This document shows positions 1-64,000 of a stretch of DNA of 64,000 nt, in pieces; position 1 is the stretch's first letter; every line of letters starts with the position of its first letter. Under the pieces are notes generated by a model, which searched no databases, had not been told where the DNA came from, and was given only the letters and a program-made list of their open reading frames with translations. Source of the stretch: Acetobacter cibinongensis (GTDB taxonomy: Bacteria; Pseudomonadota; Alphaproteobacteria; Acetobacterales; Acetobacteraceae); contig NZ_BAMV01000017.1 of NCBI RefSeq assembly GCF_000963925.1, positions 62,001-126,000 on the forward strand, read 5' to 3'. A program made the position numbers and the translations under genes.

Positions 1-117
1 GTTTTTCCGCCAAAATGTGGCCAGCCATGCAAGGCAGAGGCTGTCACCCCCGCCAGAGACGGCTATCCCTACCGGACAGTCAGGACGATCCGGCACCCAC
101 GGCCCAAGAGACGCCAT
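1..117 (-). CDS. tilS: tRNA(Ile)-lysidine synthetase TilS, N-terminal fragment (cut by window edge)
   Basis: Thirty-nine codons are visible from an ATG at 117 to the window edge. They contain the PP-loop ATPase signature SGGGDS at residues 21-26, preceded by a hydrophobic strand (VGIAV), as in N-type PP-loop enzymes. TilS ligates lysine to C34 of the AUA-reading tRNA-Ile. The position directly downstream of cpoB matches the pal-cpoB-tilS order common in Rhodospirillales. The frame stays open upstream to about 210 and reads like a typical TilS N-terminal helix, but I see no ATG, GTG or TTG there. A purine-rich GGAGGG lies far upstream at about 193-198. The true start is therefore uncertain. 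Confidence 0.75.
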
Positions 118-218
118 GACTGCCTGAAATTGCTCTGCGCTAACAGGCGCTGCGCTAAAAGGCTCCGTGACGGAGGGAGGAGAATAGACCCACCCTCCGG
201 AAAGATCGGTCTTGGAAA

Positions 219-1094
219 TTATGAACAGCCGCCCCGTGTGGCATAAATTTCTGCGGCATGAGAAACGCGCTGGGTTGGGGACGGAAATTCCGTCTTCAGC
301 TTACCCAAAGCCTGACAGGCGGCCTTTTTGTCGCCCAACGCAAGCAGGGATGCACTTACACCCAGCAGAGCATCTGGCGCACGGGCACTTTTGGGAGCCT
401 GACGGTACGCGTCATAATACGATACAGCAGACTGACGATACTGCTTCTGACCAGCAAGAGACTGGGCAAGCAGGAACTGGGCATCAACCTTGAAATTACC
501 TTTGGCGTTTTTAAGAGCGCCTTCAGCATTTTCCTGCGCTGCTGCGTAGTCCTTCTGTTGCAGTGCTGTTTTGCCTGCTGCCAGCAACGCATCCGGTGTT
601 GTGGCCTTTGGCGCTTCACCATCTTTCTTGCTCGCAGCACTCGTTGCAGCGGATGCTGCCGGTGCCGCCGCAGCACCACCGCCATTCTGCATGGCAAACT
701 GGGCATCAGACAGTTGCTTGGACAGGCTGGCTGTCTGTTTTTGCAGGTCGTTGGTGAGCTGGTCTATCTCGCCACGCATATCGCGCTGCTGCTGCTCCAG
801 CGTATTAACCCGCTCCAGCAACTGCGCTGTAAGGTCTCCATTTGCACCAGAGGAGGACGTGGCTGGCATGGCAGACGGAGGAGCCAGAGCGCCACCTGTG
901 TTACCAGATACCTGAAGCTGGCTAAGCTGTTGCTTGAGAGCCAGAACCTCATTTTGCAGGGACAGAGCCTCACGGCTGGAAAGCTCCTGAGCCTGAGCAG
1001 GCTGGGCAAAAGCAAGCCCCACGGCCAGAGCAGGCAGGCAGAGCGCTGCCATACGCCCACGGGCAGAAACAGACGTAACAAACAGGCGCTTCAT
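219..1094 (-). CDS. cpoB: Cell-division coordinator CpoB / Tol-Pal-associated TPR protein (YbgF)
   Basis: 291-residue periplasmic protein. It has a signal peptide (Lys-Arg n-region, hydrophobic core, AQA cleavage at about residue 35), a Gln/Leu-rich coiled coil (about 36-130), an Ala/Ser-rich linker, then TPR repeats typical of the tol_pal_ybgF domain (about 170-291). CpoB links Tol-Pal constriction of the outer membrane to septal peptidoglycan synthesis. I chose ATG 1094 rather than a start 32 codons upstream because it begins exactly at the signal peptide and has a purine-rich GGGTGAGGG ahead of it. Pal lies 138 bp upstream, separated by a strong hairpin, so expression may be attenuated relative to pal. 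Confidence 0.88.
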
Positions 1095-1174
1095 GAAAAG
1101 ACCCTCACCCTTTTTAAAACGGGCAAGGATTTCATTATTCCAGCCCGAAAAACAAGAGCCTGAATAACAAAACA

Positions 1175-1196
1175 GGCCGGGTGAAACCACCCGGCC
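1175..1196 (-). terminator. Hairpin between pal and cpoB (attenuator or terminator)
   Basis: Perfect 9-bp stem (GGCCGGGTG/CACCCGGCC) with a 4-nt loop. On the minus strand it is followed by TGTTTTGTT, a weak U-rich tract. It would reduce read-through from pal into cpoB. Confidence 0.6.
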
Positions 1197-1232
1197 CGCT
1201 TTGATCAGACAAACTCTGAACGAACCCGAAAC

Positions 1233-1712
1233 TTATTTAACGGATGTGATCGCGTTACGGTTCTGGGCCCATGCGCTTTCGTCATCACCAACAGCAGACG
1301 GACGGTCTTTGCCGTAGGAGATTGTGGAAATGCGGGAAGAAGCAACGCCTTTAGCAACCAGGAAGTCACGTGCAGCGTTTGCACGGCGCTGACCGAGAGC
1401 AATGTTGTATTCTTCGGTACCGCGGTCATCGCAGTTACCAGCAATTTCAACATTAACCTGTGGGTACTGAGCCAGCCAAGCTGCCTGCTTCTGCAGGGTG
1501 GTCTGGGCGTCGGACGTCAGGCCGCTTTTGTTCAGGTCATAGAAGATGCGGTCGCCAACGTTGGCAACCAGGTCAGCTTCACTGCCGGGAACTGGGCCGC
1601 TCGGCTGTGTTGCCGTCGCAGCGCCGGAAGACGCACCGGTGTCTGCTTTTTCATGCGCACAGGCTGAAAGCAGGGCAACCATACCAAGCGCAGCGATAAA
1701 CTTCAGTCTCAT
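1233..1712 (-). CDS. pal: Peptidoglycan-associated lipoprotein Pal
   Basis: 159 residues. A lipoprotein signal ends in the lipobox LSAC (residues 15-18, acylated Cys18). A flexible Ala/Ser/Thr linker follows, then an OmpA-like peptidoglycan-binding domain (about 55-159) with the characteristic NCDDRGTEEYN stretch and the downstream QRRA helix. Pal is anchored in the outer membrane, binds meso-DAP in the cell wall and TolB in the periplasm, and accumulates at division sites. Length and motifs are standard. It is separated from tolB by 421 bp containing a terminator, so pal-cpoB probably has its own promoter. Confidence 0.95.
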   Translation of the reverse strand: MRLKFIAALGMVALLSACAHEKADTGASSGAATATQPSGPVPGSEADLVANVGDRIFYDLNKSGLTSDAQTTLQKQAAWLAQYPQVNVEIAGNCDDRGTEEYNIALGQRRANAARDFLVAKGVASSRISTISYGKDRPSAVGDDESAWAQNRNAITSVK

Positions 1713-2075
1713 GTGATCGGATCCTGAGAACGAGTTCCTGAATTGGAACTACATCGGAGAAAAAAAACAACTTTGTGTCTGCATCTCCGCGTATTCCTCT
1801 GCTCCCCTCCGAACCCTTCGAAGAGCCTGATGAATTTTGGAGACTACTTGCCGTAAGCCATAGCTTATTGCCCCGGTCAAGCGACAACTCTGCTTCGGGT
1901 AACAGCCATACGCAAAACGATGCCAAAAGGACACAATTAAGGCCCTTTGGCGCGTCTTCACCCTGCCAGGAGAGTGGGGATATGCCCCTACCACAACTAA
2001 TGGTTTACGATTTCCCGACCCGTGATTCTCAACCGATTCGCAAAACAGAATCCGATCTAACCGGACAGATGCGGC
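1713..2075. other. Long pal upstream region without a convincing gene
   Basis: About 360 bp between the tolB terminator and pal, unusually long for a tol-pal cluster. Short open frames on both strands lack ribosome sites and recognisable content. It most likely holds the pal promoter and 5' leader. I could not assign -35/-10 boxes with confidence. Confidence 0.4.
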
Positions 2076-2076
2076 A

Positions 2077-2111
2077 TAAAAAAGGCGGGAATGCCTGAGC
2101 ACCCCCGCCTT
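2077..2111 (-). terminator. Rho-independent terminator after tolB
   Basis: Stem AAGGCGGG/CCCGCCTT (2082-2089 with 2104-2111). On the minus strand it is followed directly by TTTTTATG. It lies 23 bp past the tolB stop codon and closes the tolQRAB transcript before pal. Confidence 0.8.
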
Positions 2112-2133
2112 CATGATCTTACGGCAAAAAAAG

Positions 2134-3498
2134 TTAGCCGTTACGCGGAGACCAAGCCGGGTCTGACGCCTGACCGGGCGTATGCAGCACGCGGTCATTA
2201 AAGCCGGTGATATCCACCATACCAATGGAGGAACTGAACCCTGCCCCACCCGCACCAGCACGTGTCTGGCGGCAATAGGCCAGGACGCGGCCATTGGGGC
2301 AGAAACTCGGGCTTTCCACAGTAAAGCCTTCGGTCATGATCCGCTCACCCGTGCCGTCCGGGTTCATCACCCCAAGGGAGAAGCTGCCATTGGCAATACG
2401 GGTAAAGGCAATCAGGTCCCCACGCGGTGACCATACCGGAGAACCATAGGTGCCGTGTCCGTAAGAAACGCGGCGCGCCCCGCCCCCTGATGCACTCATG
2501 ATGTAAAGCTGCGGGCTGCCACCACGGTCAGAGTTGAAAACGATCTGGGAACCATCCGGGCTATAGCTGGGGCTGGTATCAATTGCGCCGGACGCCGTGA
2601 TCTGGCGGCGTGAACCGGAAGCAAGGTCCACTACAAAAATATCTGACCCACCGTTACGGGTGACAGACAACACAACGGAGCGGCCATCCGGAGCAAAACG
2701 CGGAGCAAAGGAGATGCCCGCAAATTCACCCAGAATCTGCTGGCGGCCGCTACCCAGATCAAACAGATACACGCGGGGGCGGTTATTGGCGTAGGACATG
2801 AAGGCCACCTGATCCTTCACCGGGTTAAAGCGCGGTGTAAGGGTCAACCAGTTGCCTGCTGTCAGCATCCGGCTATTGGCCCCGTCCTGATCCATAATAG
2901 CAAGGCGGGTCTGCTGGTGGGCGCGGGGGCCGGAGCGGGAAATAAACGCAATGCGGGTATCAAAATACCCTTTTTCACCCAGCATACGCTCATAAATAAC
3001 GTCACCCACAATATGGGCAATTCGGCGCCAGTTAGCCGGAGACGTTGTATAGGCTGTGCCCTGAATCTGCTGCTGGGTCAGTACGTCCCAAAGGCGCATT
3101 TCAACGCGAACACTTCCGCTACCCGCTACAGTTCCGGTGACCAGAGCGCGGGCACCCATAGACTTAGCTGCCGCAAAATCCGGGGAACCACCGGATGCAC
3201 CACCCGGCAGAACTTTGAACAGGCCCGTATTGGTCAGGTCGTTATTCAGCACTTCTGCAATCTGTGCGCCTAGACCGCCGCCAAAGTTTGGCAGCACAAT
3301 GGGGATAGGGGCAGTACGCGCCTGATCAACCGTAATTTCCGCTTCCGGCTGCGCTGCTGCGGCAAACGCTGACAACGGAGTTGCCAGCACGCCCCCTGCT
3401 GCCAGGCCAGCGCCCATAAGGGTGCGGCGCTCAAGCAGCAGAGACTTCAGAGAATCAGCATCCTGGTCGGAAATAAGCGGCCGAGTATTGGTCAACAT
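2134..3498 (-). CDS. tolB: Tol-Pal system periplasmic protein TolB
   Basis: 454 residues. The N-terminus carries a twin-arginine-type leader: E-R-R-T-L-M at residues 23-28, a hydrophobic stretch, and a cleavage site near SAFAAAA (about 50). The TolB N-terminal domain (about 60-185) follows, then a beta-propeller of PD40 repeats with repeated WSP/YSPDG motifs. TolB bridges Pal and the TolQRA inner-membrane complex. It is 24 bp downstream of tolA in the same operon. The Tat-like leader is unusual compared with the Sec leader of the enterobacterial protein. Confidence 0.95.
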   Translation of the reverse strand: MLTNTRPLISDQDADSLKSLLLERRTLMGAGLAAGGVLATPLSAFAAAAQPEAEITVDQARTAPIPIVLPNFGGGLGAQIAEVLNNDLTNTGLFKVLPGGASGGSPDFAAAKSMGARALVTGTVAGSGSVRVEMRLWDVLTQQQIQGTAYTTSPANWRRIAHIVGDVIYERMLGEKGYFDTRIAFISRSGPRAHQQTRLAIMDQDGANSRMLTAGNWLTLTPRFNPVKDQVAFMSYANNRPRVYLFDLGSGRQQILGEFAGISFAPRFAPDGRSVVLSVTRNGGSDIFVVDLASGSRRQITASGAIDTSPSYSPDGSQIVFNSDRGGSPQLYIMSASGGGARRVSYGHGTYGSPVWSPRGDLIAFTRIANGSFSLGVMNPDGTGERIMTEGFTVESPSFCPNGRVLAYCRQTRAGAGGAGFSSSIGMVDITGFNDRVLHTPGQASDPAWSPRNG

Positions 3499-3522
3499 TC
3501 GTGTTTCCTCCGTGCGGCCCGA

Positions 3523-4515
3523 TCAAGGCCGGAATACAAATTTCAACTGCCGTGTCTGGCCCAGAAGATTTTTGGGGATCGGCAGCTTGGAGCATGTGGG
3601 GCTGAGAACAGCCGCCCGTGCGCGCTCTGCTAACGCACGGTAAGACGAATCAGCACTCATTTTTGCCTGTGTGTCTGGCGCAAACTGTACGATACGGGCT
3701 TCACCCGCGGCATCCACAGTCACAATCAGATGGGCCACAAAGGTTGCATAGTCCTTGGCTGCCGTGTCTTCCGTATAACAACGGCGGACAGCGCCCCCAA
3801 TGGCCTTCTGCTCACCCACACTCAGGCTGCGGGTAATATCTCCGGTAGGAGAACCGCCACCATTAGGGGCACCACCCTGTACCGGGTTTGCCTTGGCTTT
3901 AGGCGCGTGAGTCTGCTTCTGGTCAGACCGGAAGGCATCCAGTGTTTCCAGCAGAGAGTGTGACTCTTCCTGCGTTTTCTTGGCCTTGTTCGGCTGCGTG
4001 ATATGCGACGGCAGCGGATTATCCGGCAGGGTATCCGTCGGCGCCGTAACAGGTGATGGCGGCGCAACACTCGGCGTGGCCTTGGGCGGCGCAGGCGGAG
4101 AGGGCGGCGTTTTCACCACGTCAGGAGACGGCTCATCCGCCTTGGGGGGCAGAGGAGTGTCAGGCAGCTTTTCAGTCTGCGGTACGGGCGGCGGCGGTAT
4201 GGGCTGCGGCGGCGGAGGTGGAGGTGGCGCTTCCTCATTCGGCAGGGCCTTCGGTGGCTCTGGCGTAGGAGGGGCTTCCTTAGGTTCCGGTGCCGGGGCA
4301 GGCGCAGGTTTAGGGGCTGGCTGTGAAGCCTTGGCCGTAGAGCCACCCGTTTCTGCGCTTTCAAACTGCATTTCAACCACCGGGGGTGGTTCTTCCTGCT
4401 TTTCTACAGGCGGCAAGGTGACCAGCAAGGCCAAAAGGAGCGCAATATGCGCCCCCCCTGACAGATAGAGCGCCCGCCGGAGCAGGCGCTGTTCGGAACG
4501 GCGTGGCCGCACCAT
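3523..4515 (-). CDS. tolA: TolA-type energy-transducing membrane protein
   Basis: 330 residues. A short basic cytoplasmic segment and one transmembrane helix (about 14-36) precede a very Pro/Ala/Lys-rich periplasmic arm (about 40-165). A linker and a compact TolA/TonB-like C-terminal domain (about 225-330) follow, the latter ending in QTRQLKFVFRP. It transmits proton-motive force from TolQR across the periplasm to TolB-Pal. Its place between tolR and tolB identifies it as TolA, since the Pro-rich arm alone could also suggest TonB. Confidence 0.85.
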   Translation of the reverse strand: MVRPRRSEQRLLRRALYLSGGAHIALLLALLVTLPPVEKQEEPPPVVEMQFESAETGGSTAKASQPAPKPAPAPAPEPKEAPPTPEPPKALPNEEAPPPPPPPQPIPPPPVPQTEKLPDTPLPPKADEPSPDVVKTPPSPPAPPKATPSVAPPSPVTAPTDTLPDNPLPSHITQPNKAKKTQEESHSLLETLDAFRSDQKQTHAPKAKANPVQGGAPNGGGSPTGDITRSLSVGEQKAIGGAVRRCYTEDTAAKDYATFVAHLIVTVDAAGEARIVQFAPDTQAKMSADSSYRALAERARAAVLSPTCSKLPIPKNLLGQTRQLKFVFRP

Positions 4516-4545
4516 GAGTTTACCCTATCCCTCTATGTGAGGAAT

Positions 4546-4977
4546 TTAGTGCCCACTGCTGGCGGGTTGCTGCGCCAGCAGGGCCACGTGTGTGAAGCCG
4601 CCTTCGGTAATTTGTCCCATTACCTGCATGACGCGGCCATAATCGATATGCGTGTCCCCACGCACAAAGATACGGTGCTCAGAGTCATTATTGGCAGCCG
4701 CTTTGAGTTGCGCCACCAACTGGTCTGCCGACACCTCGGACTCACCCATGTAAATGCTGCCATCAGCACGGATGGAAACCGTTATGGGCTTGGTGTCCGT
4801 ATTGACTGGCCGTGCATCGGTTTTTGGCAGATCGACATTCACGCCGCTGGTCATCATGGGGGATGTCACCATGAAGATGATGAGCAACACCAGCATGACG
4901 TCCACCATAGGTGTCACGTTGATGTCGGCCATTGGGCGCCGACGCCTGCGCCCCCCTCCGCCCGATGGCATACCCAT
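4546..4977 (-). CDS. tolR: TolR/ExbD-family proton-channel subunit
   Basis: 143 residues with a short Arg/Gly-rich cytoplasmic tail and one membrane helix (about 20-42). The helix contains the family signature DINVTPMVDVMLVLL, whose conserved Asp is the proton-carrying residue. A periplasmic domain follows. It partners TolQ, whose stop codon lies 3 bp upstream, and the pair powers TolA. Confidence 0.93.
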   Translation of the reverse strand: MGMPSGGGGRRRRRPMADINVTPMVDVMLVLLIIFMVTSPMMTSGVNVDLPKTDARPVNTDTKPITVSIRADGSIYMGESEVSADQLVAQLKAAANNDSEHRIFVRGDTHIDYGRVMQVMGQITEGGFTHVALLAQQPASSGH

Positions 4978-4980
4978 GGC

Positions 4981-5724
4981 TTACGCCCTTTCCTCAGACT
5001 GGCGGGAAAGAATAGCAGCAAACTCCGTACCAAAGCCTTCCAGACGGTCCTGAAACAGGTCCAGGCTATTGCTGATCACGTTGTAAGCCACATAAGCCGG
5101 GATAGCAGTAATCAGGCCGATTGCTGTTGCAAACAGGGCTTCAGAAATACCGGGAGCCACAACGCTCAGGTTGGTGTTGTGCTCAGCCGCAATGCTGGCG
5201 AAGGAGTGCATGATACCCCACACGGTACCAAACAACCCGATAAACGGTGCCACAGGAGCAACCGTTGCCAGAAAAATCACCCAACGGCGCAGACGGTCCA
5301 TCTCACGCGTGACGGTAATGATAATGGCACGATCAACGCGCTCTTTCACGCCACCGCGTACCAGATCAACGCCCGGAATACGCGCAGAACGCCGCCACTC
5401 ACCCATAGCTGCGCCAAACACGGCGGCAAGCGGGTGGACGGGCTTTGCACCATCACTTTCGTAAAGGTCATCAAGGCTGCCGCCAGACCAGAACCGGTCT
5501 TCAAAGGCGCTGGCTGCCTTGTTGATACGCCGTAGGGTTACAATTTTATCAAAAATGATGGCCCAAACCATTATGCTACACAGCACAAGCCCCAGCATAA
5601 CCAGCTTGACCATAGGGGATGCATGCATGAACATGCCCCAAATGGACAGGTCTCCCGCCGCCGCTGTTCCGCCGAGATTTGCCGCGTCAACCGCACGATC
5701 CAAAAACGCCTCCTGCCTCTGCAC
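4981..5724 (-). CDS. tolQ: TolQ/ExbB-family proton-channel subunit
   Basis: 247 residues with three membrane helices: about 33-58, about 145-172 (containing the FIGLFGTVWGIM signature of the MotA/TolQ/ExbB family) and about 185-210. A large cytoplasmic loop lies between the first two. It forms the pentameric stator with TolR. It is the first gene of the tolQRAB run; the 96 bp to ybgC could hold a promoter, and the order ybgC-tolQRAB is conserved. Confidence 0.93.
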   Translation of the reverse strand: MQRQEAFLDRAVDAANLGGTAAAGDLSIWGMFMHASPMVKLVMLGLVLCSIMVWAIIFDKIVTLRRINKAASAFEDRFWSGGSLDDLYESDGAKPVHPLAAVFGAAMGEWRRSARIPGVDLVRGGVKERVDRAIIITVTREMDRLRRWVIFLATVAPVAPFIGLFGTVWGIMHSFASIAAEHNTNLSVVAPGISEALFATAIGLITAIPAYVAYNVISNSLDLFQDRLEGFGTEFAAILSRQSEERA

Positions 5725-5820
5725 CCTTACCGGGCAATCAGTCTCCGACTCGGGAATTTTTTGTTAAAACCCAATTGCCCTGTATTTACTGTCTTCCAAG
5801 CAAAAGCAGAAGAGGGCGTG

Positions 5821-6234
5821 TTACTCCTCCACTGCGAGTTTGCGTAAAAGATCACGCCATAACGGCGGAAATCGGGCAGGCCGCCCATCTTCTGCTTTTA
5901 CGCACGCCAGAACAACATCCACCCGCGTACAAAACTCCCCATCCCGGGTGAAGACCTGCTCCAGCCGGCAGCTGGCCGCTTTCTGGTCCAGCAATCGGGT
6001 TGTTACGGTTGTCACATCATCAAGTTTCAGGGGAACGCGGTAGTTTATACTGGCATCACGCACCACAAAAACCAGACCGTAATCCGCCAAAAGGCTGGCT
6101 GCGGGCATACCCAGGCTGCGTATGGCCTCCGTCCGGGCACGCTCCGCAAAGGCCAGATACCGGGCATGATACACGATGCCGCCAGCGTCTGTATCCTCGT
6201 AATAAATACGGAAATCGATCGCGTGTTGGGTCAT
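5821..6234 (-). CDS. ybgC: YbgC-type acyl-CoA thioesterase
   Basis: 137-residue hotdog-fold thioesterase of the tol-pal cluster. The N-terminal [17 protein letters not shown] carries the catalytic Asp and the conserved Tyr-His of the 4HBT/YbgC family. It hydrolyses acyl-CoA, and a link to phospholipid metabolism at the Tol complex has been proposed for the family. Its start overlaps the ruvB stop by 4 bp (ATGA), indicating translational coupling with the ruv genes upstream. Confidence 0.92.
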
Positions 6235-7310
6235 TCATCCCCCTCGTCTTCTGGCAGAAGGTCCATTTGGGCTGACCGTGGCTCATCCGGTCTGGCGGGT
6301 GGTGTCAGGCCCAGATGTCTCCAGCCCCGCTCTCCAAGCATACGCCCACGACTTGTGCGCATGATAAGGCCTTCCTGAATCAGATACGGCTCAATCACAT
6401 CTTCCAAAGTATCGCGGGCTTCTGCCAGAGCTGCGGCAAGGGTTTCCACCCCCACCGGGCCACCATGATGATACTCCGCAATACGGCGCAGATACCTGCG
6501 GTCCATGGCGTCCAGCCCTAACTCATCCACCTCCAGGCGGCTCAGGGCAGCATCAGCCACTTCACGGCTGACCGGCGCCTTTCCCGGTATGGTCACAGCA
6601 GCAAAATCCCGCACACGGCGCAGCAGTCGGCCTGCAATACGTGGCGTCCCGCGGGAGCGGCGGGCAATTTCCTGCGCGCCGTCTCGACTCAGCGCAAACC
6701 CCAGCTTGTCCGCACCACGGGAGACAATCAACTGCAACTCATCGGGCGTATAAAACACCAGCCGGAGCGGAATACCAAAGCGGTCCCGCAGCGGCGTGGC
6801 CAAAAGGCCTGCACGGGTGGTTGCCGCCACAAGTGTAAAAGGTGGCAGGTCAATCCGCACCGAGCGCGCCGCTGGCCCTTCCCCAATAATCAGATCGAGC
6901 TGGAAATCCTCCATGGCTGGATAGAGAATTTCTTCAATCGCAGGCTGAAGACGATGGATCTCGTCAATAAACAGTACATCGCGCGGTTGAAGGTTGGTCA
7001 GAATGGCCGCCAAATCCCCCGCGCGCTGAATAACGGGACCGGATGTAGCCCGGAATCCCACCCCCAATTCACGTGAAACAATTTGCGCGAGCGTTGTTTT
7101 CCCAAGGCCTGGAGGGCCGTGCAGCAACACATGGTCCAGTGCCTCGCCCCGTTGCCGCGCGGCTGCAATAAAGACCGACAGATTTTCCCGGCTGGCTTTC
7201 TGCCCCGTGAAGTCAGCCAGCGTTTGCGGTCGAAGCGTTGCCTCGCCCGTATCGTCCTCACGGCGGGAGGCATCAATTTCGCGGTCAGGGGTAAAATCTG
7301 CACCACTCAT
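6231..7310 (-). CDS. ruvB: Holliday junction branch-migration ATPase RuvB
   Basis: 359-residue AAA+ motor with Walker A GPPGLGKT (residues 65-72) and Walker B DEIH (116-119). A winged-helix DNA-binding C-terminus includes a [13 protein letters not shown] segment. Two RuvB hexamers drive branch migration of junctions held by RuvA, with RuvC resolving. It overlaps ruvA by 4 bp and ybgC by 4 bp. The order ruvC-ruvA-ruvB-ybgC is the usual alphaproteobacterial one. Confidence 0.97.
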
Positions 7311-7915
7311 CGGGCCAGCTCTTTCAAGGCATCACGCAGGATCGTGTCCAATGTTGCCTCTGCCCCGCGGTCGGTCAGCAAGCGGCGCACAACAGGCACG
7401 GCTTCCGAGCGTTTGAAACCCAGTCCAGCCAGAGCCATCAAGGCATCTGCCTCAATCCCGCCATCGGGGGTTGCCCCGGCTGGAATAATAATGCCGCCAC
7501 CGCCACCGGGCATTTTTCCTGCCTTATCCCGCAGTTCGGTCAAAATACGCTCGGCCAGACGGCTCCCCACACCCGGAGCACGGGTCAGGCTGGCTTTATC
7601 TGCCGTGCTCAGGGCCGCCACCAACTCACCGGGTGAAAGTGTGGACAAGATCCCCAAGGCCACTTTGGCCCCAACCCCCTGAACGCTGGTCAAAAGCCGG
7701 AACCATTCACGTTCAGCACTTTCAACAAACCCATACAGAAGAATGGCATCCTCACGCACAACAGTTTCTATGAGAATACGTGCTTTTTCCGGCGGGTGAG
7801 GCAGGGTTGCCAAAGTACGGGTAGACGCTGCCACCAGATACCCAACCCCGTTGACATCCACCACGCAGGAGCCAGTATCAACCTGAATAATCAAGCCGCA
7901 TAAAAACGCTATCAT
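7307..7915 (-). CDS. ruvA: Holliday junction DNA-binding protein RuvA
   Basis: 202 residues. An N-terminal OB fold (about 1-63) is followed by a helix-hairpin-helix domain ([16 protein letters not shown] and [13 protein letters not shown]). A Gly-rich flexible linker (about 135-150) leads to the C-terminal domain that contacts RuvB. It recognises four-way junctions and loads RuvB. It overlaps both ruvC and ruvB by 4 bp. Confidence 0.95.
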
Positions 7916-8418
7916 GCCATTCTTACTCCGGCGGCTATATGCTGTGCGCTGGCTCTATGATGGGCATGGCAAATGGCAACAGCCAAAGCATCGGACGCAT
8001 CAGCCCGCGCCACTTTAACACCCGGCAAAAGCCTGTGAACCATCATGGCAACCTGATCTTTATCAGCAGAGCCAGTGCCCACTACGGATTTTTTGACAGA
8101 AAGCGCCCCATATTCAGCAACGCTTAACCCCGCCAGAGCGGGGGCCAGCAATGCCACGCCACGGGCATAACCCAGCTTGAGCGTGGCCGAGCCATTACGA
8201 TTCACGTAAGTTTCTTCAACCGCAGCTTCAACCGGAGCCAGACGATCAATCAGAATCATGAGATTATCATGGAGCACCTTCAGGCGCTCAGGCACGCTAT
8301 CCGCGCTATTTGTCGCAATAACGCCGTTTTCAACGTGCCGCAGGCGGTTGCCCTCAACATCAATCACACCCCAGCCTGTAAACCGCAGGCCGGGGTCAAT
8401 GCCGAGCAGGCGTACCAC
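7912..8418 (-). CDS. ruvC: Crossover junction endodeoxyribonuclease RuvC
   Basis: 168-residue RNase H-fold resolvase. Acidic catalytic residues are recognisable as Asp in LGIDPGLRFTGWG, Glu in VEETYVNRNG, and the Asp pair in the C-terminal ARADASDALAVAICH segment. It cleaves Holliday junctions symmetrically within RuvAB complexes. It is the first gene of the ruv run and lies 2 bp downstream of the yebC gene, so yebC-ruvCAB-ybgC is probably one transcript. Confidence 0.96.
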   Translation of the reverse strand: MVRLLGIDPGLRFTGWGVIDVEGNRLRHVENGVIATNSADSVPERLKVLHDNLMILIDRLAPVEAAVEETYVNRNGSATLKLGYARGVALLAPALAGLSVAEYGALSVKKSVVGTGSADKDQVAMMVHRLLPGVKVARADASDALAVAICHAHHRASAQHIAAGVRMA

Positions 8419-8420
8419 CC

Positions 8421-9170
8421 TCAGGAAGACAGCTTTTCGGCCAGATCGTCCGGCAGGTCAAAGTTGGCGTACACGTTCTGCACGTCATCATTGTCTTCCA
8501 GAACGTCCAGCAGCTTGAACACGCTGGTCGCCTTGTCTTCATCCAGCATCACGGTGTTTTCCGGACGCCAGTCCAGCTTGGCGCTCTCTGGTTCACCAAA
8601 CTTTGGCTCCAGCGAGTCCCGCACCGCGAAGAAAGATTCCACTTCACAGGTAATCTCGTGCGTGGTGCCATTGGACACAACGTTTTCTGCACCAGCTTCA
8701 ATAGCCGCTTCCAGCATGTCATCTTCCGACGCAACAGACGCCGGATAGGTAATCACCCCCAGACGACGGAACATGAAAGAGACCGAATTGGTTTCCCCCA
8801 TGGACCCACCGTATTTGGAGAAAGCTGCCCGCACATCAGATGCCGTGCGGTTGCGGTTGTCGGTCAGGCCTTCAACAATAACAGCAACGCCTGCCGGGCC
8901 GTACCCTTCGTAGCGCACTTCCACATAGTCTTCACCACCGGCAGCACCGGTTGCTTTTTTAATGGCGCGGTCAACATTGTCTTTCGGCATATTGACTTCA
9001 CGCGCCGCAACAATAGCCGCGCGCAGACGCGGGTTGGATGAGGGGTCAGGCAGGCCGGAGCGGGCAGCCACGGTCAATTCACGAATAACCTTGGCAAACT
9101 GTTTGGCCCGTTTGGCATCCTGCGCACCTTTACGGTGCATAATGTTCTTAAATTGGGAATGACCCGCCAT
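8421..9170 (-). CDS. yebC: YebC/PmpR-family protein (TACO1-like)
   Basis: 249 residues with the family N-terminus [18 protein letters not shown], and the usual three-domain length. Members have been described as transcriptional regulators, including of ruvC in Pseudomonas, and more recently as translation factors that relieve ribosome stalling at proline-rich stretches. The position directly upstream of ruvC is widely conserved. The very proline-rich TolA nearby is a plausible client (inference). Confidence 0.95.
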
Positions 9171-9209
9171 GTTTCTCTACCTACTGCCTCTCATACAGTC
9201 CGTATCTGG

Positions 9210-11933
9210 TTAAACCAGACGGCCGTGACAATGCTTGTATTTTAAACCCGAGCCGCAGGGGCATGCCGCATTCCGTGGCGTTTCGCCCCAGCTTGACGGG
9301 TCATCCGGCATAATGGCGCTGCCACCAATAGGTGTTGCCATTGCCGGGTCTGCTCCCGGAGAAAGCCCCGGCCCTGGTTCGGACTGAAAGCCCGGAATGT
9401 CAGGGTTGGCATGAATTTCTGCCGTGTCTTCAAACGGATTAACCGTACCCGGCGGAGCAACCTCCACCCGGGCAACCAGTGTCACCACACGCTCGCGCAT
9501 TTCTTCCAGCATCAGCGTAAAGAGCTGGAAGGCTTCATGCTTGTATTCGTTCAGCGGGTCTTTCTGGCCATATGCCCGCAAACCAATACCCTGACGCAGT
9601 TGGTCAAGAACATGCAGGTGCTCTTTCCAAACCGCATCATAGGTGGTCATGAGCACCTGTTTCTCAATAAAGCGCATCAGATCCGGGCCAATATTGGCAG
9701 CCCGAGCGGCCTGTGCCTGCGTAGCGGCTTCACCAATACGGTGAGCAACCTGCTCCGCATCCATACCATCTTCCTGCGCCCATTCCGCAATGGGCAGTTC
9801 CAGTGCCAGAGCTTTATGCACGGCTTCTGTAAGGCCCTGAACATCCCATTGTTCTGCAAAGGATTTTTCAGGAATGTGGCGCGCAACCATGCTGTCAACC
9901 ACATCATCCATCGCTTCGCCAACAATGGAGGAGACATCTTCCATCGCCATATATTCACGGCGCTGGGCATAGACTTCCTTACGCTGATCGTTCATGACAT
10001 CGTCATATTTCAGCGTGTTTTTGCGCATGTCGAAGTTACGGGCTTCAACTTTTTTCTGCGCGCGCTCAAGCGCCTTGCTCAGCCACGGGTGAACAATGGC
10101 CTCACCGTCCTTCATGCCCATTTTCTGGAACATGGAGCTCATGCGGTCGGACCCGAAAATACGCATCAGGTCATCTTGCAGGGAGATAAAGAAGCGGGAA
10201 TTACCAGGATCACCCTGACGCCCTGCGCGGCCACGGAGCTGGTTATCAATGCGGCGGCTCTCATGCCGTTCCGTCCCAATAACGTACAGACCGCCAGCCT
10301 GCTTCACAATCTCATGGTCGCGGGCTACGCGCTCCCGAATCCCCTGCTCAATAGCGGCGTATTCTGCCGGGTCTTCAACGCCTTCGGTCTGCTGGGCAAT
10401 CAGCATATCCGTATTGCCGCCCAGTTTAATGTCGGTCCCACGGCCAGCCATGTTCGTGGCAATGGTAATAGCGCCCGGAGCACCCGCCTGCGCCACAATC
10501 TTGGCTTCCATTTCATGGAAACGCGCATTGAGCACGTTGTGGGGCACACCTTCCCGATTAAGCAGTTCGGACAGGGCCTCGCTTTTTTCAATGGATGTTG
10601 TGCCAACCAGAATAGGCTGGTTGCGTGTGTGCACATCCTTGATAAGGCGCACGACGGCGGCAAATTTCTCTGCTTCCGTCAGATAGATTTCGTCGTCTTC
10701 GTCTTTACGGGCAATCGGACGGTTGGTGGGAATTTCCACCACATCCAGCTTGTAAATTTCCGCAAACTCATCGGCCTCGGTCATGGCCGTGCCGGTCATG
10801 CCAGACAGCTTGGGGTAAAGGCGGAAGAAATTCTGGAAGGTAATAGACGCCAGTGTCTGGTTTTCCTGCTGGACCTCCACATGCTCTTTTGCTTCCAGCG
10901 CCTGATGCAGACCGTCTGAATAACGGCGGCCTTCCATCATACGGCCCGTGAATTCATCAATGATGATCACCTTGCCGCCACGTACAATGTAGTCCACATC
11001 CCGGGAGAAGAGCGTGTGGGCCCGTACAGACTGCTGAACATGGTGCACAACGGCTACGTGGTTCAGGTCATAAAGCCCGCCATCGTCCAGCACGCCAGCG
11101 TCACGCAGCATGGTCTCAACAGTGTCAGACCCGGTGTCAGTCAGGACAACACTGCGGAATTTTTCGTCTTTTTCGTAAGTGGCCGGATCCTGCACCAGTC
11201 GGGCCACCACTTCGTCCACCGCCCGGTACAGGTCTGAACTGTCTTCAGCGGGGCCAGAAATAATCAGCGGGGTCCGGGCTTCGTCAATCAGGATGGAGTC
11301 CACTTCGTCCACAATGGCGTGGTAGAAGGGGCGCTGTACCATCTCTTCAAGGCGATATTTCATGTTATCGCGCAGATAGTCGAAGCCGAATTCGTTATTG
11401 GTGCCGTAGGTAATATCGGCTGCATAGGCTTCACGCCGGGCGTCATCTGGCATGTTGGGCACAATTACGCCAGTGCTCAGCCCCAGAAACGCGTACAGCT
11501 TGCTCATCTCACCAGCGTCACGCGCGGCAAGATAGTCGTTGACTGTCACAACGTGCACGCCCTTGCCAGCAAGAGCGCTCAAATACACAGCCAGTGTTGC
11601 CACCAGCGTCTTGCCCTCACCGGTCCGCATTTCTGCAATACGGCCAGCGTGCATTACCATGCCGCCAATAAGCTGCACGTCAAAATGGCGCATTCCCAGC
11701 ACACGGCGGGAGGCCTCACGCGCTACGGCAAAGGCTTCTGGCAAAATCTGGTCAAGGGTCTGGCCTTGCGCCAACCTTCCCCGGAACTCCACGGTTTTGG
11801 CAGCCAGAGCAGCATCGTCCAACGCCTGCATCTGGGGTTCAAGGGCGTTGATTTCCGGCACGCGGCGCTGGAACATCTTGAGCGTCCGGTCATTGGCGGT
11901 GCCGAACAGGGCGCGGACGAAGCTTGCGAGCAT
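9210..11933 (-). CDS. secA: Preprotein translocase ATPase SecA
   Basis: 907 residues, normal length. Walker A MRTGEGKT (about 102-109) and the DEVD box in [18 protein letters not shown] are present. The preprotein cross-linking domain, helicase motif RGTDI and the C-terminal zinc-binding SEC-C tail [13 protein letters not shown] (which binds SecB) are also intact. SecA drives post-translational export through SecYEG. It stands alone, 238 bp from the divergent parvulin gene, a fitting neighbour because the parvulin folds exported proteins. Confidence 0.98.
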
Positions 11934-12103
11934 GAAAACCTTTCCAGAACAATGCGCGGCCCATACCGCATTCCCCCCGGAACCAGACCGGCAGAAATCG
12001 GACGGGGTATCAGCATGGCGTGGCTTGGGTGCAAAATAGGACCGGGGCCGCTTGCGGTCAACCGAGCAGCCCTGTTTCTTGTTGAACAGACCCCCAAGAG
12101 GGC

Positions 12104-12132
12104 TTGCAGGCCTGGATAGGCTCCTTCATAGA
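12104..12132 (+). promoter_or_regulatory. Candidate sigma70-type promoter of the parvulin gene
   Basis: TTGCAG (12104-12109), a 17-bp spacer and CATAGA (12127-12132), about 40 bp upstream of the ATG at 12172. The -10 box matches consensus only partly. Confidence 0.3.
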
Positions 12133-12171
12133 TGGAACTACTGTTTTTATCCTTGCTTAAGGTTTGTCCTC

Positions 12172-13113
12172 ATGCGGTTTACCAAACAGGCCCTTGCTGT
12201 TGCTGCAACGGCCCTGCTTGCTTCTACAGCTCTTTCTGTCAGCTCTTTCGCAGCACCGGCTGCGCCTGCAACCGCTCCGGCCCCGGCCGCAGCACCAGAA
12301 AAGCCCGTTGACCCGAACACGGTTGTGGCAACCGTCAATGGTGAAAAAATCACTGTTGCTGATGCACAGGACGCTCTGGCAAACCTGCCACCGCAGATGC
12401 GCCAGCTGCCACCCAACATGATCTTCCCGATGCTGATCAACCAGTTGGCTGACCAGAAAGCCATTCAGATCGTTGCCCGCAAGGAAGGTCTGGACAAGAC
12501 GGCTGACGTCAAGAAAATGATGGAAGCGGCTTCTGTCAACGCGCTACAGAATGCCTGGCTGTCCAAGCAGGTCACGCCGCAGCTAACCGATGCTGCCATC
12601 CAGCAATATTATCAGGAAAACTACGCTGGCAAGCCACCAGAGCAGGAAGTGCACGCACGCCATATTCTGGTTAAAACCGAAGCCGAAGCCAACGATGTCA
12701 TCAAAAAGCTGAAAGCTGGCGCTGACTTCGCCAAACTGGCTGCTGAAGTGTCTACCGACACCGGAAGCGCCAAACAGAATGGTGGCGATCTGGGCTGGTT
12801 CAAGAAAGATGACATGATCCCGGCTTTCTCCACTGCCGCATTTGGCATGAAGAAGGGTGAAGTCAGCAGCGCCCCAGTAAAAAGCCAGTACGGCTTCCAT
12901 GTCATTCAGGTGCTGGATACCCGGACCGATCCCATCCCGTCTCTGGACAGCGTGAAGGACAAGATCCGTCAGGCCCTGATCCAGAAATATGTGCGTGAAG
13001 CCGTTGGCAAAGCCACAAGCACTGTCAAAATTGTGCGCTTTGACCCCACCACAGGCAAACAACTGCCAGACGCACCGGCAGCCGGCGCACCAACAGCGCC
13101 AGCCAAAAAGTAA
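12172..13113 (+). CDS. Periplasmic peptidyl-prolyl isomerase, parvulin (PpiC/SurA-like) family
   Basis: 313 residues. A signal peptide (MRF-K n-region, alanine-rich core, cleavage near SSFAAPAAP) is followed by an Ala/Pro linker. An N-terminal SurA-like helical domain (about 45-150) precedes one parvulin domain beginning EVHARHILVKTEAEA and containing GGDLGWFKKDDMIPAF and YGFHVIQV. It probably assists outer-membrane and periplasmic protein folding. ATG 12172 was chosen over a start 40 codons upstream because it begins at the signal peptide. It has only one parvulin domain, so it is PrsA/PpiD-like rather than full SurA. Confidence 0.9.
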   Translation: MRFTKQALAVAATALLASTALSVSSFAAPAAPATAPAPAAAPEKPVDPNTVVATVNGEKITVADAQDALANLPPQMRQLPPNMIFPMLINQLADQKAIQIVARKEGLDKTADVKKMMEAASVNALQNAWLSKQVTPQLTDAAIQQYYQENYAGKPPEQEVHARHILVKTEAEANDVIKKLKAGADFAKLAAEVSTDTGSAKQNGGDLGWFKKDDMIPAFSTAAFGMKKGEVSSAPVKSQYGFHVIQVLDTRTDPIPSLDSVKDKIRQALIQKYVREAVGKATSTVKIVRFDPTTGKQLPDAPAAGAPTAPAKK

Positions 13114-13147
13114 GTTTTCGTCTTTTCTCTTTTTGTCTTCTTTTCAG

Positions 13148-13170
13148 CCCGCCATGTTCTGCATGGCGGG
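13148..13170 (+). terminator. Hairpin after the parvulin gene
   Basis: Perfect 9-bp stem CCCGCCATG/CATGGCGGG with a 5-nt loop. It is followed by a poor T tract (TCTGCCGCTTT). It sits between the parvulin gene and argJ and is probably a weak terminator. Confidence 0.5.
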
Positions 13171-13195
13171 TCTGCCGCTTTAAGGACATTGCGTT

Positions 13196-14443
13196 ATGGC
13201 GCACGCTCTTCCCGTCTCTCCTCTTGCCCGGCCGTTGCCTGAGCTTGGTGTTATTCGTGGGGTGCGCCTTGGCGCGGCTGAAGCTGGCATTCGCTACAAA
13301 GGCCGGACAGACCTTGTTCTTGCCGAATTTGCGCCCGGTACAACTGTTGCGGGTGTTTTCACGCAATCAAAATGCCCCGGCGCACCAGTTGACTGGTGCC
13401 GCGCAGCACTACCCCACGGGCTGGCCGGTGCACTGGTTGTCAACGCTGGCAACGCCAATGTGTTTACTGGCCGCGCGGGACATCAGACCTGTCAGGCCAC
13501 AGCAGAAGCTGCTGCCAAACTGGCAGGCTGCCCCCTGAACACTGTCTACCTTGCCTCCACCGGCGTTATTGGTGAAATTCTGCCGCATGAACGGCTGACA
13601 GCCGCCCTCCCCGCCCTGCATGACTCCTTGAGTGAAACAGGTTGGGAAGCTGCTGCCCGTGGCATCATGACCACGGATACCTTCCCCAAGGCCGCCATCC
13701 GCACAGCAACCCTGAACGGCACCACTGTCACCATTCAGGGTATTGCCAAGGGGAGCGGGATGGTGGCTCCGGACATGGCCACTATGCTGGCATTTGTTGC
13801 AACGGATGCCGCCCTGCCAGCCCCCGTGCTACAAAGCCTGCTGTCAGAGCAGACCAAAACAACCTTCAATTGCATTACGGTTGATTCTGACACCTCAACC
13901 TCAGACATGTTGCTGCTGTTTGCGACAGGGGCCGCACAGAACCCTACCGTAGCCGCAGACTGTGATGCTCTGACCGACCCTACGTTAGGCGCTTTCCGGG
14001 CCGCCCTGCACGCAGTGCTGCGGGATCTGGCCCTGCTGGTCATCCGCGATGGCGAGGGCGCCACCAAGCTGATGAGCATTCAGGTTTCCGGGGCTGTCTC
14101 CAACGACTCCGCGCACAAGGTCGCCATGGCCATCGGCAATTCTCCGCTGGTCAAAACGGCTATTGCCGGGGAAGACGCCAACTGGGGCCGGGTTGTCATG
14201 GCTGTTGGCAAATGCGGTGAACCTGCTGACCGTGACACCCTGTCCGTCTCCATTGGCGGCGTGTGCATTGCCCGCAACGGCACTGTGGTGACGGGGTATG
14301 ATGAAACCCCGGTTGTAGCCCACATGAAGGGTCAGGACATTGATATTGCCGTTGACCTCGGCCTTGGTTCCGGCACAGCACAGATCTGGAGCTGTGACCT
14401 CACCCACGGTTATATTGACATCAATGGATCCTATCGCAGTTAA
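13196..14443 (+). CDS. argJ: Bifunctional glutamate N-acetyltransferase / ornithine acetyltransferase ArgJ
   Basis: 415 residues, full family length. The autocleavage site is KGSGMVAPDMATMLAF with nucleophile Thr196, so the protein should split into an alpha chain (1-195) and a beta chain (196-415). ArgJ recycles the acetyl group from N-acetylornithine to glutamate in arginine biosynthesis. Whether it also uses acetyl-CoA cannot be read from sequence. An AAGGA ribosome site precedes the ATG. Confidence 0.95.
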   Translation: MAHALPVSPLARPLPELGVIRGVRLGAAEAGIRYKGRTDLVLAEFAPGTTVAGVFTQSKCPGAPVDWCRAALPHGLAGALVVNAGNANVFTGRAGHQTCQATAEAAAKLAGCPLNTVYLASTGVIGEILPHERLTAALPALHDSLSETGWEAAARGIMTTDTFPKAAIRTATLNGTTVTIQGIAKGSGMVAPDMATMLAFVATDAALPAPVLQSLLSEQTKTTFNCITVDSDTSTSDMLLLFATGAAQNPTVAADCDALTDPTLGAFRAALHAVLRDLALLVIRDGEGATKLMSIQVSGAVSNDSAHKVAMAIGNSPLVKTAIAGEDANWGRVVMAVGKCGEPADRDTLSVSIGGVCIARNGTVVTGYDETPVVAHMKGQDIDIAVDLGLGSGTAQIWSCDLTHGYIDINGSYRS

Positions 14444-14501
14444 TCTCAGCACACAGGCAGAACGCCTGCTCCAGAAACCGGCACGGTAAGGAAATACGCT
14501 T

Positions 14502-15134
14502 ATGTCTACTCCCCTTCCCCCCGGCTGGGGCGGCCCGGCTACACCGCAGGGTGGCTTTTCCCAAAGCTCTCAAACCGGCTTCAACCAGCCTGTCTGGGTT
14601 TATGCCGGGTTCTGGTGGCGGCTTTGGGCGTTTGTGATCGATTCCATTATTCTCAGTATTTTTAATGGCGTTCTGGCGTTTTTCCTCCTCCCCACCTTTC
14701 GGGTTGATTGGGAGGAAACTCCCATTCCGGATGCCTCTGGTCAGACCATGGACGTGGTCGATATTGCCAACTTCCAGCCAGATACCATCTCCGTACTTAT
14801 TCCCCATATTCATGCCGGGAACTGGCATGGCCCGAGCCTGCTTCTGGCTTTGGTGCCTGCGCTGTATTTTATTCTGTTTGAATCGTCCGTGTACCGCGCA
14901 ACGCCGGGCAAACGCCTGTGCAATCTGGAAGTTGTCACAACGCAGGGTGAACGCCTGTCGCTTGGGCGGGCTGCTGCCCGGTTTGCCATCAAGGCTCTTA
15001 TCTCGTTCCCGTTCCTGTATATCGGCGTGATCATTATCGCCTTCACCCAGCACAAACAGGCACTCCATGACCTGCTGACAAACACGCTGGTCGTGCGCGC
15101 TGAAAAAAGCCAGACAGTCACATTCAAACGCTGA
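14502..15134 (+). CDS. RDD-family membrane protein
   Basis: 210 residues. A Gly/Pro/Gln-rich N-terminus precedes the domain start FWWRLWAFVIDSII (the Arg...Asp that names RDD). A large polar loop and two further hydrophobic segments follow (about 105-130 and about 160-185), with GKRLCNLEVV before the last. RDD proteins are inner-membrane proteins of mostly unknown function, and some relate to ion transport. An AAGGAAA ribosome site lies upstream. Confidence 0.82.
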   Translation: MSTPLPPGWGGPATPQGGFSQSSQTGFNQPVWVYAGFWWRLWAFVIDSIILSIFNGVLAFFLLPTFRVDWEETPIPDASGQTMDVVDIANFQPDTISVLIPHIHAGNWHGPSLLLALVPALYFILFESSVYRATPGKRLCNLEVVTTQGERLSLGRAAARFAIKALISFPFLYIGVIIIAFTQHKQALHDLLTNTLVVRAEKSQTVTFKR

Positions 15135-15166
15135 CAAACAGCCCCCTCCGGACCCACTGCCTCTCC

Positions 15167-15184
15167 CCCGGTCGCAAGACCGGG
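15167..15184 (+). terminator. Hairpin after the RDD gene
   Basis: Seven-bp stem CCCGGTC/GACCGGG closed by a GCAA (GNRA) tetraloop. No T tract follows, so it may be an mRNA-stabilising hairpin or a weak terminator. Confidence 0.4.
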
Positions 15185-15286
15185 CCTTGATGCCGCCGAA
15201 TTTGCCCCTTACGCTTGCACGCAAAGACTGGGCGTTTTAACGCCCTTGTTCACTCTTATTGCGTTACAAAAAGGATACGGCACACC

Positions 15287-17809
15287 ATGGCGGCAGATAG
15301 CCAGGACAGGGTTTTGCCCAAACACCCGCTCGCACACTCTGGTAAACGGGCATTTCTCTCCTTGTTATTTATGGTCATGCTTGTGGTGGGGGCTTTTATA
15401 GCCCCGCCCGGTAGCGCATGGGCAGAGGGCACGGCAAACGCAACAGCCGCAGCCCCCGCCTTAAGTCAGCAGGATGCCCAGCAGCTTTTAAGTGTTCTCA
15501 ACGACCCCAAAAAGCGGGCAGATTTTACCAATACCCTGTCCCTTATGGCAAAGGGCCTGCCCACGGCAGCCCCACCCAAAGCCGCCACTGCCGCCCCGGA
15601 GGTCGTGGATAGCGACATCCATACAGAACTTGATGGGCTTTCTGACACCGCCCACCATTATGTTGCAAACTTTGCCAGCCTTTTTAAGGATCTGGGGTTC
15701 GTTGGGTCTTGGTTCCATACGCAAATCAGCAATCCGGATACCCGCAAAACGCTGATTGATGCGTTCAGCCGTGCGTTCCTGATCCTTGGTTTTGCCTTGG
15801 TCATAGAGCGTGCTGCCAGCCTGTTCCTCAAGAAGCCACTTACCCACGTAACCGCTTTAGCTGAAGCCCGCGAACGCAAGCGGCAGGCAGCTGAAGCTGT
15901 GGAAACAGTCGCGGCAGCCACGTCCACCCCGGATACGGATAATACCGAGACACGCGCTAACGACCAGCGCCGCCGCAACCAGGTCATGTATTACCTGGTG
16001 CGTGTGCCTTACAACATGATGCACTTTCTTCTGAAATTGCTGCCTGTTGTGACCGTGTTTGTTCTTGGCTATCTGGGCGCAGAGTTTCTGACCAAAACAC
16101 CTCAGGCCCGCACAGTCACACTCACCCTGACCAATGCCTATATTATTGCTCGTGGCCTGTATCTGCTGGTTGAAACAGCACTTGCCCCCCGCTCCCCCGC
16201 CATTCGGCTTGTTCCGGCAACTGACCCCACGGCACGTATGCTCACGCGCTGGTGGAACGTTCTGGTTGCAGCGCCCTCGCTGATCGTGTGTCTGTCCACT
16301 CTGGGGAGTGAGTTCAACCTTGCCCCGCGCGGAACAGAGGCCATTTTGCGTGCCGTTATTCTGGTCCAGCATCTGATTATAGCGGCCTTCATCTGGCGTC
16401 TGCGGCACATCGTGGCGCGCGCCCTTCAGCCCTCCGCAGCCCTCCGCGCTCATGCTTTCTGGGCCTTTGTTGGCACAATGGCGCGCTTCTGGTGGATTCC
16501 GGTGCTGTTTCTGGACATTGCGTTGTGGTTTGTCTGGGCTGCCCACCTGAAGGGCGGCTACCAGTGGATTTTGCACGGCACTATTCTGACACTGGTCTGC
16601 CTGGTCGTCTCACGGCTTATCGCTGTTCTGCTCTATGGCTTGCAGGACCATTTGTTCCGTGTGTCTGACGCTGTAGAGGCTGAGTATCCCGGCCTGCAAA
16701 AACGGGCGGATTTTTACTATCCAGCCGTACGCCGCATCCTGACCATTTTTATCGTATTCGTAACCGCTGTCTGCATCGCCCAAAGCTGGAGCCTGCCGAC
16801 CTTCTACTTCTTCACCAAGAACCCTCTGGGTGAACGGATTGTCAGCGCAGCACTTATCCTGACCATTGGCCTCGCCATTGCCTCTGTCGCGTGGGAGGTC
16901 ATAAACGGCGCGCTTAACAAACAGATTGATCGTTACACCTCGTCTGCTCAGGCGGCCCGCGCCACGCGCCTGCGGACCATTCTGCCCATCATCCGCACGG
17001 TTCTGCTGGTCATTATCGTGATCATAGTCGCCGTCACCACCCTTTCGCAGATTGGCATTAACGTCACCCCGCTGCTAACCGGTGCCGGTATTCTTGGTGT
17101 GGGTCTGTCCTTCGGCTCCCAAAGTCTGTGGAAAGACGTGATCACCGGCTTCTTCATGCTGGCGGAAGATGCCATTCAGGTAGGGGACTGGGTTACAACC
17201 AGCGGCGTCTCCGGCACGGTCGAGCATCTGTCCATCCGTACCTTGCGCGTGCGCTCGATTGACGGTGACCTGCACATTATCCCGTTCTCATCCGTGACCT
17301 CCATTGCCAATACGGGCAAGGGCTTCAACCAGATCATTGTGCGCCAGACGCTTGACCTGAGCGAAGATACCAGCCGCGTTGCCAGCATCATGGAAGGCGT
17401 GGTGAAGGAAATGCGGACAGAAGATGCCTTCAAGCACATGATCTATTCCGACTATACAGATCTGGGCGTTGATTGCAGTGACAGCAACGGGGCCGTGATG
17501 GTCGGGGCAATCCGTACCGCCCCCATGATGAAGTGGAAGGTTCAGCGCGAATTTTACCGCCGTCTTGCCCACCGTCTGGTGAAAGAGGGCGTCAAATTCT
17601 ATACGCCGACCTCTTACTCCACCACACCACCGGGCAACGCCATGCATTTTGCGCTGGATGCCATGCCTGATGCCCTGATGCCCCAGCCAGCCACAGCTCA
17701 GTCTCTGTCTTCCGCACAGCCGGAAACAGAAGCTGGTTCAGAGGCACCAAAGCCCTCACCCACCCACTCCGGCCACACAGGCCCGGCCAAAGGTCCATCT
17801 CATGGCTGA
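15287..17809 (+). CDS. Large MscS-type mechanosensitive channel
   Basis: 840 residues, much larger than E. coli MscS (about 290). An N-terminal hydrophobic leader and an Ala-rich periplasmic domain lead into numerous transmembrane helices (about 150-600). The pore helix and beta domain lie near residues 600-700 and include GAGILGVGLSFGSQSLWKD and VGDWVTTSGVSGTV. A C-terminal Ser/Thr/Pro-rich tail ends the protein. This matches the extended MscK/YbdG/MscM class that releases solutes on hypo-osmotic shock. ATG 15287 follows AAAAGGAT, and the longer upstream frame lacks a ribosome site. It overlaps the next gene by 8 bp. Confidence 0.88.
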   Translation: MAADSQDRVLPKHPLAHSGKRAFLSLLFMVMLVVGAFIAPPGSAWAEGTANATAAAPALSQQDAQQLLSVLNDPKKRADFTNTLSLMAKGLPTAAPPKAATAAPEVVDSDIHTELDGLSDTAHHYVANFASLFKDLGFVGSWFHTQISNPDTRKTLIDAFSRAFLILGFALVIERAASLFLKKPLTHVTALAEARERKRQAAEAVETVAAATSTPDTDNTETRANDQRRRNQVMYYLVRVPYNMMHFLLKLLPVVTVFVLGYLGAEFLTKTPQARTVTLTLTNAYIIARGLYLLVETALAPRSPAIRLVPATDPTARMLTRWWNVLVAAPSLIVCLSTLGSEFNLAPRGTEAILRAVILVQHLIIAAFIWRLRHIVARALQPSAALRAHAFWAFVGTMARFWWIPVLFLDIALWFVWAAHLKGGYQWILHGTILTLVCLVVSRLIAVLLYGLQDHLFRVSDAVEAEYPGLQKRADFYYPAVRRILTIFIVFVTAVCIAQSWSLPTFYFFTKNPLGERIVSAALILTIGLAIASVAWEVINGALNKQIDRYTSSAQAARATRLRTILPIIRTVLLVIIVIIVAVTTLSQIGINVTPLLTGAGILGVGLSFGSQSLWKDVITGFFMLAEDAIQVGDWVTTSGVSGTVEHLSIRTLRVRSIDGDLHIIPFSSVTSIANTGKGFNQIIVRQTLDLSEDTSRVASIMEGVVKEMRTEDAFKHMIYSDYTDLGVDCSDSNGAVMVGAIRTAPMMKWKVQREFYRRLAHRLVKEGVKFYTPTSYSTTPPGNAMHFALDAMPDALMPQPATAQSLSSAQPETEAGSEAPKPSPTHSGHTGPAKGPSHG

Positions 17810-18548
17810 TCCCTTGGATTCCTACACCACACAGCGTCTGGCAGACCTTGAAAAACCCCTGACCGAGCAGGGGTTTGCCTATGAGCCCGCACAGGCCATG
17901 CGCCCGTTGCTGGACGCTTACGGTCTGGAGCGATGGGACGAGTTTGCGGAAAGCTGGAACCATCTGGGTGTTGACCGTTTCATGGCGGATGGGGGGCGTT
18001 ACCGCCGCCGCCGCTATGCCACGTTCTCCCTGACGGACCAGCAGGTTACGCGCAAACCGCACCAACCGCATTATCAAAGCCGGGACTATAATACGCTGAA
18101 TGGCGGCATTGAGCGGTGGTTCAAACCCGTTGCCCCAGATATTGGCGCTCACCCGGCCCTTCTGGCTGTGCTGCGCCTGATGAACCGCATGGCAACCGAC
18201 CTGACGCCTGAGGCACAGCGCCCGCAGGCATGGCACGCAGAAATTCATCAGTTCCGTATTGAACCCAGTCCGGACGCCGCGGGCCAACCCACCCCTGAGG
18301 GCCTGCACCGGGACGGTGTGGACTGGGTCTGCGTTGTAATGGTGGACCGTGAAAATATTGCGAGCGGTGAGACCACTATCCACGACCTCAACCGCGCTCC
18401 GGTTGGCAGCTTTACGCTGGCACAACCGATGGATACGGCTTTTGTGAATGACAGCCGCGTCTATCACGGCGTAACGCCGGTAACCCCCATGGACCCTACA
18501 CGCCCTGCCCACAGGGATGTGCTGGTGGTTACCCTCCGGCACGAATAA
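17802..18548 (+). CDS. 2-oxoglutarate/Fe(II)-dependent dioxygenase, 2OG-Fe_Oxy_2 type
   Basis: 248 residues. Iron ligands are visible as H169-x-D171 (LHRDGVDW) and the distal H222 (RVYHGVTPV). The downstream Arg in RPAHRDVLVVTLRH is the probable 2-oxoglutarate anchor. The family includes free-amino-acid hydroxylases, but the substrate here is unknown. It begins inside the last codons of the MscS-type gene (8-bp overlap), so the two are translationally coupled. A hydroxylated compatible solute released by the channel is an inference only. Confidence 0.82.
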   Translation: MADPLDSYTTQRLADLEKPLTEQGFAYEPAQAMRPLLDAYGLERWDEFAESWNHLGVDRFMADGGRYRRRRYATFSLTDQQVTRKPHQPHYQSRDYNTLNGGIERWFKPVAPDIGAHPALLAVLRLMNRMATDLTPEAQRPQAWHAEIHQFRIEPSPDAAGQPTPEGLHRDGVDWVCVVMVDRENIASGETTIHDLNRAPVGSFTLAQPMDTAFVNDSRVYHGVTPVTPMDPTRPAHRDVLVVTLRHE

Positions 18549-18552
18549 AAAA

Positions 18553-18581
18553 CGCGGGGAGAAGCCCAGCCTCTCCCCGCG
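18553..18581 (-). terminator. Terminator shared by convergent genes
   Basis: Ten-bp stem CGCGGGGAGA/TCTCCCCGCG. On the minus strand it is followed by TTTTTTATT, so it acts mainly for the small minus-strand gene at 18619-18897. It also lies 5 bp past the dioxygenase stop. Confidence 0.8.
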
Positions 18582-18618
18582 CACACCTTATCGCGGCACT
18601 ATCAATTTTTAGGCCCGG

Positions 18619-18897
18619 TCAGTACCCGGCATAAAAAACAGCATGAAGCCCCAGCGCCGCAAAACCAAAAACAAACACCATTGCGCCAACCATCTGGGCC
18701 ACTTCCTTCATACTCACATCCTGTTCATGCTCTGGGGCAATAGGCAACGGCTCTGCCGTTAGCGGCACAACCGGGTCGGGCAGTGCTGCGGCCTCGGTCT
18801 GCACTGCAACGTCGTGATAGGTTGCCTGCTCCGCCACGCTCGCGGACTCGTTCTGAGCGGGCAACGGTGCGTCATGTGATGAATTTGTTCCGCTCAT
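18619..18897 (-). CDS. Small tail-anchored membrane protein of unknown function
   Basis: 92 residues. About 60 polar residues rich in Ala, Pro and Glu precede one C-terminal membrane helix (about 68-90, AMVFVFGFAALGLHAVFYAGY), giving a C-tail-anchored topology. I recognise no family. It has its own terminator at 18553-18581 and lies divergent from the exported protein downstream. Composition is like its neighbours, which supports a real gene. Confidence 0.6.
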   Translation of the reverse strand: MSGTNSSHDAPLPAQNESASVAEQATYHDVAVQTEAAALPDPVVPLTAEPLPIAPEHEQDVSMKEVAQMVGAMVFVFGFAALGLHAVFYAGY

Positions 18898-19077
18898 GAC
18901 ACAACCCTTCCGTTTTTTGCAATGCTGACTTGTAATGCATACCTATCTGGTGATGCAAGTTCGGTGCGTCAAGAGGCGGCTACGGCAAAAACCTGACCCA
19001 TCTATTCCACCAAAGGGATAGACGCTGTGTAGCAAGACAGGCACATGATGGAAAAACACGTTCAGGAGTTTGCCTTC

Positions 19078-19500
19078 ATGAAATGCTTGCCTGCTCTTAC
19101 CCTTGCTGCGGCAATGGCTACGGTTGGTACCATGATACCTGTGGCATCACAGGCTGATACATCCCCCCATTCCGGCCCTGCACAGGCCACAGCCAGCACG
19201 CAATACCCCGTTCCCACGTTTGAAGGGGAATGGGCCATCATGGCGATGGACCCTGTCAAAGTTGCTGGTAATAGAGCCTTGGGCCCAGCGGCACGCCTTT
19301 TGGTAACGCTCCCTGACTCCTTGCAGAAAATTGTTGGCCAGAACCATTTCAGCCTATCCCGGCAGTCTGGTTCAGCCTGGCAGGGCAAGCAGGATGATCT
19401 GACCGTTACTTTCAAGCTGGTTTCTGAAAACAGCGCTGAATTGCACATCAGCGGCAAAGAGAACCACAAGCTCGACCTGCCCCTCTACCGGAACAACTAA
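19078..19500 (+). CDS. Small exported protein of unknown function
   Basis: 140 residues with a signal peptide (MKCLP start, alanine-rich core, cleavage near SQADTSP at about 26). A Trp- and Lys-containing mature domain of about 115 residues has alternating beta-like segments. No family recognised. ATG 19078 is chosen because AGGAG lies 10 bp upstream and the signal peptide starts there, although an in-frame ATG exists at 19045. A strong terminator follows 5 bp after the stop, so it is monocistronic. Confidence 0.65.
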   Translation: MKCLPALTLAAAMATVGTMIPVASQADTSPHSGPAQATASTQYPVPTFEGEWAIMAMDPVKVAGNRALGPAARLLVTLPDSLQKIVGQNHFSLSRQSGSAWQGKQDDLTVTFKLVSENSAELHISGKENHKLDLPLYRNN

Positions 19501-19505
19501 AGCGT

Positions 19506-19544
19506 AAAAAAGCCGCCCACTCCATAAAGGGGGGCGGCTTTTTT
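19506..19544. terminator. Strong bidirectional terminator
   Basis: Stem AAAAAAGCCGCCC/GGGCGGCTTTTTT with T runs in both directions. It serves the exported-protein gene (+) and the dnaJ-type gene (-). Confidence 0.92.
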
Positions 19545-19572
19545 CGTTGGTCAACAGCACTCTACAAAAGGG

Positions 19573-20481
19573 TCAGGCAACACCTTCGGGCGTCCAGCTT
19601 TTCAGGAACTCTTCCAGTGCTGCGTCTGCCTTGCCAATCTTGATTTGCAAGGTGACATACAAATTGCCCACCGGGCGGCTCCCATGCGCCTGCACCCCGC
19701 GGCCACGCAACCGTAGTTTAGACCCGCTATCAGACCCGGCAGGCACGTTCATTTTCACATCGCCAGTTGGGGTTGGTACCGTAATAGCCCCGCCCAGCAC
19801 CGCCGTTTTCAGGTCCACAGCCAGTGTTTCATACAAGTCTGTGCCCTGCCGTGTGTAGGTCGTATCCGGTTTGACGGTCACTGTAATGAGTGCATCCCCT
19901 GGGGGGCCACCCTGAGCACCTGCCTCACCTTTTCCGCGCAGGCGCAGCGTCTGGCCGTCCTCAATCCCCGGAGGAATTTTCACATCCAGCGTTGCACCAT
20001 CCGGCAGGGTAATGCGGGACGTTGTGCCGTTAACTGAGTCCAGAAAACTGACACTGAGCGTATAAGAACGGTCCGCACCTTTACGCGGCCCGGCACGGCG
20101 GGCACGAGCGCCACCGCCTGAGAACATGCCAAACAGGTCACTCAGGTCTTCTTCTGAAAAACCGCCCTGACCGCCAGCGTAACGCGCCCCACCGGGACCG
20201 CCACCAAAACCATGGAAGCCACCCCCAGCACCACCAAAACCGGGATGGCGTTCCTGGCCGGAGGCATCAATCTCTCCACGGTCAAAACGCGCCCGTTTTT
20301 CGGTATCGGACAACAGGTCGTTGGCCTGATTCACGGCCTTGAACTGCTCTTCAGCCGTTTTGTCATTCGGGTTCAGGTCAGGGTGATATTTTTTGGCCTT
20401 CGCCCGGTAGGCTTTACGGATTTCGTCCTGGCTGGCGCCTTTGGCAATACCCAGAACCTCATAGGGGTCACGCACACTCAT
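19573..20481 (-). CDS. DnaJ/CbpA-type (type II) Hsp40 co-chaperone
   Basis: 302 residues. The J domain (1-70) has the HPD motif at 33-35, which stimulates Hsp70 ATPase. A Gly/Phe-rich linker (about 75-125) is followed by the two beta-barrel DnaJ C-terminal domains (about 140-300). The zinc-finger cysteines of DnaJ proper are absent, so this is a CbpA/DjlA-like class II protein. Its ATG overlaps the stop of a 58-residue ORF (ATGA). Confidence 0.9.
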
Positions 20482-20654
20482 GCCTGCTCTCCCTGAGTTG
20501 AGGCCCCTTGCGGAGCCGGAGCAAATGTATCCGTATCCAGAAGGCTGATCAGCAGGGCGATCGTGACATCCTGAGCATACCCGGCTTTTTCAGCCTCTGC
20601 GACAAGGGCTTCAAGGCGAGGTTTCAGGAACGCCTCTGCCGATAATGTGGTCAT
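20478..20654 (-). CDS. 58-residue protein coupled to the DnaJ-type gene
   Basis: ATG at 20654 is preceded by AAGGAGA at good spacing, and the TGA overlaps the dnaJ start as ATGA. The protein starts [20 protein letters not shown]. It is mostly one amphipathic helix (residues 5-45) rich in Ala, Leu and Glu, with a short Pro/Gln tail. The ribosome site and stop-start overlap make it a credible gene. I recognise no family. Its position suggests an Hsp40-associated accessory factor or a leader setting dnaJ translation. Confidence 0.65.
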
Positions 20655-20945
20655 ATAGGAAGTTTCTCCTTAGCAAATCCAAAGCAGGCGCTCCACCGTG
20701 CCGCTGCTTCGAAGGTTGGTCTTATTTCTTGTAATAATAATGGGAAGTGCCCCGCGCCGGGTCAATGGACAACACACCACCTCCCGGCAGGTTTTGCGGC
20801 TTTTCAGACCACAGCGGAGCAGACATTTCCAAAGAACCAATAGCCTCTGGCATCCATACTCACTATAAGCCGTTACAGAGAGAAACATGCTCATGCACTT
20901 TATTCCTGACAAGACATGAGCCATTCAGAAAGTGGAGAACCAGCA

Positions 20946-21236
20946 ATGGCTGACAAACCGCGCTTTTTTGACGATCTGGCCGGTGTAGCTGGCGGCGCGT
21001 TTTCCGCCCTGACCGGCCTGCGTGAAGAAATTAACGCCATTGTGCGTAGCCGTGTGGACGAAGTGCTGACTGGCCTGCAGGTTGTACGCCGGGAAGAATT
21101 TGAAGTGGTGCGTGAACTGGCCGCCCGCGCCCGCATTGGGCAGGAAGAAGCAGAACGCCGCCTTGCTGCGCTGGAAGCCCGTGTGGAAGCCCTTGAGCAC
21201 CACGCACAGCACCAGAACGACCACGCACATCACTAA
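20946..21236 (+). CDS. ubiK: UbiK / BMFP-family accessory protein
   Basis: 96 residues with the family pattern FDDLAGVAGGAFSALTGLREEI, then VVRREEFEVVRELA and a C-terminal trimeric coiled coil with Leu/Ala heptads. A His-rich tail ends the protein. UbiK binds lipids and supports aerobic ubiquinone biosynthesis with UbiJ. I chose ATG 20946 because AGAACCAGC lies ahead and it begins at the conserved region. The order ubiK-ybjN-proC is common in Rhodospirillales. Confidence 0.82.
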   Translation: MADKPRFFDDLAGVAGGAFSALTGLREEINAIVRSRVDEVLTGLQVVRREEFEVVRELAARARIGQEEAERRLAALEARVEALEHHAQHQNDHAHH

Positions 21237-21320
21237 GCCTTCTGCTACCGGGAATGGCGAGGCACATCCTCGCCATCAGGCCCAGCTTCTGCCCATCCCC
21301 CCTTGCGCTGAGAGTGAGCC

Positions 21321-21821
21321 ATGCCTGTACTAAGCACCATGCCAACCAACAGCACAGCCAACCCGCTTGACCTGATGGAACAGGTTGTTGCCGGGCTGGA
21401 CTGGAGTTTTGAACGCTGCACCGCAACGGAAATGGCTGTAGAGGCCCCAGGCAAGTGGTGCGACTATGGTTTGTTTTTCTCATGGTCATCAGAACTTGGC
21501 GCTATTCACTTTACCTGCGCCTTTGACCTGAAAGCACCGCCCGCCCAGCAACGTGCCCTGTACGAGCTAATCGGTATGGCCAATGAACGGATCTGGGTCG
21601 GGCACTTCAGCCTGGATCAGGATGACGGGGTGCTATTATTCCGCCACGCTTTGCTGTTACGTGGCACGAGCTTGAGCGTTGAAGCCTTTGAAGACCTGAT
21701 TGATATTGCCCTGACAGAATGTGAACGCCTCTACCCGGCTTTCCAGTTCTTTCTCTGGGGCGGGCAGAACCCCGCAGATGCACTGGCGGCTGCCATGTTA
21801 GACTGTGCAGGAGAAGCATAA
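21321..21821 (+). CDS. YbjN-domain protein
   Basis: 166 residues of the YbjN family (type III secretion chaperone-like fold). It contains conserved GKWCDYGLFFSWSSELGAIHF and a central MANERIWVGHF segment. Family function is unclear; E. coli YbjN affects motility and stress phenotypes. The stop overlaps the proC start by one base (TAATG), so the two genes are coupled. A start at residue 7 (Met) is also possible. Confidence 0.8.
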   Translation: MPVLSTMPTNSTANPLDLMEQVVAGLDWSFERCTATEMAVEAPGKWCDYGLFFSWSSELGAIHFTCAFDLKAPPAQQRALYELIGMANERIWVGHFSLDQDDGVLLFRHALLLRGTSLSVEAFEDLIDIALTECERLYPAFQFFLWGGQNPADALAAAMLDCAGEA

Positions 21822-22645
21822 TGACATCACGTTCCCAACTTCCCTCTGTTCTTCTGGTTGGCTGTGGCAAAATGGGCAGCGCCATGTTTGAGGGCTGGCT
21901 GAAACATGGGCTGAAACCCTCCGTTGTGCTGGAGCGGCATCAGAGCATCACTCTGCCTGCCCCGCACAAGCAGGCTGAGACTGTTGCAGATATTGCCCCG
22001 GACTTCACGCCCGATGTCATTATCCTCGCTGTCAAACCACAGATGGCTGATGATGTGCTGCCTGAACTGGCACAGCGCTTCCCCTCTGCCACGCTTCTGT
22101 CCGTCATGGCTGGCCGTACGATTGACAGCCTTGCACGCCATTATCAGCAAACCTCATCCAAGGTTACACCCACAATCATCCGCGCCATGCCAAATACGCC
22201 ATGCGCTATTGGTGCCGGTGTAACCGGGCTTTACGCCCCGCCTCAGGCTACGGATACGCAGAAAAACGAATGTGACAGTCTGCTCCGCTCTGTTGGGGAA
22301 ACCGTATGGGTCGAGTCCGAAGAGCTGATTAACGCTGTGACTGCTGTTTCTGGAAGTGGTCCTGCCTACGCGTTTCTGTTAGCTGAGCTTATGGAAAAAG
22401 CAGGAATTGCAGAAGGCCTGGCACCAGAAACCGCCCGTAAACTGGCCCGGCGGACCGTGTACGGAGCAGGTGCTCTGCTAAACGATTCCGACCTTGAGTC
22501 CGCAGAGCTACGGACCCGCGTAACCAGCCCCGGTGGCACAACAGCGGCAGCCCTCAACGTGCTGATGGCACCTGACGCGTGGCCCACCGCAGTACCCAAG
22601 GCAATTGCCGCAGCAGTAAAGCGCGCGGAAGAACTCTCCACCTGA
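21821..22645 (+). CDS. proC: Pyrroline-5-carboxylate reductase
   Basis: 274 residues. A Rossmann-type dinucleotide-binding motif LVGCGKMGSAM lies near the N-terminus. The P5CR signature region SGSGPAYAFLLAELM is followed by the C-terminal dimerisation helices with TSPGGTTAAAL. It reduces pyrroline-5-carboxylate to proline with NAD(P)H, the last step of proline synthesis. Length and motifs are normal. Confidence 0.96.
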   Translation: MTSRSQLPSVLLVGCGKMGSAMFEGWLKHGLKPSVVLERHQSITLPAPHKQAETVADIAPDFTPDVIILAVKPQMADDVLPELAQRFPSATLLSVMAGRTIDSLARHYQQTSSKVTPTIIRAMPNTPCAIGAGVTGLYAPPQATDTQKNECDSLLRSVGETVWVESEELINAVTAVSGSGPAYAFLLAELMEKAGIAEGLAPETARKLARRTVYGAGALLNDSDLESAELRTRVTSPGGTTAAALNVLMAPDAWPTAVPKAIAAAVKRAEELST

Positions 22646-22714
22646 TCGCTCCAGGCATTTCCCCGCCAGCAGGCAGCCGTCTTATTTTTTACTCCCGTTA
22701 CACAGGCCTTTCGC

Positions 22715-23380
22715 ATGGACTCCGACGACTTCGATACAGCTCTCCTTTCCGCCGCAATGACACAGGCGGAAGAGCGCGGATGGGCCTCTGTTTCTCTCCT
22801 AGATGCTGCCCGTGCGGCTGGGTTGTCCTTTGCGGAAACCCGCACACGGTTTCCTTTCCGCGGTTCCCTGCTGCTACGGCTGGGTCGTATTGCCGATGAC
22901 TCAGCTCTGGCGGATGACACAACAACCGGCAGCGCACGCGAGCGCCTGTTTGACCTGTTGATGCGGCGGCTGGACGTGTTTCAACTCTACCGCAACGGCA
23001 TTAAATCCGTGCTCCATGCCCTACCGTTTGACCCCCCGATGGCCCTGCTGCTGGGGGGGGCCACATTTGAGAGCATGCGCTGGATGGCAGATGCTTCGGG
23101 CATTACCGTCACCGGGTTGGGCGGCGTGCTGCGCATCAACATGGTGGTTGGCATCTGGACGCATACGCTCCGAGCATGGGAAAAAGACGATAGCGCCGAT
23201 ATGGGCAGCACCATGGCTGCCCTTGATCAGGCGCTGGATAAAGCAGCCCGCTTCAACCTCTTCCCGGCTGATACGGGCCAGAGCGAGGGCGATCTGCCAG
23301 ATATGGACTTTCCCGAAGCCGAGTTCACCTTCGCGCCAACGACAGAAAATCATGCTTTTGATGAAAAACACGACGCATAG
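22715..23380 (+). CDS. TetR-like / COQ9-like helical protein
   Basis: 221 residues. An N-terminal three-helix segment resembles a TetR HTH (WASVSLLDAARAAGLSFAET, then the short FPFRGSLLLRLG), followed by an all-helical C-terminal domain. It could be a transcriptional regulator or a COQ9/RpsU-type lipid-binding TetR-fold protein. The neighbourhood of ubiK makes a ubiquinone link plausible. The sequence alone does not decide this. Confidence 0.6.
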   Translation: MDSDDFDTALLSAAMTQAEERGWASVSLLDAARAAGLSFAETRTRFPFRGSLLLRLGRIADDSALADDTTTGSARERLFDLLMRRLDVFQLYRNGIKSVLHALPFDPPMALLLGGATFESMRWMADASGITVTGLGGVLRINMVVGIWTHTLRAWEKDDSADMGSTMAALDQALDKAARFNLFPADTGQSEGDLPDMDFPEAEFTFAPTTENHAFDEKHDA

Positions 23381-23433
23381 TCTCTTTACGAAACACTCCA
23401 GTTGGTCTTAATAAGGGCCAACCACGTTTCTGG

Positions 23434-23508
23434 TGGGGCGTAGCCAAGCGGTAAGGCAGCGGATTTTGATTCCGCCATGCGGAGGTTCGAATCCTCCCGC
23501 CCCAGCCA
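23434..23508 (+). tRNA. tRNA-Gln (anticodon TTG)
   Basis: 75-nt cloverleaf: acceptor TGGGGCG/CGCCCCA, anticodon stem GCGGA/TCCGC with loop TTTTGAT (TTG), T arm GGAGG-TTCGAAT-CCTCC, and encoded CCA. Confidence 0.96.
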
Positions 23509-23634
23509 TTTTCATCCTAAAAATTGAACCTATGTGCCGTAACGCTGTACTTACTGGCAGTTCGTTACATCTCTTCACACATCCGTTTACATCCGCTGTC
23601 TGTTCCGGCCACAGTATTCTGCTATGACAGAAAC

Positions 23635-24870
23635 ATGACGCACGATACGGCAGCGGAAACGCCCCTCCTCTCCCTACCCGGCCTGAAAGCTGTTTTGACG
23701 GCCCGCACACTTTCTGCCTTTTCCTCTCAGGTTCAGGCTGTTGCTGTGGGGTGGCAAATCTATGCTCTCACCCATAGTCCTGCGGCTCTAGGGTTTGTGG
23801 GGCTTGCCCAGTTTCTGCCCATGGTTGCCTTTATTTTTCCGGCTGGCCACGCGGCAGATCAGCACGACCGGCGGCGTATTGTCATAACCTGCCAAACCAT
23901 TGAAGCGGTGTCTGCGGCTTTTATGGCCGTTGCCTCTTTTACGCATCATCTCAGCCCGTTCATGATTTATGCGCTGGTGGCTTTGTTTGGGGTATGCCGC
24001 TCATTTGAAATGCCAGCCCAGCAGACATTCCTGCCCTCCATGGTCGCACCTGCGGTCTTTCCCCGTGCTGCGGCTCTCTCTTCGTCACTCTTTCAGGTCG
24101 CCTCCATCGCCGGTCCTTCGTTGGGCGGCCTGCTCTACGGTTTGGGAGCCGATGTCTGTTACGCGCTATGTGCCGTAGGTTTTGGCATTGCAGCCTGTGC
24201 TACCGCCTCCATGCGGCTTCGCTTTCCGGCGCGCGCAAAACAACCTGCCAGTCTGGCAGCAGTTTTCGGGGGCATCGCCTTTCTCAAACGGCGTCCGACA
24301 CTTTTAGGCGCCCTCTCGCTGGATCTGTTTGCCGTCTTGCTCGGCGGGGCCACAGCCATGCTGCCCCTTTACGCCACTGATATCTTGCATGCTGGCCCTT
24401 GGGGGCTTGGCCTACTGCGGGCAGCCCCGGCAATCGGAGCATTGCTCGTTGCTGCCGTGCTGGCACGATACCCACTCGGGCGTCATGCCGGGAAATGGAT
24501 GTTCCTCTCCGTTGCAATTTTTGGCGTTGCAACCATTCTGTTTGGTTTTTCAAAGTCCATCCCGCTTTCCGTGCTGGCTTTAGCGATTCTGGGTGGGGCT
24601 GACGTTATCAGTGTCATGGTGCGCAGTTCACTGGTCCAGCTTGGCACACCAGACGACATGCGGGGCCGTGTTTCTGCTGTGAACATGCTTTTTATCGGTT
24701 CGTCCAACCAGTTAGGCGAATTTGAAAGCGGTATGCTGGCCAGCGCTATCGGTGCTGTGCCTGCCGTGGTGCTAGGGGGAGTGGGCACATTACTGATTAC
24801 CGGCGTATGGATGGCGCTTTTTCCCGGTTTGCGCAAACTCGACCGCTTGGAAGACATCAAGCCGGACTAA
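23635..24870 (+). CDS. MFS transporter, EntS/DHA3-like exporter
   Basis: 411 residues with about 12 hydrophobic helices. The MFS motif A-like loop (GHAADQHDRRRIV) lies between helices 2 and 3. The pattern GVCRSFEMPAQQTFLPSMV is typical of the enterobactin-exporter/DHA3 subfamily, and the DDMRGRVSAVN loop is typical of its second half. The substrate is unknown. ATG 23635 is chosen over a start 37 codons upstream that would add residues unlike the family. It follows tRNA-Gln and ends just before a strong terminator. Confidence 0.85.
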   Translation: MTHDTAAETPLLSLPGLKAVLTARTLSAFSSQVQAVAVGWQIYALTHSPAALGFVGLAQFLPMVAFIFPAGHAADQHDRRRIVITCQTIEAVSAAFMAVASFTHHLSPFMIYALVALFGVCRSFEMPAQQTFLPSMVAPAVFPRAAALSSSLFQVASIAGPSLGGLLYGLGADVCYALCAVGFGIAACATASMRLRFPARAKQPASLAAVFGGIAFLKRRPTLLGALSLDLFAVLLGGATAMLPLYATDILHAGPWGLGLLRAAPAIGALLVAAVLARYPLGRHAGKWMFLSVAIFGVATILFGFSKSIPLSVLALAILGGADVISVMVRSSLVQLGTPDDMRGRVSAVNMLFIGSSNQLGEFESGMLASAIGAVPAVVLGGVGTLLITGVWMALFPGLRKLDRLEDIKPD

Positions 24871-24908
24871 CGGCTCCAAGAAATAATCTTTATTTCTGCC
24901 AAACAATA

Positions 24909-24947
24909 AAAAACCGCTCCGGAAGGTATCCCTTTGGAGCGGTTTTT
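24909..24947. terminator. Bidirectional terminator between the MFS and HU genes
   Basis: Stem AAAAACCGCTCC/GGAGCGGTTTTT with T runs on both strands, between convergent genes. Confidence 0.92.
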
Positions 24948-24997
24948 TTCAGTCAAAGCCTGAGACGATCAGGCTCCTGCCAGATGAGAGAAAACGC

Positions 24998-25267
24998 TCA
25001 AACAGCTTTCTTCAGGTTAGGGCTTGCTTTAAAGCGAACCGTCTTACCTGCTTTCACTTTAACAGGCTCACCCGTACGGGGGTTCAAAGCTTTACGAGCT
25101 TTGGTTTTCCGCACTGTAAAAGTCCCGAAAGACGGAAGCGTAAAGCCCCCTTCACGTTTCAGTTCTTCAACAATTGCATCCAGCAGATCATTTGCGGCCT
25201 GATTGGCGGCAACACCCGTGCATTCAATCGAATCCTGAATCACGGCGGCAATAAAGGCCTTGCTCAT
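24998..25267 (-). CDS. hup: HU-family nucleoid DNA-binding protein
   Basis: 89 residues, standard HU length. The DNA-binding arm signature GFGTFTVRKTKARKALNPRTGE is recognisable as GTFTVRKTKARKALNPRTG, with the family Pro63 equivalent, followed by a Lys-rich C-terminus. It bends DNA and helps organise the nucleoid; island excision and recombination often need HU or IHF. A GGGAG ribosome site lies ahead. The sequence does not distinguish HU-alpha from HU-beta. Confidence 0.95.
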   Translation of the reverse strand: MSKAFIAAVIQDSIECTGVAANQAANDLLDAIVEELKREGGFTLPSFGTFTVRKTKARKALNPRTGEPVKVKAGKTVRFKASPNLKKAV

Positions 25268-25380
25268 TGAGAACCTAGCTCCCTTCGGATAGTACTATGT
25301 CAGTAACAATTATTCGGTTACGATAACCAACGTCTCTGGTCGCTTAGTAGTCATATTTTCACGAAAAAACCAACTTAAAA

Positions 25381-26331
25381 ATGCTTACATTTTCAAATTC
25401 TCCCGCCCCTATCAGCAAAAAGCAAGGGGAGGATCAATTTACCCCTGTCATGCCCATAGGCTCAGTGTGTTTGTTTGCAACGTATGCACCATCAGGCAAT
25501 CTCCCTGATTATACACGGTTTTACATAAAAAACTTACAGTCCTGCGGGTTTATTCTGCACGTTATACTCTCAGGATGTTCTGTTATTACAGAAGATACTC
25601 TTAATTTTTGTGCCCGTTACGGCATCCATGTCTCGTGCAGAAAAAATGGCGGGCTGGACTTCGGCGCATGGCACTCCCTTGCCGCACAGGGCGTCACAAA
25701 GGGAGCCCCGTATATCCTTTTGGCTAACGACAGCGTCTTTGGCCCGTTCACTCCCCTGCAACCACTTTTGCAGCGCCTACAGGCCAACAGCCGCCCCGCA
25801 TGGGGGCTTGTCGGGTCGCGGGCTGTTACACCCCATATTCAATCCTGGTTTATCGGCTTTTCTCAAGAGGTTTGGGAAAGCGCCGCTGTGCAACGCGTAA
25901 TGGCTCTTCCCTTTGCGGATATGTCACGGGATGAAATTATATGGCACGGAGAGCTAGGGCTGTCGGTTGCCCTCACCGCTAATGCCATTCCTCTCCATAC
26001 CCTGTGGAGCGATATTGCATCGCCTCTTGCGCGTTTATTCCCTGCCAACCCCACCCATGCTTATTGGCGTTCGGGGCTACGCTCCGGAAATGTTCCTTTT
26101 CTTAAGCAGGAACTTTTGAGGGATAACCCTTACCATATCCCTAAGCTTGCAGGCTGGCGTACCCTGATCCCACAAGGCTCCGACTTTAACCCGGCATGGA
26201 TTGAGGAGTATCTGGCGCAAACACCTCCACGCCAAAAAACACTCCCATCAAACCGGAAAGGCCGTATGGTTTATTACGCCCTTTCCCAACTTGACCGCTA
26301 TTTACCCTTTTCATGGGGTATCAAAAAATAA
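25381..26331 (+). CDS. Rhamnan synthesis F (RgpF)-like protein
   Basis: 316 residues matching the RgpF family: CLFATYAPSGNLPDYTRFYIKNL, then KNGGLDFGAWH and YILLANDSVFGPF. The family acts in assembly of rhamnose-containing surface polysaccharides and is thought to be glycosyltransferase-related. No membrane helix and no clear ribosome site. It abuts the convergent glycosyltransferase gene with no intervening base, and no terminator lies between them, so antisense read-through is likely. Confidence 0.82.
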   Translation: MLTFSNSPAPISKKQGEDQFTPVMPIGSVCLFATYAPSGNLPDYTRFYIKNLQSCGFILHVILSGCSVITEDTLNFCARYGIHVSCRKNGGLDFGAWHSLAAQGVTKGAPYILLANDSVFGPFTPLQPLLQRLQANSRPAWGLVGSRAVTPHIQSWFIGFSQEVWESAAVQRVMALPFADMSRDEIIWHGELGLSVALTANAIPLHTLWSDIASPLARLFPANPTHAYWRSGLRSGNVPFLKQELLRDNPYHIPKLAGWRTLIPQGSDFNPAWIEEYLAQTPPRQKTLPSNRKGRMVYYALSQLDRYLPFSWGIKK

Positions 26332-29124
26332 CTAGTGTGCCTGAGGGCGCTCACGCACAATCGTGCGCAAAATTGACTCCAGTTCTTGCCCCTGCATGTC
26401 AAACGTAGCCAACCTGTCCTTGTACGGATTTTCATAAGTCAAAAGTTCAGCTTCTTTTGCCAGAAGGTCCTCTACAGCTTTTTGCAACTGCGCAGGGTTG
26501 GAGCCAATGGGGATTATGGTGCCGTTTTCATCTTCAATAATATCCTCTACCTGTCCACCAGGTTCGGTCACAACAACCCAGATATCACGCGCCAAGGCTT
26601 CCCTTACCGTCAAACCATAGCTTTCTTTACATTGTGACGGGAACAACAGAACATCAATGCTGTTGTAAAAATCATCCATCGTTGACTGCGTGTATGCGGG
26701 AACTGTTTTAATTACCCCGTCCACTTTCCATGATTCAGGGAAAACAGACCGAATACCTAAATTCAGTTTATTATCAACGAGTATTAATTCCCATCTATCC
26801 GTCTTCAGTTTTTCAAAAACTTTACGAATAAGAGGGTACCCCTTAACGGTCTCAGCACCGCCAACATAGCCAAAGCGTAATGGCTGCCCCGGTTTACGCC
26901 GCACTCTTGGTTTTTCCGGCCAGACAAAACCATTCCTGTTTACCACAAGTTTCTCTTCTGGAACTCCGTTCACAATAAACAGATTTTTATGAGACTGACT
27001 GGGCACCAACAGAAGGGCTGCATTATTCATGGCAACCCTCATCATAGTAGCACGTTCATGCAAATGTCGGGCACTCGGCTCGCACATCTGGCAGATACGC
27101 AAATCAATTTTATTCTGAAAACAGAAGTTTCCTTCACCAGTCACCATAAATTGGCGGTCACACAACCACCATGCATCATGCAATGTAATGACATAAGGAA
27201 TACCAGCTTCCTGACAGGCTCGTGTTAACCCCAAACCAAGCCCTTGAGTCGCGTGAAGATGTACAATATCAGGCTGCACAGTCTGCAACCATTGTCTAAA
27301 GACTTCTGTTGCCAAGGGGTTATCAACGCCCCCTACCCTGTCACCGTCCGGTGGGACTTTCACGCCAATAACGTTACAGTCATACGCTCTATACCGTATG
27401 GCAGCATTTGCTCGCCATTCCATATCCGGACGTGACGTAAAAATACTAACGCTGATATCCGACTTTTTACTGAGATAGTTGACCATCTCTTCAGCAACAA
27501 ATGTAGCACCGCCAAAAGACCGTGGCGCAAAATAGATATTGGCTGACACAACAGAAAGACCAGACTCCTCTTTTTTATACGGTCTCCCGAAGGCTGGCAG
27601 AACCTGATGCTGAGTTATGCTCTGAGGGCTATAACGTTCAAGCACATCCTGCCGGGCAGTCTGGCCAATTGCTTTTCGTTTCACGTCATCAGCCGCAAGG
27701 CTCAAAACTGCATTTTTCCAATCTTGCGGTGTGGTCGCTATCACAGCATTTTCGCCATCGCGAACCACTTGTATGAACGCATCCGCTGGCGAGCATATAA
27801 CCGGTACAGATAAAACTGCTGCTTCCAGAAATTTTATATTACTTTTGCAGTCATTGAATATGGTTTTTTCTAAAGGTGATATTGTTATATCTGCTTGAGC
27901 AAGCAGACGCATATACAAGCCATAATCTCGGCCCTCTAATTTTTTGATACGGTTTTTTACCTTATCGCATACTTCTGGTAACGTAAGGTCACCAATAATA
28001 TGCAAGGTTAAGCGCTCATCTTCCAGCATGGCAGCCACAATACCGTCAGCTGCAACACGGAAGTCTGCATCATGGGTCTTTGTTCCTGACCCGTAAACAA
28101 TACGAACTTCTTCCGGACCATGATCTGGCGCCGAGTGCTCTTGCAAAATTTGCTGCGAAATAGACAGGGTTTGCTCGTCTATAGCATTTTCAATAATACT
28201 GACATCTTTTATGCCTGCATTTCTCATTTCTTGTGCAAGAACACGTGTGGAGGCTATTGCCTTATCGCAGGCTAACAAACAGTTCCTAAAAAGCTTCACC
28301 CCTGACAATACTGCTGCACGTTCAGATGCACTCAGTGAATCAAGATTGGCATTGTTCTTATAGTGTTCTTCAGAAAAAATAAGATCATCAACCTCCCACC
28401 ACGTTGGGAGATTAAGCCGCTTTGCTTCGTCCAGTAGTTTTTCAACCGATTCAAACGCTGGAACACGATAGAAAATAACATTTGTGCATGTTTGGAGCGC
28501 CGTCATGGCGACAAATATTTCCCGCCAGTCAATAACACGCACATGCCACCCAAGGCTCTCAAGCTGCTCCTGCTTTTGCCACACACGGTATTTGGCGCAT
28601 TGCCGTAGGCTTAGCTCTGCAATAATCAGATAACTGGGAGAAAAATCAGAGAGACATTCCGCCGAAACAGGCTTCAAATATTTGTCTTCAATCGTTTCTT
28701 TTTTTTCTAATATCTCTGCTTTATTAGCAACACTATCACTTGATGACGCTTTATTTTTTTTTAGTGAAACAGTCGGCTTTTTGGGGAGTCTTGCCTGTAT
28801 ACGACTCCATACTGCTTTACCGCCCTCTTCCTGATAAACATCTTTAATCCTACCCAAAACATAAGTAATTTTGCTTCCTGTAGGAAGCTCGCCTTTTGAA
28901 AGATGCCGGATGACTCTCAACGGAGCTGTAATACGCCAGGAAAGTGTATTCCGTTGGATCTCGATAAGATGCCTCAGATGATGCGTTTCATTAACAAAAC
29001 CAGCCATCCTCATATCCTGAATCGTCATGCTGGCTTGATAGCTCTCCAGCAGTGATTCTAGGTTGGTTTGCTCAGGAAGCACTGGAGACGTGGAAGATTT
29101 ATCTGAGGGGGTCATAGCCAGCAT
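26332..29124 (-). CDS. Multidomain glycosyltransferase (two GT4/GT-B modules)
   Basis: 930 residues. An N-terminal helical segment contains the SWRITAPLR motif common in multidomain polysaccharide transferases (about 78-86). The first GT-B-like module (about 160-530) includes YRVPAFES and WWEVDDLIF. The second, a GT4 module (about 550-900), contains HLHATQGLG, HDAWWLCDRQF, FGYVGGAETVKGYPL and PSQCKESYGLTVREALA, with the E-x7-E-type acid pair. It probably adds two different sugars to a surface glycan or glycoprotein. The first module resembles the middle module of the 993-residue protein at 31063-34044, suggesting the two work on the same product. Confidence 0.85.
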   Translation of the reverse strand: MLAMTPSDKSSTSPVLPEQTNLESLLESYQASMTIQDMRMAGFVNETHHLRHLIEIQRNTLSWRITAPLRVIRHLSKGELPTGSKITYVLGRIKDVYQEEGGKAVWSRIQARLPKKPTVSLKKNKASSSDSVANKAEILEKKETIEDKYLKPVSAECLSDFSPSYLIIAELSLRQCAKYRVWQKQEQLESLGWHVRVIDWREIFVAMTALQTCTNVIFYRVPAFESVEKLLDEAKRLNLPTWWEVDDLIFSEEHYKNNANLDSLSASERAAVLSGVKLFRNCLLACDKAIASTRVLAQEMRNAGIKDVSIIENAIDEQTLSISQQILQEHSAPDHGPEEVRIVYGSGTKTHDADFRVAADGIVAAMLEDERLTLHIIGDLTLPEVCDKVKNRIKKLEGRDYGLYMRLLAQADITISPLEKTIFNDCKSNIKFLEAAVLSVPVICSPADAFIQVVRDGENAVIATTPQDWKNAVLSLAADDVKRKAIGQTARQDVLERYSPQSITQHQVLPAFGRPYKKEESGLSVVSANIYFAPRSFGGATFVAEEMVNYLSKKSDISVSIFTSRPDMEWRANAAIRYRAYDCNVIGVKVPPDGDRVGGVDNPLATEVFRQWLQTVQPDIVHLHATQGLGLGLTRACQEAGIPYVITLHDAWWLCDRQFMVTGEGNFCFQNKIDLRICQMCEPSARHLHERATMMRVAMNNAALLLVPSQSHKNLFIVNGVPEEKLVVNRNGFVWPEKPRVRRKPGQPLRFGYVGGAETVKGYPLIRKVFEKLKTDRWELILVDNKLNLGIRSVFPESWKVDGVIKTVPAYTQSTMDDFYNSIDVLLFPSQCKESYGLTVREALARDIWVVVTEPGGQVEDIIEDENGTIIPIGSNPAQLQKAVEDLLAKEAELLTYENPYKDRLATFDMQGQELESILRTIVRERPQAH

Positions 29125-29161
29125 CTAACTTTATTAGTTTTGCAATTGCATTAAAATAAGA

Positions 29162-29186
29162 AAACCGGGTCTTTTGGACCCGGTTT
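29162..29186 (-). terminator. Terminator after the beta-repeat protein gene
   Basis: Ten-bp stem AAACCGGGTC/GACCCGGTTT. On the minus strand it is followed by TCTTATTTTAA. It separates the repeat-protein gene from the glycosyltransferase downstream. Confidence 0.85.
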
Positions 29187-29221
29187 CCCTTAACATCATT
29201 AATTCTAAAACGTATTTAGAA

Positions 29222-30646
29222 TTAGAAACCAGAGAACTGATTGATGTTCAAGCTGTCTACACCAACAAAGGTAATTTTGCTGTTGTCGGACAGAGTAATG
29301 GTCGTGTTACCGTTCTGGTGCGTAGCAGCATCAAGGACCTGCTGGAAGTTGTCCTTGGTGTAGCCCTGACCGTTTTTGAGATATGCTGAATCGTAGTGAA
29401 CGAGCAACACGGAGTTACCAGCTGCGCTACCAAAGTCAGTGATGGTGTAATCTGCACCAGCAACGCCATTGCGGAACCCGAAGACGTTTGCTGCGCCAGA
29501 ACCACCGGTCAGAGTTGCGTTACCCGTACCTGCAACCAGCGTATCTGCTGCTGAAGCGCCAGAGCCACCAATAAAGGTCTGGGCGGTCGTGCCGGAATCC
29601 GCGCCAAATGCATGGATACCATAGATGGAAGAAGCACCATCTAGCGTCTGGTTACCCGTTGTTGCAATGAACAGCGAATTCGCGCTCGTTGCGTTAACGT
29701 GTGCGTCCAGACCTTCTGCACCGTAGATCGTGCTCTGACCTGCCGTGATTGTGGTCTCACCCGTACCATTTTTAAAGGTCAGGTTACCAAGGATGCTGAC
29801 ATCTGCGTTTTTAGCATTGGCAACCATAAAGTCGCCCTGTGCCGCAGAAATCGTGCTGAGTTCCCCACCGGTTACTGTACCTGTGGTGCCAGCAAGCGTT
29901 ACGAGGTCCTGAGAACCACCAACGACCGTGCTGCTACCACCAACAGTAATCTGCTGGTTGCTCGCTGTGTCAACAACCAGAGAGTTGCTGCCAACATCTA
30001 CTGTAGAACTTGCGCCAGTGAGCGTAATGTTCTGCGTACCGGTAGACGCCGTAATGGTGTCCTGACCATTGGAATGAACCTGGTTAAAGCCATTACCTAA
30101 AGTAATGGTGTTATCACCAAGGCCAGACGTGATGGTGTTGTTGCCATTGCCGCTGTTAATGACGTTGTTACCGTCACCAACGGAAATGTTCCAATCCCCT
30201 GCGTTGTTCAGGTTGCTGCCCTGGAAGAAGTTATCCCCAGAACCACCCAAGAACGTACCGCTCTGGCTACCAGCACGGAAGTTCACACCAGCATTCGTGC
30301 CAGCCAGAACGTTCAGGTTGGAAGCTGTAGCTTTCGTTGCGTCAAGGTTGACCCAACCAGCAAGAGCTGTACCCGGCTGGTTTGAGGCGTCGGAGCCAAC
30401 CGTCAGCCACTCAACATTACCGCTTACGTTATATGCCCCAGAAGCTGTGATGACCCCGTAACCGGCTTGGTTACCGCTGAAGGTTGAAGAACCCGCAGCA
30501 AGGTTGCGTGCATCAAGAGAGGACAGTTCATTTCCGAGCTGTGAGGCAAGCTTGTTGGCCTGCTTCACGAGTGCTGACTTGTCAGCACCATCCACGGTAA
30601 CCTGAACCGAATTCCCTGACGCACCGACAACGGTGATGAGCGCCAT
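29222..30646 (-). CDS. Asn/Gly/Thr/Ser-rich beta-repeat surface protein (RTX/adhesin-like)
   Basis: 474 residues without a single Cys and very poor in Lys/Arg. The middle (about 130-380) consists of short degenerate repeats such as GDGNNVINSGNGNNTITSG and GGSGASAADTLVAG, which read as a beta-solenoid related to RTX/hemolysin calcium repeats. There is no N-terminal signal peptide. The acidic/hydrophobic C-terminus ends NINQFSGF, as in substrates of type I secretion with a C-terminal signal (inference). AAGGACGG precedes the ATG. It sits between two large glycosyltransferases and offers many Asn/Thr/Ser acceptor sites, so it may be glycosylated on the surface. Confidence 0.75.
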   Translation of the reverse strand: MALITVVGASGNSVQVTVDGADKSALVKQANKLASQLGNELSSLDARNLAAGSSTFSGNQAGYGVITASGAYNVSGNVEWLTVGSDASNQPGTALAGWVNLDATKATASNLNVLAGTNAGVNFRAGSQSGTFLGGSGDNFFQGSNLNNAGDWNISVGDGNNVINSGNGNNTITSGLGDNTITLGNGFNQVHSNGQDTITASTGTQNITLTGASSTVDVGSNSLVVDTASNQQITVGGSSTVVGGSQDLVTLAGTTGTVTGGELSTISAAQGDFMVANAKNADVSILGNLTFKNGTGETTITAGQSTIYGAEGLDAHVNATSANSLFIATTGNQTLDGASSIYGIHAFGADSGTTAQTFIGGSGASAADTLVAGTGNATLTGGSGAANVFGFRNGVAGADYTITDFGSAAGNSVLLVHYDSAYLKNGQGYTKDNFQQVLDAATHQNGNTTITLSDNSKITFVGVDSLNINQFSGF

Positions 30647-31062
30647 ATTTCCGTCCTTTTTTCAATAACCGCCGAAAGCACAGAAGAAATTCTCTGTGCA
30701 AATGGCATATTAGTGTCAGGTTCAGTTTTAGGACAAGGCTATGCACCATTGCAAGCATGAATTAGGTTTTTCTGCCGCTATAGTGGCTTTTTAGTACTGG
30801 TTTGATAAAATTATACCACACTATTTTTGTATCAATCTTTTGTATTCCACAAAAAAACCAAGAAGCTTTTGTGAATGTTTTTATATTTACTGATTTTTTT
30901 TTCGGATACAGCCAGATGTACGCTTTCCAACCTCACTAAATCTCTAATTATTTACTTTTGAATTTCCTCACATTACCATGAAATTAATTTCATGTTGCGC
31001 ATATCAAAACTATCTTCTTTCCTATCTTCGGACTCACATAGAAACGAGACGTATTTTTACCC
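30647..31062. promoter_or_regulatory. AT-rich divergent regulatory region
   Basis: 416 bp between the divergent repeat-protein and glycosyltransferase genes, clearly more AT-rich than the flanks. It contains long T and A tracts (for example about 30890-30902). No ORF with a ribosome site is visible. It probably holds both promoters and an extended 5' leader, but no individual element can be assigned. Confidence 0.55.
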
Positions 31063-34044
31063 ATGAACACCGCGCCAGATCCCAGCACTGCAACAAATAT
31101 TTCACAGACCGGAAACAGTGGACTCCTGCCCCTTTTCCTACATGTGACCCTTGTTGACGAAGATACGCGTGGATGCGCGTTCATGCCCGTGACTAACTGG
31201 ATTCTGTCCACTTTTGTTCTGAACCATCTGGTTCTCATCAACGCAAGCCAGACGGCTATCCAGACACTCACCAGCGTTATCAAAGCACAATCAGCCGCCA
31301 TTCTGATTCACGAATACGACTCCATTCCTGATATCAAGCCTTATGATAATTGCGTGTATTACTGTGGTAACCCAAGCAATACGAGTGTGGACGCCATAAC
31401 AAAATGGCTTCAGACGCTGCCTGAGGGAAGTATCGTATTATTTGAAGATTCTGACCTTAGCCCCTTAGACCCCACAAAATTATCCTCCTCTTTTACCTCT
31501 ACACGCTTAGACTACGGGGCAGGTCTTCTGATTCTTTCAACGCCCAAAACTTCTGCCTGTCTGTCACCTCTTGTTCAGACCTCAAAAAATACTTCAGACA
31601 CAGAGCATTTCCTGTTCCTGGAAAAATGTAAATTTTTTGCAGATTATTGGGCTACAAAAGCGCGTATTGCTTTGTCTGAAAAAACCAAAGAAAAAAATGG
31701 CCTGATTAATGTTCAGGCCCGATTTTTAATGATCGAAACCTTAGAAAAAGAAAAAATAATTAGTGAACAAAACCTCAAAATTGATTCACTTTTAGATGAA
31801 AACCGAGATCTAATGTCTGCCTTAGAACAGGCCCAAGCGAGAGAAAAGGAATGGCTTTCTTTTTCCCAAACTGTTCTTCAGACTCAAGATGCCCTTACAT
31901 CTCTCAAAAATTTCTTTGCACAACCGCGAAATATACTCAAAGATATTGCGCGTGTTATCTTAAATAAAAACTTGGGAGTTTTTGTTCCCTCTCTCCCCAC
32001 CCCCCCTTCTTTTCCTTTACAGAGCATACCTGTTTCAGATCATAATACTTCTGATATAGTGTGTTTAGAAAAAGAAGAAGTAGAAATTTACTCTCCTGCA
32101 ACCGAATTAGGGCGCGTTGTTTTTGTTATCGGCGATACGGAAGCAGAACAGCTTACGCAACGTTGCACTCATAACGCTGAAGCCGCCCGCCTTGCTGGAT
32201 ACACAGTCCGGCTGAAATCCTGTCCTGAAATCGGACCCGATGATATTGACTGGGCCACCATTCTTGTTTTCTACCGTGTAGAATTTAGCGATCATGTCAG
32301 CATTATGATGCAGATTGCGCAAGAACGTTCAATGCCTGTTATTTTTGATATAGATGCTCTTTTGTGTATGCCCAGACTGGCTCGATCAGAAAGTGTGTCT
32401 GCTCAATTTTCTTCTTTATTTAGTGAAGAACAGTTAGAAACCTATTTTTATACGTTATGGCGCACTCTTGTGCGAGCGAGCATCTGTACAGCCACAACTG
32501 ACACTCTTGCTCAAACTCTACGCCTGGATCGCCCTATATCCTACACACTTCCTAATATTTATGATGTTGCAACTTGGCAGCGCGGCCGGAATAACTTTCG
32601 TGAAAAATGTATTTTCGAAGACAACTCTTCTGTCACTTTAGGTCTTGGATATGATATCTTAAAAAACTCTATTTTTTTTAAATCTACATCAACAACAATA
32701 GCTTCTGTTCTTCAAAAATACTCGCATGTCAAACTAAGACTTTTCACGCAGGGATTTTCTGATAAAAATACTTACATAGAAAAGTATTTTCCTGAACTTA
32801 TCCCCTCCATAGATCAGATTATCTGGCAGAAATTAGACTCAAATAATGACAGTATGCTCAATTGGAAGGGCGTTGATATCGCGCTTTTTCCATGCCCTAC
32901 TGATAATGTCTATTTTACCTCTCAGTCAGAAAATATTTATCTCAGAACAGCACTTTGCAATATTCCTCTCATTACCTCACCTCTTCCTGCGTATCGAGAA
33001 TGCATTGAAGACGGTGTTTCTGGCTTTCTGGCTGAAGGTGTAGAGCAATGGCATGCCGCGCTTGTAAAACTTATTGAAAATACCAAAATCCGTCATAGCG
33101 TTGGCCTCAATGCTTATCACGGGTGCCTTTGGTATTTTAGCGTTCAAAGGCAAGCAAAATTTCTCAAAAGCATATTTGAAAGCACTAAAAGTGAGGCGTC
33201 ATCCTGCCAGGAATTTGAGCGTCAAATTGCACGTAAATCCTACCGTGCAAAGTCTCTCCCTCATATTGTGGGGTGTGACATCATTTTCCAAAAAGATACT
33301 CTGAGTCCATCAGATGTTTCCGTCATTATAACCTCATATAATTACGAACACTATTTGCTGGATGCTCTGGAATCCGTGCGTCTTCAAACTCTGGGAGCGC
33401 TTGATCTGATTGTGGTTGACGATGGATCAAAGGATTTTTCCGTAGCACTTACACATGAATGGATGCAGCGTAACGCACACCGGTTTAATCGGGTTCTGCT
33501 ACTACGGACAACCTATAATTCCGGTCTTGGCGCTGCACGAAACTGCGGCGTTGCCTACGCTGAAACGCCTTATTTTCTGCCATTAGATGCAGATAATAAA
33601 CTGTTGCCAAACGCCTGTGCAGCGCTTTTGGTCGCCACATCCCCCATGACAGCTTATGCCTACCCTATGCAGCAGCAATTTGGGAATGCAACAGCTGACC
33701 ATATTCTGGGACAATCACCATATACACCCTCACGCTTGCAGGCCGGGAACTATATTGATGCCATGGCCCTTATAGCAAAATGGGCATGGGCTGCTTGCGG
33801 CGGTTATTATGTAAACAGGGCTGCCATGGGGTGGGAAGATTATGACCTTTGGTGCTCTATGGCGGAGCTGGGGCTACAAGGCACACATGTCGCAGAAGTT
33901 CTCGCTGAATACCGGGTGCATGGAAACTCCATGACATCATGCGTAACTGAGCAGGGAGATCACAAACACAGTGTCATAACCCTCCTTGAACAACGCCACC
34001 CGTGGATCAAGTTGGTACAAAAAAACGTAAGAACCACTCGTTAA
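31063..34044 (+). CDS. Giant multidomain glycosyltransferase (GT4-like plus GT2)
   Basis: 993 residues. The N-terminal domain (about 1-200) is poorly recognisable. A coiled coil (about 215-270) contains LEKEKIISEQNLKIDSLLDE. A GT-B/GT4-like module (about 345-720) has FYRVEFSD and FDIDALL. A C-terminal GT2 domain (about 755-990) starts VSVIITSYNYEHYLLDAL and carries VVDDGSKD, the DxD-like PLDADNK and GWEDYDLWCSMAELG. GT2 and GT4 modules together imply successive transfer of at least two sugars. No ribosome site is obvious before the ATG. Parts of the central section (32.6-33.0 kb) are visibly AT-rich, hinting at horizontal origin. Confidence 0.83.
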   Translation: MNTAPDPSTATNISQTGNSGLLPLFLHVTLVDEDTRGCAFMPVTNWILSTFVLNHLVLINASQTAIQTLTSVIKAQSAAILIHEYDSIPDIKPYDNCVYYCGNPSNTSVDAITKWLQTLPEGSIVLFEDSDLSPLDPTKLSSSFTSTRLDYGAGLLILSTPKTSACLSPLVQTSKNTSDTEHFLFLEKCKFFADYWATKARIALSEKTKEKNGLINVQARFLMIETLEKEKIISEQNLKIDSLLDENRDLMSALEQAQAREKEWLSFSQTVLQTQDALTSLKNFFAQPRNILKDIARVILNKNLGVFVPSLPTPPSFPLQSIPVSDHNTSDIVCLEKEEVEIYSPATELGRVVFVIGDTEAEQLTQRCTHNAEAARLAGYTVRLKSCPEIGPDDIDWATILVFYRVEFSDHVSIMMQIAQERSMPVIFDIDALLCMPRLARSESVSAQFSSLFSEEQLETYFYTLWRTLVRASICTATTDTLAQTLRLDRPISYTLPNIYDVATWQRGRNNFREKCIFEDNSSVTLGLGYDILKNSIFFKSTSTTIASVLQKYSHVKLRLFTQGFSDKNTYIEKYFPELIPSIDQIIWQKLDSNNDSMLNWKGVDIALFPCPTDNVYFTSQSENIYLRTALCNIPLITSPLPAYRECIEDGVSGFLAEGVEQWHAALVKLIENTKIRHSVGLNAYHGCLWYFSVQRQAKFLKSIFESTKSEASSCQEFERQIARKSYRAKSLPHIVGCDIIFQKDTLSPSDVSVIITSYNYEHYLLDALESVRLQTLGALDLIVVDDGSKDFSVALTHEWMQRNAHRFNRVLLLRTTYNSGLGAARNCGVAYAETPYFLPLDADNKLLPNACAALLVATSPMTAYAYPMQQQFGNATADHILGQSPYTPSRLQAGNYIDAMALIAKWAWAACGGYYVNRAAMGWEDYDLWCSMAELGLQGTHVAEVLAEYRVHGNSMTSCVTEQGDHKHSVITLLEQRHPWIKLVQKNVRTTR

Positions 34045-34072
34045 GTGCTTCTGATTTAATACTGCTGAGGGC

Positions 34073-34097
34073 AAGGAGGCTTAATATAAGCCTCCTT
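34073..34097 (+). terminator. Hairpin after the GT4/GT2 gene
   Basis: Eleven-bp stem AAGGAGGCTTA/TAAGCCTCCTT with a 3-nt loop, followed by ATCGGTCTCT. It is 29 bp past the stop. The stem is strong but the T tract is weak. Confidence 0.6.
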
Positions 34098-34279
34098 ATC
34101 GGTCTCTCCGCAAATCCGATATCAATAGGCGATCAAAATAGCCTAAAGCTGTAGACAGTTTTGCAAACATTACTTGTTTGTTTGCAGAGAAAAAATTCTT
34201 CAGTGTTTTAGGAATATACGATGCGGCTAGATAAGTGAAAATCTGACTTATCTAAGCTCCAGATTTTCTTATAAAAATC

Positions 34280-34354
34280 TGGAGCGGGCGATGGGATTCG
34301 AACCCACGACCCCAACCTTGGCAAGGTTGTGCTCTACCCCTGAGCTACGCCCGC
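34280..34354 (-). tRNA. tRNA-Gly (anticodon GCC)
   Basis: 75-nt cloverleaf on the minus strand: acceptor GCGGGCG/CGCCCGC, D arm GCTC-AGGGGTA-GAGC, anticodon loop TTGCCAA, T arm GTGGG-TTCGAAT-CCCAT, encoded CCA. The CCA is immediately followed by an AT-rich inverted repeat (34258-34281) that may terminate the transcript. Confidence 0.96.
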
Positions 34355-34544
34355 ATCGGATGACCTCCTTCTACGGGGGTTTGAGAAACTGCGCAAGAGG
34401 GAAAATCAAATTTTTTTACTTTTTTATATCAAGGTCTTCTGACGCCTTGTGAAACGGCTATTTCTTAAGGGATGACAAGCGCTTGGCGGCCTGCGCCATC
34501 TCTGCAATCATCATTGACTGCCACTAAAACTGGAGGGCAACGCC

Positions 34545-36590
<2,046 letters not shown>

Positions 36591-36675
36591 TACGGCACAC
36601 TTCCGTACGGCAAAACATACGATATGCCGCAAGCACAATGGCATCCCCCACGCTCTTGCGTTATAAAGCTGCACC

Positions 36676-37272
36676 ATGACCACACCGCGCCAAGCCACCC
36701 TCCATCGCGTTACTAGCGAGACAGATATTGCCGTAACTCTTGATCTGGACGGATCAGGACAGGCTGACATTCAGACAGGCATAGGGTTTTTCGACCATAT
36801 GCTGACAGCCCTTGCCAAGCATGGGCTGCTTGACCTGACAGTCAAGGTGCAGGGGGACTTGCATATTGATGGCCACCACACCGTTGAAGATACCGGCATT
36901 GCCCTTGGGCAGGCGCTTCGTCAGGCGGTGGGAGACAAGCGCGGTGTACGCCGCTTTGGCCATGCTCTGGTCCCGCTGGATGAAGCCTTGTGTGAGGCTG
37001 TGGTGGACCTTTCCGGCAGGCCGTTCCTGACATTCAACGCCACGTTTGACCGCGACCGGATTGGTGAGCTGGATACCGAACTGGTGGAAGAATTTTTCCG
37101 GGCATTTGCCATGTCTGGCATGATAACTCTGCACCTGAACCAGAAAGACGGAAAAAACTGCCATCATATTGCTGAAGCCGCATTCAAGGCTTTGGCACGG
37201 GCCCTCCGAATGGCTGTTGAGCAGGACCCGCGGGCGCAGGGTGCCATTCCCTCCACCAAGGGAGTGTTGTAA
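36676..37272 (+). CDS. hisB: Imidazoleglycerol-phosphate dehydratase HisB
   Basis: 198 residues, monofunctional dehydratase length (no N-terminal phosphatase domain). Two manganese-binding His motifs are seen: [17 protein letters not shown] and [18 protein letters not shown], plus GIGFFDHML. It catalyses the sixth step of histidine synthesis and heads the his run hisB-hisH-hisA-hisF-hisE here. A gap of 114 bp separates it from hisH. Confidence 0.97.
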
Positions 37273-37386
37273 ACACACCCTCGCGCCTGCTGGCGGCGTT
37301 TTTCCTGTTGCTAACCTGTCTGGCAAATACTGGCTGCCTGAGGGTCTCCCCTATTTTCCCTTCAGGACCAAGAAGTGCGAGGTCCC

Positions 37387-38049
37387 ATGACCCAGTCTCT
37401 CTCCATTGCTGTCCTTGATTATGAAGGAGGCAATCTGGCCTCCGCAGCGCGCGCTGCGGCGCGTGCGGCCGAACTTTCTGGGGTTTCTGCCTCTGTCTGC
37501 ATTACCAATGCGCCAGAAACAGTTCTGAAGGCAGACCGTATTATCCTGCCCGGGCAAGGGGCCTTTGCAGACTGCGCCCAGGGGCTTGCCGCTCAGCCGG
37601 GGCTGAGAGAGGCACTTCTGACTGCCACCCGCAAAGGCACCCCGTTTCTGGGCATTTGCGTTGGCATGCAACTCATGGCTGAGCGTGGGCTGGAACATGG
37701 TGAAACGGCGGGCTTGGGCTGGATCAAGGGGGAGATTGCCCCCATGGCGGCCCCCGGCCTGCGCTTGCCCCAAATGGGGTGGAATGAACTCAACCTGACA
37801 CGGCCCCACCCCCTGACAGACGGGCTGGGCACTGCGCCGCACGGGTATTTTGTTCATTCCTACGCACTGCAACATGGTCAGCCGGAAACTTTGCTCGCCA
37901 CTACAGACTATGGCGGCGCTGTACCAGCTATTGTGTGTAACGGGAATGTCGCGGGTACACAGTTCCACGTGGAAAAAAGCCAGACTGTTGGCTTGCGTAT
38001 CATGGCAAACTTTCTCGCCTGGCAGCCGCAGGAACGGTGGATCGGCTGA
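37387..38049 (+). CDS. hisH: Imidazole glycerol phosphate synthase, glutaminase subunit HisH
   Basis: 220-residue class I glutamine amidotransferase. The nucleophile elbow is GICVGMQ with Cys91; the His-Glu pair of the triad is in TQFHVEKSQ near the C-terminus. It supplies ammonia to HisF. I chose ATG 37387, with GAGG 5-6 bases ahead, rather than a GTG four codons upstream. Its stop overlaps the start of the fusion gene (TGATG). Confidence 0.95.
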   Translation: MTQSLSIAVLDYEGGNLASAARAAARAAELSGVSASVCITNAPETVLKADRIILPGQGAFADCAQGLAAQPGLREALLTATRKGTPFLGICVGMQLMAERGLEHGETAGLGWIKGEIAPMAAPGLRLPQMGWNELNLTRPHPLTDGLGTAPHGYFVHSYALQHGQPETLLATTDYGGAVPAIVCNGNVAGTQFHVEKSQTVGLRIMANFLAWQPQERWIG

Positions 38050-39386
38050 TGTCCAGAAAAAAACCAGTCCACCGTGTGCTTGAGCTTGAGGAAGATGACC
38101 TTCAGGCACTCTGCGAGGCCGTTGATGCCGCCATTCTAGACGGTGGCGGCTTTGGCTGGATTCAGCCACAAGGCCGTCAGGTTCTGGAACGATACTTCAA
38201 GGGATTACTCCTGGTCCCTGAACGGATGCTGTTTGCGGTCCGTCTGGATGGCGTCATCGTTGGGTGCGCCCAACTGGTCCGGGCTCCGCGCAATAATGAA
38301 GCACAAGCCATGTGCGTCAGCCTCATGCACCTGTTTGTAGCCCCCTATGCCCGCAAGCATGGGTTGGGGGCACAACTGCTGCACGAAGTGGAAAATGCGG
38401 CCCGCAGCATGGGCTACCGCGTCCTGAATGTGGATATTCCTGACACACAGACAGGTGCCATAGCGCTGTTCCGCAAAGCGGGCTTTCAGCAATGGGGCAC
38501 TCACCCGCATTATGCCCGCATTGGCGACCAGACCGTATCTGGCCTGTTTTTTACCAAGCTGCTTGACGGCACGCGTCTTCCCTCCCCCACTCCTGTTGTG
38601 GACGAAACCCGTATGACCCAGACCAATCAGTCCTCCACACCTTCACCAGCACGGGCACTGACACTCTACCCCGCCATTGACCTGAAGGATGGTGCCTGCG
38701 TGCGCCTGCGGCGTGGAGAGATGGATGATGCAACCGTCTATTCCGATGATCCGGCAGCTCAGGCCCGCGCTTGGTGTGATGCCGGGTTCAAGTGGCTGCA
38801 CGCTGTTGACCTGAACGGCGCGTTTGAAGGGCAGTCAGCCAATGCACCCGCCGTACGGGCCATTCTGGACGCAACAACCGTTCCCATGCAGCTTGGCGGC
38901 GGTTTGCGGGATATGAGCGCCATTGCCGGCTGGCTGGAAGCCGGTGTGACCCGCGTTATTCTTGGGTCTGTTGCTGTTAAAAACCCGGCACTGGTGCGGG
39001 AAGCCTGCCGCCTGTTCCCCGGCCGCATTGTTGCGGGCATTGATGCCCGCTCTGGCCGTGTTGCCACAGAAGGATGGGCCGAAGTCTCTGACATGCAGGC
39101 TACGGAACTTGCCCTCCGGATGCAGGAAGCGGGTGTAGCCGCCATCATTTTTACGGAAATCAGCCGGGACGGCATGCTGGAAGGGCTGGACCTTGAGCAG
39201 ACTGTTGCCTTAGCCAACACTGTGACCATTCCCGTTATTGCCAGCGGTGGCGTGGGCACAATTGAGCATCTGGCCGCCCTGCGCAAAGCTGCAAACCACG
39301 CTCCCGGTATTGAAGGTGTTATTGTGGGCCGGGCGTTGTATGATGGCCGCGTGTCTCCGGCAGAAGCCCTCAAGGTGCTTGGTTAA
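38049..39386 (+). CDS. hisA: In-frame GNAT acetyltransferase-HisA fusion (ProFAR isomerase)
   Basis: 445 residues with no stop between two domains. Residues about 1-170 are a GNAT N-acetyltransferase: [19 protein letters not shown] is the acetyl-CoA pyrophosphate loop, and [20 protein letters not shown] plus GFQQWGTHP complete the fold. After a roughly 25-residue linker rich in Pro, Thr and Ser, the rest is a complete HisA TIM barrel ([38 protein letters not shown]). HisA isomerises ProFAR to PRFAR for HisHF. An in-frame ATG at 38613 could start a separate HisA, but only a weak GTGGA precedes it. TGATG couples it to hisH and TAATG to hisF. The acetyltransferase substrate is unknown. Confidence 0.9.
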
Positions 39387-40174
39387 TGCTCAAACTCCGC
39401 GTTATTCCCTGTCTGGACGTCAAGAACGGGCGTGTGGTCAAAGGCGTCAATTTTGTCTCTCTGCGCGATGCTGGTGACCCGGTGGAGCAAGCAGCACTCT
39501 ATGATGCAGCGGGCGCTGACGAGCTGACATTTCTGGACATTACTGCCAGCCATGAAAACCGTGATACCATTCTGGACGTAGTGGGCCGCACCGCAGAGCG
39601 TATCTTTCTACCGCTTACGGTTGGCGGTGGCGTCCGCACACCTGAGGATATGCGCCGCCTGCTTCTGGCCGGAGCAGACAAGTGCGCCATGAACTCGGCA
39701 GCCGTCTCACGCCCGGACCTGATTAACGAAGCTGCCCGTAAATTTGGCAGCCAATGCGTGGTTGTGGCTGTGGATGCCCGGCAGTCGGCCCCCGGCAAAT
39801 GGGAAGTCTATACCCATGGTGGCCGCACCCCCACAGGGCGCGATGCCATTGACTGGTGCCGCGAAGTGGCCGAGCGTGGGGCTGGAGAAATTCTACTGAC
39901 CTCCATGGACCGGGATGGCACGCGTTCCGGGTTTGACCTCAACCTGCTCAAGGCTGCCACGCAGGCCGTTCGGCTCCCCATCGTGGCATCGGGTGGTGTG
40001 GGAGAACTGCACCATTTTGTTGAAGGTGCTCAGGCAGGTGCCACAGGTCTGCTGGCCGCCAGTGTGTTCCATTTTGGCCAATTCAAAATTTCGCAGGTTA
40101 AATCAGCTTTGGCTGAGGCTGGCTTGCCTATTCGCCCCTCTCCTATCCCTTTTCAGGTATCTCCACGCTCATGA
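39386..40174 (+). CDS. hisF: Imidazole glycerol phosphate synthase, cyclase subunit HisF
   Basis: 262-residue TIM barrel with catalytic Asp in [14 protein letters not shown] and Asp in [12 protein letters not shown], plus the phosphate-binding GGGV and ASGGVG loops. It closes the imidazole ring and releases AICAR. It overlaps the previous stop as TAATG and the hisE start by 4 bp. Confidence 0.97.
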
Positions 40175-40671
40175 CCAAGAAAGTCGCCACAAAGCCCATG
40201 GAAAAAGCAGCACCAAAACAATCCGGAAAAAATGGCACCAAAGGGCAGAGCAAAAAAGCGGCCGCTCCTAAAAAAGCCCTTACAGAAAAAGAAATAATGC
40301 TACCACAAACCTCTCTGGACAGCCCCGCCAATAGCGCCGTGCTGAACCGTTTGTTTGATGTTGTCAAAAGCCGCAAGGGTACAGATCCCAGCGTCAGCCA
40401 CTCCGCACGCCTGCTTTCCCGCGGCACCTATAAAATTGCCCAGAAGTTTGGGGAAGAAGCCGTTGAATGCCTGATTGAAGCCGTTGCCGGGCGCAAAGAC
40501 CTTCTTATTGGCGAAAGTGCTGACGTCCTCTACCATCTTATTGTTTTATGGGTGGATGCTGGCATACAGCCATCTGACGTTTGGGCAGAGCTGGAACGAC
40601 GTGAAGGAACAAGCGGCATTGCTGAAAAAGCCTCTCGTCCCAAGCAGACTTTGACAAAAAAGGATAAATAA
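40171..40671 (+). CDS. hisE: Phosphoribosyl-ATP pyrophosphatase HisE with Lys/Ala-rich extension
   Basis: 166 residues. The all-alpha MazG-like PRA-PH domain occupies about 58-150, with [23 protein letters not shown] and [13 protein letters not shown] carrying the metal-binding acids. The first roughly 45 residues are a low-complexity tail very rich in Lys and Ala, absent from typical HisE (about 100 residues). It hydrolyses PR-ATP in the second step of histidine synthesis. It overlaps hisF by 4 bp, and its stop overlaps the hinT start (TAATG). The tail could be a disordered docking or nucleic-acid-binding segment. Confidence 0.93.
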
Positions 40672-41045
40672 TGGCTGTGCATGGAACTGGTTCTTACGAC
40701 CCGGACAACATTTTTGCAAAGATCCTGCGTGGAGATATTCCGTGCAAAAAAGTCTTTGAGAACGAATGGGTTCTGGCTTTTCACGACATTGCACCCAAAG
40801 CCCCTGTGCATGTTCTGATTATCCCTAAAAAAGCCTATGTGTCCTTCATAGACTTTAGCAAAAATGCTTCTGTTGAAGAAATTGCAGGGGTCATGCAGTC
40901 TGCCGGACGTATTGCCGCAGACCTGCACCTGGAACAGGCAGGCTACCGCCTTATTACCAATGCTGGCCAGAATGCAGGGCAGGAAGTGCCGCATTTTCAC
41001 TTGCACCTGATGGGCGGTAAGGCTCTTCCTGCTTTCCCAGCCTGA
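40671..41045 (+). CDS. hinT: HIT-family hydrolase (HinT-like)
   Basis: 124 residues with the histidine triad H108-F-H110-L-H112 in VPHFHLHLMGG and the N-terminal IFAKILRGDIPCKKV typical of HinT. It hydrolyses adenosine phosphoramidates and acyl-AMPs. It follows hisE directly (TAATG), an arrangement common in Alphaproteobacteria. AAGGAT serves as ribosome site. Confidence 0.94.
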   Translation: MAVHGTGSYDPDNIFAKILRGDIPCKKVFENEWVLAFHDIAPKAPVHVLIIPKKAYVSFIDFSKNASVEEIAGVMQSAGRIAADLHLEQAGYRLITNAGQNAGQEVPHFHLHLMGGKALPAFPA

Positions 41046-41065
41046 TCTTAACGGAGTTTTCCCTT

Positions 41066-41656
41066 ATGACACCTATGGATATGCTGTTAAGCCGTGCTTC
41101 TGTTGATACTCTCATAGAACCAGCACCCTCCGCAGACCAATTATCTGAGGTGCTTGCGGCAGCTATGCGCGCACCGGATCATGGAAAGCTCCGCCCATGG
41201 CGCTATATTCTTATTGAAGGCGATGCCCGCCCACTGGCAGCAGAGCGTGTTATTGCCAGCATGTTGCGGCTGGATGCGAATGCACCCGAATTTAAACTGA
41301 ACAAACGCCGCCAGCGTTTTTCCACCATGCCACTAGTCATTGCACTGGGCATGCACTTACGCCCAGACCATAAAATTCCGCTTTGGGAACAGGAAATGGC
41401 CGTGGCTGCTGCAACTATGAATGTTCTCAATGCCCTGCATGCAAAAGGCTTTGGTGGCATCTGGGTTTCTGGCGACATTACGGAAGATCCTGTCCTTGCG
41501 GCAGAACTGGGCCTGCCTGCACCGCATAAACTGGCCGGGTTCCTATTTGTTGGCACTCCAGCACAGCAGTGTGAGCCGCCACGCCGCCCAGACCCCGCGC
41601 AATTTACGGCATCCTGGACGGGTAGCCCGGTCTCTTTCTCAGCAGATAAAGAATAA
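41066..41656 (+). CDS. Nitroreductase-family flavoprotein (YdjA-like)
   Basis: 196 residues: short nitroreductase of the YdjA/TdsD type, recognisable by MRAPDHGKLRPWRYILIEG near the N-terminus, and KGFGGIWVSGDITED with GLPAPHKLAGFLFVGTP in the second half. FMN-dependent reductase; the physiological substrate is unknown. ACGGAG lies upstream of the ATG. It is probably co-transcribed with the his operon tail. Confidence 0.87.
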   Translation: MTPMDMLLSRASVDTLIEPAPSADQLSEVLAAAMRAPDHGKLRPWRYILIEGDARPLAAERVIASMLRLDANAPEFKLNKRRQRFSTMPLVIALGMHLRPDHKIPLWEQEMAVAAATMNVLNALHAKGFGGIWVSGDITEDPVLAAELGLPAPHKLAGFLFVGTPAQQCEPPRRPDPAQFTASWTGSPVSFSADKE

Positions 41657-41660
41657 GCGC

Positions 41661-42863
41661 ATGAGCACCGCATCCCATACTGACGTTGCCATTATTGGCG
41701 GGGGGCCTGTTGGGCTCGCCACGGCACTGTCCCTTGCAAAAACAGGCCTCACTGTCGCTGTTTTGGAACGCGCACCAACGCCTGTATGGGAAGAGCCATC
41801 TTTTGATGGACGGGAAATTGCTCTGACCCACCATTCTGTCAATATTCTGAAAACTGATGGTGCATGGGACCATATTCCAGAAACCGCTATATGCCCTTTG
41901 CGTGAAGCACGGGTTGAAACTGGTAAGTTTCCGCACCCTCTGAGGTTTGATACCAATGGTCGTGGCGTAGACGCGCTGGGCTGGCTTGTTTCAAATAACC
42001 AGATCCGCCGTGCCCTCTATGCTGCCGCAGCAGCGCATCAGAACATCACACTGCACTCTGGGGTCTCTGTTGAGACAGTGCGCCAGAACCCGGACCATGC
42101 CGTTATTCATCACACCAGGGGCCAACTGGCAGCACAGCTTGTGGTTGGAGCGGATGGCCGTTTTTCTCCTACACGCCAACGGGCGGGCATTGGGGCTATT
42201 ATACATGACTTCAAACGCACCATGATGGTGTGCCGTATGGCCCATGAGTCTCCGCATCATAACGTTGCAACGCAGTGGTTTGATGAAGGACAGACAATTG
42301 CCTTGCTGCCAGTTAACGGCATGGCATCCTCTCTCGTGCTAACCCTGCCACCGGAAGAGATCCAGCGGCTGCTTTCCCTGCCGCAGGATGACTTCAATAA
42401 AGACATCATGCTTCGGGTCGGTAACCGTCTGGGCACCATGCGCCTAGTCAGCACGCGTCATGCTTACCCTTTGAAAGGTGTTTACGCGCACCGTTTCGCA
42501 AGTCGTCGCCTGGCGTTGGTGGGGGATGCCGCAGTGGGGATGCACCCTATCACTGCACATGGGTTCAATCTGGGCCTGAAGGGGCAGGAAACACTTGCTG
42601 AAGATGTCGCAAGAAGCGTGTCTAAATGTGGGGATGCAGGCCTTGCATCTGGCCTACGCCGTTTTGAGCAGAGGCATCGTCTGGCTACAGCGCCCTTGTT
42701 TGCCGGGACGAATGGTATTGCCTCTCTCTATACGCATGACGGTGCGCCCTTCCGCCACTTGAGGGAAACCGGCATCAGACTGGCAGATGCCTTCACGCCG
42801 TTTAAATCCGTTGTGACATCCCTGCTGATGGACAGGCACGCAGCATCTCACCAACAGTCTTAA
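41661..42863 (+). CDS. ubiM: UbiH/UbiF/COQ6-family hydroxylase, probable UbiM
   Basis: 400 residues. FAD-binding motifs: GGGPVGLATALSLAKTGL (dinucleotide fold), DGREIALTH, and ALVGDAAVGMHPITAHGFN (GD motif). The combination SFDGREIALTH and HPITAHGFNLGLKGQETLA resembles UbiM, which hydroxylates demethoxyubiquinol, more than UbiH or UbiF. This assignment is by recalled similarity. It acts in aerobic ubiquinone synthesis at the inner membrane. ATG 41661 begins exactly at the FAD fold; the longer frame overlaps the nitroreductase gene. Confidence 0.8.
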   Translation: MSTASHTDVAIIGGGPVGLATALSLAKTGLTVAVLERAPTPVWEEPSFDGREIALTHHSVNILKTDGAWDHIPETAICPLREARVETGKFPHPLRFDTNGRGVDALGWLVSNNQIRRALYAAAAAHQNITLHSGVSVETVRQNPDHAVIHHTRGQLAAQLVVGADGRFSPTRQRAGIGAIIHDFKRTMMVCRMAHESPHHNVATQWFDEGQTIALLPVNGMASSLVLTLPPEEIQRLLSLPQDDFNKDIMLRVGNRLGTMRLVSTRHAYPLKGVYAHRFASRRLALVGDAAVGMHPITAHGFNLGLKGQETLAEDVARSVSKCGDAGLASGLRRFEQRHRLATAPLFAGTNGIASLYTHDGAPFRHLRETGIRLADAFTPFKSVVTSLLMDRHAASHQQS

Positions 42864-42901
42864 ACTATAGCTTTTACGTTTATCGTCACACCATTCTGCG
42901 G

Positions 42902-42964
42902 CGTTCTGGCCGTTATAGTCGCTTTTCTTCCCGATGAAGCCACTCCGCTATAACCGCCAGAACG
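42902..42964. repeat. Imperfect 17-bp inverted repeat around the DUF4186 stop codon
   Basis: Arms 42902-42918 and 42948-42964 are complementary at 16 of 17 positions, with a 29-bp spacer. The right arm lies inside the coding sequence and the left arm just past the stop (42913). It could be a terminator-like or protein-binding site. Neither arm has a T tract. Confidence 0.4.
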
Positions 42965-43353
42965 TAAGTCTGCTGCTGCGCAGACAATGCCTGGCCTTTG
43001 CCAAAACCGTGCCATTTCTCCAGACAGGACCGGCAGCATGTACCCGTTGCATGCTGCGCAACAAAAACAGGGTGTCCTTTCCAGGGAGTTTGCCGTCCAT
43101 CTTTAACGGGATGTGCGGGTGCCAGACGATGCGCAATAAAGTCAGCACCATGCTCCAAAATAGTGGAGAAACCCTTACTGGCTAAATATGCACGGTCCGC
43201 CTGCCCCAAGTGAAATTTCTGTCTGAACTGAGAACCGGCCAGACGCTCCCATAAATCTGACTTAACCCGAGGCAACTGGGGTATATATCTCTCAAGGAAA
43301 AAATCGCCCTGTACTGAAGGCTCTGCACTTCCTGCTTTCCTGACGTCAGACAC
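42913..43353 (-). CDS. DUF4186-family protein
   Basis: 146 residues. Family hallmarks are FRQKFHLGQADRAYL, GADFIAHRLAPAHPV, DGRQTPWKGHPVFVAQHATGT and CCRSCLEKWHGF, the last carrying clustered Cys/His residues that could bind metal. Function is undescribed. I chose the GTG at 43353 because AAGGGGG lies immediately upstream; a further GTG 14 codons earlier has no such site. Confidence 0.8.
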   Translation of the reverse strand: MSDVRKAGSAEPSVQGDFFLERYIPQLPRVKSDLWERLAGSQFRQKFHLGQADRAYLASKGFSTILEHGADFIAHRLAPAHPVKDGRQTPWKGHPVFVAQHATGTCCRSCLEKWHGFGKGQALSAQQQTYVLAVIAEWLHREEKRL

Positions 43354-43609
43354 TTTTCCCCCTTCATTCCTGCGGCAGACTGGCCCTACAGGCACTTCAC
43401 CCTACCGGCACTAAGTAAGAACTTACATCCGGACACATCAACAGACAGAGCACTATGCTTTCCAGCATAGCCTGAACACACCCGTCTTTAGGGAGGCGCC
43501 CCATAATACTTTGCCCATACTCTATGAGAAACAAGACGGCACGCTATCCTTCCACGAAAAAATCTATAAATACTCTCGCAACAAAGCGTGTTTTCAGGAG
43601 AGTTTGATC

Positions 43610-44602
43610 ATGCGTTGTCTGGTAACTGGTGGTGCTGGCTTTGTCGGCAGCCATGTCGCACTCAGCCTTCTGGATGCTGGCCACGAAGTTGTTATCCTGG
43701 ATGATCTCAGCACTGGGCATCTGGCCGCTATTCCTGCCGGTGCCCATTTTGAAAAAGTAGATCTGGCCGACCTTCAGGCAACCGAGAACATCGTAAAGCA
43801 AGGCCCCTGGGATGCCGTGCTGCATTTTGCTGCATTATCTTTGGTCGGTGCATCTATGGTGGAGCCTTATCATTATCTCCGCCGTAACACTGTGACATCC
43901 TTGAACCTGATTGAGGCATGTGCCCGCCACAAGGTTAAGCGCTTTGTCTTTTCGTCCACTGCTGCTTTATTCGGTGGGGAAGATCGCACACCACCTATCG
44001 CGGATGATGCCACTATCGATCCCGGCTCCCCCTACGGCGAAAGCAAATTTTTTATTGAGCGCGCCCTCCTCTGGGCTGACCGTATTCATGGCATGCACTC
44101 CGCGTGCCTACGCTATTTTAACGCTGCCGGGGCAGACCCAAAAGGCCGACTTGGGGAAGACCATAGACCCGAAACCCACCTGATCCCTTTAACGATTGAC
44201 GCCATGCTGGGCCGTAGGCCAGCCCTGAAACTTTTTGGCCATGATTACCCTACACCCGATGGCACATGCGTGCGCGACTATATTCATGTCACTGACCTTG
44301 CGGATGCCCACATCCGTGCCATTGACCAGCTGAATGACCGTTCCGTGACTTACAACTTGGGCAATGACAAAGGCTTCAGTAACCTAGACGTTATCAAAAG
44401 CGTGGAGCGGGTTTCTGGAAAGTCCGTGCCGTGGGAATGGGCACCACGTCGTCATGGAGACCCTGCGGTTCTGGTAGCAGACTCCTCACGCATCCGGGCT
44501 GAAACAGGATGGAACTCAAAATTCTCTGCTCTGGACGCTATTGTCGAGACAGCCTTCCTTTGGCGTGCCAAGCATCCCAATGGTTACGAAACCAGTCTGT
44601 AA
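43610..44602 (+). CDS. galE: UDP-glucose 4-epimerase GalE
   Basis: 330 residues, extended SDR. NAD-binding GGAGFVGSHVA lies at the N-terminus, Ser/Thr in FSSTAALFG, and the catalytic Y-x3-K in SPYGESKFF. VRDYIHVTDLADAH is the usual GalE C-terminal motif. It interconverts UDP-glucose and UDP-galactose for surface glycans. ATG 43610 follows CAGGAGAG, and the longer frame reads through non-coding DNA. It is the last chromosomal gene before the island. Confidence 0.94.
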   Translation: MRCLVTGGAGFVGSHVALSLLDAGHEVVILDDLSTGHLAAIPAGAHFEKVDLADLQATENIVKQGPWDAVLHFAALSLVGASMVEPYHYLRRNTVTSLNLIEACARHKVKRFVFSSTAALFGGEDRTPPIADDATIDPGSPYGESKFFIERALLWADRIHGMHSACLRYFNAAGADPKGRLGEDHRPETHLIPLTIDAMLGRRPALKLFGHDYPTPDGTCVRDYIHVTDLADAHIRAIDQLNDRSVTYNLGNDKGFSNLDVIKSVERVSGKSVPWEWAPRRHGDPAVLVADSSRIRAETGWNSKFSALDAIVETAFLWRAKHPNGYETSL

Positions 44603-44792
44603 AAGACTCTTTGCAGCAACGCGTTTAGTTTCTCGTTTTTGGGGAACGGCGTTACATCACCACGCCATAACGGCTCAATGAGAAGGTATTGGGGGTTCTT
44701 TCACTACGAAAAGTACCCTTAAACCAAGCAATACATACGTCTCTAGTTTGTTCGTATGTTGTAGAATTTTGAGATTTTTTGAACCACGGCAA

Positions 44793-44850
44793 TCTTTGAA
44801 AAGATTGGTGGGCGCACAAGGGCTCGAACCTTGGACCCGCTGATTAAGAG
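44793..44850 (-). repeat. Remnant attachment repeat with tRNA-Lys 3' part
   Basis: 58 bp identical to 56897-56954, covering the CCA end, acceptor 3' strand, T arm and anticodon region of tRNA-Lys. The sequence after it does not continue the tRNA, so this is the displaced chromosomal 3' end and not a functional tRNA. Confidence 0.93.
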
Positions 44851-44874
44851 ACAGTGGCGCTGAGATACCGTTAA

Positions 44875-44963
44875 GACGCAACAAGATGCAAGGAGCCGCA
44901 AAACCCCTTGTTTTTACACACTGTGTCACAGGTGCATGACGCAAGGTGACGCAACAAGACGCA
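44875..44963 (+). repeat. Helically phased GACGCA repeats in the left arm
   Basis: GACGCAACAA and GATGCAAGGA are adjacent at 44875 and 44885. Three more GACGCA copies start at 44938, 44948 and 44958, exactly 10 bp apart. This spacing, one helical turn, suggests cooperative binding of a small protein such as an excisionase, or arm-type integrase sites. Confidence 0.6.
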
Positions 44964-44970
44964 CGGGTTA

Positions 44971-45002
44971 CCATTTCAAATGACTCCGGAGTGACTCCGG
45001 AA
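44971..45002 (+). repeat. Left copy of 32-bp subterminal repeat
   Basis: Matches 56822-56853 at 31 of 32 positions, in the same orientation. It contains a tandem TGACTCCGGA at 11-bp spacing and, only in this copy, the palindrome ACTCCGGAGT. Confidence 0.75.
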
Positions 45003-45042
45003 AAACCCATCAGGGGTTGAAAGGGCTAAAATGCGGGGCGGC

Positions 45043-45169
45043 GTTACACAAAAGAGGTGTACAAGGTGTAACAGGTGTAACACTTATATATAATATATTG
45101 ATTTCCCTGCCTTTCTCCCTGCCCAGAGTGTTACACCTCACAGATTCGTGAGGTGTAACAGGTGTAACA
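45043..45169 (+). repeat. Left GGTGTAACA iteron array before the integrase gene
   Basis: Three consecutive direct copies (45055-45083, the first reading AGGTGTACA). Further on is a 13-bp perfect inverted repeat TGTTACACCTCAC/GTGAGGTGTAACA (45129-45141 with 45148-45160), then one more copy ending 10 bp before the integrase ATG. It is likely an Int arm-site array and/or operator of int. Confidence 0.75.
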
Positions 45170-45179
45170 AAGGTGCTGC

Positions 45180-46511
45180 ATGAAGTTTACAAAGCCGGGA
45201 ATAGACGCCCTCACCTGCCCGCCGGGAAAGCGGGATGCCATGTTTACAGATAGCGAGGTGAAGGGCTTTGCCATTCGGGTAAACGCTACAGGCAGCAAAA
45301 CCTTCCTGTTTAACTACCGTTTTGCTGGTAAGCCTCGGCGGCTGGTGCTGGGGCAATACGGAGAACTGACGCTTGCTCATGCCCGCAAGCTAGCTGAGGC
45401 CGCACGGGGCAAGGTTTTGGCTGGGGGTGACCCAGCCGGAGAGAAAAAGGCCATAGCAGTCGCCCACCAGCAGCAGGCCATAGAGAACGCAAAGCAGGCC
45501 GCTGCCAATGCTTTGACCTTTGCCGCACTTACGGAGCGTTGGGCCAGCAATGCCCTCCGAGATAGTAGCGAGAGCCACAGCACAGAAGCGCCACGCCGCC
45601 TACGTTATAATTTTGCCGATATGCTAGACCGTCCAGCCCATGCCCTGACTGTGGCAGACATACAAAACCGGCTGGATGATGTGGCAGAAAACCACCCTAC
45701 CACTGCCCGCCGCCTGCAATCCTATGGCCGCGCCATGTATGCTTGGGCTGTTAAACGCCAGTTGCTGGAACACAACCCCTTTGCCCATGTGGTGATAGAA
45801 GGTCGGGAAGTATCGCGTAGCCGCGTTTTGACAGATGCAGAACTAGGTGCTGCATGGCGGGCGGCCTGCCAGATGCCCTACGCCTTTGGCCCGTTCTTTA
45901 AGCTGCTTATTCTAACCCTCCAGCGCCGGAGTGAGGTTGCTGGCATGAGGTGGAATGAAATAACGCCAGACCTGACCACATGGACCATTCCGGCCAGCCG
46001 CACCAAGAATGGCAAAGAACACATTGTGCACCTGTCTGACCCTGCACGACAGGTTCTTGCCTCTATGCACAGGCAGACAGATGCCAAAACCGGGGCGACC
46101 TCGCCTCTGGTCTTCACCAATACGGGCAGGACGCCAATATCTGGCTTTTCTGATGCCAAGGAACGGCTTGAAGCCCTCATGGCACAGGAGCAGGCTTCTC
46201 ATAGCTCCGGAGGGCAAAAAAAAGCGGGAAAAAAGCCCTCGGCCCTGCCAGTAAACGGGTGGCGGTTGCATGACCTGCGGCGCACGGGGGTCACCACAAT
46301 GGCCCGCTTAGGCATTGGCCCCCATGTGGCAGATAGAGTGCTGAACCATATAGAGGGCACCATAAGCGGCGTGGCCGCCGTGTATCAGCGCCATGAGTTT
46401 TTAACGGAGCGAGCCGCTGCGCTGGATGCGTGGGCAACGCATGTGCTGAATGTGGTTCCCGATGTGGGAATCGAACCCACGGCAGGAAATGTGGTGCTTC
46501 TGCGAAGGTAA
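45180..46511 (+). CDS. int: P4-type tyrosine integrase
   Basis: 443 residues. An N-terminal arm-binding DUF4102 domain (about 1-90), a core-binding domain (about 110-205) and a catalytic domain (about 215-410) are present. Catalytic residues seen are R249 (QRRSEVAGMRW), H364-x-x-R367 (LHDLRRTG), H390 and nucleophile Y402. The sequence after about residue 424 (VPDVGIEPTAG) is not family-like: it is read from a tRNA-like T arm on the opposite strand. It integrates the island at tRNA-Lys, and the promoter region is packed with repeats that probably autoregulate it. Confidence 0.95.
   Translation: MKFTKPGIDALTCPPGKRDAMFTDSEVKGFAIRVNATGSKTFLFNYRFAGKPRRLVLGQYGELTLAHARKLAEAARGKVLAGGDPAGEKKAIAVAHQQQAIENAKQAAANALTFAALTERWASNALRDSSESHSTEAPRRLRYNFADMLDRPAHALTVADIQNRLDDVAENHPTTARRLQSYGRAMYAWAVKRQLLEHNPFAHVVIEGREVSRSRVLTDAELGAAWRAACQMPYAFGPFFKLLILTLQRRSEVAGMRWNEITPDLTTWTIPASRTKNGKEHIVHLSDPARQVLASMHRQTDAKTGATSPLVFTNTGRTPISGFSDAKERLEALMAQEQASHSSGGQKKAGKKPSALPVNGWRLHDLRRTGVTTMARLGIGPHVADRVLNHIEGTISGVAAVYQRHEFLTERAAALDAWATHVLNVVPDVGIEPTAGNVVLLRR
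46453..46480 (-). other. tRNA-like 3' fragment overlapping the integrase C-terminus
   Basis: On the minus strand: T stem GTGGG, loop TTCGATT, CCCAC, then ATCGGGA, discriminator A and CCA. No matching 5' acceptor strand or D arm was found upstream, so it is not a complete tRNA. It encodes, on the other strand, the atypical last residues of the integrase. Confidence 0.55.
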
Positions 46512-46515
46512 AGAA

Positions 46516-46550
46516 AAAGGGCACCCCTCCGCGAAGAAAGGGTGCCCTTT
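46516..46550 (+). terminator. Terminator after int
   Basis: Eleven-bp stem AAAGGGCACCC/GGGTGCCCTTT followed by TATATC, 5 bp past the int stop. Confidence 0.85.
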
Positions 46551-46670
46551 TATATCTACACCGTGCATAAGCTTGTCATGGCTTCGCTGCACGGCGGCCT
46601 CCGAAGAGGTCTTGAAATGCTGATCTGCCAGTTACGGCTAGAGAGCAGCGCACAGGGTTATATCTTGGTG

Positions 46671-47099
46671 TCAGACGTGTTTTGTCAATGAGAAAAGCCC
46701 TAATCCTGAGAGGATACACCGCCTTACGGTCGCAAGCTGTTCTGCGGAAAGGGTTTTCGTATAATAAATTCTTTTCCCATTCTGAGGGTTCCGACCGCCC
46801 CTAATCAGATCAAGGCGATGGAAGCCAACCGTCATAATCAGGTCAGCTTTCACCCAAACCTCCTGCTGGCTCCATGGGTCGGGTGGTGGAGGGTCTAGAT
46901 TCAGAAGGCAATGATATGGTCGCTTTGGGTCGGGTGGTGTCGTGCTTAGAGCCACAACAGTACATAGCCCGGGCCGCCATGATATTTGCGGGCTTACCAC
47001 TACCACTGGCCGCTTTTTAACCATTTCTGGCTCTTTAAAGCCTTCCCTAAAATCGCATAGCAATATCTGTCCAAGGCTTGGGCATTTCTCGATTGGCAT
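46671..47099 (-). CDS. PemK/MazF-like toxin (orphan)
   Basis: 142 residues with the MazF/PemK fold signature near the N-terminus: GQILLCDFREG, then KKRPVVVVSP, a central TTPPDPKRPYHCLL and KADLIMTVGFHRLDLI. Family members are ribosome-independent or -dependent mRNA endonucleases. The usual small antitoxin gene is missing: the 196 bp upstream contain no plausible ORF. It may be regulated by another island protein, be an addiction remnant, or act as stand-alone defence. Confidence 0.78.
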   Translation of the reverse strand: MPIEKCPSLGQILLCDFREGFKEPEMVKKRPVVVVSPQISWRPGLCTVVALSTTPPDPKRPYHCLLNLDPPPPDPWSQQEVWVKADLIMTVGFHRLDLIRGGRNPQNGKRIYYTKTLSAEQLATVRRCILSGLGLFSLTKHV

Positions 47100-47138
47100 A
47101 CCCTAATTATTTCCTTAAATTTTCGTGGCACAACATAA

Positions 47139-47162
47139 CGGAAAACATGGCAGCGTTTTCCG
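47139..47162. promoter_or_regulatory. Inverted repeat upstream of the PemK-like gene
   Basis: Perfect CGGAAAAC/GTTTTCCG arms with an 8-nt spacer, 40 bp upstream of the toxin start. A candidate operator; no binding protein can be named. Confidence 0.4.
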
Positions 47163-47295
47163 CTACGTCAACTGAATGGCGTTCGGTTTGGATACGCAAC
47201 GAGTTTGCAGGCGTAATTTTAAAGTAAACTCGATTCCGTATTTTACGCGACTCTTCTATCCCAAACAAAAATTAACACCTTATTTCAAAAATATA

Positions 47296-48225
47296 TCATT
47301 CCCTAGGAATAGGGCCAAAAACAATATTTCTTCCTTCCCCTCTTCTTTTTGATTTTATTTTTAAACATACTTCCAAATATTTAATGTAATTCAGTATGAA
47401 TAAAATAGAAACAATATGTTTTTTTGCTGAATTAAATTCGTAATTTCCTATCAATTTTCCAGAATGTGCAATGCTATCTCTTTGCCCCCATATTCTGGCC
47501 AAATTATTGATATGATATTGATCCAATTTTTTCGTTTTTGTTTTTGTACATATATCATCCATAAGAAATTTTAGCAGTTGTTTATCTTGGATGTTAGGAG
47601 GTCTTTGTATTTTAGCAGATTGCATAAAAAGTTTAATTCTAAGCTCAATAGAACAAACCGCAGGAATAATCATTTTTTTGTATTGCTTTTTATGGAAGTT
47701 TTCTAATGCTTCCATAAATTGGCTTTCAAAGGGATTTAAATCCTCTTCGTCATAGTAAACAAGATAAAATTGGCATAAATTATGAAGAACTCCTTGAGAG
47801 ATTTTTTCTTGAAGAGAGAACCCTATAATTCTTAATTGTGTTGTCTGAGAAAAATCCAAATTCCAATTGTTTTTTGATAATATTGCAGGAAAACAACTCC
47901 CAGTAGGTGTTGTAATAATCTGTATAATTTTTGATGTTTCTTTTATTCCGTACTTTTTCAAGTCTATGAGATTGATTTCTGCATTTGACACGTCTTCGCT
48001 AAAACATACAACTGAAAAGCCAAATCCGACAAAAATATTATTGAACAAAAAAATATTATTTGTATCCATACTTTGTAACAAATAATTTCTCACATCAATA
48101 TTACTATAACAGTAAAAACATATGTTTGCGTTCATGTTTTCTGTTGTTATGGCTGTATCTAAAGAATAAAGATGCTTATTACAAACAGGACAAAAAATAC
48201 CTGTATGTGGTAAAAAGTACTGCAT
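47296..48225 (-). CDS. Zinc-ribbon/HEPN-domain protein, putative defence RNase
   Basis: 309 residues, encoded by DNA far more AT-rich than anything around it, a sign of recent transfer. The N-terminus has a zinc ribbon (C12-x2-C15 ... C36-x2-C39). The middle is unrecognised. The all-helical C-terminal part carries R249-D-S-I-A-H254, matching the Rx4-6H catalytic motif of HEPN ribonucleases, followed by a hydrophobic helix and a basic tail. HEPN proteins often act in abortive infection and toxin systems. The location in the cargo zone of a satellite next to a toxin gene supports a phage-defence role (inference). Confidence 0.68.
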   Translation of the reverse strand: MQYFLPHTGIFCPVCNKHLYSLDTAITTENMNANICFYCYSNIDVRNYLLQSMDTNNIFLFNNIFVGFGFSVVCFSEDVSNAEINLIDLKKYGIKETSKIIQIITTPTGSCFPAILSKNNWNLDFSQTTQLRIIGFSLQEKISQGVLHNLCQFYLVYYDEEDLNPFESQFMEALENFHKKQYKKMIIPAVCSIELRIKLFMQSAKIQRPPNIQDKQLLKFLMDDICTKTKTKKLDQYHINNLARIWGQRDSIAHSGKLIGNYEFNSAKKHIVSILFILNYIKYLEVCLKIKSKRRGEGRNIVFGPIPRE

Positions 48226-48307
48226 TTATTACCCCAATAAAAATTTATATTTTAATTTTTTGAAATTTGTAGAAAATACAGTAATTAACACAACAAAGGA
48301 TAAGACT

Positions 48308-48601
48308 TTATGTTGTGCTACGTTTTCGCAACCTTACCCCAGCTCCGCCCCCGTTTTCAGGAATGAACTCTACCCCAGCGCCCTCTAGAGCAGAACGGAT
48401 TGCTGCCAGATTGTTTGGGTAAGGATTACGCACACCACGCTCAAAATCTTTGACCGTATGCCTGGATACATTGGCCGCGTTAGATAGAGACTCTTGGCTC
48501 CATTCAATCAGGGCACGCGCAGCACGGCATTGAGCTGGGGTTAAAGCCAAATCTGACAAACTATAGCCTTTTTGGTTGATCTTGTGATTAAGTTCAACCA
48601 T
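48308..48601 (-). CDS. Xre-type helix-turn-helix regulator
   Basis: 97 residues. An HTH of the Cro/CI type lies at about 22-78 (LTPAQCRAARALIEWSQESL, then VSRHTVKDFERGVRNPYPNN), followed by a short basic tail. It is divergent from the early gene run with 96 bp between, the usual arrangement for a satellite or prophage repressor that keeps excision and replication genes off. A candidate operator lies at 48613-48628. Confidence 0.85.
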   Translation of the reverse strand: MVELNHKINQKGYSLSDLALTPAQCRAARALIEWSQESLSNAANVSRHTVKDFERGVRNPYPNNLAAIRSALEGAGVEFIPENGGGAGVRLRKRSTT

Positions 48602-48612
48602 ATTGGCTTAGC

Positions 48613-48628
48613 TTGCCCTACAAGGCAA
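48613..48628. promoter_or_regulatory. Candidate operator of the Xre regulator
   Basis: TTGCC and GGCAA arms with a 6-nt spacer, 12 bp upstream of the regulator start and inside the divergent promoter region. Confidence 0.35.
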
Positions 48629-48697
48629 CCGACCGAATGAAAAGCTTGCACCCTTTCCATCCGGCCTAACCGCAACCGCTCGCACTAGGAGACGGCA

Positions 48698-48925
48698 ATG
48701 GCTGAACACGCCTATACCATGCCCGGCATACGCTGGGCAGTGCTTACACATGCTCGCCTGAATGGTGACCTTTTGCCTGCCATTGCTGCGGCTGGCTTGC
48801 TCCTGCTGGCTGTGGCGGGCTTCCTGCACCCTGAACACCTGCACAGCCCCTCCGAAAGGCTGGTAGAGCACGCTCGCCACCACAACTCCCCTCATACCAT
48901 GCTGCTGTTGGAGGCTGTGCGATGA
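48698..48925 (+). CDS. Small membrane-segment protein, first gene of the island early run
   Basis: 75 residues with one hydrophobic segment (about 24-42, LLPAIAAAGLLLLAVAGFL) and a His-rich C-terminal part. An AGGAGA ribosome site precedes the ATG. No family recognised. The stop overlaps the next start by 4 bp. Confidence 0.6.
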   Translation: MAEHAYTMPGIRWAVLTHARLNGDLLPAIAAAGLLLLAVAGFLHPEHLHSPSERLVEHARHHNSPHTMLLLEAVR

Positions 48926-49161
48926 ACGCCCACACACACCCAGAAGCGGCTTATTTACTGGCATGGAATGCAACATATATCCGTCGGGCGACTGCCGTAG
49001 CTGATGCCCTTGCCCACTTTGTTGCGGATGGCGGCGGCACAACCCAAAGCGAAAATTCTGACATCGTGGCAGGAGGAATTACTTTCCTGTCGTCATACCT
49101 GGGGATGATTGCCACCGAAGCAGAGAGCAGTGCCGAAGCATTCAAAGGGAAGGCACAATGA
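48922..49161 (+). CDS. Small helical protein of unknown function
   Basis: 79 residues rich in Ala and mostly helical, with no signal or membrane helix. It overlaps both neighbours by 4 bp (ATGA), so it belongs to a tightly coupled translation unit. No family recognised. Confidence 0.58.
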   Translation: MNAHTHPEAAYLLAWNATYIRRATAVADALAHFVADGGGTTQSENSDIVAGGITFLSSYLGMIATEAESSAEAFKGKAQ

Positions 49162-49601
49162 ACCAGACCTCCTCACACAGCCCCGGTCTATCCCGCCGTG
49201 GTAACCTTGCCTCTGTGCTGGCCGCTGCGGCCGCCGCCATGCCCGTTATCGCCTCCGCCTCGCCTCATGCTCAGGATGCCGCCTTACTGGCAGTCTCTGA
49301 TGCATTCTGGCAGATCCATAATGAAATATGGTCTGCTGATTATCTGACAGAACACGAATACGGCTCCCCCGAACAAAAGACAGTAGAGGCCAAGCTAGAG
49401 CAGCTTTGCCAGCAGGAAGGTCTGCTTGTGAGGCAGCTTGCCCAAACCCCTGCCCGCACTCCGGCAGGCCTGAAAGCCAAGGCCACTATCCTGCAAAGCC
49501 TGCTGCCAGACATAATGCGGGATTGCTATTTGTCCGACGAGTCTGCCGAATTCCTATTGCTTATGAGCTTGCTGGCAGATGTGGCGGGGGGTGCAGCATG
49601 A
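49158..49601 (+). CDS. Tat-leader protein A of a paralogous pair
   Basis: 147 residues. The leader has the twin-arginine-type motif S-R-R-G-N-L-A (about 12-18), an alanine-rich hydrophobic core and a cleavage site near ASASP. The mature part is helical, about 110 residues. It aligns with the next gene product: both have DAALL after the leader, an E-A-K-(L/F)-(E/D) segment, a conserved G-x3-KAT-(I/V)-L stretch and an L-A-x-D-V near the end. Overlaps are 4 bp on both sides. Function is unknown, and exported proteins are unexpected in a replication module. Confidence 0.65.
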   Translation: MNQTSSHSPGLSRRGNLASVLAAAAAAMPVIASASPHAQDAALLAVSDAFWQIHNEIWSADYLTEHEYGSPEQKTVEAKLEQLCQQEGLLVRQLAQTPARTPAGLKAKATILQSLLPDIMRDCYLSDESAEFLLLMSLLADVAGGAA

Positions 49602-50026
49602 GCAAGCTCCCAATCTCACGCCGTGGCGTTCTTGCCTCGCCTCTGTTCGCTACGGCTGCTGCCGTGCCTGCTATCGCCGCCCCCAGCCCAGCCGAGGAGC
49701 CTGATGCCGCGTTGTTAGAGGCACTGGCACGTTATTGGCAGGCTGAAAGAGCCGTTCTGGCTATGGAAGCCGGTGTCGAGCCGCCTGCAACCTCTCCAGC
49801 ATATCCGGCATGGGAGGCCAAGTTTGATGCTTTAATCTCCCAACGCTCCAAGGCCATAGCCCAGATGGCAGACCTTCGCGCCATGACAGCTGAGGGCCAG
49901 CAGGGCAAAGCCACTGTGCTTGAACGTCACTTACCCCTGTGCTTGCGCTGGTATGATTGTGGCGACGACCCAGAGATAAAACTGGCCTTGTCTCTGGCGC
50001 GGGATGTGGGGAGGAATGCAGCATGA
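49598..50026 (+). CDS. Tat-leader protein B of a paralogous pair
   Basis: 142 residues from ATG 49598, which overlaps the previous stop (ATGA); a longer upstream frame would cover the previous gene. The leader contains S-R-R-G-V-L-A (about 7-13), an alanine-rich core and a cut site near IAAPSPA. The mature domain is similar to its neighbour but has diverged. Duplication inside the island is likely. No family recognised. Confidence 0.65.
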   Translation: MSKLPISRRGVLASPLFATAAAVPAIAAPSPAEEPDAALLEALARYWQAERAVLAMEAGVEPPATSPAYPAWEAKFDALISQRSKAIAQMADLRAMTAEGQQGKATVLERHLPLCLRWYDCGDDPEIKLALSLARDVGRNAA

Positions 50027-51336
50027 TTGCTATGCATCAGCCCTCCGCTGTTTTCCCCTTGCCTATTCCGGTTTTGTTCTCAAATATGAAACCAAGCGCG
50101 GCTAGGTATGGCCACCGAAAGCCTGACCCCCATGACAGGCCCGCCGCGCTCCCTTTTATAGTTCATGAGGATAACCGACGTGGGGCGGTTTTTGTGTCTT
50201 TTTCTCTTTCGCCATTTGTGGCTGACAGACTAAAAAACGGTATCCAGCTTTCTGCTGCTGTCGATGTTTTTGGGCGATTTAACCAAGAATTCTCCAAATG
50301 CGAGGATGCCTTGTCCGAAAAATTAAATATGTGCCAAGAAAATTCGGTACCCGATGCATGGATAGATGACCCTGAGACTTTTTGGCCAATGATCAAAAAA
50401 GCTTCAAACAATAATTTTGCTGGTTACTCTAAGGGAAACATTAAGATTTTCTGGGATTTTAGAGAGTTTTGCGGAGCATGGTACCAGATACGCGATGCAA
50501 TTATATCAGATCTTTCTTTAGGCGATATTGAGGCTTGCGGACGTAAAAAATCCCCTGATTGTCCTTTTTCTATCATGGAGATTTCCCTATTTGGGAAGCG
50601 TTCAGAAATAAATTTTCGTGAAAACCATCTTAAGCTTGATAAGCTGACTTATTATGATGTGCGTATAGCAAGCCACTCTGGTCTTCCCTTGCGCTGCGCC
50701 ATAGTTGCCTACGGAAACCCACGGCAGGTGGAAAACTATCTTGAGTTATCGTGCGTTCACATGCGTGGAAAAAATAAGGAAAAATACCAAGCACGCCTTG
50801 ATGAAACAACCTTTGCGTTACGGCAGCAAATATTTGTCCTTCTTCATGAAGGCCTTCTTCGCGCAGTCACTGTGCAAGGTCAGCATCGGATAGAAGCCGG
50901 AGCGTGGAAAGACCCAGAAGTGAATATGGAGGCATCAGCCCTCCGAGATGCTGAAGGTAGATGGCGTGAATTTCGTGTGTTGTCTCCTTTAGCCATTCGT
51001 AAGCAACCAGACCTTCTGGGGTGGCGGCCTGAAATAGTCAGCCCTCAAACGCCAATGCTCTTAGGGTCGGCACTTGAGCCAGCGGGTAAGCTTGTTTTTC
51101 AGGCATCCGATGATTCCCTTATTCAGTTCGCAGTGAAAGAAGATAAAAGGCGAGCTGATGAAGGTGAAGATTTGCTTGATACGAAAGAGCGCTTGTCTTT
51201 CCTCAGAAAATACCGGGCAAAGCTGACTGAAAATTATCTGAAAACCAAACTCATGCCCCAGATAAGGAAACAGGCAGAGTTACAAAATGTCCCGCTACGC
51301 AGGCAAGGCCAAATAAAACAAGGGGTTAGCAAATAA
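50023..51336 (+). CDS. Unknown 437-residue island protein
   Basis: Starts at ATG 50023, overlapping the previous stop by 4 bp. Mixed alpha/beta, no signal or membrane helix. A basic, helical C-terminal part (about 370-437) contains LRKYRAKLTENYLKTKLMPQ and many Lys/Arg, compatible with nucleic-acid binding. The nucleotide composition of its middle is more AT-rich than the genes either side. I recognise no family. Its place between regulators and the replication genes makes a replication initiator or excision factor a testable guess. Confidence 0.65.
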   Translation: MIAMHQPSAVFPLPIPVLFSNMKPSAARYGHRKPDPHDRPAALPFIVHEDNRRGAVFVSFSLSPFVADRLKNGIQLSAAVDVFGRFNQEFSKCEDALSEKLNMCQENSVPDAWIDDPETFWPMIKKASNNNFAGYSKGNIKIFWDFREFCGAWYQIRDAIISDLSLGDIEACGRKKSPDCPFSIMEISLFGKRSEINFRENHLKLDKLTYYDVRIASHSGLPLRCAIVAYGNPRQVENYLELSCVHMRGKNKEKYQARLDETTFALRQQIFVLLHEGLLRAVTVQGQHRIEAGAWKDPEVNMEASALRDAEGRWREFRVLSPLAIRKQPDLLGWRPEIVSPQTPMLLGSALEPAGKLVFQASDDSLIQFAVKEDKRRADEGEDLLDTKERLSFLRKYRAKLTENYLKTKLMPQIRKQAELQNVPLRRQGQIKQGVSK

Positions 51337-51467
51337 TAGGAGGTGAACTTCATTCCTCCTATTTGCCTCCTATTCCCCTCTCATTCTGGTCTTTGCTTCC
51401 ATGCCCTCACAGCACTCAAGCCGCATACTCGTGCAGCAAAGTACTTGTGAAACAGGGAGATTTTACC

Positions 51468-51773
51468 ATGCCTACAACGGCACATCATCAGACAGACAAA
51501 TCAGGGACAGCGTGCAGTATCACCCGCTTTCCTGCACAGCATCATAAAGAGGTTCCAATGCCTCTGGTTCTTTCAGAAGCCAAGGCTGCCGCATTGGTTA
51601 ACCTTGCCCCCCGCACCATGCAGGCAAAGCGATTAGACGGCACAGGACCTGCGTTCGTGCAGCTTACCAAGCGCCGTATTGGTTACAGTGTCGAGGCTCT
51701 CCGTGCATGGGTTGCCGCGCAGTCTTTCCAAAGCACAGCAGAAGCTTCTGTGAAAGCCAGAGGTGCAGCATGA
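51468..51773 (+). CDS. AlpA-like helix-turn-helix protein (possible excisionase)
   Basis: 101 residues from ATG 51468 (GGGAGA upstream) or 71 residues from ATG 51558 (AAGAGG upstream). The conserved part LVLSEAKAAALVNLAPRTMQAKRLDGTGPAFVQL is a MerR-like winged HTH of the AlpA/excisionase class, here quoted only as the segment AALVNLAPRTMQAKR. In P4-like elements AlpA activates int and aids excision. The stop overlaps the next start (ATGA). Confidence 0.75.
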   Translation: MPTTAHHQTDKSGTACSITRFPAQHHKEVPMPLVLSEAKAAALVNLAPRTMQAKRLDGTGPAFVQLTKRRIGYSVEALRAWVAAQSFQSTAEASVKARGAA

Positions 51774-52378
51774 CAAACCGTGAAAGTTACGTCTACGGCC
51801 TTTCAATGCTAACGCCATACCAGATGCAAAAAGCCAGCGAGCATTATGAAATGACGCCGTGTGAATGGCTTTGGCAAGAATACAACTCTACTGGCCCCAA
51901 CATGCTGAGTAGGTTCGTAACCCTATGCTACGGGCTGGGTGAATACATGAAAGAGAGTCTCTTTCAGGCAGAGATGGATGAAGCCTTGCGCCTTTATGGT
52001 CGCACAGACTTTAACCCTGTTCCGTCTCAGGCCGCCCTTGTCGGTATGGCACTCATGTGGGCAAGTCTTGAAAATGTATTAGATGCTGATGCCTCTTTCC
52101 GTGCCCTTACAGACATTGAAGATAGGCCGCTTAATGCGTCTGTAATGTTTATTTCTATGCGGGCAACATTAATTTTATTGCGTCGTGATATTCACAAAAA
52201 TCCCAAGGCGTCTGAGTTCTGGTATTGGCTGTGCCGCGTGGGCTGGGATGAAATATTGACTCTTGCCGAGCAAAGAGACCATGCCGCTCTGGAAATGATA
52301 GCCGGTCGTGCTTTTTGTGAACCGGAGGGATGTATTGCCGTGCTTCCTCCCGATTGGTCCATCCATGCGGCGGCATAG
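51770..52378 (+). CDS. Unknown 202-residue island protein
   Basis: Starts at ATG 51770, overlapping the AlpA-like stop. All-helical with several Trp and Met residues and no signal peptide. It ends 14 bp inside the primase gene, so it is part of the same coupled unit. No family recognised. Confidence 0.62.
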   Translation: MTNRESYVYGLSMLTPYQMQKASEHYEMTPCEWLWQEYNSTGPNMLSRFVTLCYGLGEYMKESLFQAEMDEALRLYGRTDFNPVPSQAALVGMALMWASLENVLDADASFRALTDIEDRPLNASVMFISMRATLILLRRDIHKNPKASEFWYWLCRVGWDEILTLAEQRDHAALEMIAGRAFCEPEGCIAVLPPDWSIHAAA

Positions 52379-53432
52379 CGCCTCAGAACTGGCCCGGCTT
52401 CTAGCTGACAGCATTACCCGCCTTGCGCCTGAACTTCTGCCACACGGTAAGAAAGACAGTTCAGAGTGGAGGGTTGGCAGTCTGGCCGGAGAGCCGGGAC
52501 AGTCCCTTGCTGTGCGTCTATCCGGCGCACGGCGGGGCGTATGGGCTGACTTCTCAAGCGGTGAGCGTGGCGATGCTCTGGACCTTGTGGCTTCCTGCCT
52601 ATTTGGGGGTGACCGCAAGCAGGCTATGGCTTGGGCAGCAAATTGGCTGGGACTGAGTGAGACCACCAGCACTATGCCCGTCCAGCGCCGCCCGGTTCAA
52701 GAAAAACCGTCAAACTCTGAGGAACTTGACCGAGAGGCGCAACAGCGGAGGGCAAAGGCCCGCCGCTTGTGGCATGACGCCCCTGCCGGGATAGCTGGCA
52801 CACCAGTAGAGGCATATCTGCAAGGCCGGGGAATAGACCTACGGGCTTTAGGTCGTGCTCCGGGTGCCTTGCGTTTTGCCAATGCTGTCTGGTGTCAGGA
52901 AGTACATCGTCCCCTGCCCGCCATGTTGGCTGCTATCTGTTCGCCTAGCGGCAAGCTTGTCGCTGTGCATCGCACATGGCTGGCGCAATCGCCCTCCGGC
53001 GTGTGGGCCAAAGCTGACCTTAAAAACCCCAAGAAGGTGCTGGGTAGTTTTGCAGGCGGCTGCATTCGCCTATGGCGTGGGGCCTCTGGCTTGGCTCTTG
53101 GCATGGCTCCGCAAAATGAAATGGCTATTGTAGCGGAGGGGATAGAAACCGCCCTTTCCTGCGCTATAGCCTGCCCAGAGCACCGCGTATTGGCCGCCGT
53201 GAGCCTCAGCAATATGGCAAGCCTAAAACTGCCAGACACCATCACAGAGATTCTCGTTGCAGCAGATAACGACACCGGCAATCCCTCCGCACGGAAGGCG
53301 CTGGATGCTGCACTCTCACAATTCGCACAGCAGGGCCGCACTGTTCGGCTCGCCATGCCAGAAATACAGGGACGGGACTGGAATAATGTCCTGACACAAC
53401 ATGACGAACACAAAGGGCCAGAACGGCCTTAA
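52365..53432 (+). CDS. Toprim-domain primase of the island
   Basis: 355 residues. An N-terminal region with a WADFSSGERGDALDLV segment, as in CHC2-associated phage primases, lacks an obvious zinc cluster. A DUF7146-like middle (about 120-190) precedes a C-terminal Toprim domain with VAEGIETALS (catalytic Glu) and ILVAADNDTGNP (DxD). It makes RNA primers for element replication and pairs with the DUF927 ATPase downstream, as in many satellite elements. It overlaps the next gene by 32 bp. Confidence 0.85.
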   Translation: MRRHSASELARLLADSITRLAPELLPHGKKDSSEWRVGSLAGEPGQSLAVRLSGARRGVWADFSSGERGDALDLVASCLFGGDRKQAMAWAANWLGLSETTSTMPVQRRPVQEKPSNSEELDREAQQRRAKARRLWHDAPAGIAGTPVEAYLQGRGIDLRALGRAPGALRFANAVWCQEVHRPLPAMLAAICSPSGKLVAVHRTWLAQSPSGVWAKADLKNPKKVLGSFAGGCIRLWRGASGLALGMAPQNEMAIVAEGIETALSCAIACPEHRVLAAVSLSNMASLKLPDTITEILVAADNDTGNPSARKALDAALSQFAQQGRTVRLAMPEIQGRDWNNVLTQHDEHKGPERP

Positions 53433-55317
53433 TGCCGTGAGAGACGGGCTTAACGCCGCCAAGGTTGTACCAATGCCCGGTGCAAAGACAAAACAGAAAA
53501 CCGCAAACCAGCGTATAGACTCACCCTGTGGCCGGTTCTTCTGTGATGCACACGGGCTATTCCGCAAGGCAGCGGATAACTCCAAAACAGATATGAAGCT
53601 TTCTGGTCCCGTCTGGATACTTGCCGAGACACGCGGGGCAGATGGTAAAGGCTGGGGCATATTGCTGGCATGGACAGACCGAGACGGGCAACAACATGAA
53701 CAAGCCTTTCCTCGTGCCATGTTTTGCGGAGATTGTGCCGAACTGCGGAGCCAGTTGGCAGACGGTGGCTTAACCTTACAGGCTGGCCCCGCCGCTAAAG
53801 CCGCGTTTGCAGATTGGCTTTCTTCCATTTCCAGTCAGGACAGGGCGCTTTCAGTCAACCGTATAGGCTGGCACACCCTAAACGGAGGGCTGGCCTATGT
53901 GCTGCCTGACGCCACCTACGGCAACCTGAAAGAGAGGGTTGTGCTGCAAACAACCGAACAGGAAGCCAGCCTGTTTGGTATTTCCGGCACCACAGAAGAA
54001 TGGCAGCGTCATATCGGGCAATTCTGTAAAGGAAACTCTCGGCTTGTTCTGGCTGCCTCTACTGGCTTTGCTGCTCCACTTTTAGGGGCATTAGGGCTAG
54101 ATGGCGGCGGTGTTTCGTTTGTGGGGGCTTCTCGTGCTGGTAAGTCTACCGCGTTGCTGCTTGCCTCTAGTGTATGTGGTGGCACTCCGGAAGCCGGGGC
54201 CAAAGGTTATGCCCGCTCTTGGCGCTCTACCTCTAACGGACTGGAAAGCGTGGCGCTGGCAAGCTGTGACAGTCTTTTGCCTATGGATGAAATTGGCCAG
54301 CTAGACCCAAAGGAAATTGGTGATGTGGCCTACATGCTCGCCAACGGCCAAGGCAAGGTGCGTGCCAGCAGGACAGGCAGTGCCCGTGCCACGACACGTT
54401 GGCGTGTCCTGTTTCTCTCTACTGGCGAAAAGACGCTTGATGACCTGAATAAGGAAGTCGGCAGGACAACAAAAGCAGGGCAGGAAGTTCGCTTTGTGGA
54501 TGTCCCTGCCGATGCCGGGCAAGGCATGGGGCTTTTTGAAAATATCCACCACCATGACAGCCCCGGTGAGTTTGCCGATTATCTGGGTACTGTCTGCGGG
54601 CAGTATTACGGCGCACCCCTCCGAACCTTTTTAGCCAGTCTCTCCCAGCGTATGGAGGCTGAGGGCATCAAGCCATTTCGTGAGGCACTCCTAGAGCGGT
54701 TAGAAGTCATAGCCACAGGCTATCTCCAAAACTGGCCTAGTGCCTCCGGTCAAGTTCGTTCCGTTTCCCGGCGCTTTGCCATGATTGCACTTGCTGGGGA
54801 ATTAGCCACCAGCTTTGGCCTGACAGGTTGGGACAACGACACCGCAGAAGTCTTGGTTGGTATGGCCTTTGGTGACTGGCTTCGTGCGCGTGGCACAGCA
54901 GGCCGGAGGGAAGATGAACAAGCCTTACAGCAGCTCAGAGACTTCATTGCTCGCAATGCCTCTGCCCGCTTTGAAGATTGGGTGGATAAAACAGCGGAGG
55001 AACTGCCTCAGAGTGGTGAGGAAGGCAAACCACCAGCAGAACGCTACCGCACACAAAACCGCGCTGGTTGGCGTTATTGGGTGAAGGCGCCAGATGGGCG
55101 GTATGTTTGGCGCTATCTCCTGACTTCTGCTGGCATGAATGAAGCTCTGAATGGCCTAAACATAAGGGATGCCAAGCGAGTGCTGGTAGAACGCGGCCTG
55201 CTCATTCCTGCCAAGGATGGAAAACTTTCGGAAAGCCTGCGCCCACCTGGCCAAGGTCTGGTGAGACTCTACCAAGTGCATCATGACATTCTGGCTGTTG
55301 CCACCGGTGACAGGTAG
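53401..55317 (+). CDS. DUF927 helicase-like ATPase
   Basis: 638 residues. DUF927 domain (about 55-330) with Walker A GASRAGKST (242-250) and Walker B LLPMDEIG (Asp296-Glu297). A downstream Arg-finger-like ANGQGKVRASR segment and a winged-helix-like C-terminus follow. Proteins of this family act as replicative helicases in plasmids, prophages and satellites. With the primase it forms the island replication module. Confidence 0.87.
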   Translation: MTNTKGQNGLNAVRDGLNAAKVVPMPGAKTKQKTANQRIDSPCGRFFCDAHGLFRKAADNSKTDMKLSGPVWILAETRGADGKGWGILLAWTDRDGQQHEQAFPRAMFCGDCAELRSQLADGGLTLQAGPAAKAAFADWLSSISSQDRALSVNRIGWHTLNGGLAYVLPDATYGNLKERVVLQTTEQEASLFGISGTTEEWQRHIGQFCKGNSRLVLAASTGFAAPLLGALGLDGGGVSFVGASRAGKSTALLLASSVCGGTPEAGAKGYARSWRSTSNGLESVALASCDSLLPMDEIGQLDPKEIGDVAYMLANGQGKVRASRTGSARATTRWRVLFLSTGEKTLDDLNKEVGRTTKAGQEVRFVDVPADAGQGMGLFENIHHHDSPGEFADYLGTVCGQYYGAPLRTFLASLSQRMEAEGIKPFREALLERLEVIATGYLQNWPSASGQVRSVSRRFAMIALAGELATSFGLTGWDNDTAEVLVGMAFGDWLRARGTAGRREDEQALQQLRDFIARNASARFEDWVDKTAEELPQSGEEGKPPAERYRTQNRAGWRYWVKAPDGRYVWRYLLTSAGMNEALNGLNIRDAKRVLVERGLLIPAKDGKLSESLRPPGQGLVRLYQVHHDILAVATGDR

Positions 55318-55393
55318 GCGGTGTGTGACCGGAGGGTTTATGTACCCTTTATCGCTCTCTCCATTTGCCATGCGCCTCATACATGGCTCGGAA

Positions 55394-55530
55394 TGTACCA
55401 ATAGGGCAAGGTCTATTGGTACAGATGATGTGGAACACTTTTACCCCCGCTTTCTGTTCCAATAGGGTTGTTTTTCGTAGTTTGGAACGATATAGGCCTA
55501 GGGTCTAGACCTTTTGGAACAGTTTTAGGA
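55394..55530 (+). repeat. Putative res site (inverted-repeat array)
   Basis: Perfect 11-bp inverted repeat TGTACCAATAG/CTATTGGTACA (55394-55404 with 55413-55423). TGGAACA/TGTTCCA follows (55431-55437 with 55455-55461). The half-sites CCAATAGGG and TTTGGAAC then recur up to about 55530. Multiple dyads directly upstream of a serine resolvase gene are typical of res subsites. Confidence 0.65.
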
Positions 55531-55540
55531 ACGCTCTCAC

Positions 55541-56110
55541 ATGAAAATTGGATACGCACGGACTAGCACCACCGATCAGGTGGCTGGCCTTGAAGCACAA
55601 GCCCGTGACCTGTCAGCCAATGGGTGTGAACGTATCTTCCGTGAACAGGTGAGCGGTAGCAGCACGGACCGACCTCAGTTGAGTGCGGCGTTCGATCACA
55701 TGCGGGCCGGTGATGTGCTGGTAGTGACCAAGCCAGACAGGCTGGCCCGTTCCACTGCGGACCTGCTGCGACTTGTAGAAGAGGTCAAGGCAAAGGGTTG
55801 CGGCCTGATCGTGCTATCCATGAATGGCATGACGCTGGATACCACAAGCCCCACCAGCAAGATGATGCTGACCATGCTCGCCGCTGTCGCTGAGTTTGAG
55901 CGTGATATTATGAAAGAGCGGCAACGAGAAGGCATCACCAAAGCCAAAGCAGAGGGGCGCTATAAAGGGCGCAAGCCTACAGCACGAGGTCAGGCCGAGC
56001 AGGTGCAAGCACTGGCGGCTCAGGGTGTGAATGCTACGGAGATAGCCAAGCGTCTGGGCATTGGCCGGACCTCTGTTTATCGCTGTCTGGCGGCTTCTGC
56101 TTCGTCCTGA
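55541..56110 (+). CDS. Serine recombinase, resolvase type
   Basis: 189 residues. The catalytic domain starts MKIGYARTSTTDQ with nucleophile Ser9, the conserved R in PDRLARS and the E-helix FERDIMKERQREGI. A C-terminal HTH reads VNATEIAKRLGIGRTSVYRCL. Size and layout match Tn3-type resolvases and Hin-type invertases. Being behind a res-like array, it probably resolves multimers of the excised, replicating circle. Confidence 0.92.
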   Translation: MKIGYARTSTTDQVAGLEAQARDLSANGCERIFREQVSGSSTDRPQLSAAFDHMRAGDVLVVTKPDRLARSTADLLRLVEEVKAKGCGLIVLSMNGMTLDTTSPTSKMMLTMLAAVAEFERDIMKERQREGITKAKAEGRYKGRKPTARGQAEQVQALAAQGVNATEIAKRLGIGRTSVYRCLAASASS

Positions 56111-56148
56111 CTGGGCATTGTGCCGTGGGCGGGTGTGCGCGGGCAGCG

Positions 56149-56167
56149 CGCGGGTTTATTTCCCGCG
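56149..56167 (+). terminator. Hairpin after the resolvase gene
   Basis: Stem CGCGGG/CCCGCG with a TTTATTT loop, then ATTTTAG. About 40 bp past the resolvase stop. Confidence 0.5.
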
Positions 56168-56340
56168 ATTTTAGCCGTTTTATCCCGAAACGAAATAATA
56201 TTACTTTGATGCATGTCGTGAGCGCATGGCTTATCGGGGCAAAAACACCCTGTTTTTTGATCCTAAAAATGCGTCCAATACGTTAAAATTTAGTAGAATA
56301 AGCCAAAAATGACCAGAAAACAGCCAATCTTCTTTTTCAG

Positions 56341-56456
56341 GTGTTACACCTTTTTCGGCAAGGTGTAACATTCTGAAATAGCTTGGTGTGACATTTTTTC
56401 TGTTTATTATCATATGCTTATAAAGAGTGTTACACCTTGTACACCTGTTACACCTC
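56341..56456 (-). repeat. Right GGTGTAACA iteron array
   Basis: An inverted pair TGTTACACCT/AGGTGTAACA (56342-56351 with 56361-56370), a variant GGTGTGACA, and then three consecutive copies (56426-56456). Read on the minus strand, these are the mirror image of the left array (45054-45083). The surrounding 56.1-56.9 kb holds no convincing gene. Confidence 0.75.
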
Positions 56457-56821
56457 TTTTTGGTAGGGGGTAAGGTAAGGACGCGGGAAGCAAGGCATGG
56501 AGGTTCATGCACAAATTGCATAGCTAAGGATAAAGACGATTAGGGGGGTAGGTTCAATGTTGAAACCGGCATGGGCACTGCAACCGCTTCAGGGCCACGC
56601 ACAGATTTTCTTGGCAATTTTTGAAAACAATCAAGTTTTTCAAATAGGCCGGGGGCAGCATTAAATCTCTAGGAGCGTTAAGCACCCGGACCGCACCATA
56701 GTAAAATTTTCACACCCGCGAAATTGAGAAGAAAAGATACCAGGGCAAACAGAGAGAATGAGGCACGCACGGTAGATAGACACCTAGAGCGAGAAAAAGC
56801 CTCTACCCTGCCAGCACCAAC

Positions 56822-56853
56822 CCATTTCAAATGACTCCGGATTGACTCCGGAA
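56822..56853 (+). repeat. Right copy of 32-bp subterminal repeat
   Basis: Same orientation as 44971-45002, with one mismatch that breaks the ACTCCGGAGT palindrome. Carries the tandem TGACTCCGGA. Confidence 0.75.
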
Positions 56854-56896
56854 GTCTACCGGGGTGAAGCACCCCGAAGCCTGAATACCACCTAAG

Positions 56897-56985
<89 letters not shown>

Positions 56986-57012
56986 TTACAGCCTATCAGA
57001 CTGAAGTGGGGG

Positions 57013-57038
57013 CTTTTTATCACCCCCATGATAAAAAG
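57013..57038 (-). terminator. Inverted repeat downstream of parB
   Basis: Perfect CTTTTTATCA/TGATAAAAAG arms with a 6-nt loop, overlapping an alternative GGGGG/CCCCC stem. It lies 14 bp past the parB stop. A probable terminator, though the tail on the minus strand is GC-rich. Confidence 0.5.
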
Positions 57039-57051
57039 ACAAGATAGATTT

Positions 57052-57975
57052 TCAGCTTTTTAAACGCAGAAGCACGTCATCCAGTTGGTCGAGACTTTTA
57101 TAGTGAATTTCGAGAAAGCCGCCCTTGCGTCCATCAAAGTTCACCTTGACCTTGAGCCCTAAACGGGAAGCCAGCTCTCTCTCCAACGCCGCAATTTCCG
57201 GATCTTTTGCTTTCTTGGTAGCGGCTGTTTTGCCGGCCTTTCCTTTATTTTCGGATGCGGCCTGCACGAGGGCTTCCGTCTGCCTGACTGACAACCCTTT
57301 GGTCAGGACATCATGTGCCGCTGCGACAGGGTCAGGATGCCCCAACAAGGCGCGTGCATGCCCGGCAGATAAAGCCCCGCTCCCCACTGCTTTACGGACA
57401 GAGTCAGGCAGCCTTAACAAGCGGAGTGTGTTGGCTACATGGGGGCGTGACTTCCCGATAGCAACAGCCAGTTCATCCTGTGTCAGGCTGTAGTCTTCCA
57501 TCAACCGGCTGAAGCCTTCGGCTTCTTCAATCGGGTTCAGGTCAGCGCGCTGAAGGTTTTCAACCAACGCCGCAGCCATGGCATCGGCCTCGTCCAGATC
57601 CCGTATATGCACTGGCACTGTATGGCACTGCGCCAGTTGCGCCGCACGCCAGCGGCGCTCACCTGCGATGATCTGGTAATAGCCCTCTTTATCCGGATTA
57701 GGACGCACAAGAATGGGCTGCAAGATACCTCGTGCACGGATGGACTCTGCCAACTCCTGCAATGCCTCAGGCTCCATTTCCTGCCGAGGCTGGAAGGGGC
57801 CGGGAGCAAGAACTTCTACTGGTAACACGTTAGATGGTGCAGCCAACTGCGCATCTTCCCCTTTTTCAGATTTATTCCCCTCTGTGTTTGTAGACAGAGA
57901 ACGCGGGGCTGTATCCCCCAATAAGGCAGCCAAACCACGGCCAAGCTTTGGCCGTGCAGCAGGTTTACGAGCCAT
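57052..57975 (-). CDS. parB: Chromosome-partitioning protein ParB
   Basis: 307 residues from ATG 57975, which matches the conserved LGRGLAALLGD start; a longer frame would overlap parA. The CTP-binding ParB/Srx box contains GERRWRAAQLA, the HTH region SLTQDELAVAIGKSRPHVAN binds parS, and a C-terminal dimerisation domain follows. Two parS sites lie nearby at 59316 and 61674. ParB spreads from parS and works with ParA in origin segregation. Confidence 0.95.
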   Translation of the reverse strand: MARKPAARPKLGRGLAALLGDTAPRSLSTNTEGNKSEKGEDAQLAAPSNVLPVEVLAPGPFQPRQEMEPEALQELAESIRARGILQPILVRPNPDKEGYYQIIAGERRWRAAQLAQCHTVPVHIRDLDEADAMAAALVENLQRADLNPIEEAEGFSRLMEDYSLTQDELAVAIGKSRPHVANTLRLLRLPDSVRKAVGSGALSAGHARALLGHPDPVAAAHDVLTKGLSVRQTEALVQAASENKGKAGKTAATKKAKDPEIAALERELASRLGLKVKVNFDGRKGGFLEIHYKSLDQLDDVLLRLKS

Positions 57976-57976
57976 C

Positions 57977-58774
57977 TTACGCTGTTCTCCTCTTAATTTC
58001 CGCTGCCAGAGCACGATAAGAGGCAGCACCACTTGCCCGTGGGTCATAGCTCATAACGGGTTGACCATAGCTTTGCGCTTCAGAGATACGGATATTCCGA
58101 GGGATAACAGTCTCAAGCACATCATCCCCAAAGAAGCTCCGGGCATCTGCCCCGACCAATTCCGAAAGATTGTTCCGGCGGTCATACATAGTGAGCACAA
58201 TCCCCGTGATAACGAGAGACGGATTAAGCTTCTTTTTGACCCGGTCAATTGTTTTAACCAGGTGCCCCAACCCTTCCAGTGCAAAAAACTCACACTGCAA
58301 GGGGGCCAGTACACCGTTGGCAGCCACAAGAGCATTCAATGTCAGCAGGCTCAGGCTGGGGGGGCAATCAATAATGATATAATCGTGGTTTTCAGCCAGG
58401 GTCGCCAAGGCTGTGCGGAGCCGATTTTCACGCCCCTCTTCATCAACCAGTTCAATCTCAGCCCCGACCAATTCCGTATTGGCCGCTATGACTGAGAGGT
58501 TTTCAATTTCTGTCGGTTGAAGGAGTTCTATTGCTGGCTTTTCCTGCATCAGCAGAGAGTAGGATCCACCCTGCCGCGCATCATAACCAACACCAAGCCC
58601 TGTAGAGGCGTTTCCCTGCGGGTCCATATCGACCAGAATGACGCGCTTTCCGTCTTCTGCCAACGCGGCTGCCACATTGATAGCTGTTGTGGTTTTACCC
58701 ACCCCACCCTTCTGGTTGGCCACGGCCAGCACAAAACATTTTCTGGTTGTTTTATTCGTTTTAGACACGGTCAA
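57977..58774 (-). CDS. parA: Chromosome-partitioning ATPase ParA
   Basis: 265 residues with the deviant Walker [15 protein letters not shown], Walker A' motif [11 protein letters not shown] and Walker [12 protein letters not shown]. MinD/Soj-type ATPase that moves ParB-parS complexes over the nucleoid. The start overlaps the rsmG stop by 14 bp and the gene ends 1 bp before parB. Confidence 0.96.
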
Positions 58775-59336
58775 GATTGCTCACTTCAAGAATCACCCCA
58801 TCATGGCTGGTTATACTGGGGTGAATAGAAACATCCATGTGCCAGCAGCGTCGAGCCTCGGTCAACTCATCCTCAGCCTGCTGGCCTTTAAGAAAAATGG
58901 CTTTTCCGCCCTTGGCCAACAGTGGAGCAGTCCACTCCAGCAGTTTTGGAAGGGCGGCCAATGCACGGGCGGTTACCACGGGGGCAGGCGCAATGTCAGC
59001 TCGCTCGATGCGTTCAGCCAGAACAGTTATCGGTGCCTGCGTAACGCGTGCAGCCTCCCGCAGGAAGGTTGCCTTACGTTGGTCTGACTCAATCAGTGTG
59101 CCCGGCACATTGGTTGCAATGGCCGTGACAATACCCGGAAAGCCACCGCCTGAACCAATATCAATAAACTGCTTTACCCCTGCCACCAGAGGGGCAATTT
59201 GCAAGCTGTCCTTGACGTGACGGTCCCACACAAAAGGAATATCCCGCCCTGATACCAGATTGATACGTGGGTTCCACTTTTGCAGCAGGGCTACAAAGGC
59301 CTCTAACCGCTCCTGTGTTTCACGTGAAACGTCCAT
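58761..59336 (-). CDS. rsmG: 16S rRNA (guanine-527-N7) methyltransferase RsmG
   Basis: 191 residues: N-terminal helices, then the SAM-binding [13 protein letters not shown] motif and [15 protein letters not shown]. It methylates G527 of 16S rRNA. The first codons (VSRET) are formed by a parS site. It lies in the conserved mnmE-mnmG-rsmG-parAB order. Confidence 0.95.
59316..59331. promoter_or_regulatory. parS site in the rsmG start region
   Basis: TGTTTCACGTGAAACG matches the consensus palindrome at 15 of 16 positions. It encodes rsmG residues 3-7. Confidence 0.9.
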
Positions 59337-59353
59337 ACTCTCCCCTGATCGGC

Positions 59354-61225
59354 TTAGTGTGACACGCGCTGCCGCACATGCGCCAGAATAGCCACGAGGG
59401 CTGAGGGTGTTATACCCGGTATTCTCTGCGCTGCACTAAAATTCTCGGGCTTTGCAGTTTCAAGTTTTTCCTGCATCTCCGCGCTCAACCCGCCAATTGC
59501 TTTAAAGCTGATCCCTGCCGGGAAACGTATTTCACTTTCAGCTTCAAGCTGTTTGATCTCGCGCTTCTGCCTTGCAAGGTAGCCTTTGTAGCGGGCTTCC
59601 GTGGTGACAAAATGACTAACACGCGGGGGCACCATTGCAAACCATGGTGCAAGCTCTTTCAGGCTTTCCTCACCCACACCATATCCCAGAATCTCCAGTA
59701 AGCTCCGGCGGCGACCATCCTGAGCTACCCTTACCCCAGCCTGCAACAGAACCTGCGGTTGCCAGCTTTCCTGCTCTGCTTTTTCTGTCACCTGCTTAAT
59801 AGCGGCGCAGTCCTGTTCAAAAACAGACTGCCGCTCAGCACCCACGCATCCCCACTCCACACCAATTTGGGTCAGCCGCATGTCAGCATTATCAGCCCGC
59901 AAAGTCAGCCTGTATTCTGCTCTGGACGTAAACATACGGTAAGGCTCGCTCACGCCTTGGGTGGTCAGGTCATCTACCATAACCCCGATATAGGCCTTCC
60001 CACGATCAAGGGTAACAGCCTGTTGCCCGCCTGCCCGTCTGGCTGCGTTCACGCCTGCCAGAAGGCCTTGTGCGCCTGCCTCTTCATAGCCAGTCGTGCC
60101 ATTAATCTGGCCTGCGAGAAAGAGATTAGGGCATTTTCTTAACTCAAGAGATGTCGTCAGTTCTCGTGGGTCAACATAATCATATTCCACCGCATAACCG
60201 GGCTGAGCGATGACCGCGTGTTCAAGACCCGGAATAGCATGGATCATTTCTTCCTGAACATCGGCAGGAAGACTTGTGGAAATCCCATTTGGGTAAATGA
60301 GATCACCGCCCTCATGGTCTGGTAGCGCTTCTGGCTCAAGAAAGATTTGATGGCTGGTTTTTTCCGCAAACCGAACCACTTTATCCTCAATTGACGGGCA
60401 ATACCGTGGCCCTCTGCCTGAAATCGCACCACCATATACAGCAGAAAGATTAATATTTCTTCTTATTATATCATGTGTTTTTTCGTTTGTAGCTGTAATG
60501 CCGCAAACAAGCTGGGGGTTTGTAATACTCTGCGTCAAACGGCTAAACGGTTCTGGAATTGCATCCCCACGGTCTTCCGCCAAGGATGCCCAGTCAATCG
60601 ATTTTTTCAATAAGCGTGCAGGTGTGCCTGTTTTTAGCCGACTAACCGCAAGCCCCAACTTCCGAAGCCTCTGCGCGAGCGCAACCGCTGGTTGTTCGCC
60701 CACTCTTCCTGCCGGTTGGGATTTATGCCCAATGTGAATAACTCCACCCAGAAAGGTTCCTGTGGTCAGGACGACCGCCCCTGAGCGATAGGCCGTGCCA
60801 TCTTCACACACGACCCCTTCCACTGCGCCCTGATCGTTGCACAACAGGTCTCCTACAGCACCTTCTGCACACTCCAGATTAGGGGTTTCAGCAAGAAGTT
60901 CTTGCACCGCTTTTTTATAAAGGTAGCGGTCAGCCTGTGCCCGTGGCCCCTGAACCGCTGGCCCCTTTGAACGGTTGAGCAGCTTAAAGTGAATGCCTGC
61001 ACGGTCAGCCGCGCGGGCCATAATGCCGTCCAGCGCGTCTATTTCCCGCACCAGATGACCTTTACCAATGCCACCAATAGCCGGGTTGCAGGACATGGCC
61101 CCGACTGTGCTTTTGTGATGTGTCAGCAAAAGGGTGCGGGCACCACATCGGGCAGCCGCCGCAGCAGCCTCGCACCCGGCATGGCCGCCACCCACAACAA
61201 TCACATCATAAAAACGGTTCATCAT
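59354..61225 (-). CDS. mnmG: tRNA uridine-34 modification enzyme MnmG (GidA)
   Basis: 623 residues, full length. The FAD-binding [18 protein letters not shown] start and [26 protein letters not shown], both family hallmarks, are partly quoted here as [10 protein letters not shown] and [13 protein letters not shown]. The C-terminal GidA-associated helical domain is present. With MnmE it installs the cmnm5 group at wobble uridines. A Met-Met start is seen and the second Met could be the initiator. Confidence 0.96.
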
Positions 61226-61246
61226 ATCCCGCCTTTTTCAAAAAAC

Positions 61247-62569
61247 TTATTTGCCAATGCAAAACTGCCCGAACACAGCATCTAACAAATCTTCCACACC
61301 AACATGTCCGGTCACACGCCCCAGGGCGCGCATGGCAAGGCGAAGTTCCTCCCCACGCATTTCCGGCCAATCCTGTGCTAAAGCCGCCTGCAAACAGGCA
61401 ACCGCCTCCTGCACACCGGCTTTATGGCGTGCACGTGTTAACAACGGAGCGCCGAAAGAAGACCGCGCTGTCAAAGCCTCAACTTTCTGTTCAAGCAGTT
61501 GACGCAATGCCTCAAGCCCTTCGCCTGACTGAAGGCTAATGGGCACTACTGTCTCCCCTAGCACTTTTGCCGGCACAGGCCCAAGGTCTGTTTTGTTACC
61601 TATGAGTACGGCGCCCGGAAATATGGTTTTTGGCTGATCATCCGCAGGGAACATCTGCAATACGCAATCGGCCTGTTTCACGTGAAACAGCGCACGCTTC
61701 ACACCCTCAGCTTCTATCGCGTCCTCAGTTTCGCGCATGCCGGCAGTATCTACAAATGTTACACGCACCCCTGCAAGGCTACCGTTGACCTCAATGGCAT
61801 CTCGCGTCGTCCCGGCTACGGGAGAAACAATAGCCGCGTCACGGTCCGCAAGCCAATTCAACAGGCTGGATTTGCCTGCATTTGGAGGGCCTGCGATAGC
61901 AAATACCACACCGCGCCGGATACGCTCCCCGCGTTCCCCTTCCCGAATATGGGTCTGCATGGCGTTAATCAGGGTGTTAATTTCTGTCAGTAAACCTTGC
62001 TCGACTTCGGGGGGAAGGTCTTCGTCCGGAAAGTCAATCAGGGCTTCCTGATGCGCCAGAACATGCTTAAGCCTGTCAGCCCAGTTCTGATAGAGTTTGC
62101 TCAAAACACCGTCTGACTGAGCTAGCGCCAGTTTGCGCTGGCTCTCTGTTTCCGCTTCAACAAGGTCCGCAATCCCCTCAGCTTCAACAAGGTCCATACG
62201 GCCATTCGTGAAGGCTCTACGGGTGAATTCGCCTGGTTCTGCAGGTCGTGCTCCGTAGGCAACAAGGGCTTCTGCTACCGCTTTAATAACCGCAGGGCCT
62301 GCATGAAGATGAAGTTCAAAACCGTCTTCACCCGTATAACTCTTCGGGCCGGGAAACCACAGGACGAGCGCTTCATCTAGCAAGTTTTCCTTTGTACCTG
62401 CATCCTGCCAGAGCTTACGCAGCGCCGCATGGCGGGGCGGGGGCACATCCCCACACAGGCGTGTCAGCAGGTTTTTACTCTCTGCTCCACTCACACGCAT
62501 TACGGCAATGGCGGCACGCCCCAAGCCGGTGGAAAGTGCAAAAATGGTTCCTTCGTTTTCATATCCCAT
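61247..62569 (-). CDS. mnmE: tRNA modification GTPase MnmE (TrmE)
   Basis: 440 residues. An N-terminal tetrahydrofolate-binding domain (about 1-120) precedes a helical domain. The inserted G domain has [20 protein letters not shown] and NKTD. The C-terminal CIGK motif (Cys437) is needed for modification. It partners MnmG, 21 bp downstream. A perfect parS lies inside the gene. Confidence 0.96.
61674..61689. promoter_or_regulatory. Perfect parS site inside mnmE
   Basis: TGTTTCACGTGAAACA, 16 of 16 to the consensus palindrome. It encodes the FHVKQ segment of MnmE. Confidence 0.95.
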
Positions 62570-62811
62570 CAGTGCATTACTCCTTCCACATGGTGGTTAT
62601 TGTCATTTCTGTATGCGCTTTGCTGCGGTTGTTCTACCTTGCGTGCAAAGCGTGCAGGAATGTGTGTCGAGCGGGTTCTAAAACAGAATAAGGCTCAGGC
62701 GTAGCCCTTAAATGGTCACATACATAGCCTCGCATTAAAGCATGGTCTTAATGGGTACGTCCTCCTACTATAGGCGCCATACTTATTTTTCCTTTTACGG
62801 ACCAATCTGCC

Positions 62812-63279
62812 ATGCCTCAGCTCTCACTTCATTCCCCACTCGGGCCACTCACTTTGTCAGAAGAAGATGGTAAGATCATTTCTCTTGATTGGGGCTGGGG
62901 CCGGGACCAGACGGAAACACCATTGCTGTGTGACGCACGGGACTGGCTGGACAAATGGTTTGATGACCCCAAAGCCCTTGGGGCATGTCCCTTCCCTCTG
63001 GAGGCCTTTGGCACACCCTACCAGCAAAAAGTATGGGCTGCCTTGTGTGCCATCCCGGTAGGGACAGTCACGACATATCAGGCCCTTGCCCACTCTGTGG
63101 GTGGTAGCGCCCGCTCTGTTGGGCAGGCCGTGGGCCGCAACCCTATTCCCATTCTTATACCATGCCACCGTGTTGTGGCGCGGCATGGGCTTGGCGGGTA
63201 TTCTGGCGATGGTGGCGTTGATGATAAAAAGTGGCTTCTTGCCCTTGAAGAAGCCACCCTGCCATCTTTCAAAAAATGA
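62812..63279 (+). CDS. ogt: Methylated-DNA-protein cysteine methyltransferase (Ogt)
   Basis: 155 residues. Active-site motif IPCHRVV with Cys118, preceded by the helix RSVGQAVGRNP and the TTYQALA wing. It transfers alkyl groups from O6-alkylguanine to itself. It lacks an AdaA-type regulatory domain, so it is a stand-alone Ogt-type enzyme. Confidence 0.94.
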   Translation: MPQLSLHSPLGPLTLSEEDGKIISLDWGWGRDQTETPLLCDARDWLDKWFDDPKALGACPFPLEAFGTPYQQKVWAALCAIPVGTVTTYQALAHSVGGSARSVGQAVGRNPIPILIPCHRVVARHGLGGYSGDGGVDDKKWLLALEEATLPSFKK

Positions 63280-63294
63280 TCTTTGAGCGGGGTT

Positions 63295-64000
63295 TTATTT
63301 CCCGCTTATCCCTCGTGCTGCGGTGCCTGCGGCCTCTACTGGCACAACAATGCCGTCTTCCGGCAGGGCCTGTATTTCTGTTTTAACCTTGCCCACAAAA
63401 CTATTATCGCCGCGATTAATGTCTGGAATAACGTGATCCGGGTCCAGTATAGCGGAGCGTATGGCCTGCCGCCCTGGCACTATGAGGCTCACCTCGTTTT
63501 TCTGATACCACGCCTCTGTTGGGATCGTGGTGCGGGTGGTGCTTCCATCCGCCCATGTCACTGCCAGTACGACTGGCAACGGTAACCAGCCTTTATTAAA
63601 CACATGCACAACGGTGCTGTGGGCGGGATCATTTTTCACAGAAGCAACGGCACCCACTGCATAGTCGGGGGCCCAGTTTTTGAAATACCATCCCCGCCAG
63701 AACCAAGACAGATTTTCTCCCCCCTCACTTTCCATAACACGGAAAAAGTCGGACGGTGTTGGGTGTTTATAGGCCCACAGGGCAATATACTGCCTGAAGG
63801 CATGGTCAAAACGCTCTGGCCCCAGAATCTGCTCCCGCAGTAATTTCAGCCCGTAGGCACCCTTGAAGTAGGTTATGCTGTGGCGGTATTTTTCAGGGAT
63901 AAGGTCAGCCTCAGTCATCAGGCTTGGCGCGGCGGGGTCCTGCAAAACAGGCACAATATCGTCAGCCGGGTTACCCGTTTTGGGGGCAAACTCCACATCC
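63295..64000 (-). CDS. M1-family (aminopeptidase-like) metallopeptidase, C-terminal part
   Basis: The open frame continues past the right edge, so only the last 234 codons are visible. The segment YFKGAYGLKLLREQILGPERF and SFFRVMESEGGENLSWFWRGWYF (here in part: SWFWRGWYF) match the helical region after the zinc site in M1 peptidases of the DUF3458-free bacterial type. A beta-sandwich with TWADGSTTRTTIP follows. The HExxH zinc motif would lie outside the window, so the catalytic state is unknown. A weak AGCGGG/CCCGCT hairpin at the stop may end transcription. Confidence 0.78.
   Translation of the reverse strand, partial: DVEFAPKTGNPADDIVPVLQDPAAPSLMTEADLIPEKYRHSITYFKGAYGLKLLREQILGPERFDHAFRQYIALWAYKHPTPSDFFRVMESEGGENLSWFWRGWYFKNWAPDYAVGAVASVKNDPAHSTVVHVFNKGWLPLPVVLAVTWADGSTTRTTIPTEAWYQKNEVSLIVPGRQAIRSAILDPDHVIPDINRGDNSFVGKVKTEIQALPEDGIVVPVEAAGTAARGISGK

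Follow-up and report, generated by a model that had tools for sequence, protein, structure and literature searches.

Paired genes encoding small proteins with Tat-like leaders beside the repressor gene of an integrative island in Acetobacter cibinongensis

Two adjacent small genes of Acetobacter cibinongensis, A and B, are best read from sequence comparisons as members of an unnamed family of immunity-module proteins carried by phages and integrative islands. By analogy with known exclusion systems, the role that we favor for this pair, with a probability of about 0.4, is that of immunity-module proteins sent to the periplasm by the Tat system, most likely for superinfection exclusion. The analysis covers a window of 64 kb, i.e. 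the whole stretch of DNA under study, in which gene A (49158..49601, forward strand, 147 aa; Tat-like leader followed by a predicted four-helix-bundle domain) precedes its paralogue B (49598..50026, forward strand, 142 aa). The initial annotation had pointed out, in the interval 49158-50026, two related small ORFs with S-R-R-G leaders and 4-bp overlaps, located between repressor and replication genes. All these observations hold: A and B are found there and share 39% identity (E 1.6e-16), both leader motifs are seen in the sequence, the row includes four 4-bp overlaps (48922/48925, 49158/49161, 49598/49601 and 50023/50026), and the pair is flanked by an Xre-type repressor gene on one side and by excisionase-like, primase and DUF927 genes on the other.

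The pair belongs to an element of ~12.1 kb found at a tRNA-Lys gene and bounded by 58-bp direct repeats: attL (44793..44850), which contains part of tRNA-Lys, and the identical attR (56897..56954), which overlaps tRNA-Lys(ctt) (56910-56985). A tyrosine integrase gene (45180..46511, forward strand) is followed by a cargo gene encoding a PemK/MazF-like protein (46671..47099, reverse strand). No antitoxin was noticed for this cargo gene, which adjoins a gene for an uncharacterized 309-aa protein, and the stretch that they occupy (46671-48225) looks AT-rich by eye. The gene of the Xre-type repressor (48308..48601, reverse strand; HTH_3, with the motif GAGVRLRK near the C-terminus) is divergent from a forward row that successively includes sm75, sm79, A, B, P5, the AlpA-like gene, u202 and the primase, DUF927 and resolvase genes. 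In the gap between repressor gene and operon, one imperfect 12-bp inverted repeat beginning at 48633 has two mismatches and was not used as an operator; no promoter-like site above chance was found in this gap.

The first gene of the operon, sm75 (48698..48925, forward strand), encodes a protein with one likely membrane span according to hydropathy. It was found in 10 of the 10 Acetobacter islands, all of which have a row headed by a likely single-span protein. The tail of sm75 is His-rich in about half of the islands and the one likely membrane span is kept. The second gene, sm79 (48922..49161, forward strand), encodes another small protein; at a distinct locus (L139:6231-6614), sm75-like and sm79-like parts seem, by eye, to be joined in one protein. 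Behind B, the 437-aa product of P5 (50023..51336, forward strand) has no match in Pfam, NCBIfam or PHROGs, nor in phages by tblastn. Relatives of P5 located behind B or its counterpart (L081, L082, L084 and L086) have in common their N-terminal ~50-60 residues, followed by divergent sequences, and L080, L083 and L085 carry a different gene in this position, which points to a variable slot behind the pair. The rest of the row, on the same strand, encodes (i) an AlpA/excisionase-like protein (51558..51773; HTH_17 below its cut-off; phrog_66), (ii) u202 (51770..52378), found by tblastn in seven of the nine other Acetobacter islands, (iii) a primase (52365..53432; DUF7146 and Toprim_3; phrog_510), (iv) a DUF927 protein (53401..55317; phrog_1139, primase) and (v) a serine resolvase (55541..56110). 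Compared with the resolvase of this island, those of L054-L057 are 91-96% identical and those of L058-L061 about 56%, a contrast that the neighboring DUF927 proteins (72-82% throughout) do not follow.

No capsid, portal or terminase family was detected by Pfam among the 14 island products; therefore, the island resembles a satellite or an integrative element of a related kind, an assignment that is plausible from gene content. It has the features of PICI-like or P4-like satellites, i.e. an integrase, att repeats at a tRNA gene, a divergent repressor, a primase and no recognized structural genes, but differs from them in that no packaging or capsid-size genes were recognized in it. The term "satellite" used in the initial annotation thus agrees with the integrase, the 58-bp att repeats, the primase and the Pfam results on capsid and terminase genes, but is kept here as a descriptive label only.

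A search for the same pair in other acetobacterial islands found it in nine other Acetobacter genomes, in which the island recurs with A plus a second family gene behind A; furthermore, a similar island of another genus (L023) carries two leader genes. The tRNA-Lys(ctt) gene lies near the resolvase end in eight of these nine islands, and the contig carrying the ninth (L063) ends before it. Two draft genomes have a frameshift in one member of the pair, B in L056 (8125-8568) and A in L063 (7398-7844); sequencing error and decay are indistinguishable in these cases. In a domain tree, in which starred groups alone were used owing to its few columns and many open forks, the first genes constitute one starred clade (10 rows, from 10/10 Acetobacter islands). 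Five islands have a second gene of type B (four of these genes in a starred clade, that of L057 outside), and the five others have one of a third type, which constitutes one starred clade. Since the first gene forms a single clade and the second is one of two types, a recent tandem duplication in each island was rejected; this pattern indicates that two genes were kept and that the second partner was exchanged. The duplication proposed in the initial annotation is therefore retained as paralogy of A and B, but not as a fresh event in each island.

The family is not restricted to the island. The genome of A. cibinongensis carries five copies, A and B plus three on a 40.8-kb contig, C77. With B as query, matches were found in 14 of 49 genomes of the genus and in nine of 200 genomes of a sample of the taxonomic family, its own genome being counted in both cases and two of the latter (G081 and G186) being unconfirmed by the domain profile. 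A ten-row profile matched at least eight of 385 genomes of a sample of the class (own genome counted, ten candidates scored per genome, G521 unconfirmed), and a relative from another genus used as query matched 29 of 299 genomes of the taxonomic family (own genome counted, G104 unconfirmed). Among all collected loci, a profile of the mature part identified 84 distinct ORF rows with 89 domain sequences; L013, L016, L006, L076 and L123, absent from these rows, were dropped. Gene A itself was confirmed in seven of 87 stretches, from A. persici, A. indonesiensis, A. lovaniensis, A. papayae, A. orleanensis, A. okinawensis and A. suratthaniensis. One relative matched by its C-terminal part (L092:1407-1886) is leaderless and belongs to a locus with 40% GC, near a DUF927 gene, in a member of the taxonomic family whose genome has TatC.

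Neither A nor B was assigned to any family by Pfam or PADLOC. For A, PHROGs gave one unnamed family only (E 0.45), and the sole NCBIfam hits, SLATT_4 (E 0.092) and an aminotransferase model (E 0.1), were far below cut-off. Searches by tblastn gave no match for A in phages, for B in phages and plasmids, for two relatives in phages and for one in plasmids. No hit was confirmed in scans of viral contigs with B, A or an alignment of A, and a scan of IMG/VR with a C77 copy as query retrieved five loci.

The mature part of both proteins is predicted to be a four-helix bundle. In the model of B, helices span residues 37-58, 69-92, 98-118 and 125-141, with block pLDDT of 96-98 over residues 41-110 and pLDDT under 50 at residues 1-31. 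In that of A, they span residues 41-61, 71-96, 102-122 and 130-144, and an extra helix (13-26) lies in a low-confidence part, pLDDT being low across most of residues 1-35. When the B model was used as query, the best Foldseek E values were 0.75 in PDB and 0.24 in BFVD, and the best VIA-align match (Z 9.2, 4.6 Å over 101 residues) may reflect the common bundle arrangement only. No family assignment was drawn from the fold, the B model having no match beyond this common bundle. Both putative mature proteins are acidic (pI 4.5 and 4.8), and their highest hydropathy over 19 residues is 1.45 for A and 0.55 for B.

The leaders of A and B are Tat-like, and export itself is predicted. That of A (49158..49259, forward strand) includes S12-R13-R14-G15, an Ala-rich hydrophobic run and a possible AxA cleavage site after residue 34, and that of B (49598..49678, forward strand) includes S7-R8-R9-G10 and a possible AxA cleavage site after residue 27, both cleavage sites being proposed by eye. 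The N-terminal Tat motif consists of S/T-R-R-x-hydrophobic and a subsequent uncharged stretch of mild hydrophobicity. We applied our own TATFIND-like rule, which requires RR and, no more than a few residues away, a run of 13 or more uncharged residues whose mean hydropathy is >0.5. Both A and B satisfy this rule. In all, it is passed by 53 of the 75 distinct family ORFs, which include many close relatives and thus do not represent 75 independent cases, versus 19 of 597 further ORFs from these loci. One duplicate ORF had been dropped beforehand. Family ORFs and controls were cut in slightly different ways: 62 residues before the domain plus 6 for the former, and for the latter the N-terminal 68 residues, counted from the longest start, of ORFs picked on composition and not shorter than 90 aa. 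Only 2.6% of composition shuffles pass the rule, and replacement of RR by KR, RK or KK in the rule leaves 0, 1 and 0 passing ORFs, respectively. Among the 53 passing ORFs, the residue before RR is S in 26 and T in 10, RR is spelled by 12 codon pairs, and an AxA-like pattern, a loose one, is present in all. RR is retained even though overall identity to B or to another member drops to about 17-38%. The first ORF of L025 passes the rule yet does not look signal-like by eye. TatC is encoded by the host (contig C110, E 1.5e-69) and by six of the six other genomes checked.

The 22 family ORFs that fail the rule are heterogeneous. By eye, seven carry an RR leader whose run is interrupted by a charge (the second ORF of L028, B of L054, both ORFs of L087, L088 and both ORFs of L089), two come from the frameshifted drafts (B of L056 and A of L063), L144 is hydrophobic without RR, and others are ambiguous or maybe broken (the third ORF of L025, the first of L133, the fourth of L141 and the second of L142 and of L143). 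The remaining ones look leaderless by eye (two ORFs of L030, L134, L136, L138, L139 and L092). Among the five loci with two-domain chains (L030, L136, L138, L139 and L141), the rule is passed by L141 only (4/5 fail). Leaderless relatives, of which those of L030 and L139 keep the same place beside Xre, suggest that the domain may act inside the cell in some lineages. The Tat leader put forward in the initial annotation thus finds support in its retention by most relatives and in the host TatC, but homologues lacking the leader, named there as a refuting observation, do exist as a minority. Within Acetobacter, dN/dS of leader and body are 0.41 and 0.29 for A, 0.35 and 0.23 for B, and 0.41 and 0.41 for the third type; both parts evolve under purifying selection, which is no stronger on the leader than on the body. 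The RR codons are invariant in this genus (CGC CGT in 9/9 A and 4/4 B, CGC CGC in 5/5 genes of the third type); therefore, a codon test there is mute on selection at the protein level, and it is in the wider set that these codons vary.

The neighborhood of the family was surveyed at 51 places in 50 longer stretches, with place lists assigned by hand. A divergent small repressor gene is found at 36 of them, Xre at 23 (ten being versions of this Acetobacter island) and ribbon-helix-helix (RHH) at 13, and neither type at the other 15; since both repressor profiles were seeded with neighbors of the family, they favor such neighbors. These profiles gave eight further matches in all that DNA, and the sole match of the Xre profile in the window is the neighbor of the A/B pair. 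Because the longest open frames were taken, some repressor ORFs run into the family frame; L021, cut at the edge of its stretch, was replaced by L022, which carries the same gene, and the two RHH genes of L020 were counted from coordinates and confirmed as L145 and L149. Pairs or two-domain chains occur at 25 of the 51 places. Pairs are present at 19 of 23 Xre places versus two of 13 RHH places (Fisher p 0.0002); once near relatives are collapsed by hand, these counts become 10 of 14 and two of seven (p 0.16), and the association of pairs with Xre and of single genes with RHH is only a trend.

A gene encoding a BRO-N-like antirepressor lies directly behind the family gene at seven of the eight Acetobacter RHH places (L020 twice, L022 by eye, L062, L064, L066 and L067; L068 gave a weak match only), and L026, from another genus, gave the same result. 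Pfam recovered BRO-N at the three places tested and ANT also at two of them. In L088, which represents a different taxonomic family of the class, a Rha/ANT gene is located upstream of the family gene. Where other genera were inspected, genes of different, unnamed kinds occupy the position behind, and no antirepressor was recognized behind B in the window. For 94 neighboring proteins scanned as one set, chosen by hand from 318 candidates plus a few beyond that list and counted as totals only, the matches were six for integrase, five for Bro-N, four for ANT, three for HTH_17, two for Rha, two for terminase and one for capsid.

The contig C77 carries terminase, portal, capsid and tape-measure genes and is a prophage. 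Three separate cassettes were observed in it (L020:7775-9189, L020:18408-19871, and L021:19394-19600 with L022:1574-2700), each made of an RHH repressor gene, a leader protein gene and a BRO-N-like gene. One of the C77 cassettes sits between the portal and capsid genes. An IMG/VR contig as long as C77 matches one C77 copy at 100%. At the five IMG/VR loci, of which three are C77 itself, a divergent RHH gene is always present and a BRO-N-like gene lies behind at four, the fifth being at a contig edge; beyond C77, these counts are two of two for RHH and one of one for BRO-N. Taken together, these neighborhoods suggest that the family is carried in or near an immunity region, the adjacent repressors presumably governing immunity.

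According to the exclusion model, A and B would be made when the repressor loosens, i.e. upon entry, upon induction or at a low level in the carrier. They would fold, then pass via Tat into the periplasm with cleavage of their leaders, and would act there, perhaps as an A-B complex, the family also including two-domain single chains. They would bind, in the periplasm or at the inner membrane, a part of the DNA-delivery machinery of the incoming phage, and this binding would stop the entry of the rival phage, in analogy with SieA of the immI region of P22 and with Ltp. Targets would differ between paralogues and between exchanged second partners.

The pair could thus work like the exclusion gene of immI (mnt, arc, ant, sieA), a parallel drawn by analogy. 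C77 and its relatives resemble this region by an RHH repressor gene divergent from a row containing an antirepressor gene and, in the C77 cassettes, by a gene whose product is envelope-directed according to its leader; one cassette lies among head genes, and immI is described as located inside the late operon of P22 (PMC8022706). However, the envelope gene comes first in this family and has a Tat-like leader, and the window copy is associated with Xre, not RHH, and with no recognized antirepressor. Therefore, the prophage copies are closer to immI than the window, which cannot be equated with an immI cassette. Another parallel is Ltp of the Streptococcus phage TP-J34, which has two helical repeats. 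It is described as exported and encoded in the lysogeny module, with repeat domains that target the tape measure protein and account for exclusion (PMC3952083), a likeness that holds by description; it differs from A and B, which are two proteins with Tat-like leaders, in that it is a single-chain lipoprotein of Gram-positive hosts. Glo of the Vibrio phage K139, presented as a soluble periplasmic exception among exclusion proteins (PMC3952083; also named in PMC4870250), is similar by description alone, as a soluble periplasmic phage protein linked to exclusion. The main text of a survey of Tat in alphaproteobacteria (PMC3305326) contains no word beginning with "phage". A literature search that left most subscription papers outside found no paper linking twin-arginine, prophage and superinfection exclusion, nor, by title, any paper on the A/B family, which is weak evidence of absence.

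The exclusion reading, already suggested in the initial annotation and still the best-supported guess, draws on the RR-specific leader, the host TatC, the four-helix models, the divergent repressors and the BRO-N neighbors, as well as on the C77 cassette among head genes, the pairs and two-domain chains, the single-span protein heading the row and the parallel with Ltp. Against it count the lack of a usable family or fold match, the leaderless relatives (some of them beside Xre), the fusions that fail the rule, the dN/dS of the leaders, the 15 of 51 places without either repressor and the seeding of the profiles with neighbors. Furthermore, production of an exclusion protein would be late should the divergent row be silent in the carrier. 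An envelope "moron", i.e. a periplasmic protein altering the host envelope or carrier fitness and not directed at phages, would also agree with the five copies in the genome and with the leader and the likely single-span product of this row, which point to the envelope; we consider this somewhat unlikely, since the gene adjoins a repressor gene at 36 of 51 places, not a cargo site. A control of lysis or of its timing from the periplasm appears highly improbable, even though the T4 antiholin RI provides a model as a periplasmic phage protein believed to sense superinfection (PMC8385771): no lysis gene was recognized by Pfam among the 14 island products, and the family adjoins repressors.

Other explanations place the function of the domain partly or wholly in the cytoplasm. 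The helical domain might act there on the repressor or antirepressor until Tat export removes it, so that the immunity switch would report Tat function or membrane energy, working like FlgM, which is removed by secretion. The genes adjoin repressors belonging to two unrelated folds, and those of C77 and its relatives immediately precede the antirepressor gene; this is consistent with such an export-coupled switch, as is the place next to Xre kept by the leaderless L030 and L139. However, the leaders of most relatives still satisfy the rule, contact with the repressor is only hypothetical and we know of no precedent for Tat in this role, which makes it rather improbable. We would likewise give little credit to a part in the lysogeny switch in which A and B, as helical proteins exported by Tat, partner the repressor or antirepressor, while membrane energy or Tat capacity serves the prophage or island as an alarm; the leaderless and fused relatives would then be cytoplasm-locked versions, and both compartments might matter. 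Finally, the leaders may no longer work, A and B being cytoplasmic helpers of early replication or regulation. The position before replication genes, the leaderless relatives and a leader dN/dS above that of the body for A and B (equal for the third type) argue for this reading, but the retention of RR at about 17-38% identity, the single pass obtained with KR, RK and KK and the AxA-like site in 53/53 passing ORFs (a loose pattern) make it unlikely.

Overall, this work delineates an unnamed family located beside repressors in islands and prophages of Acetobacter and other alphaproteobacteria, i.e. in two settings with unrelated repressors, most of its members carrying a Tat-like leader. If the pair is exported, its immunity module would work on both sides of the membrane. 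These proposals are directly testable in culturable vinegar bacteria, thanks to the fold, the leader and the existence of natural leaderless relatives.
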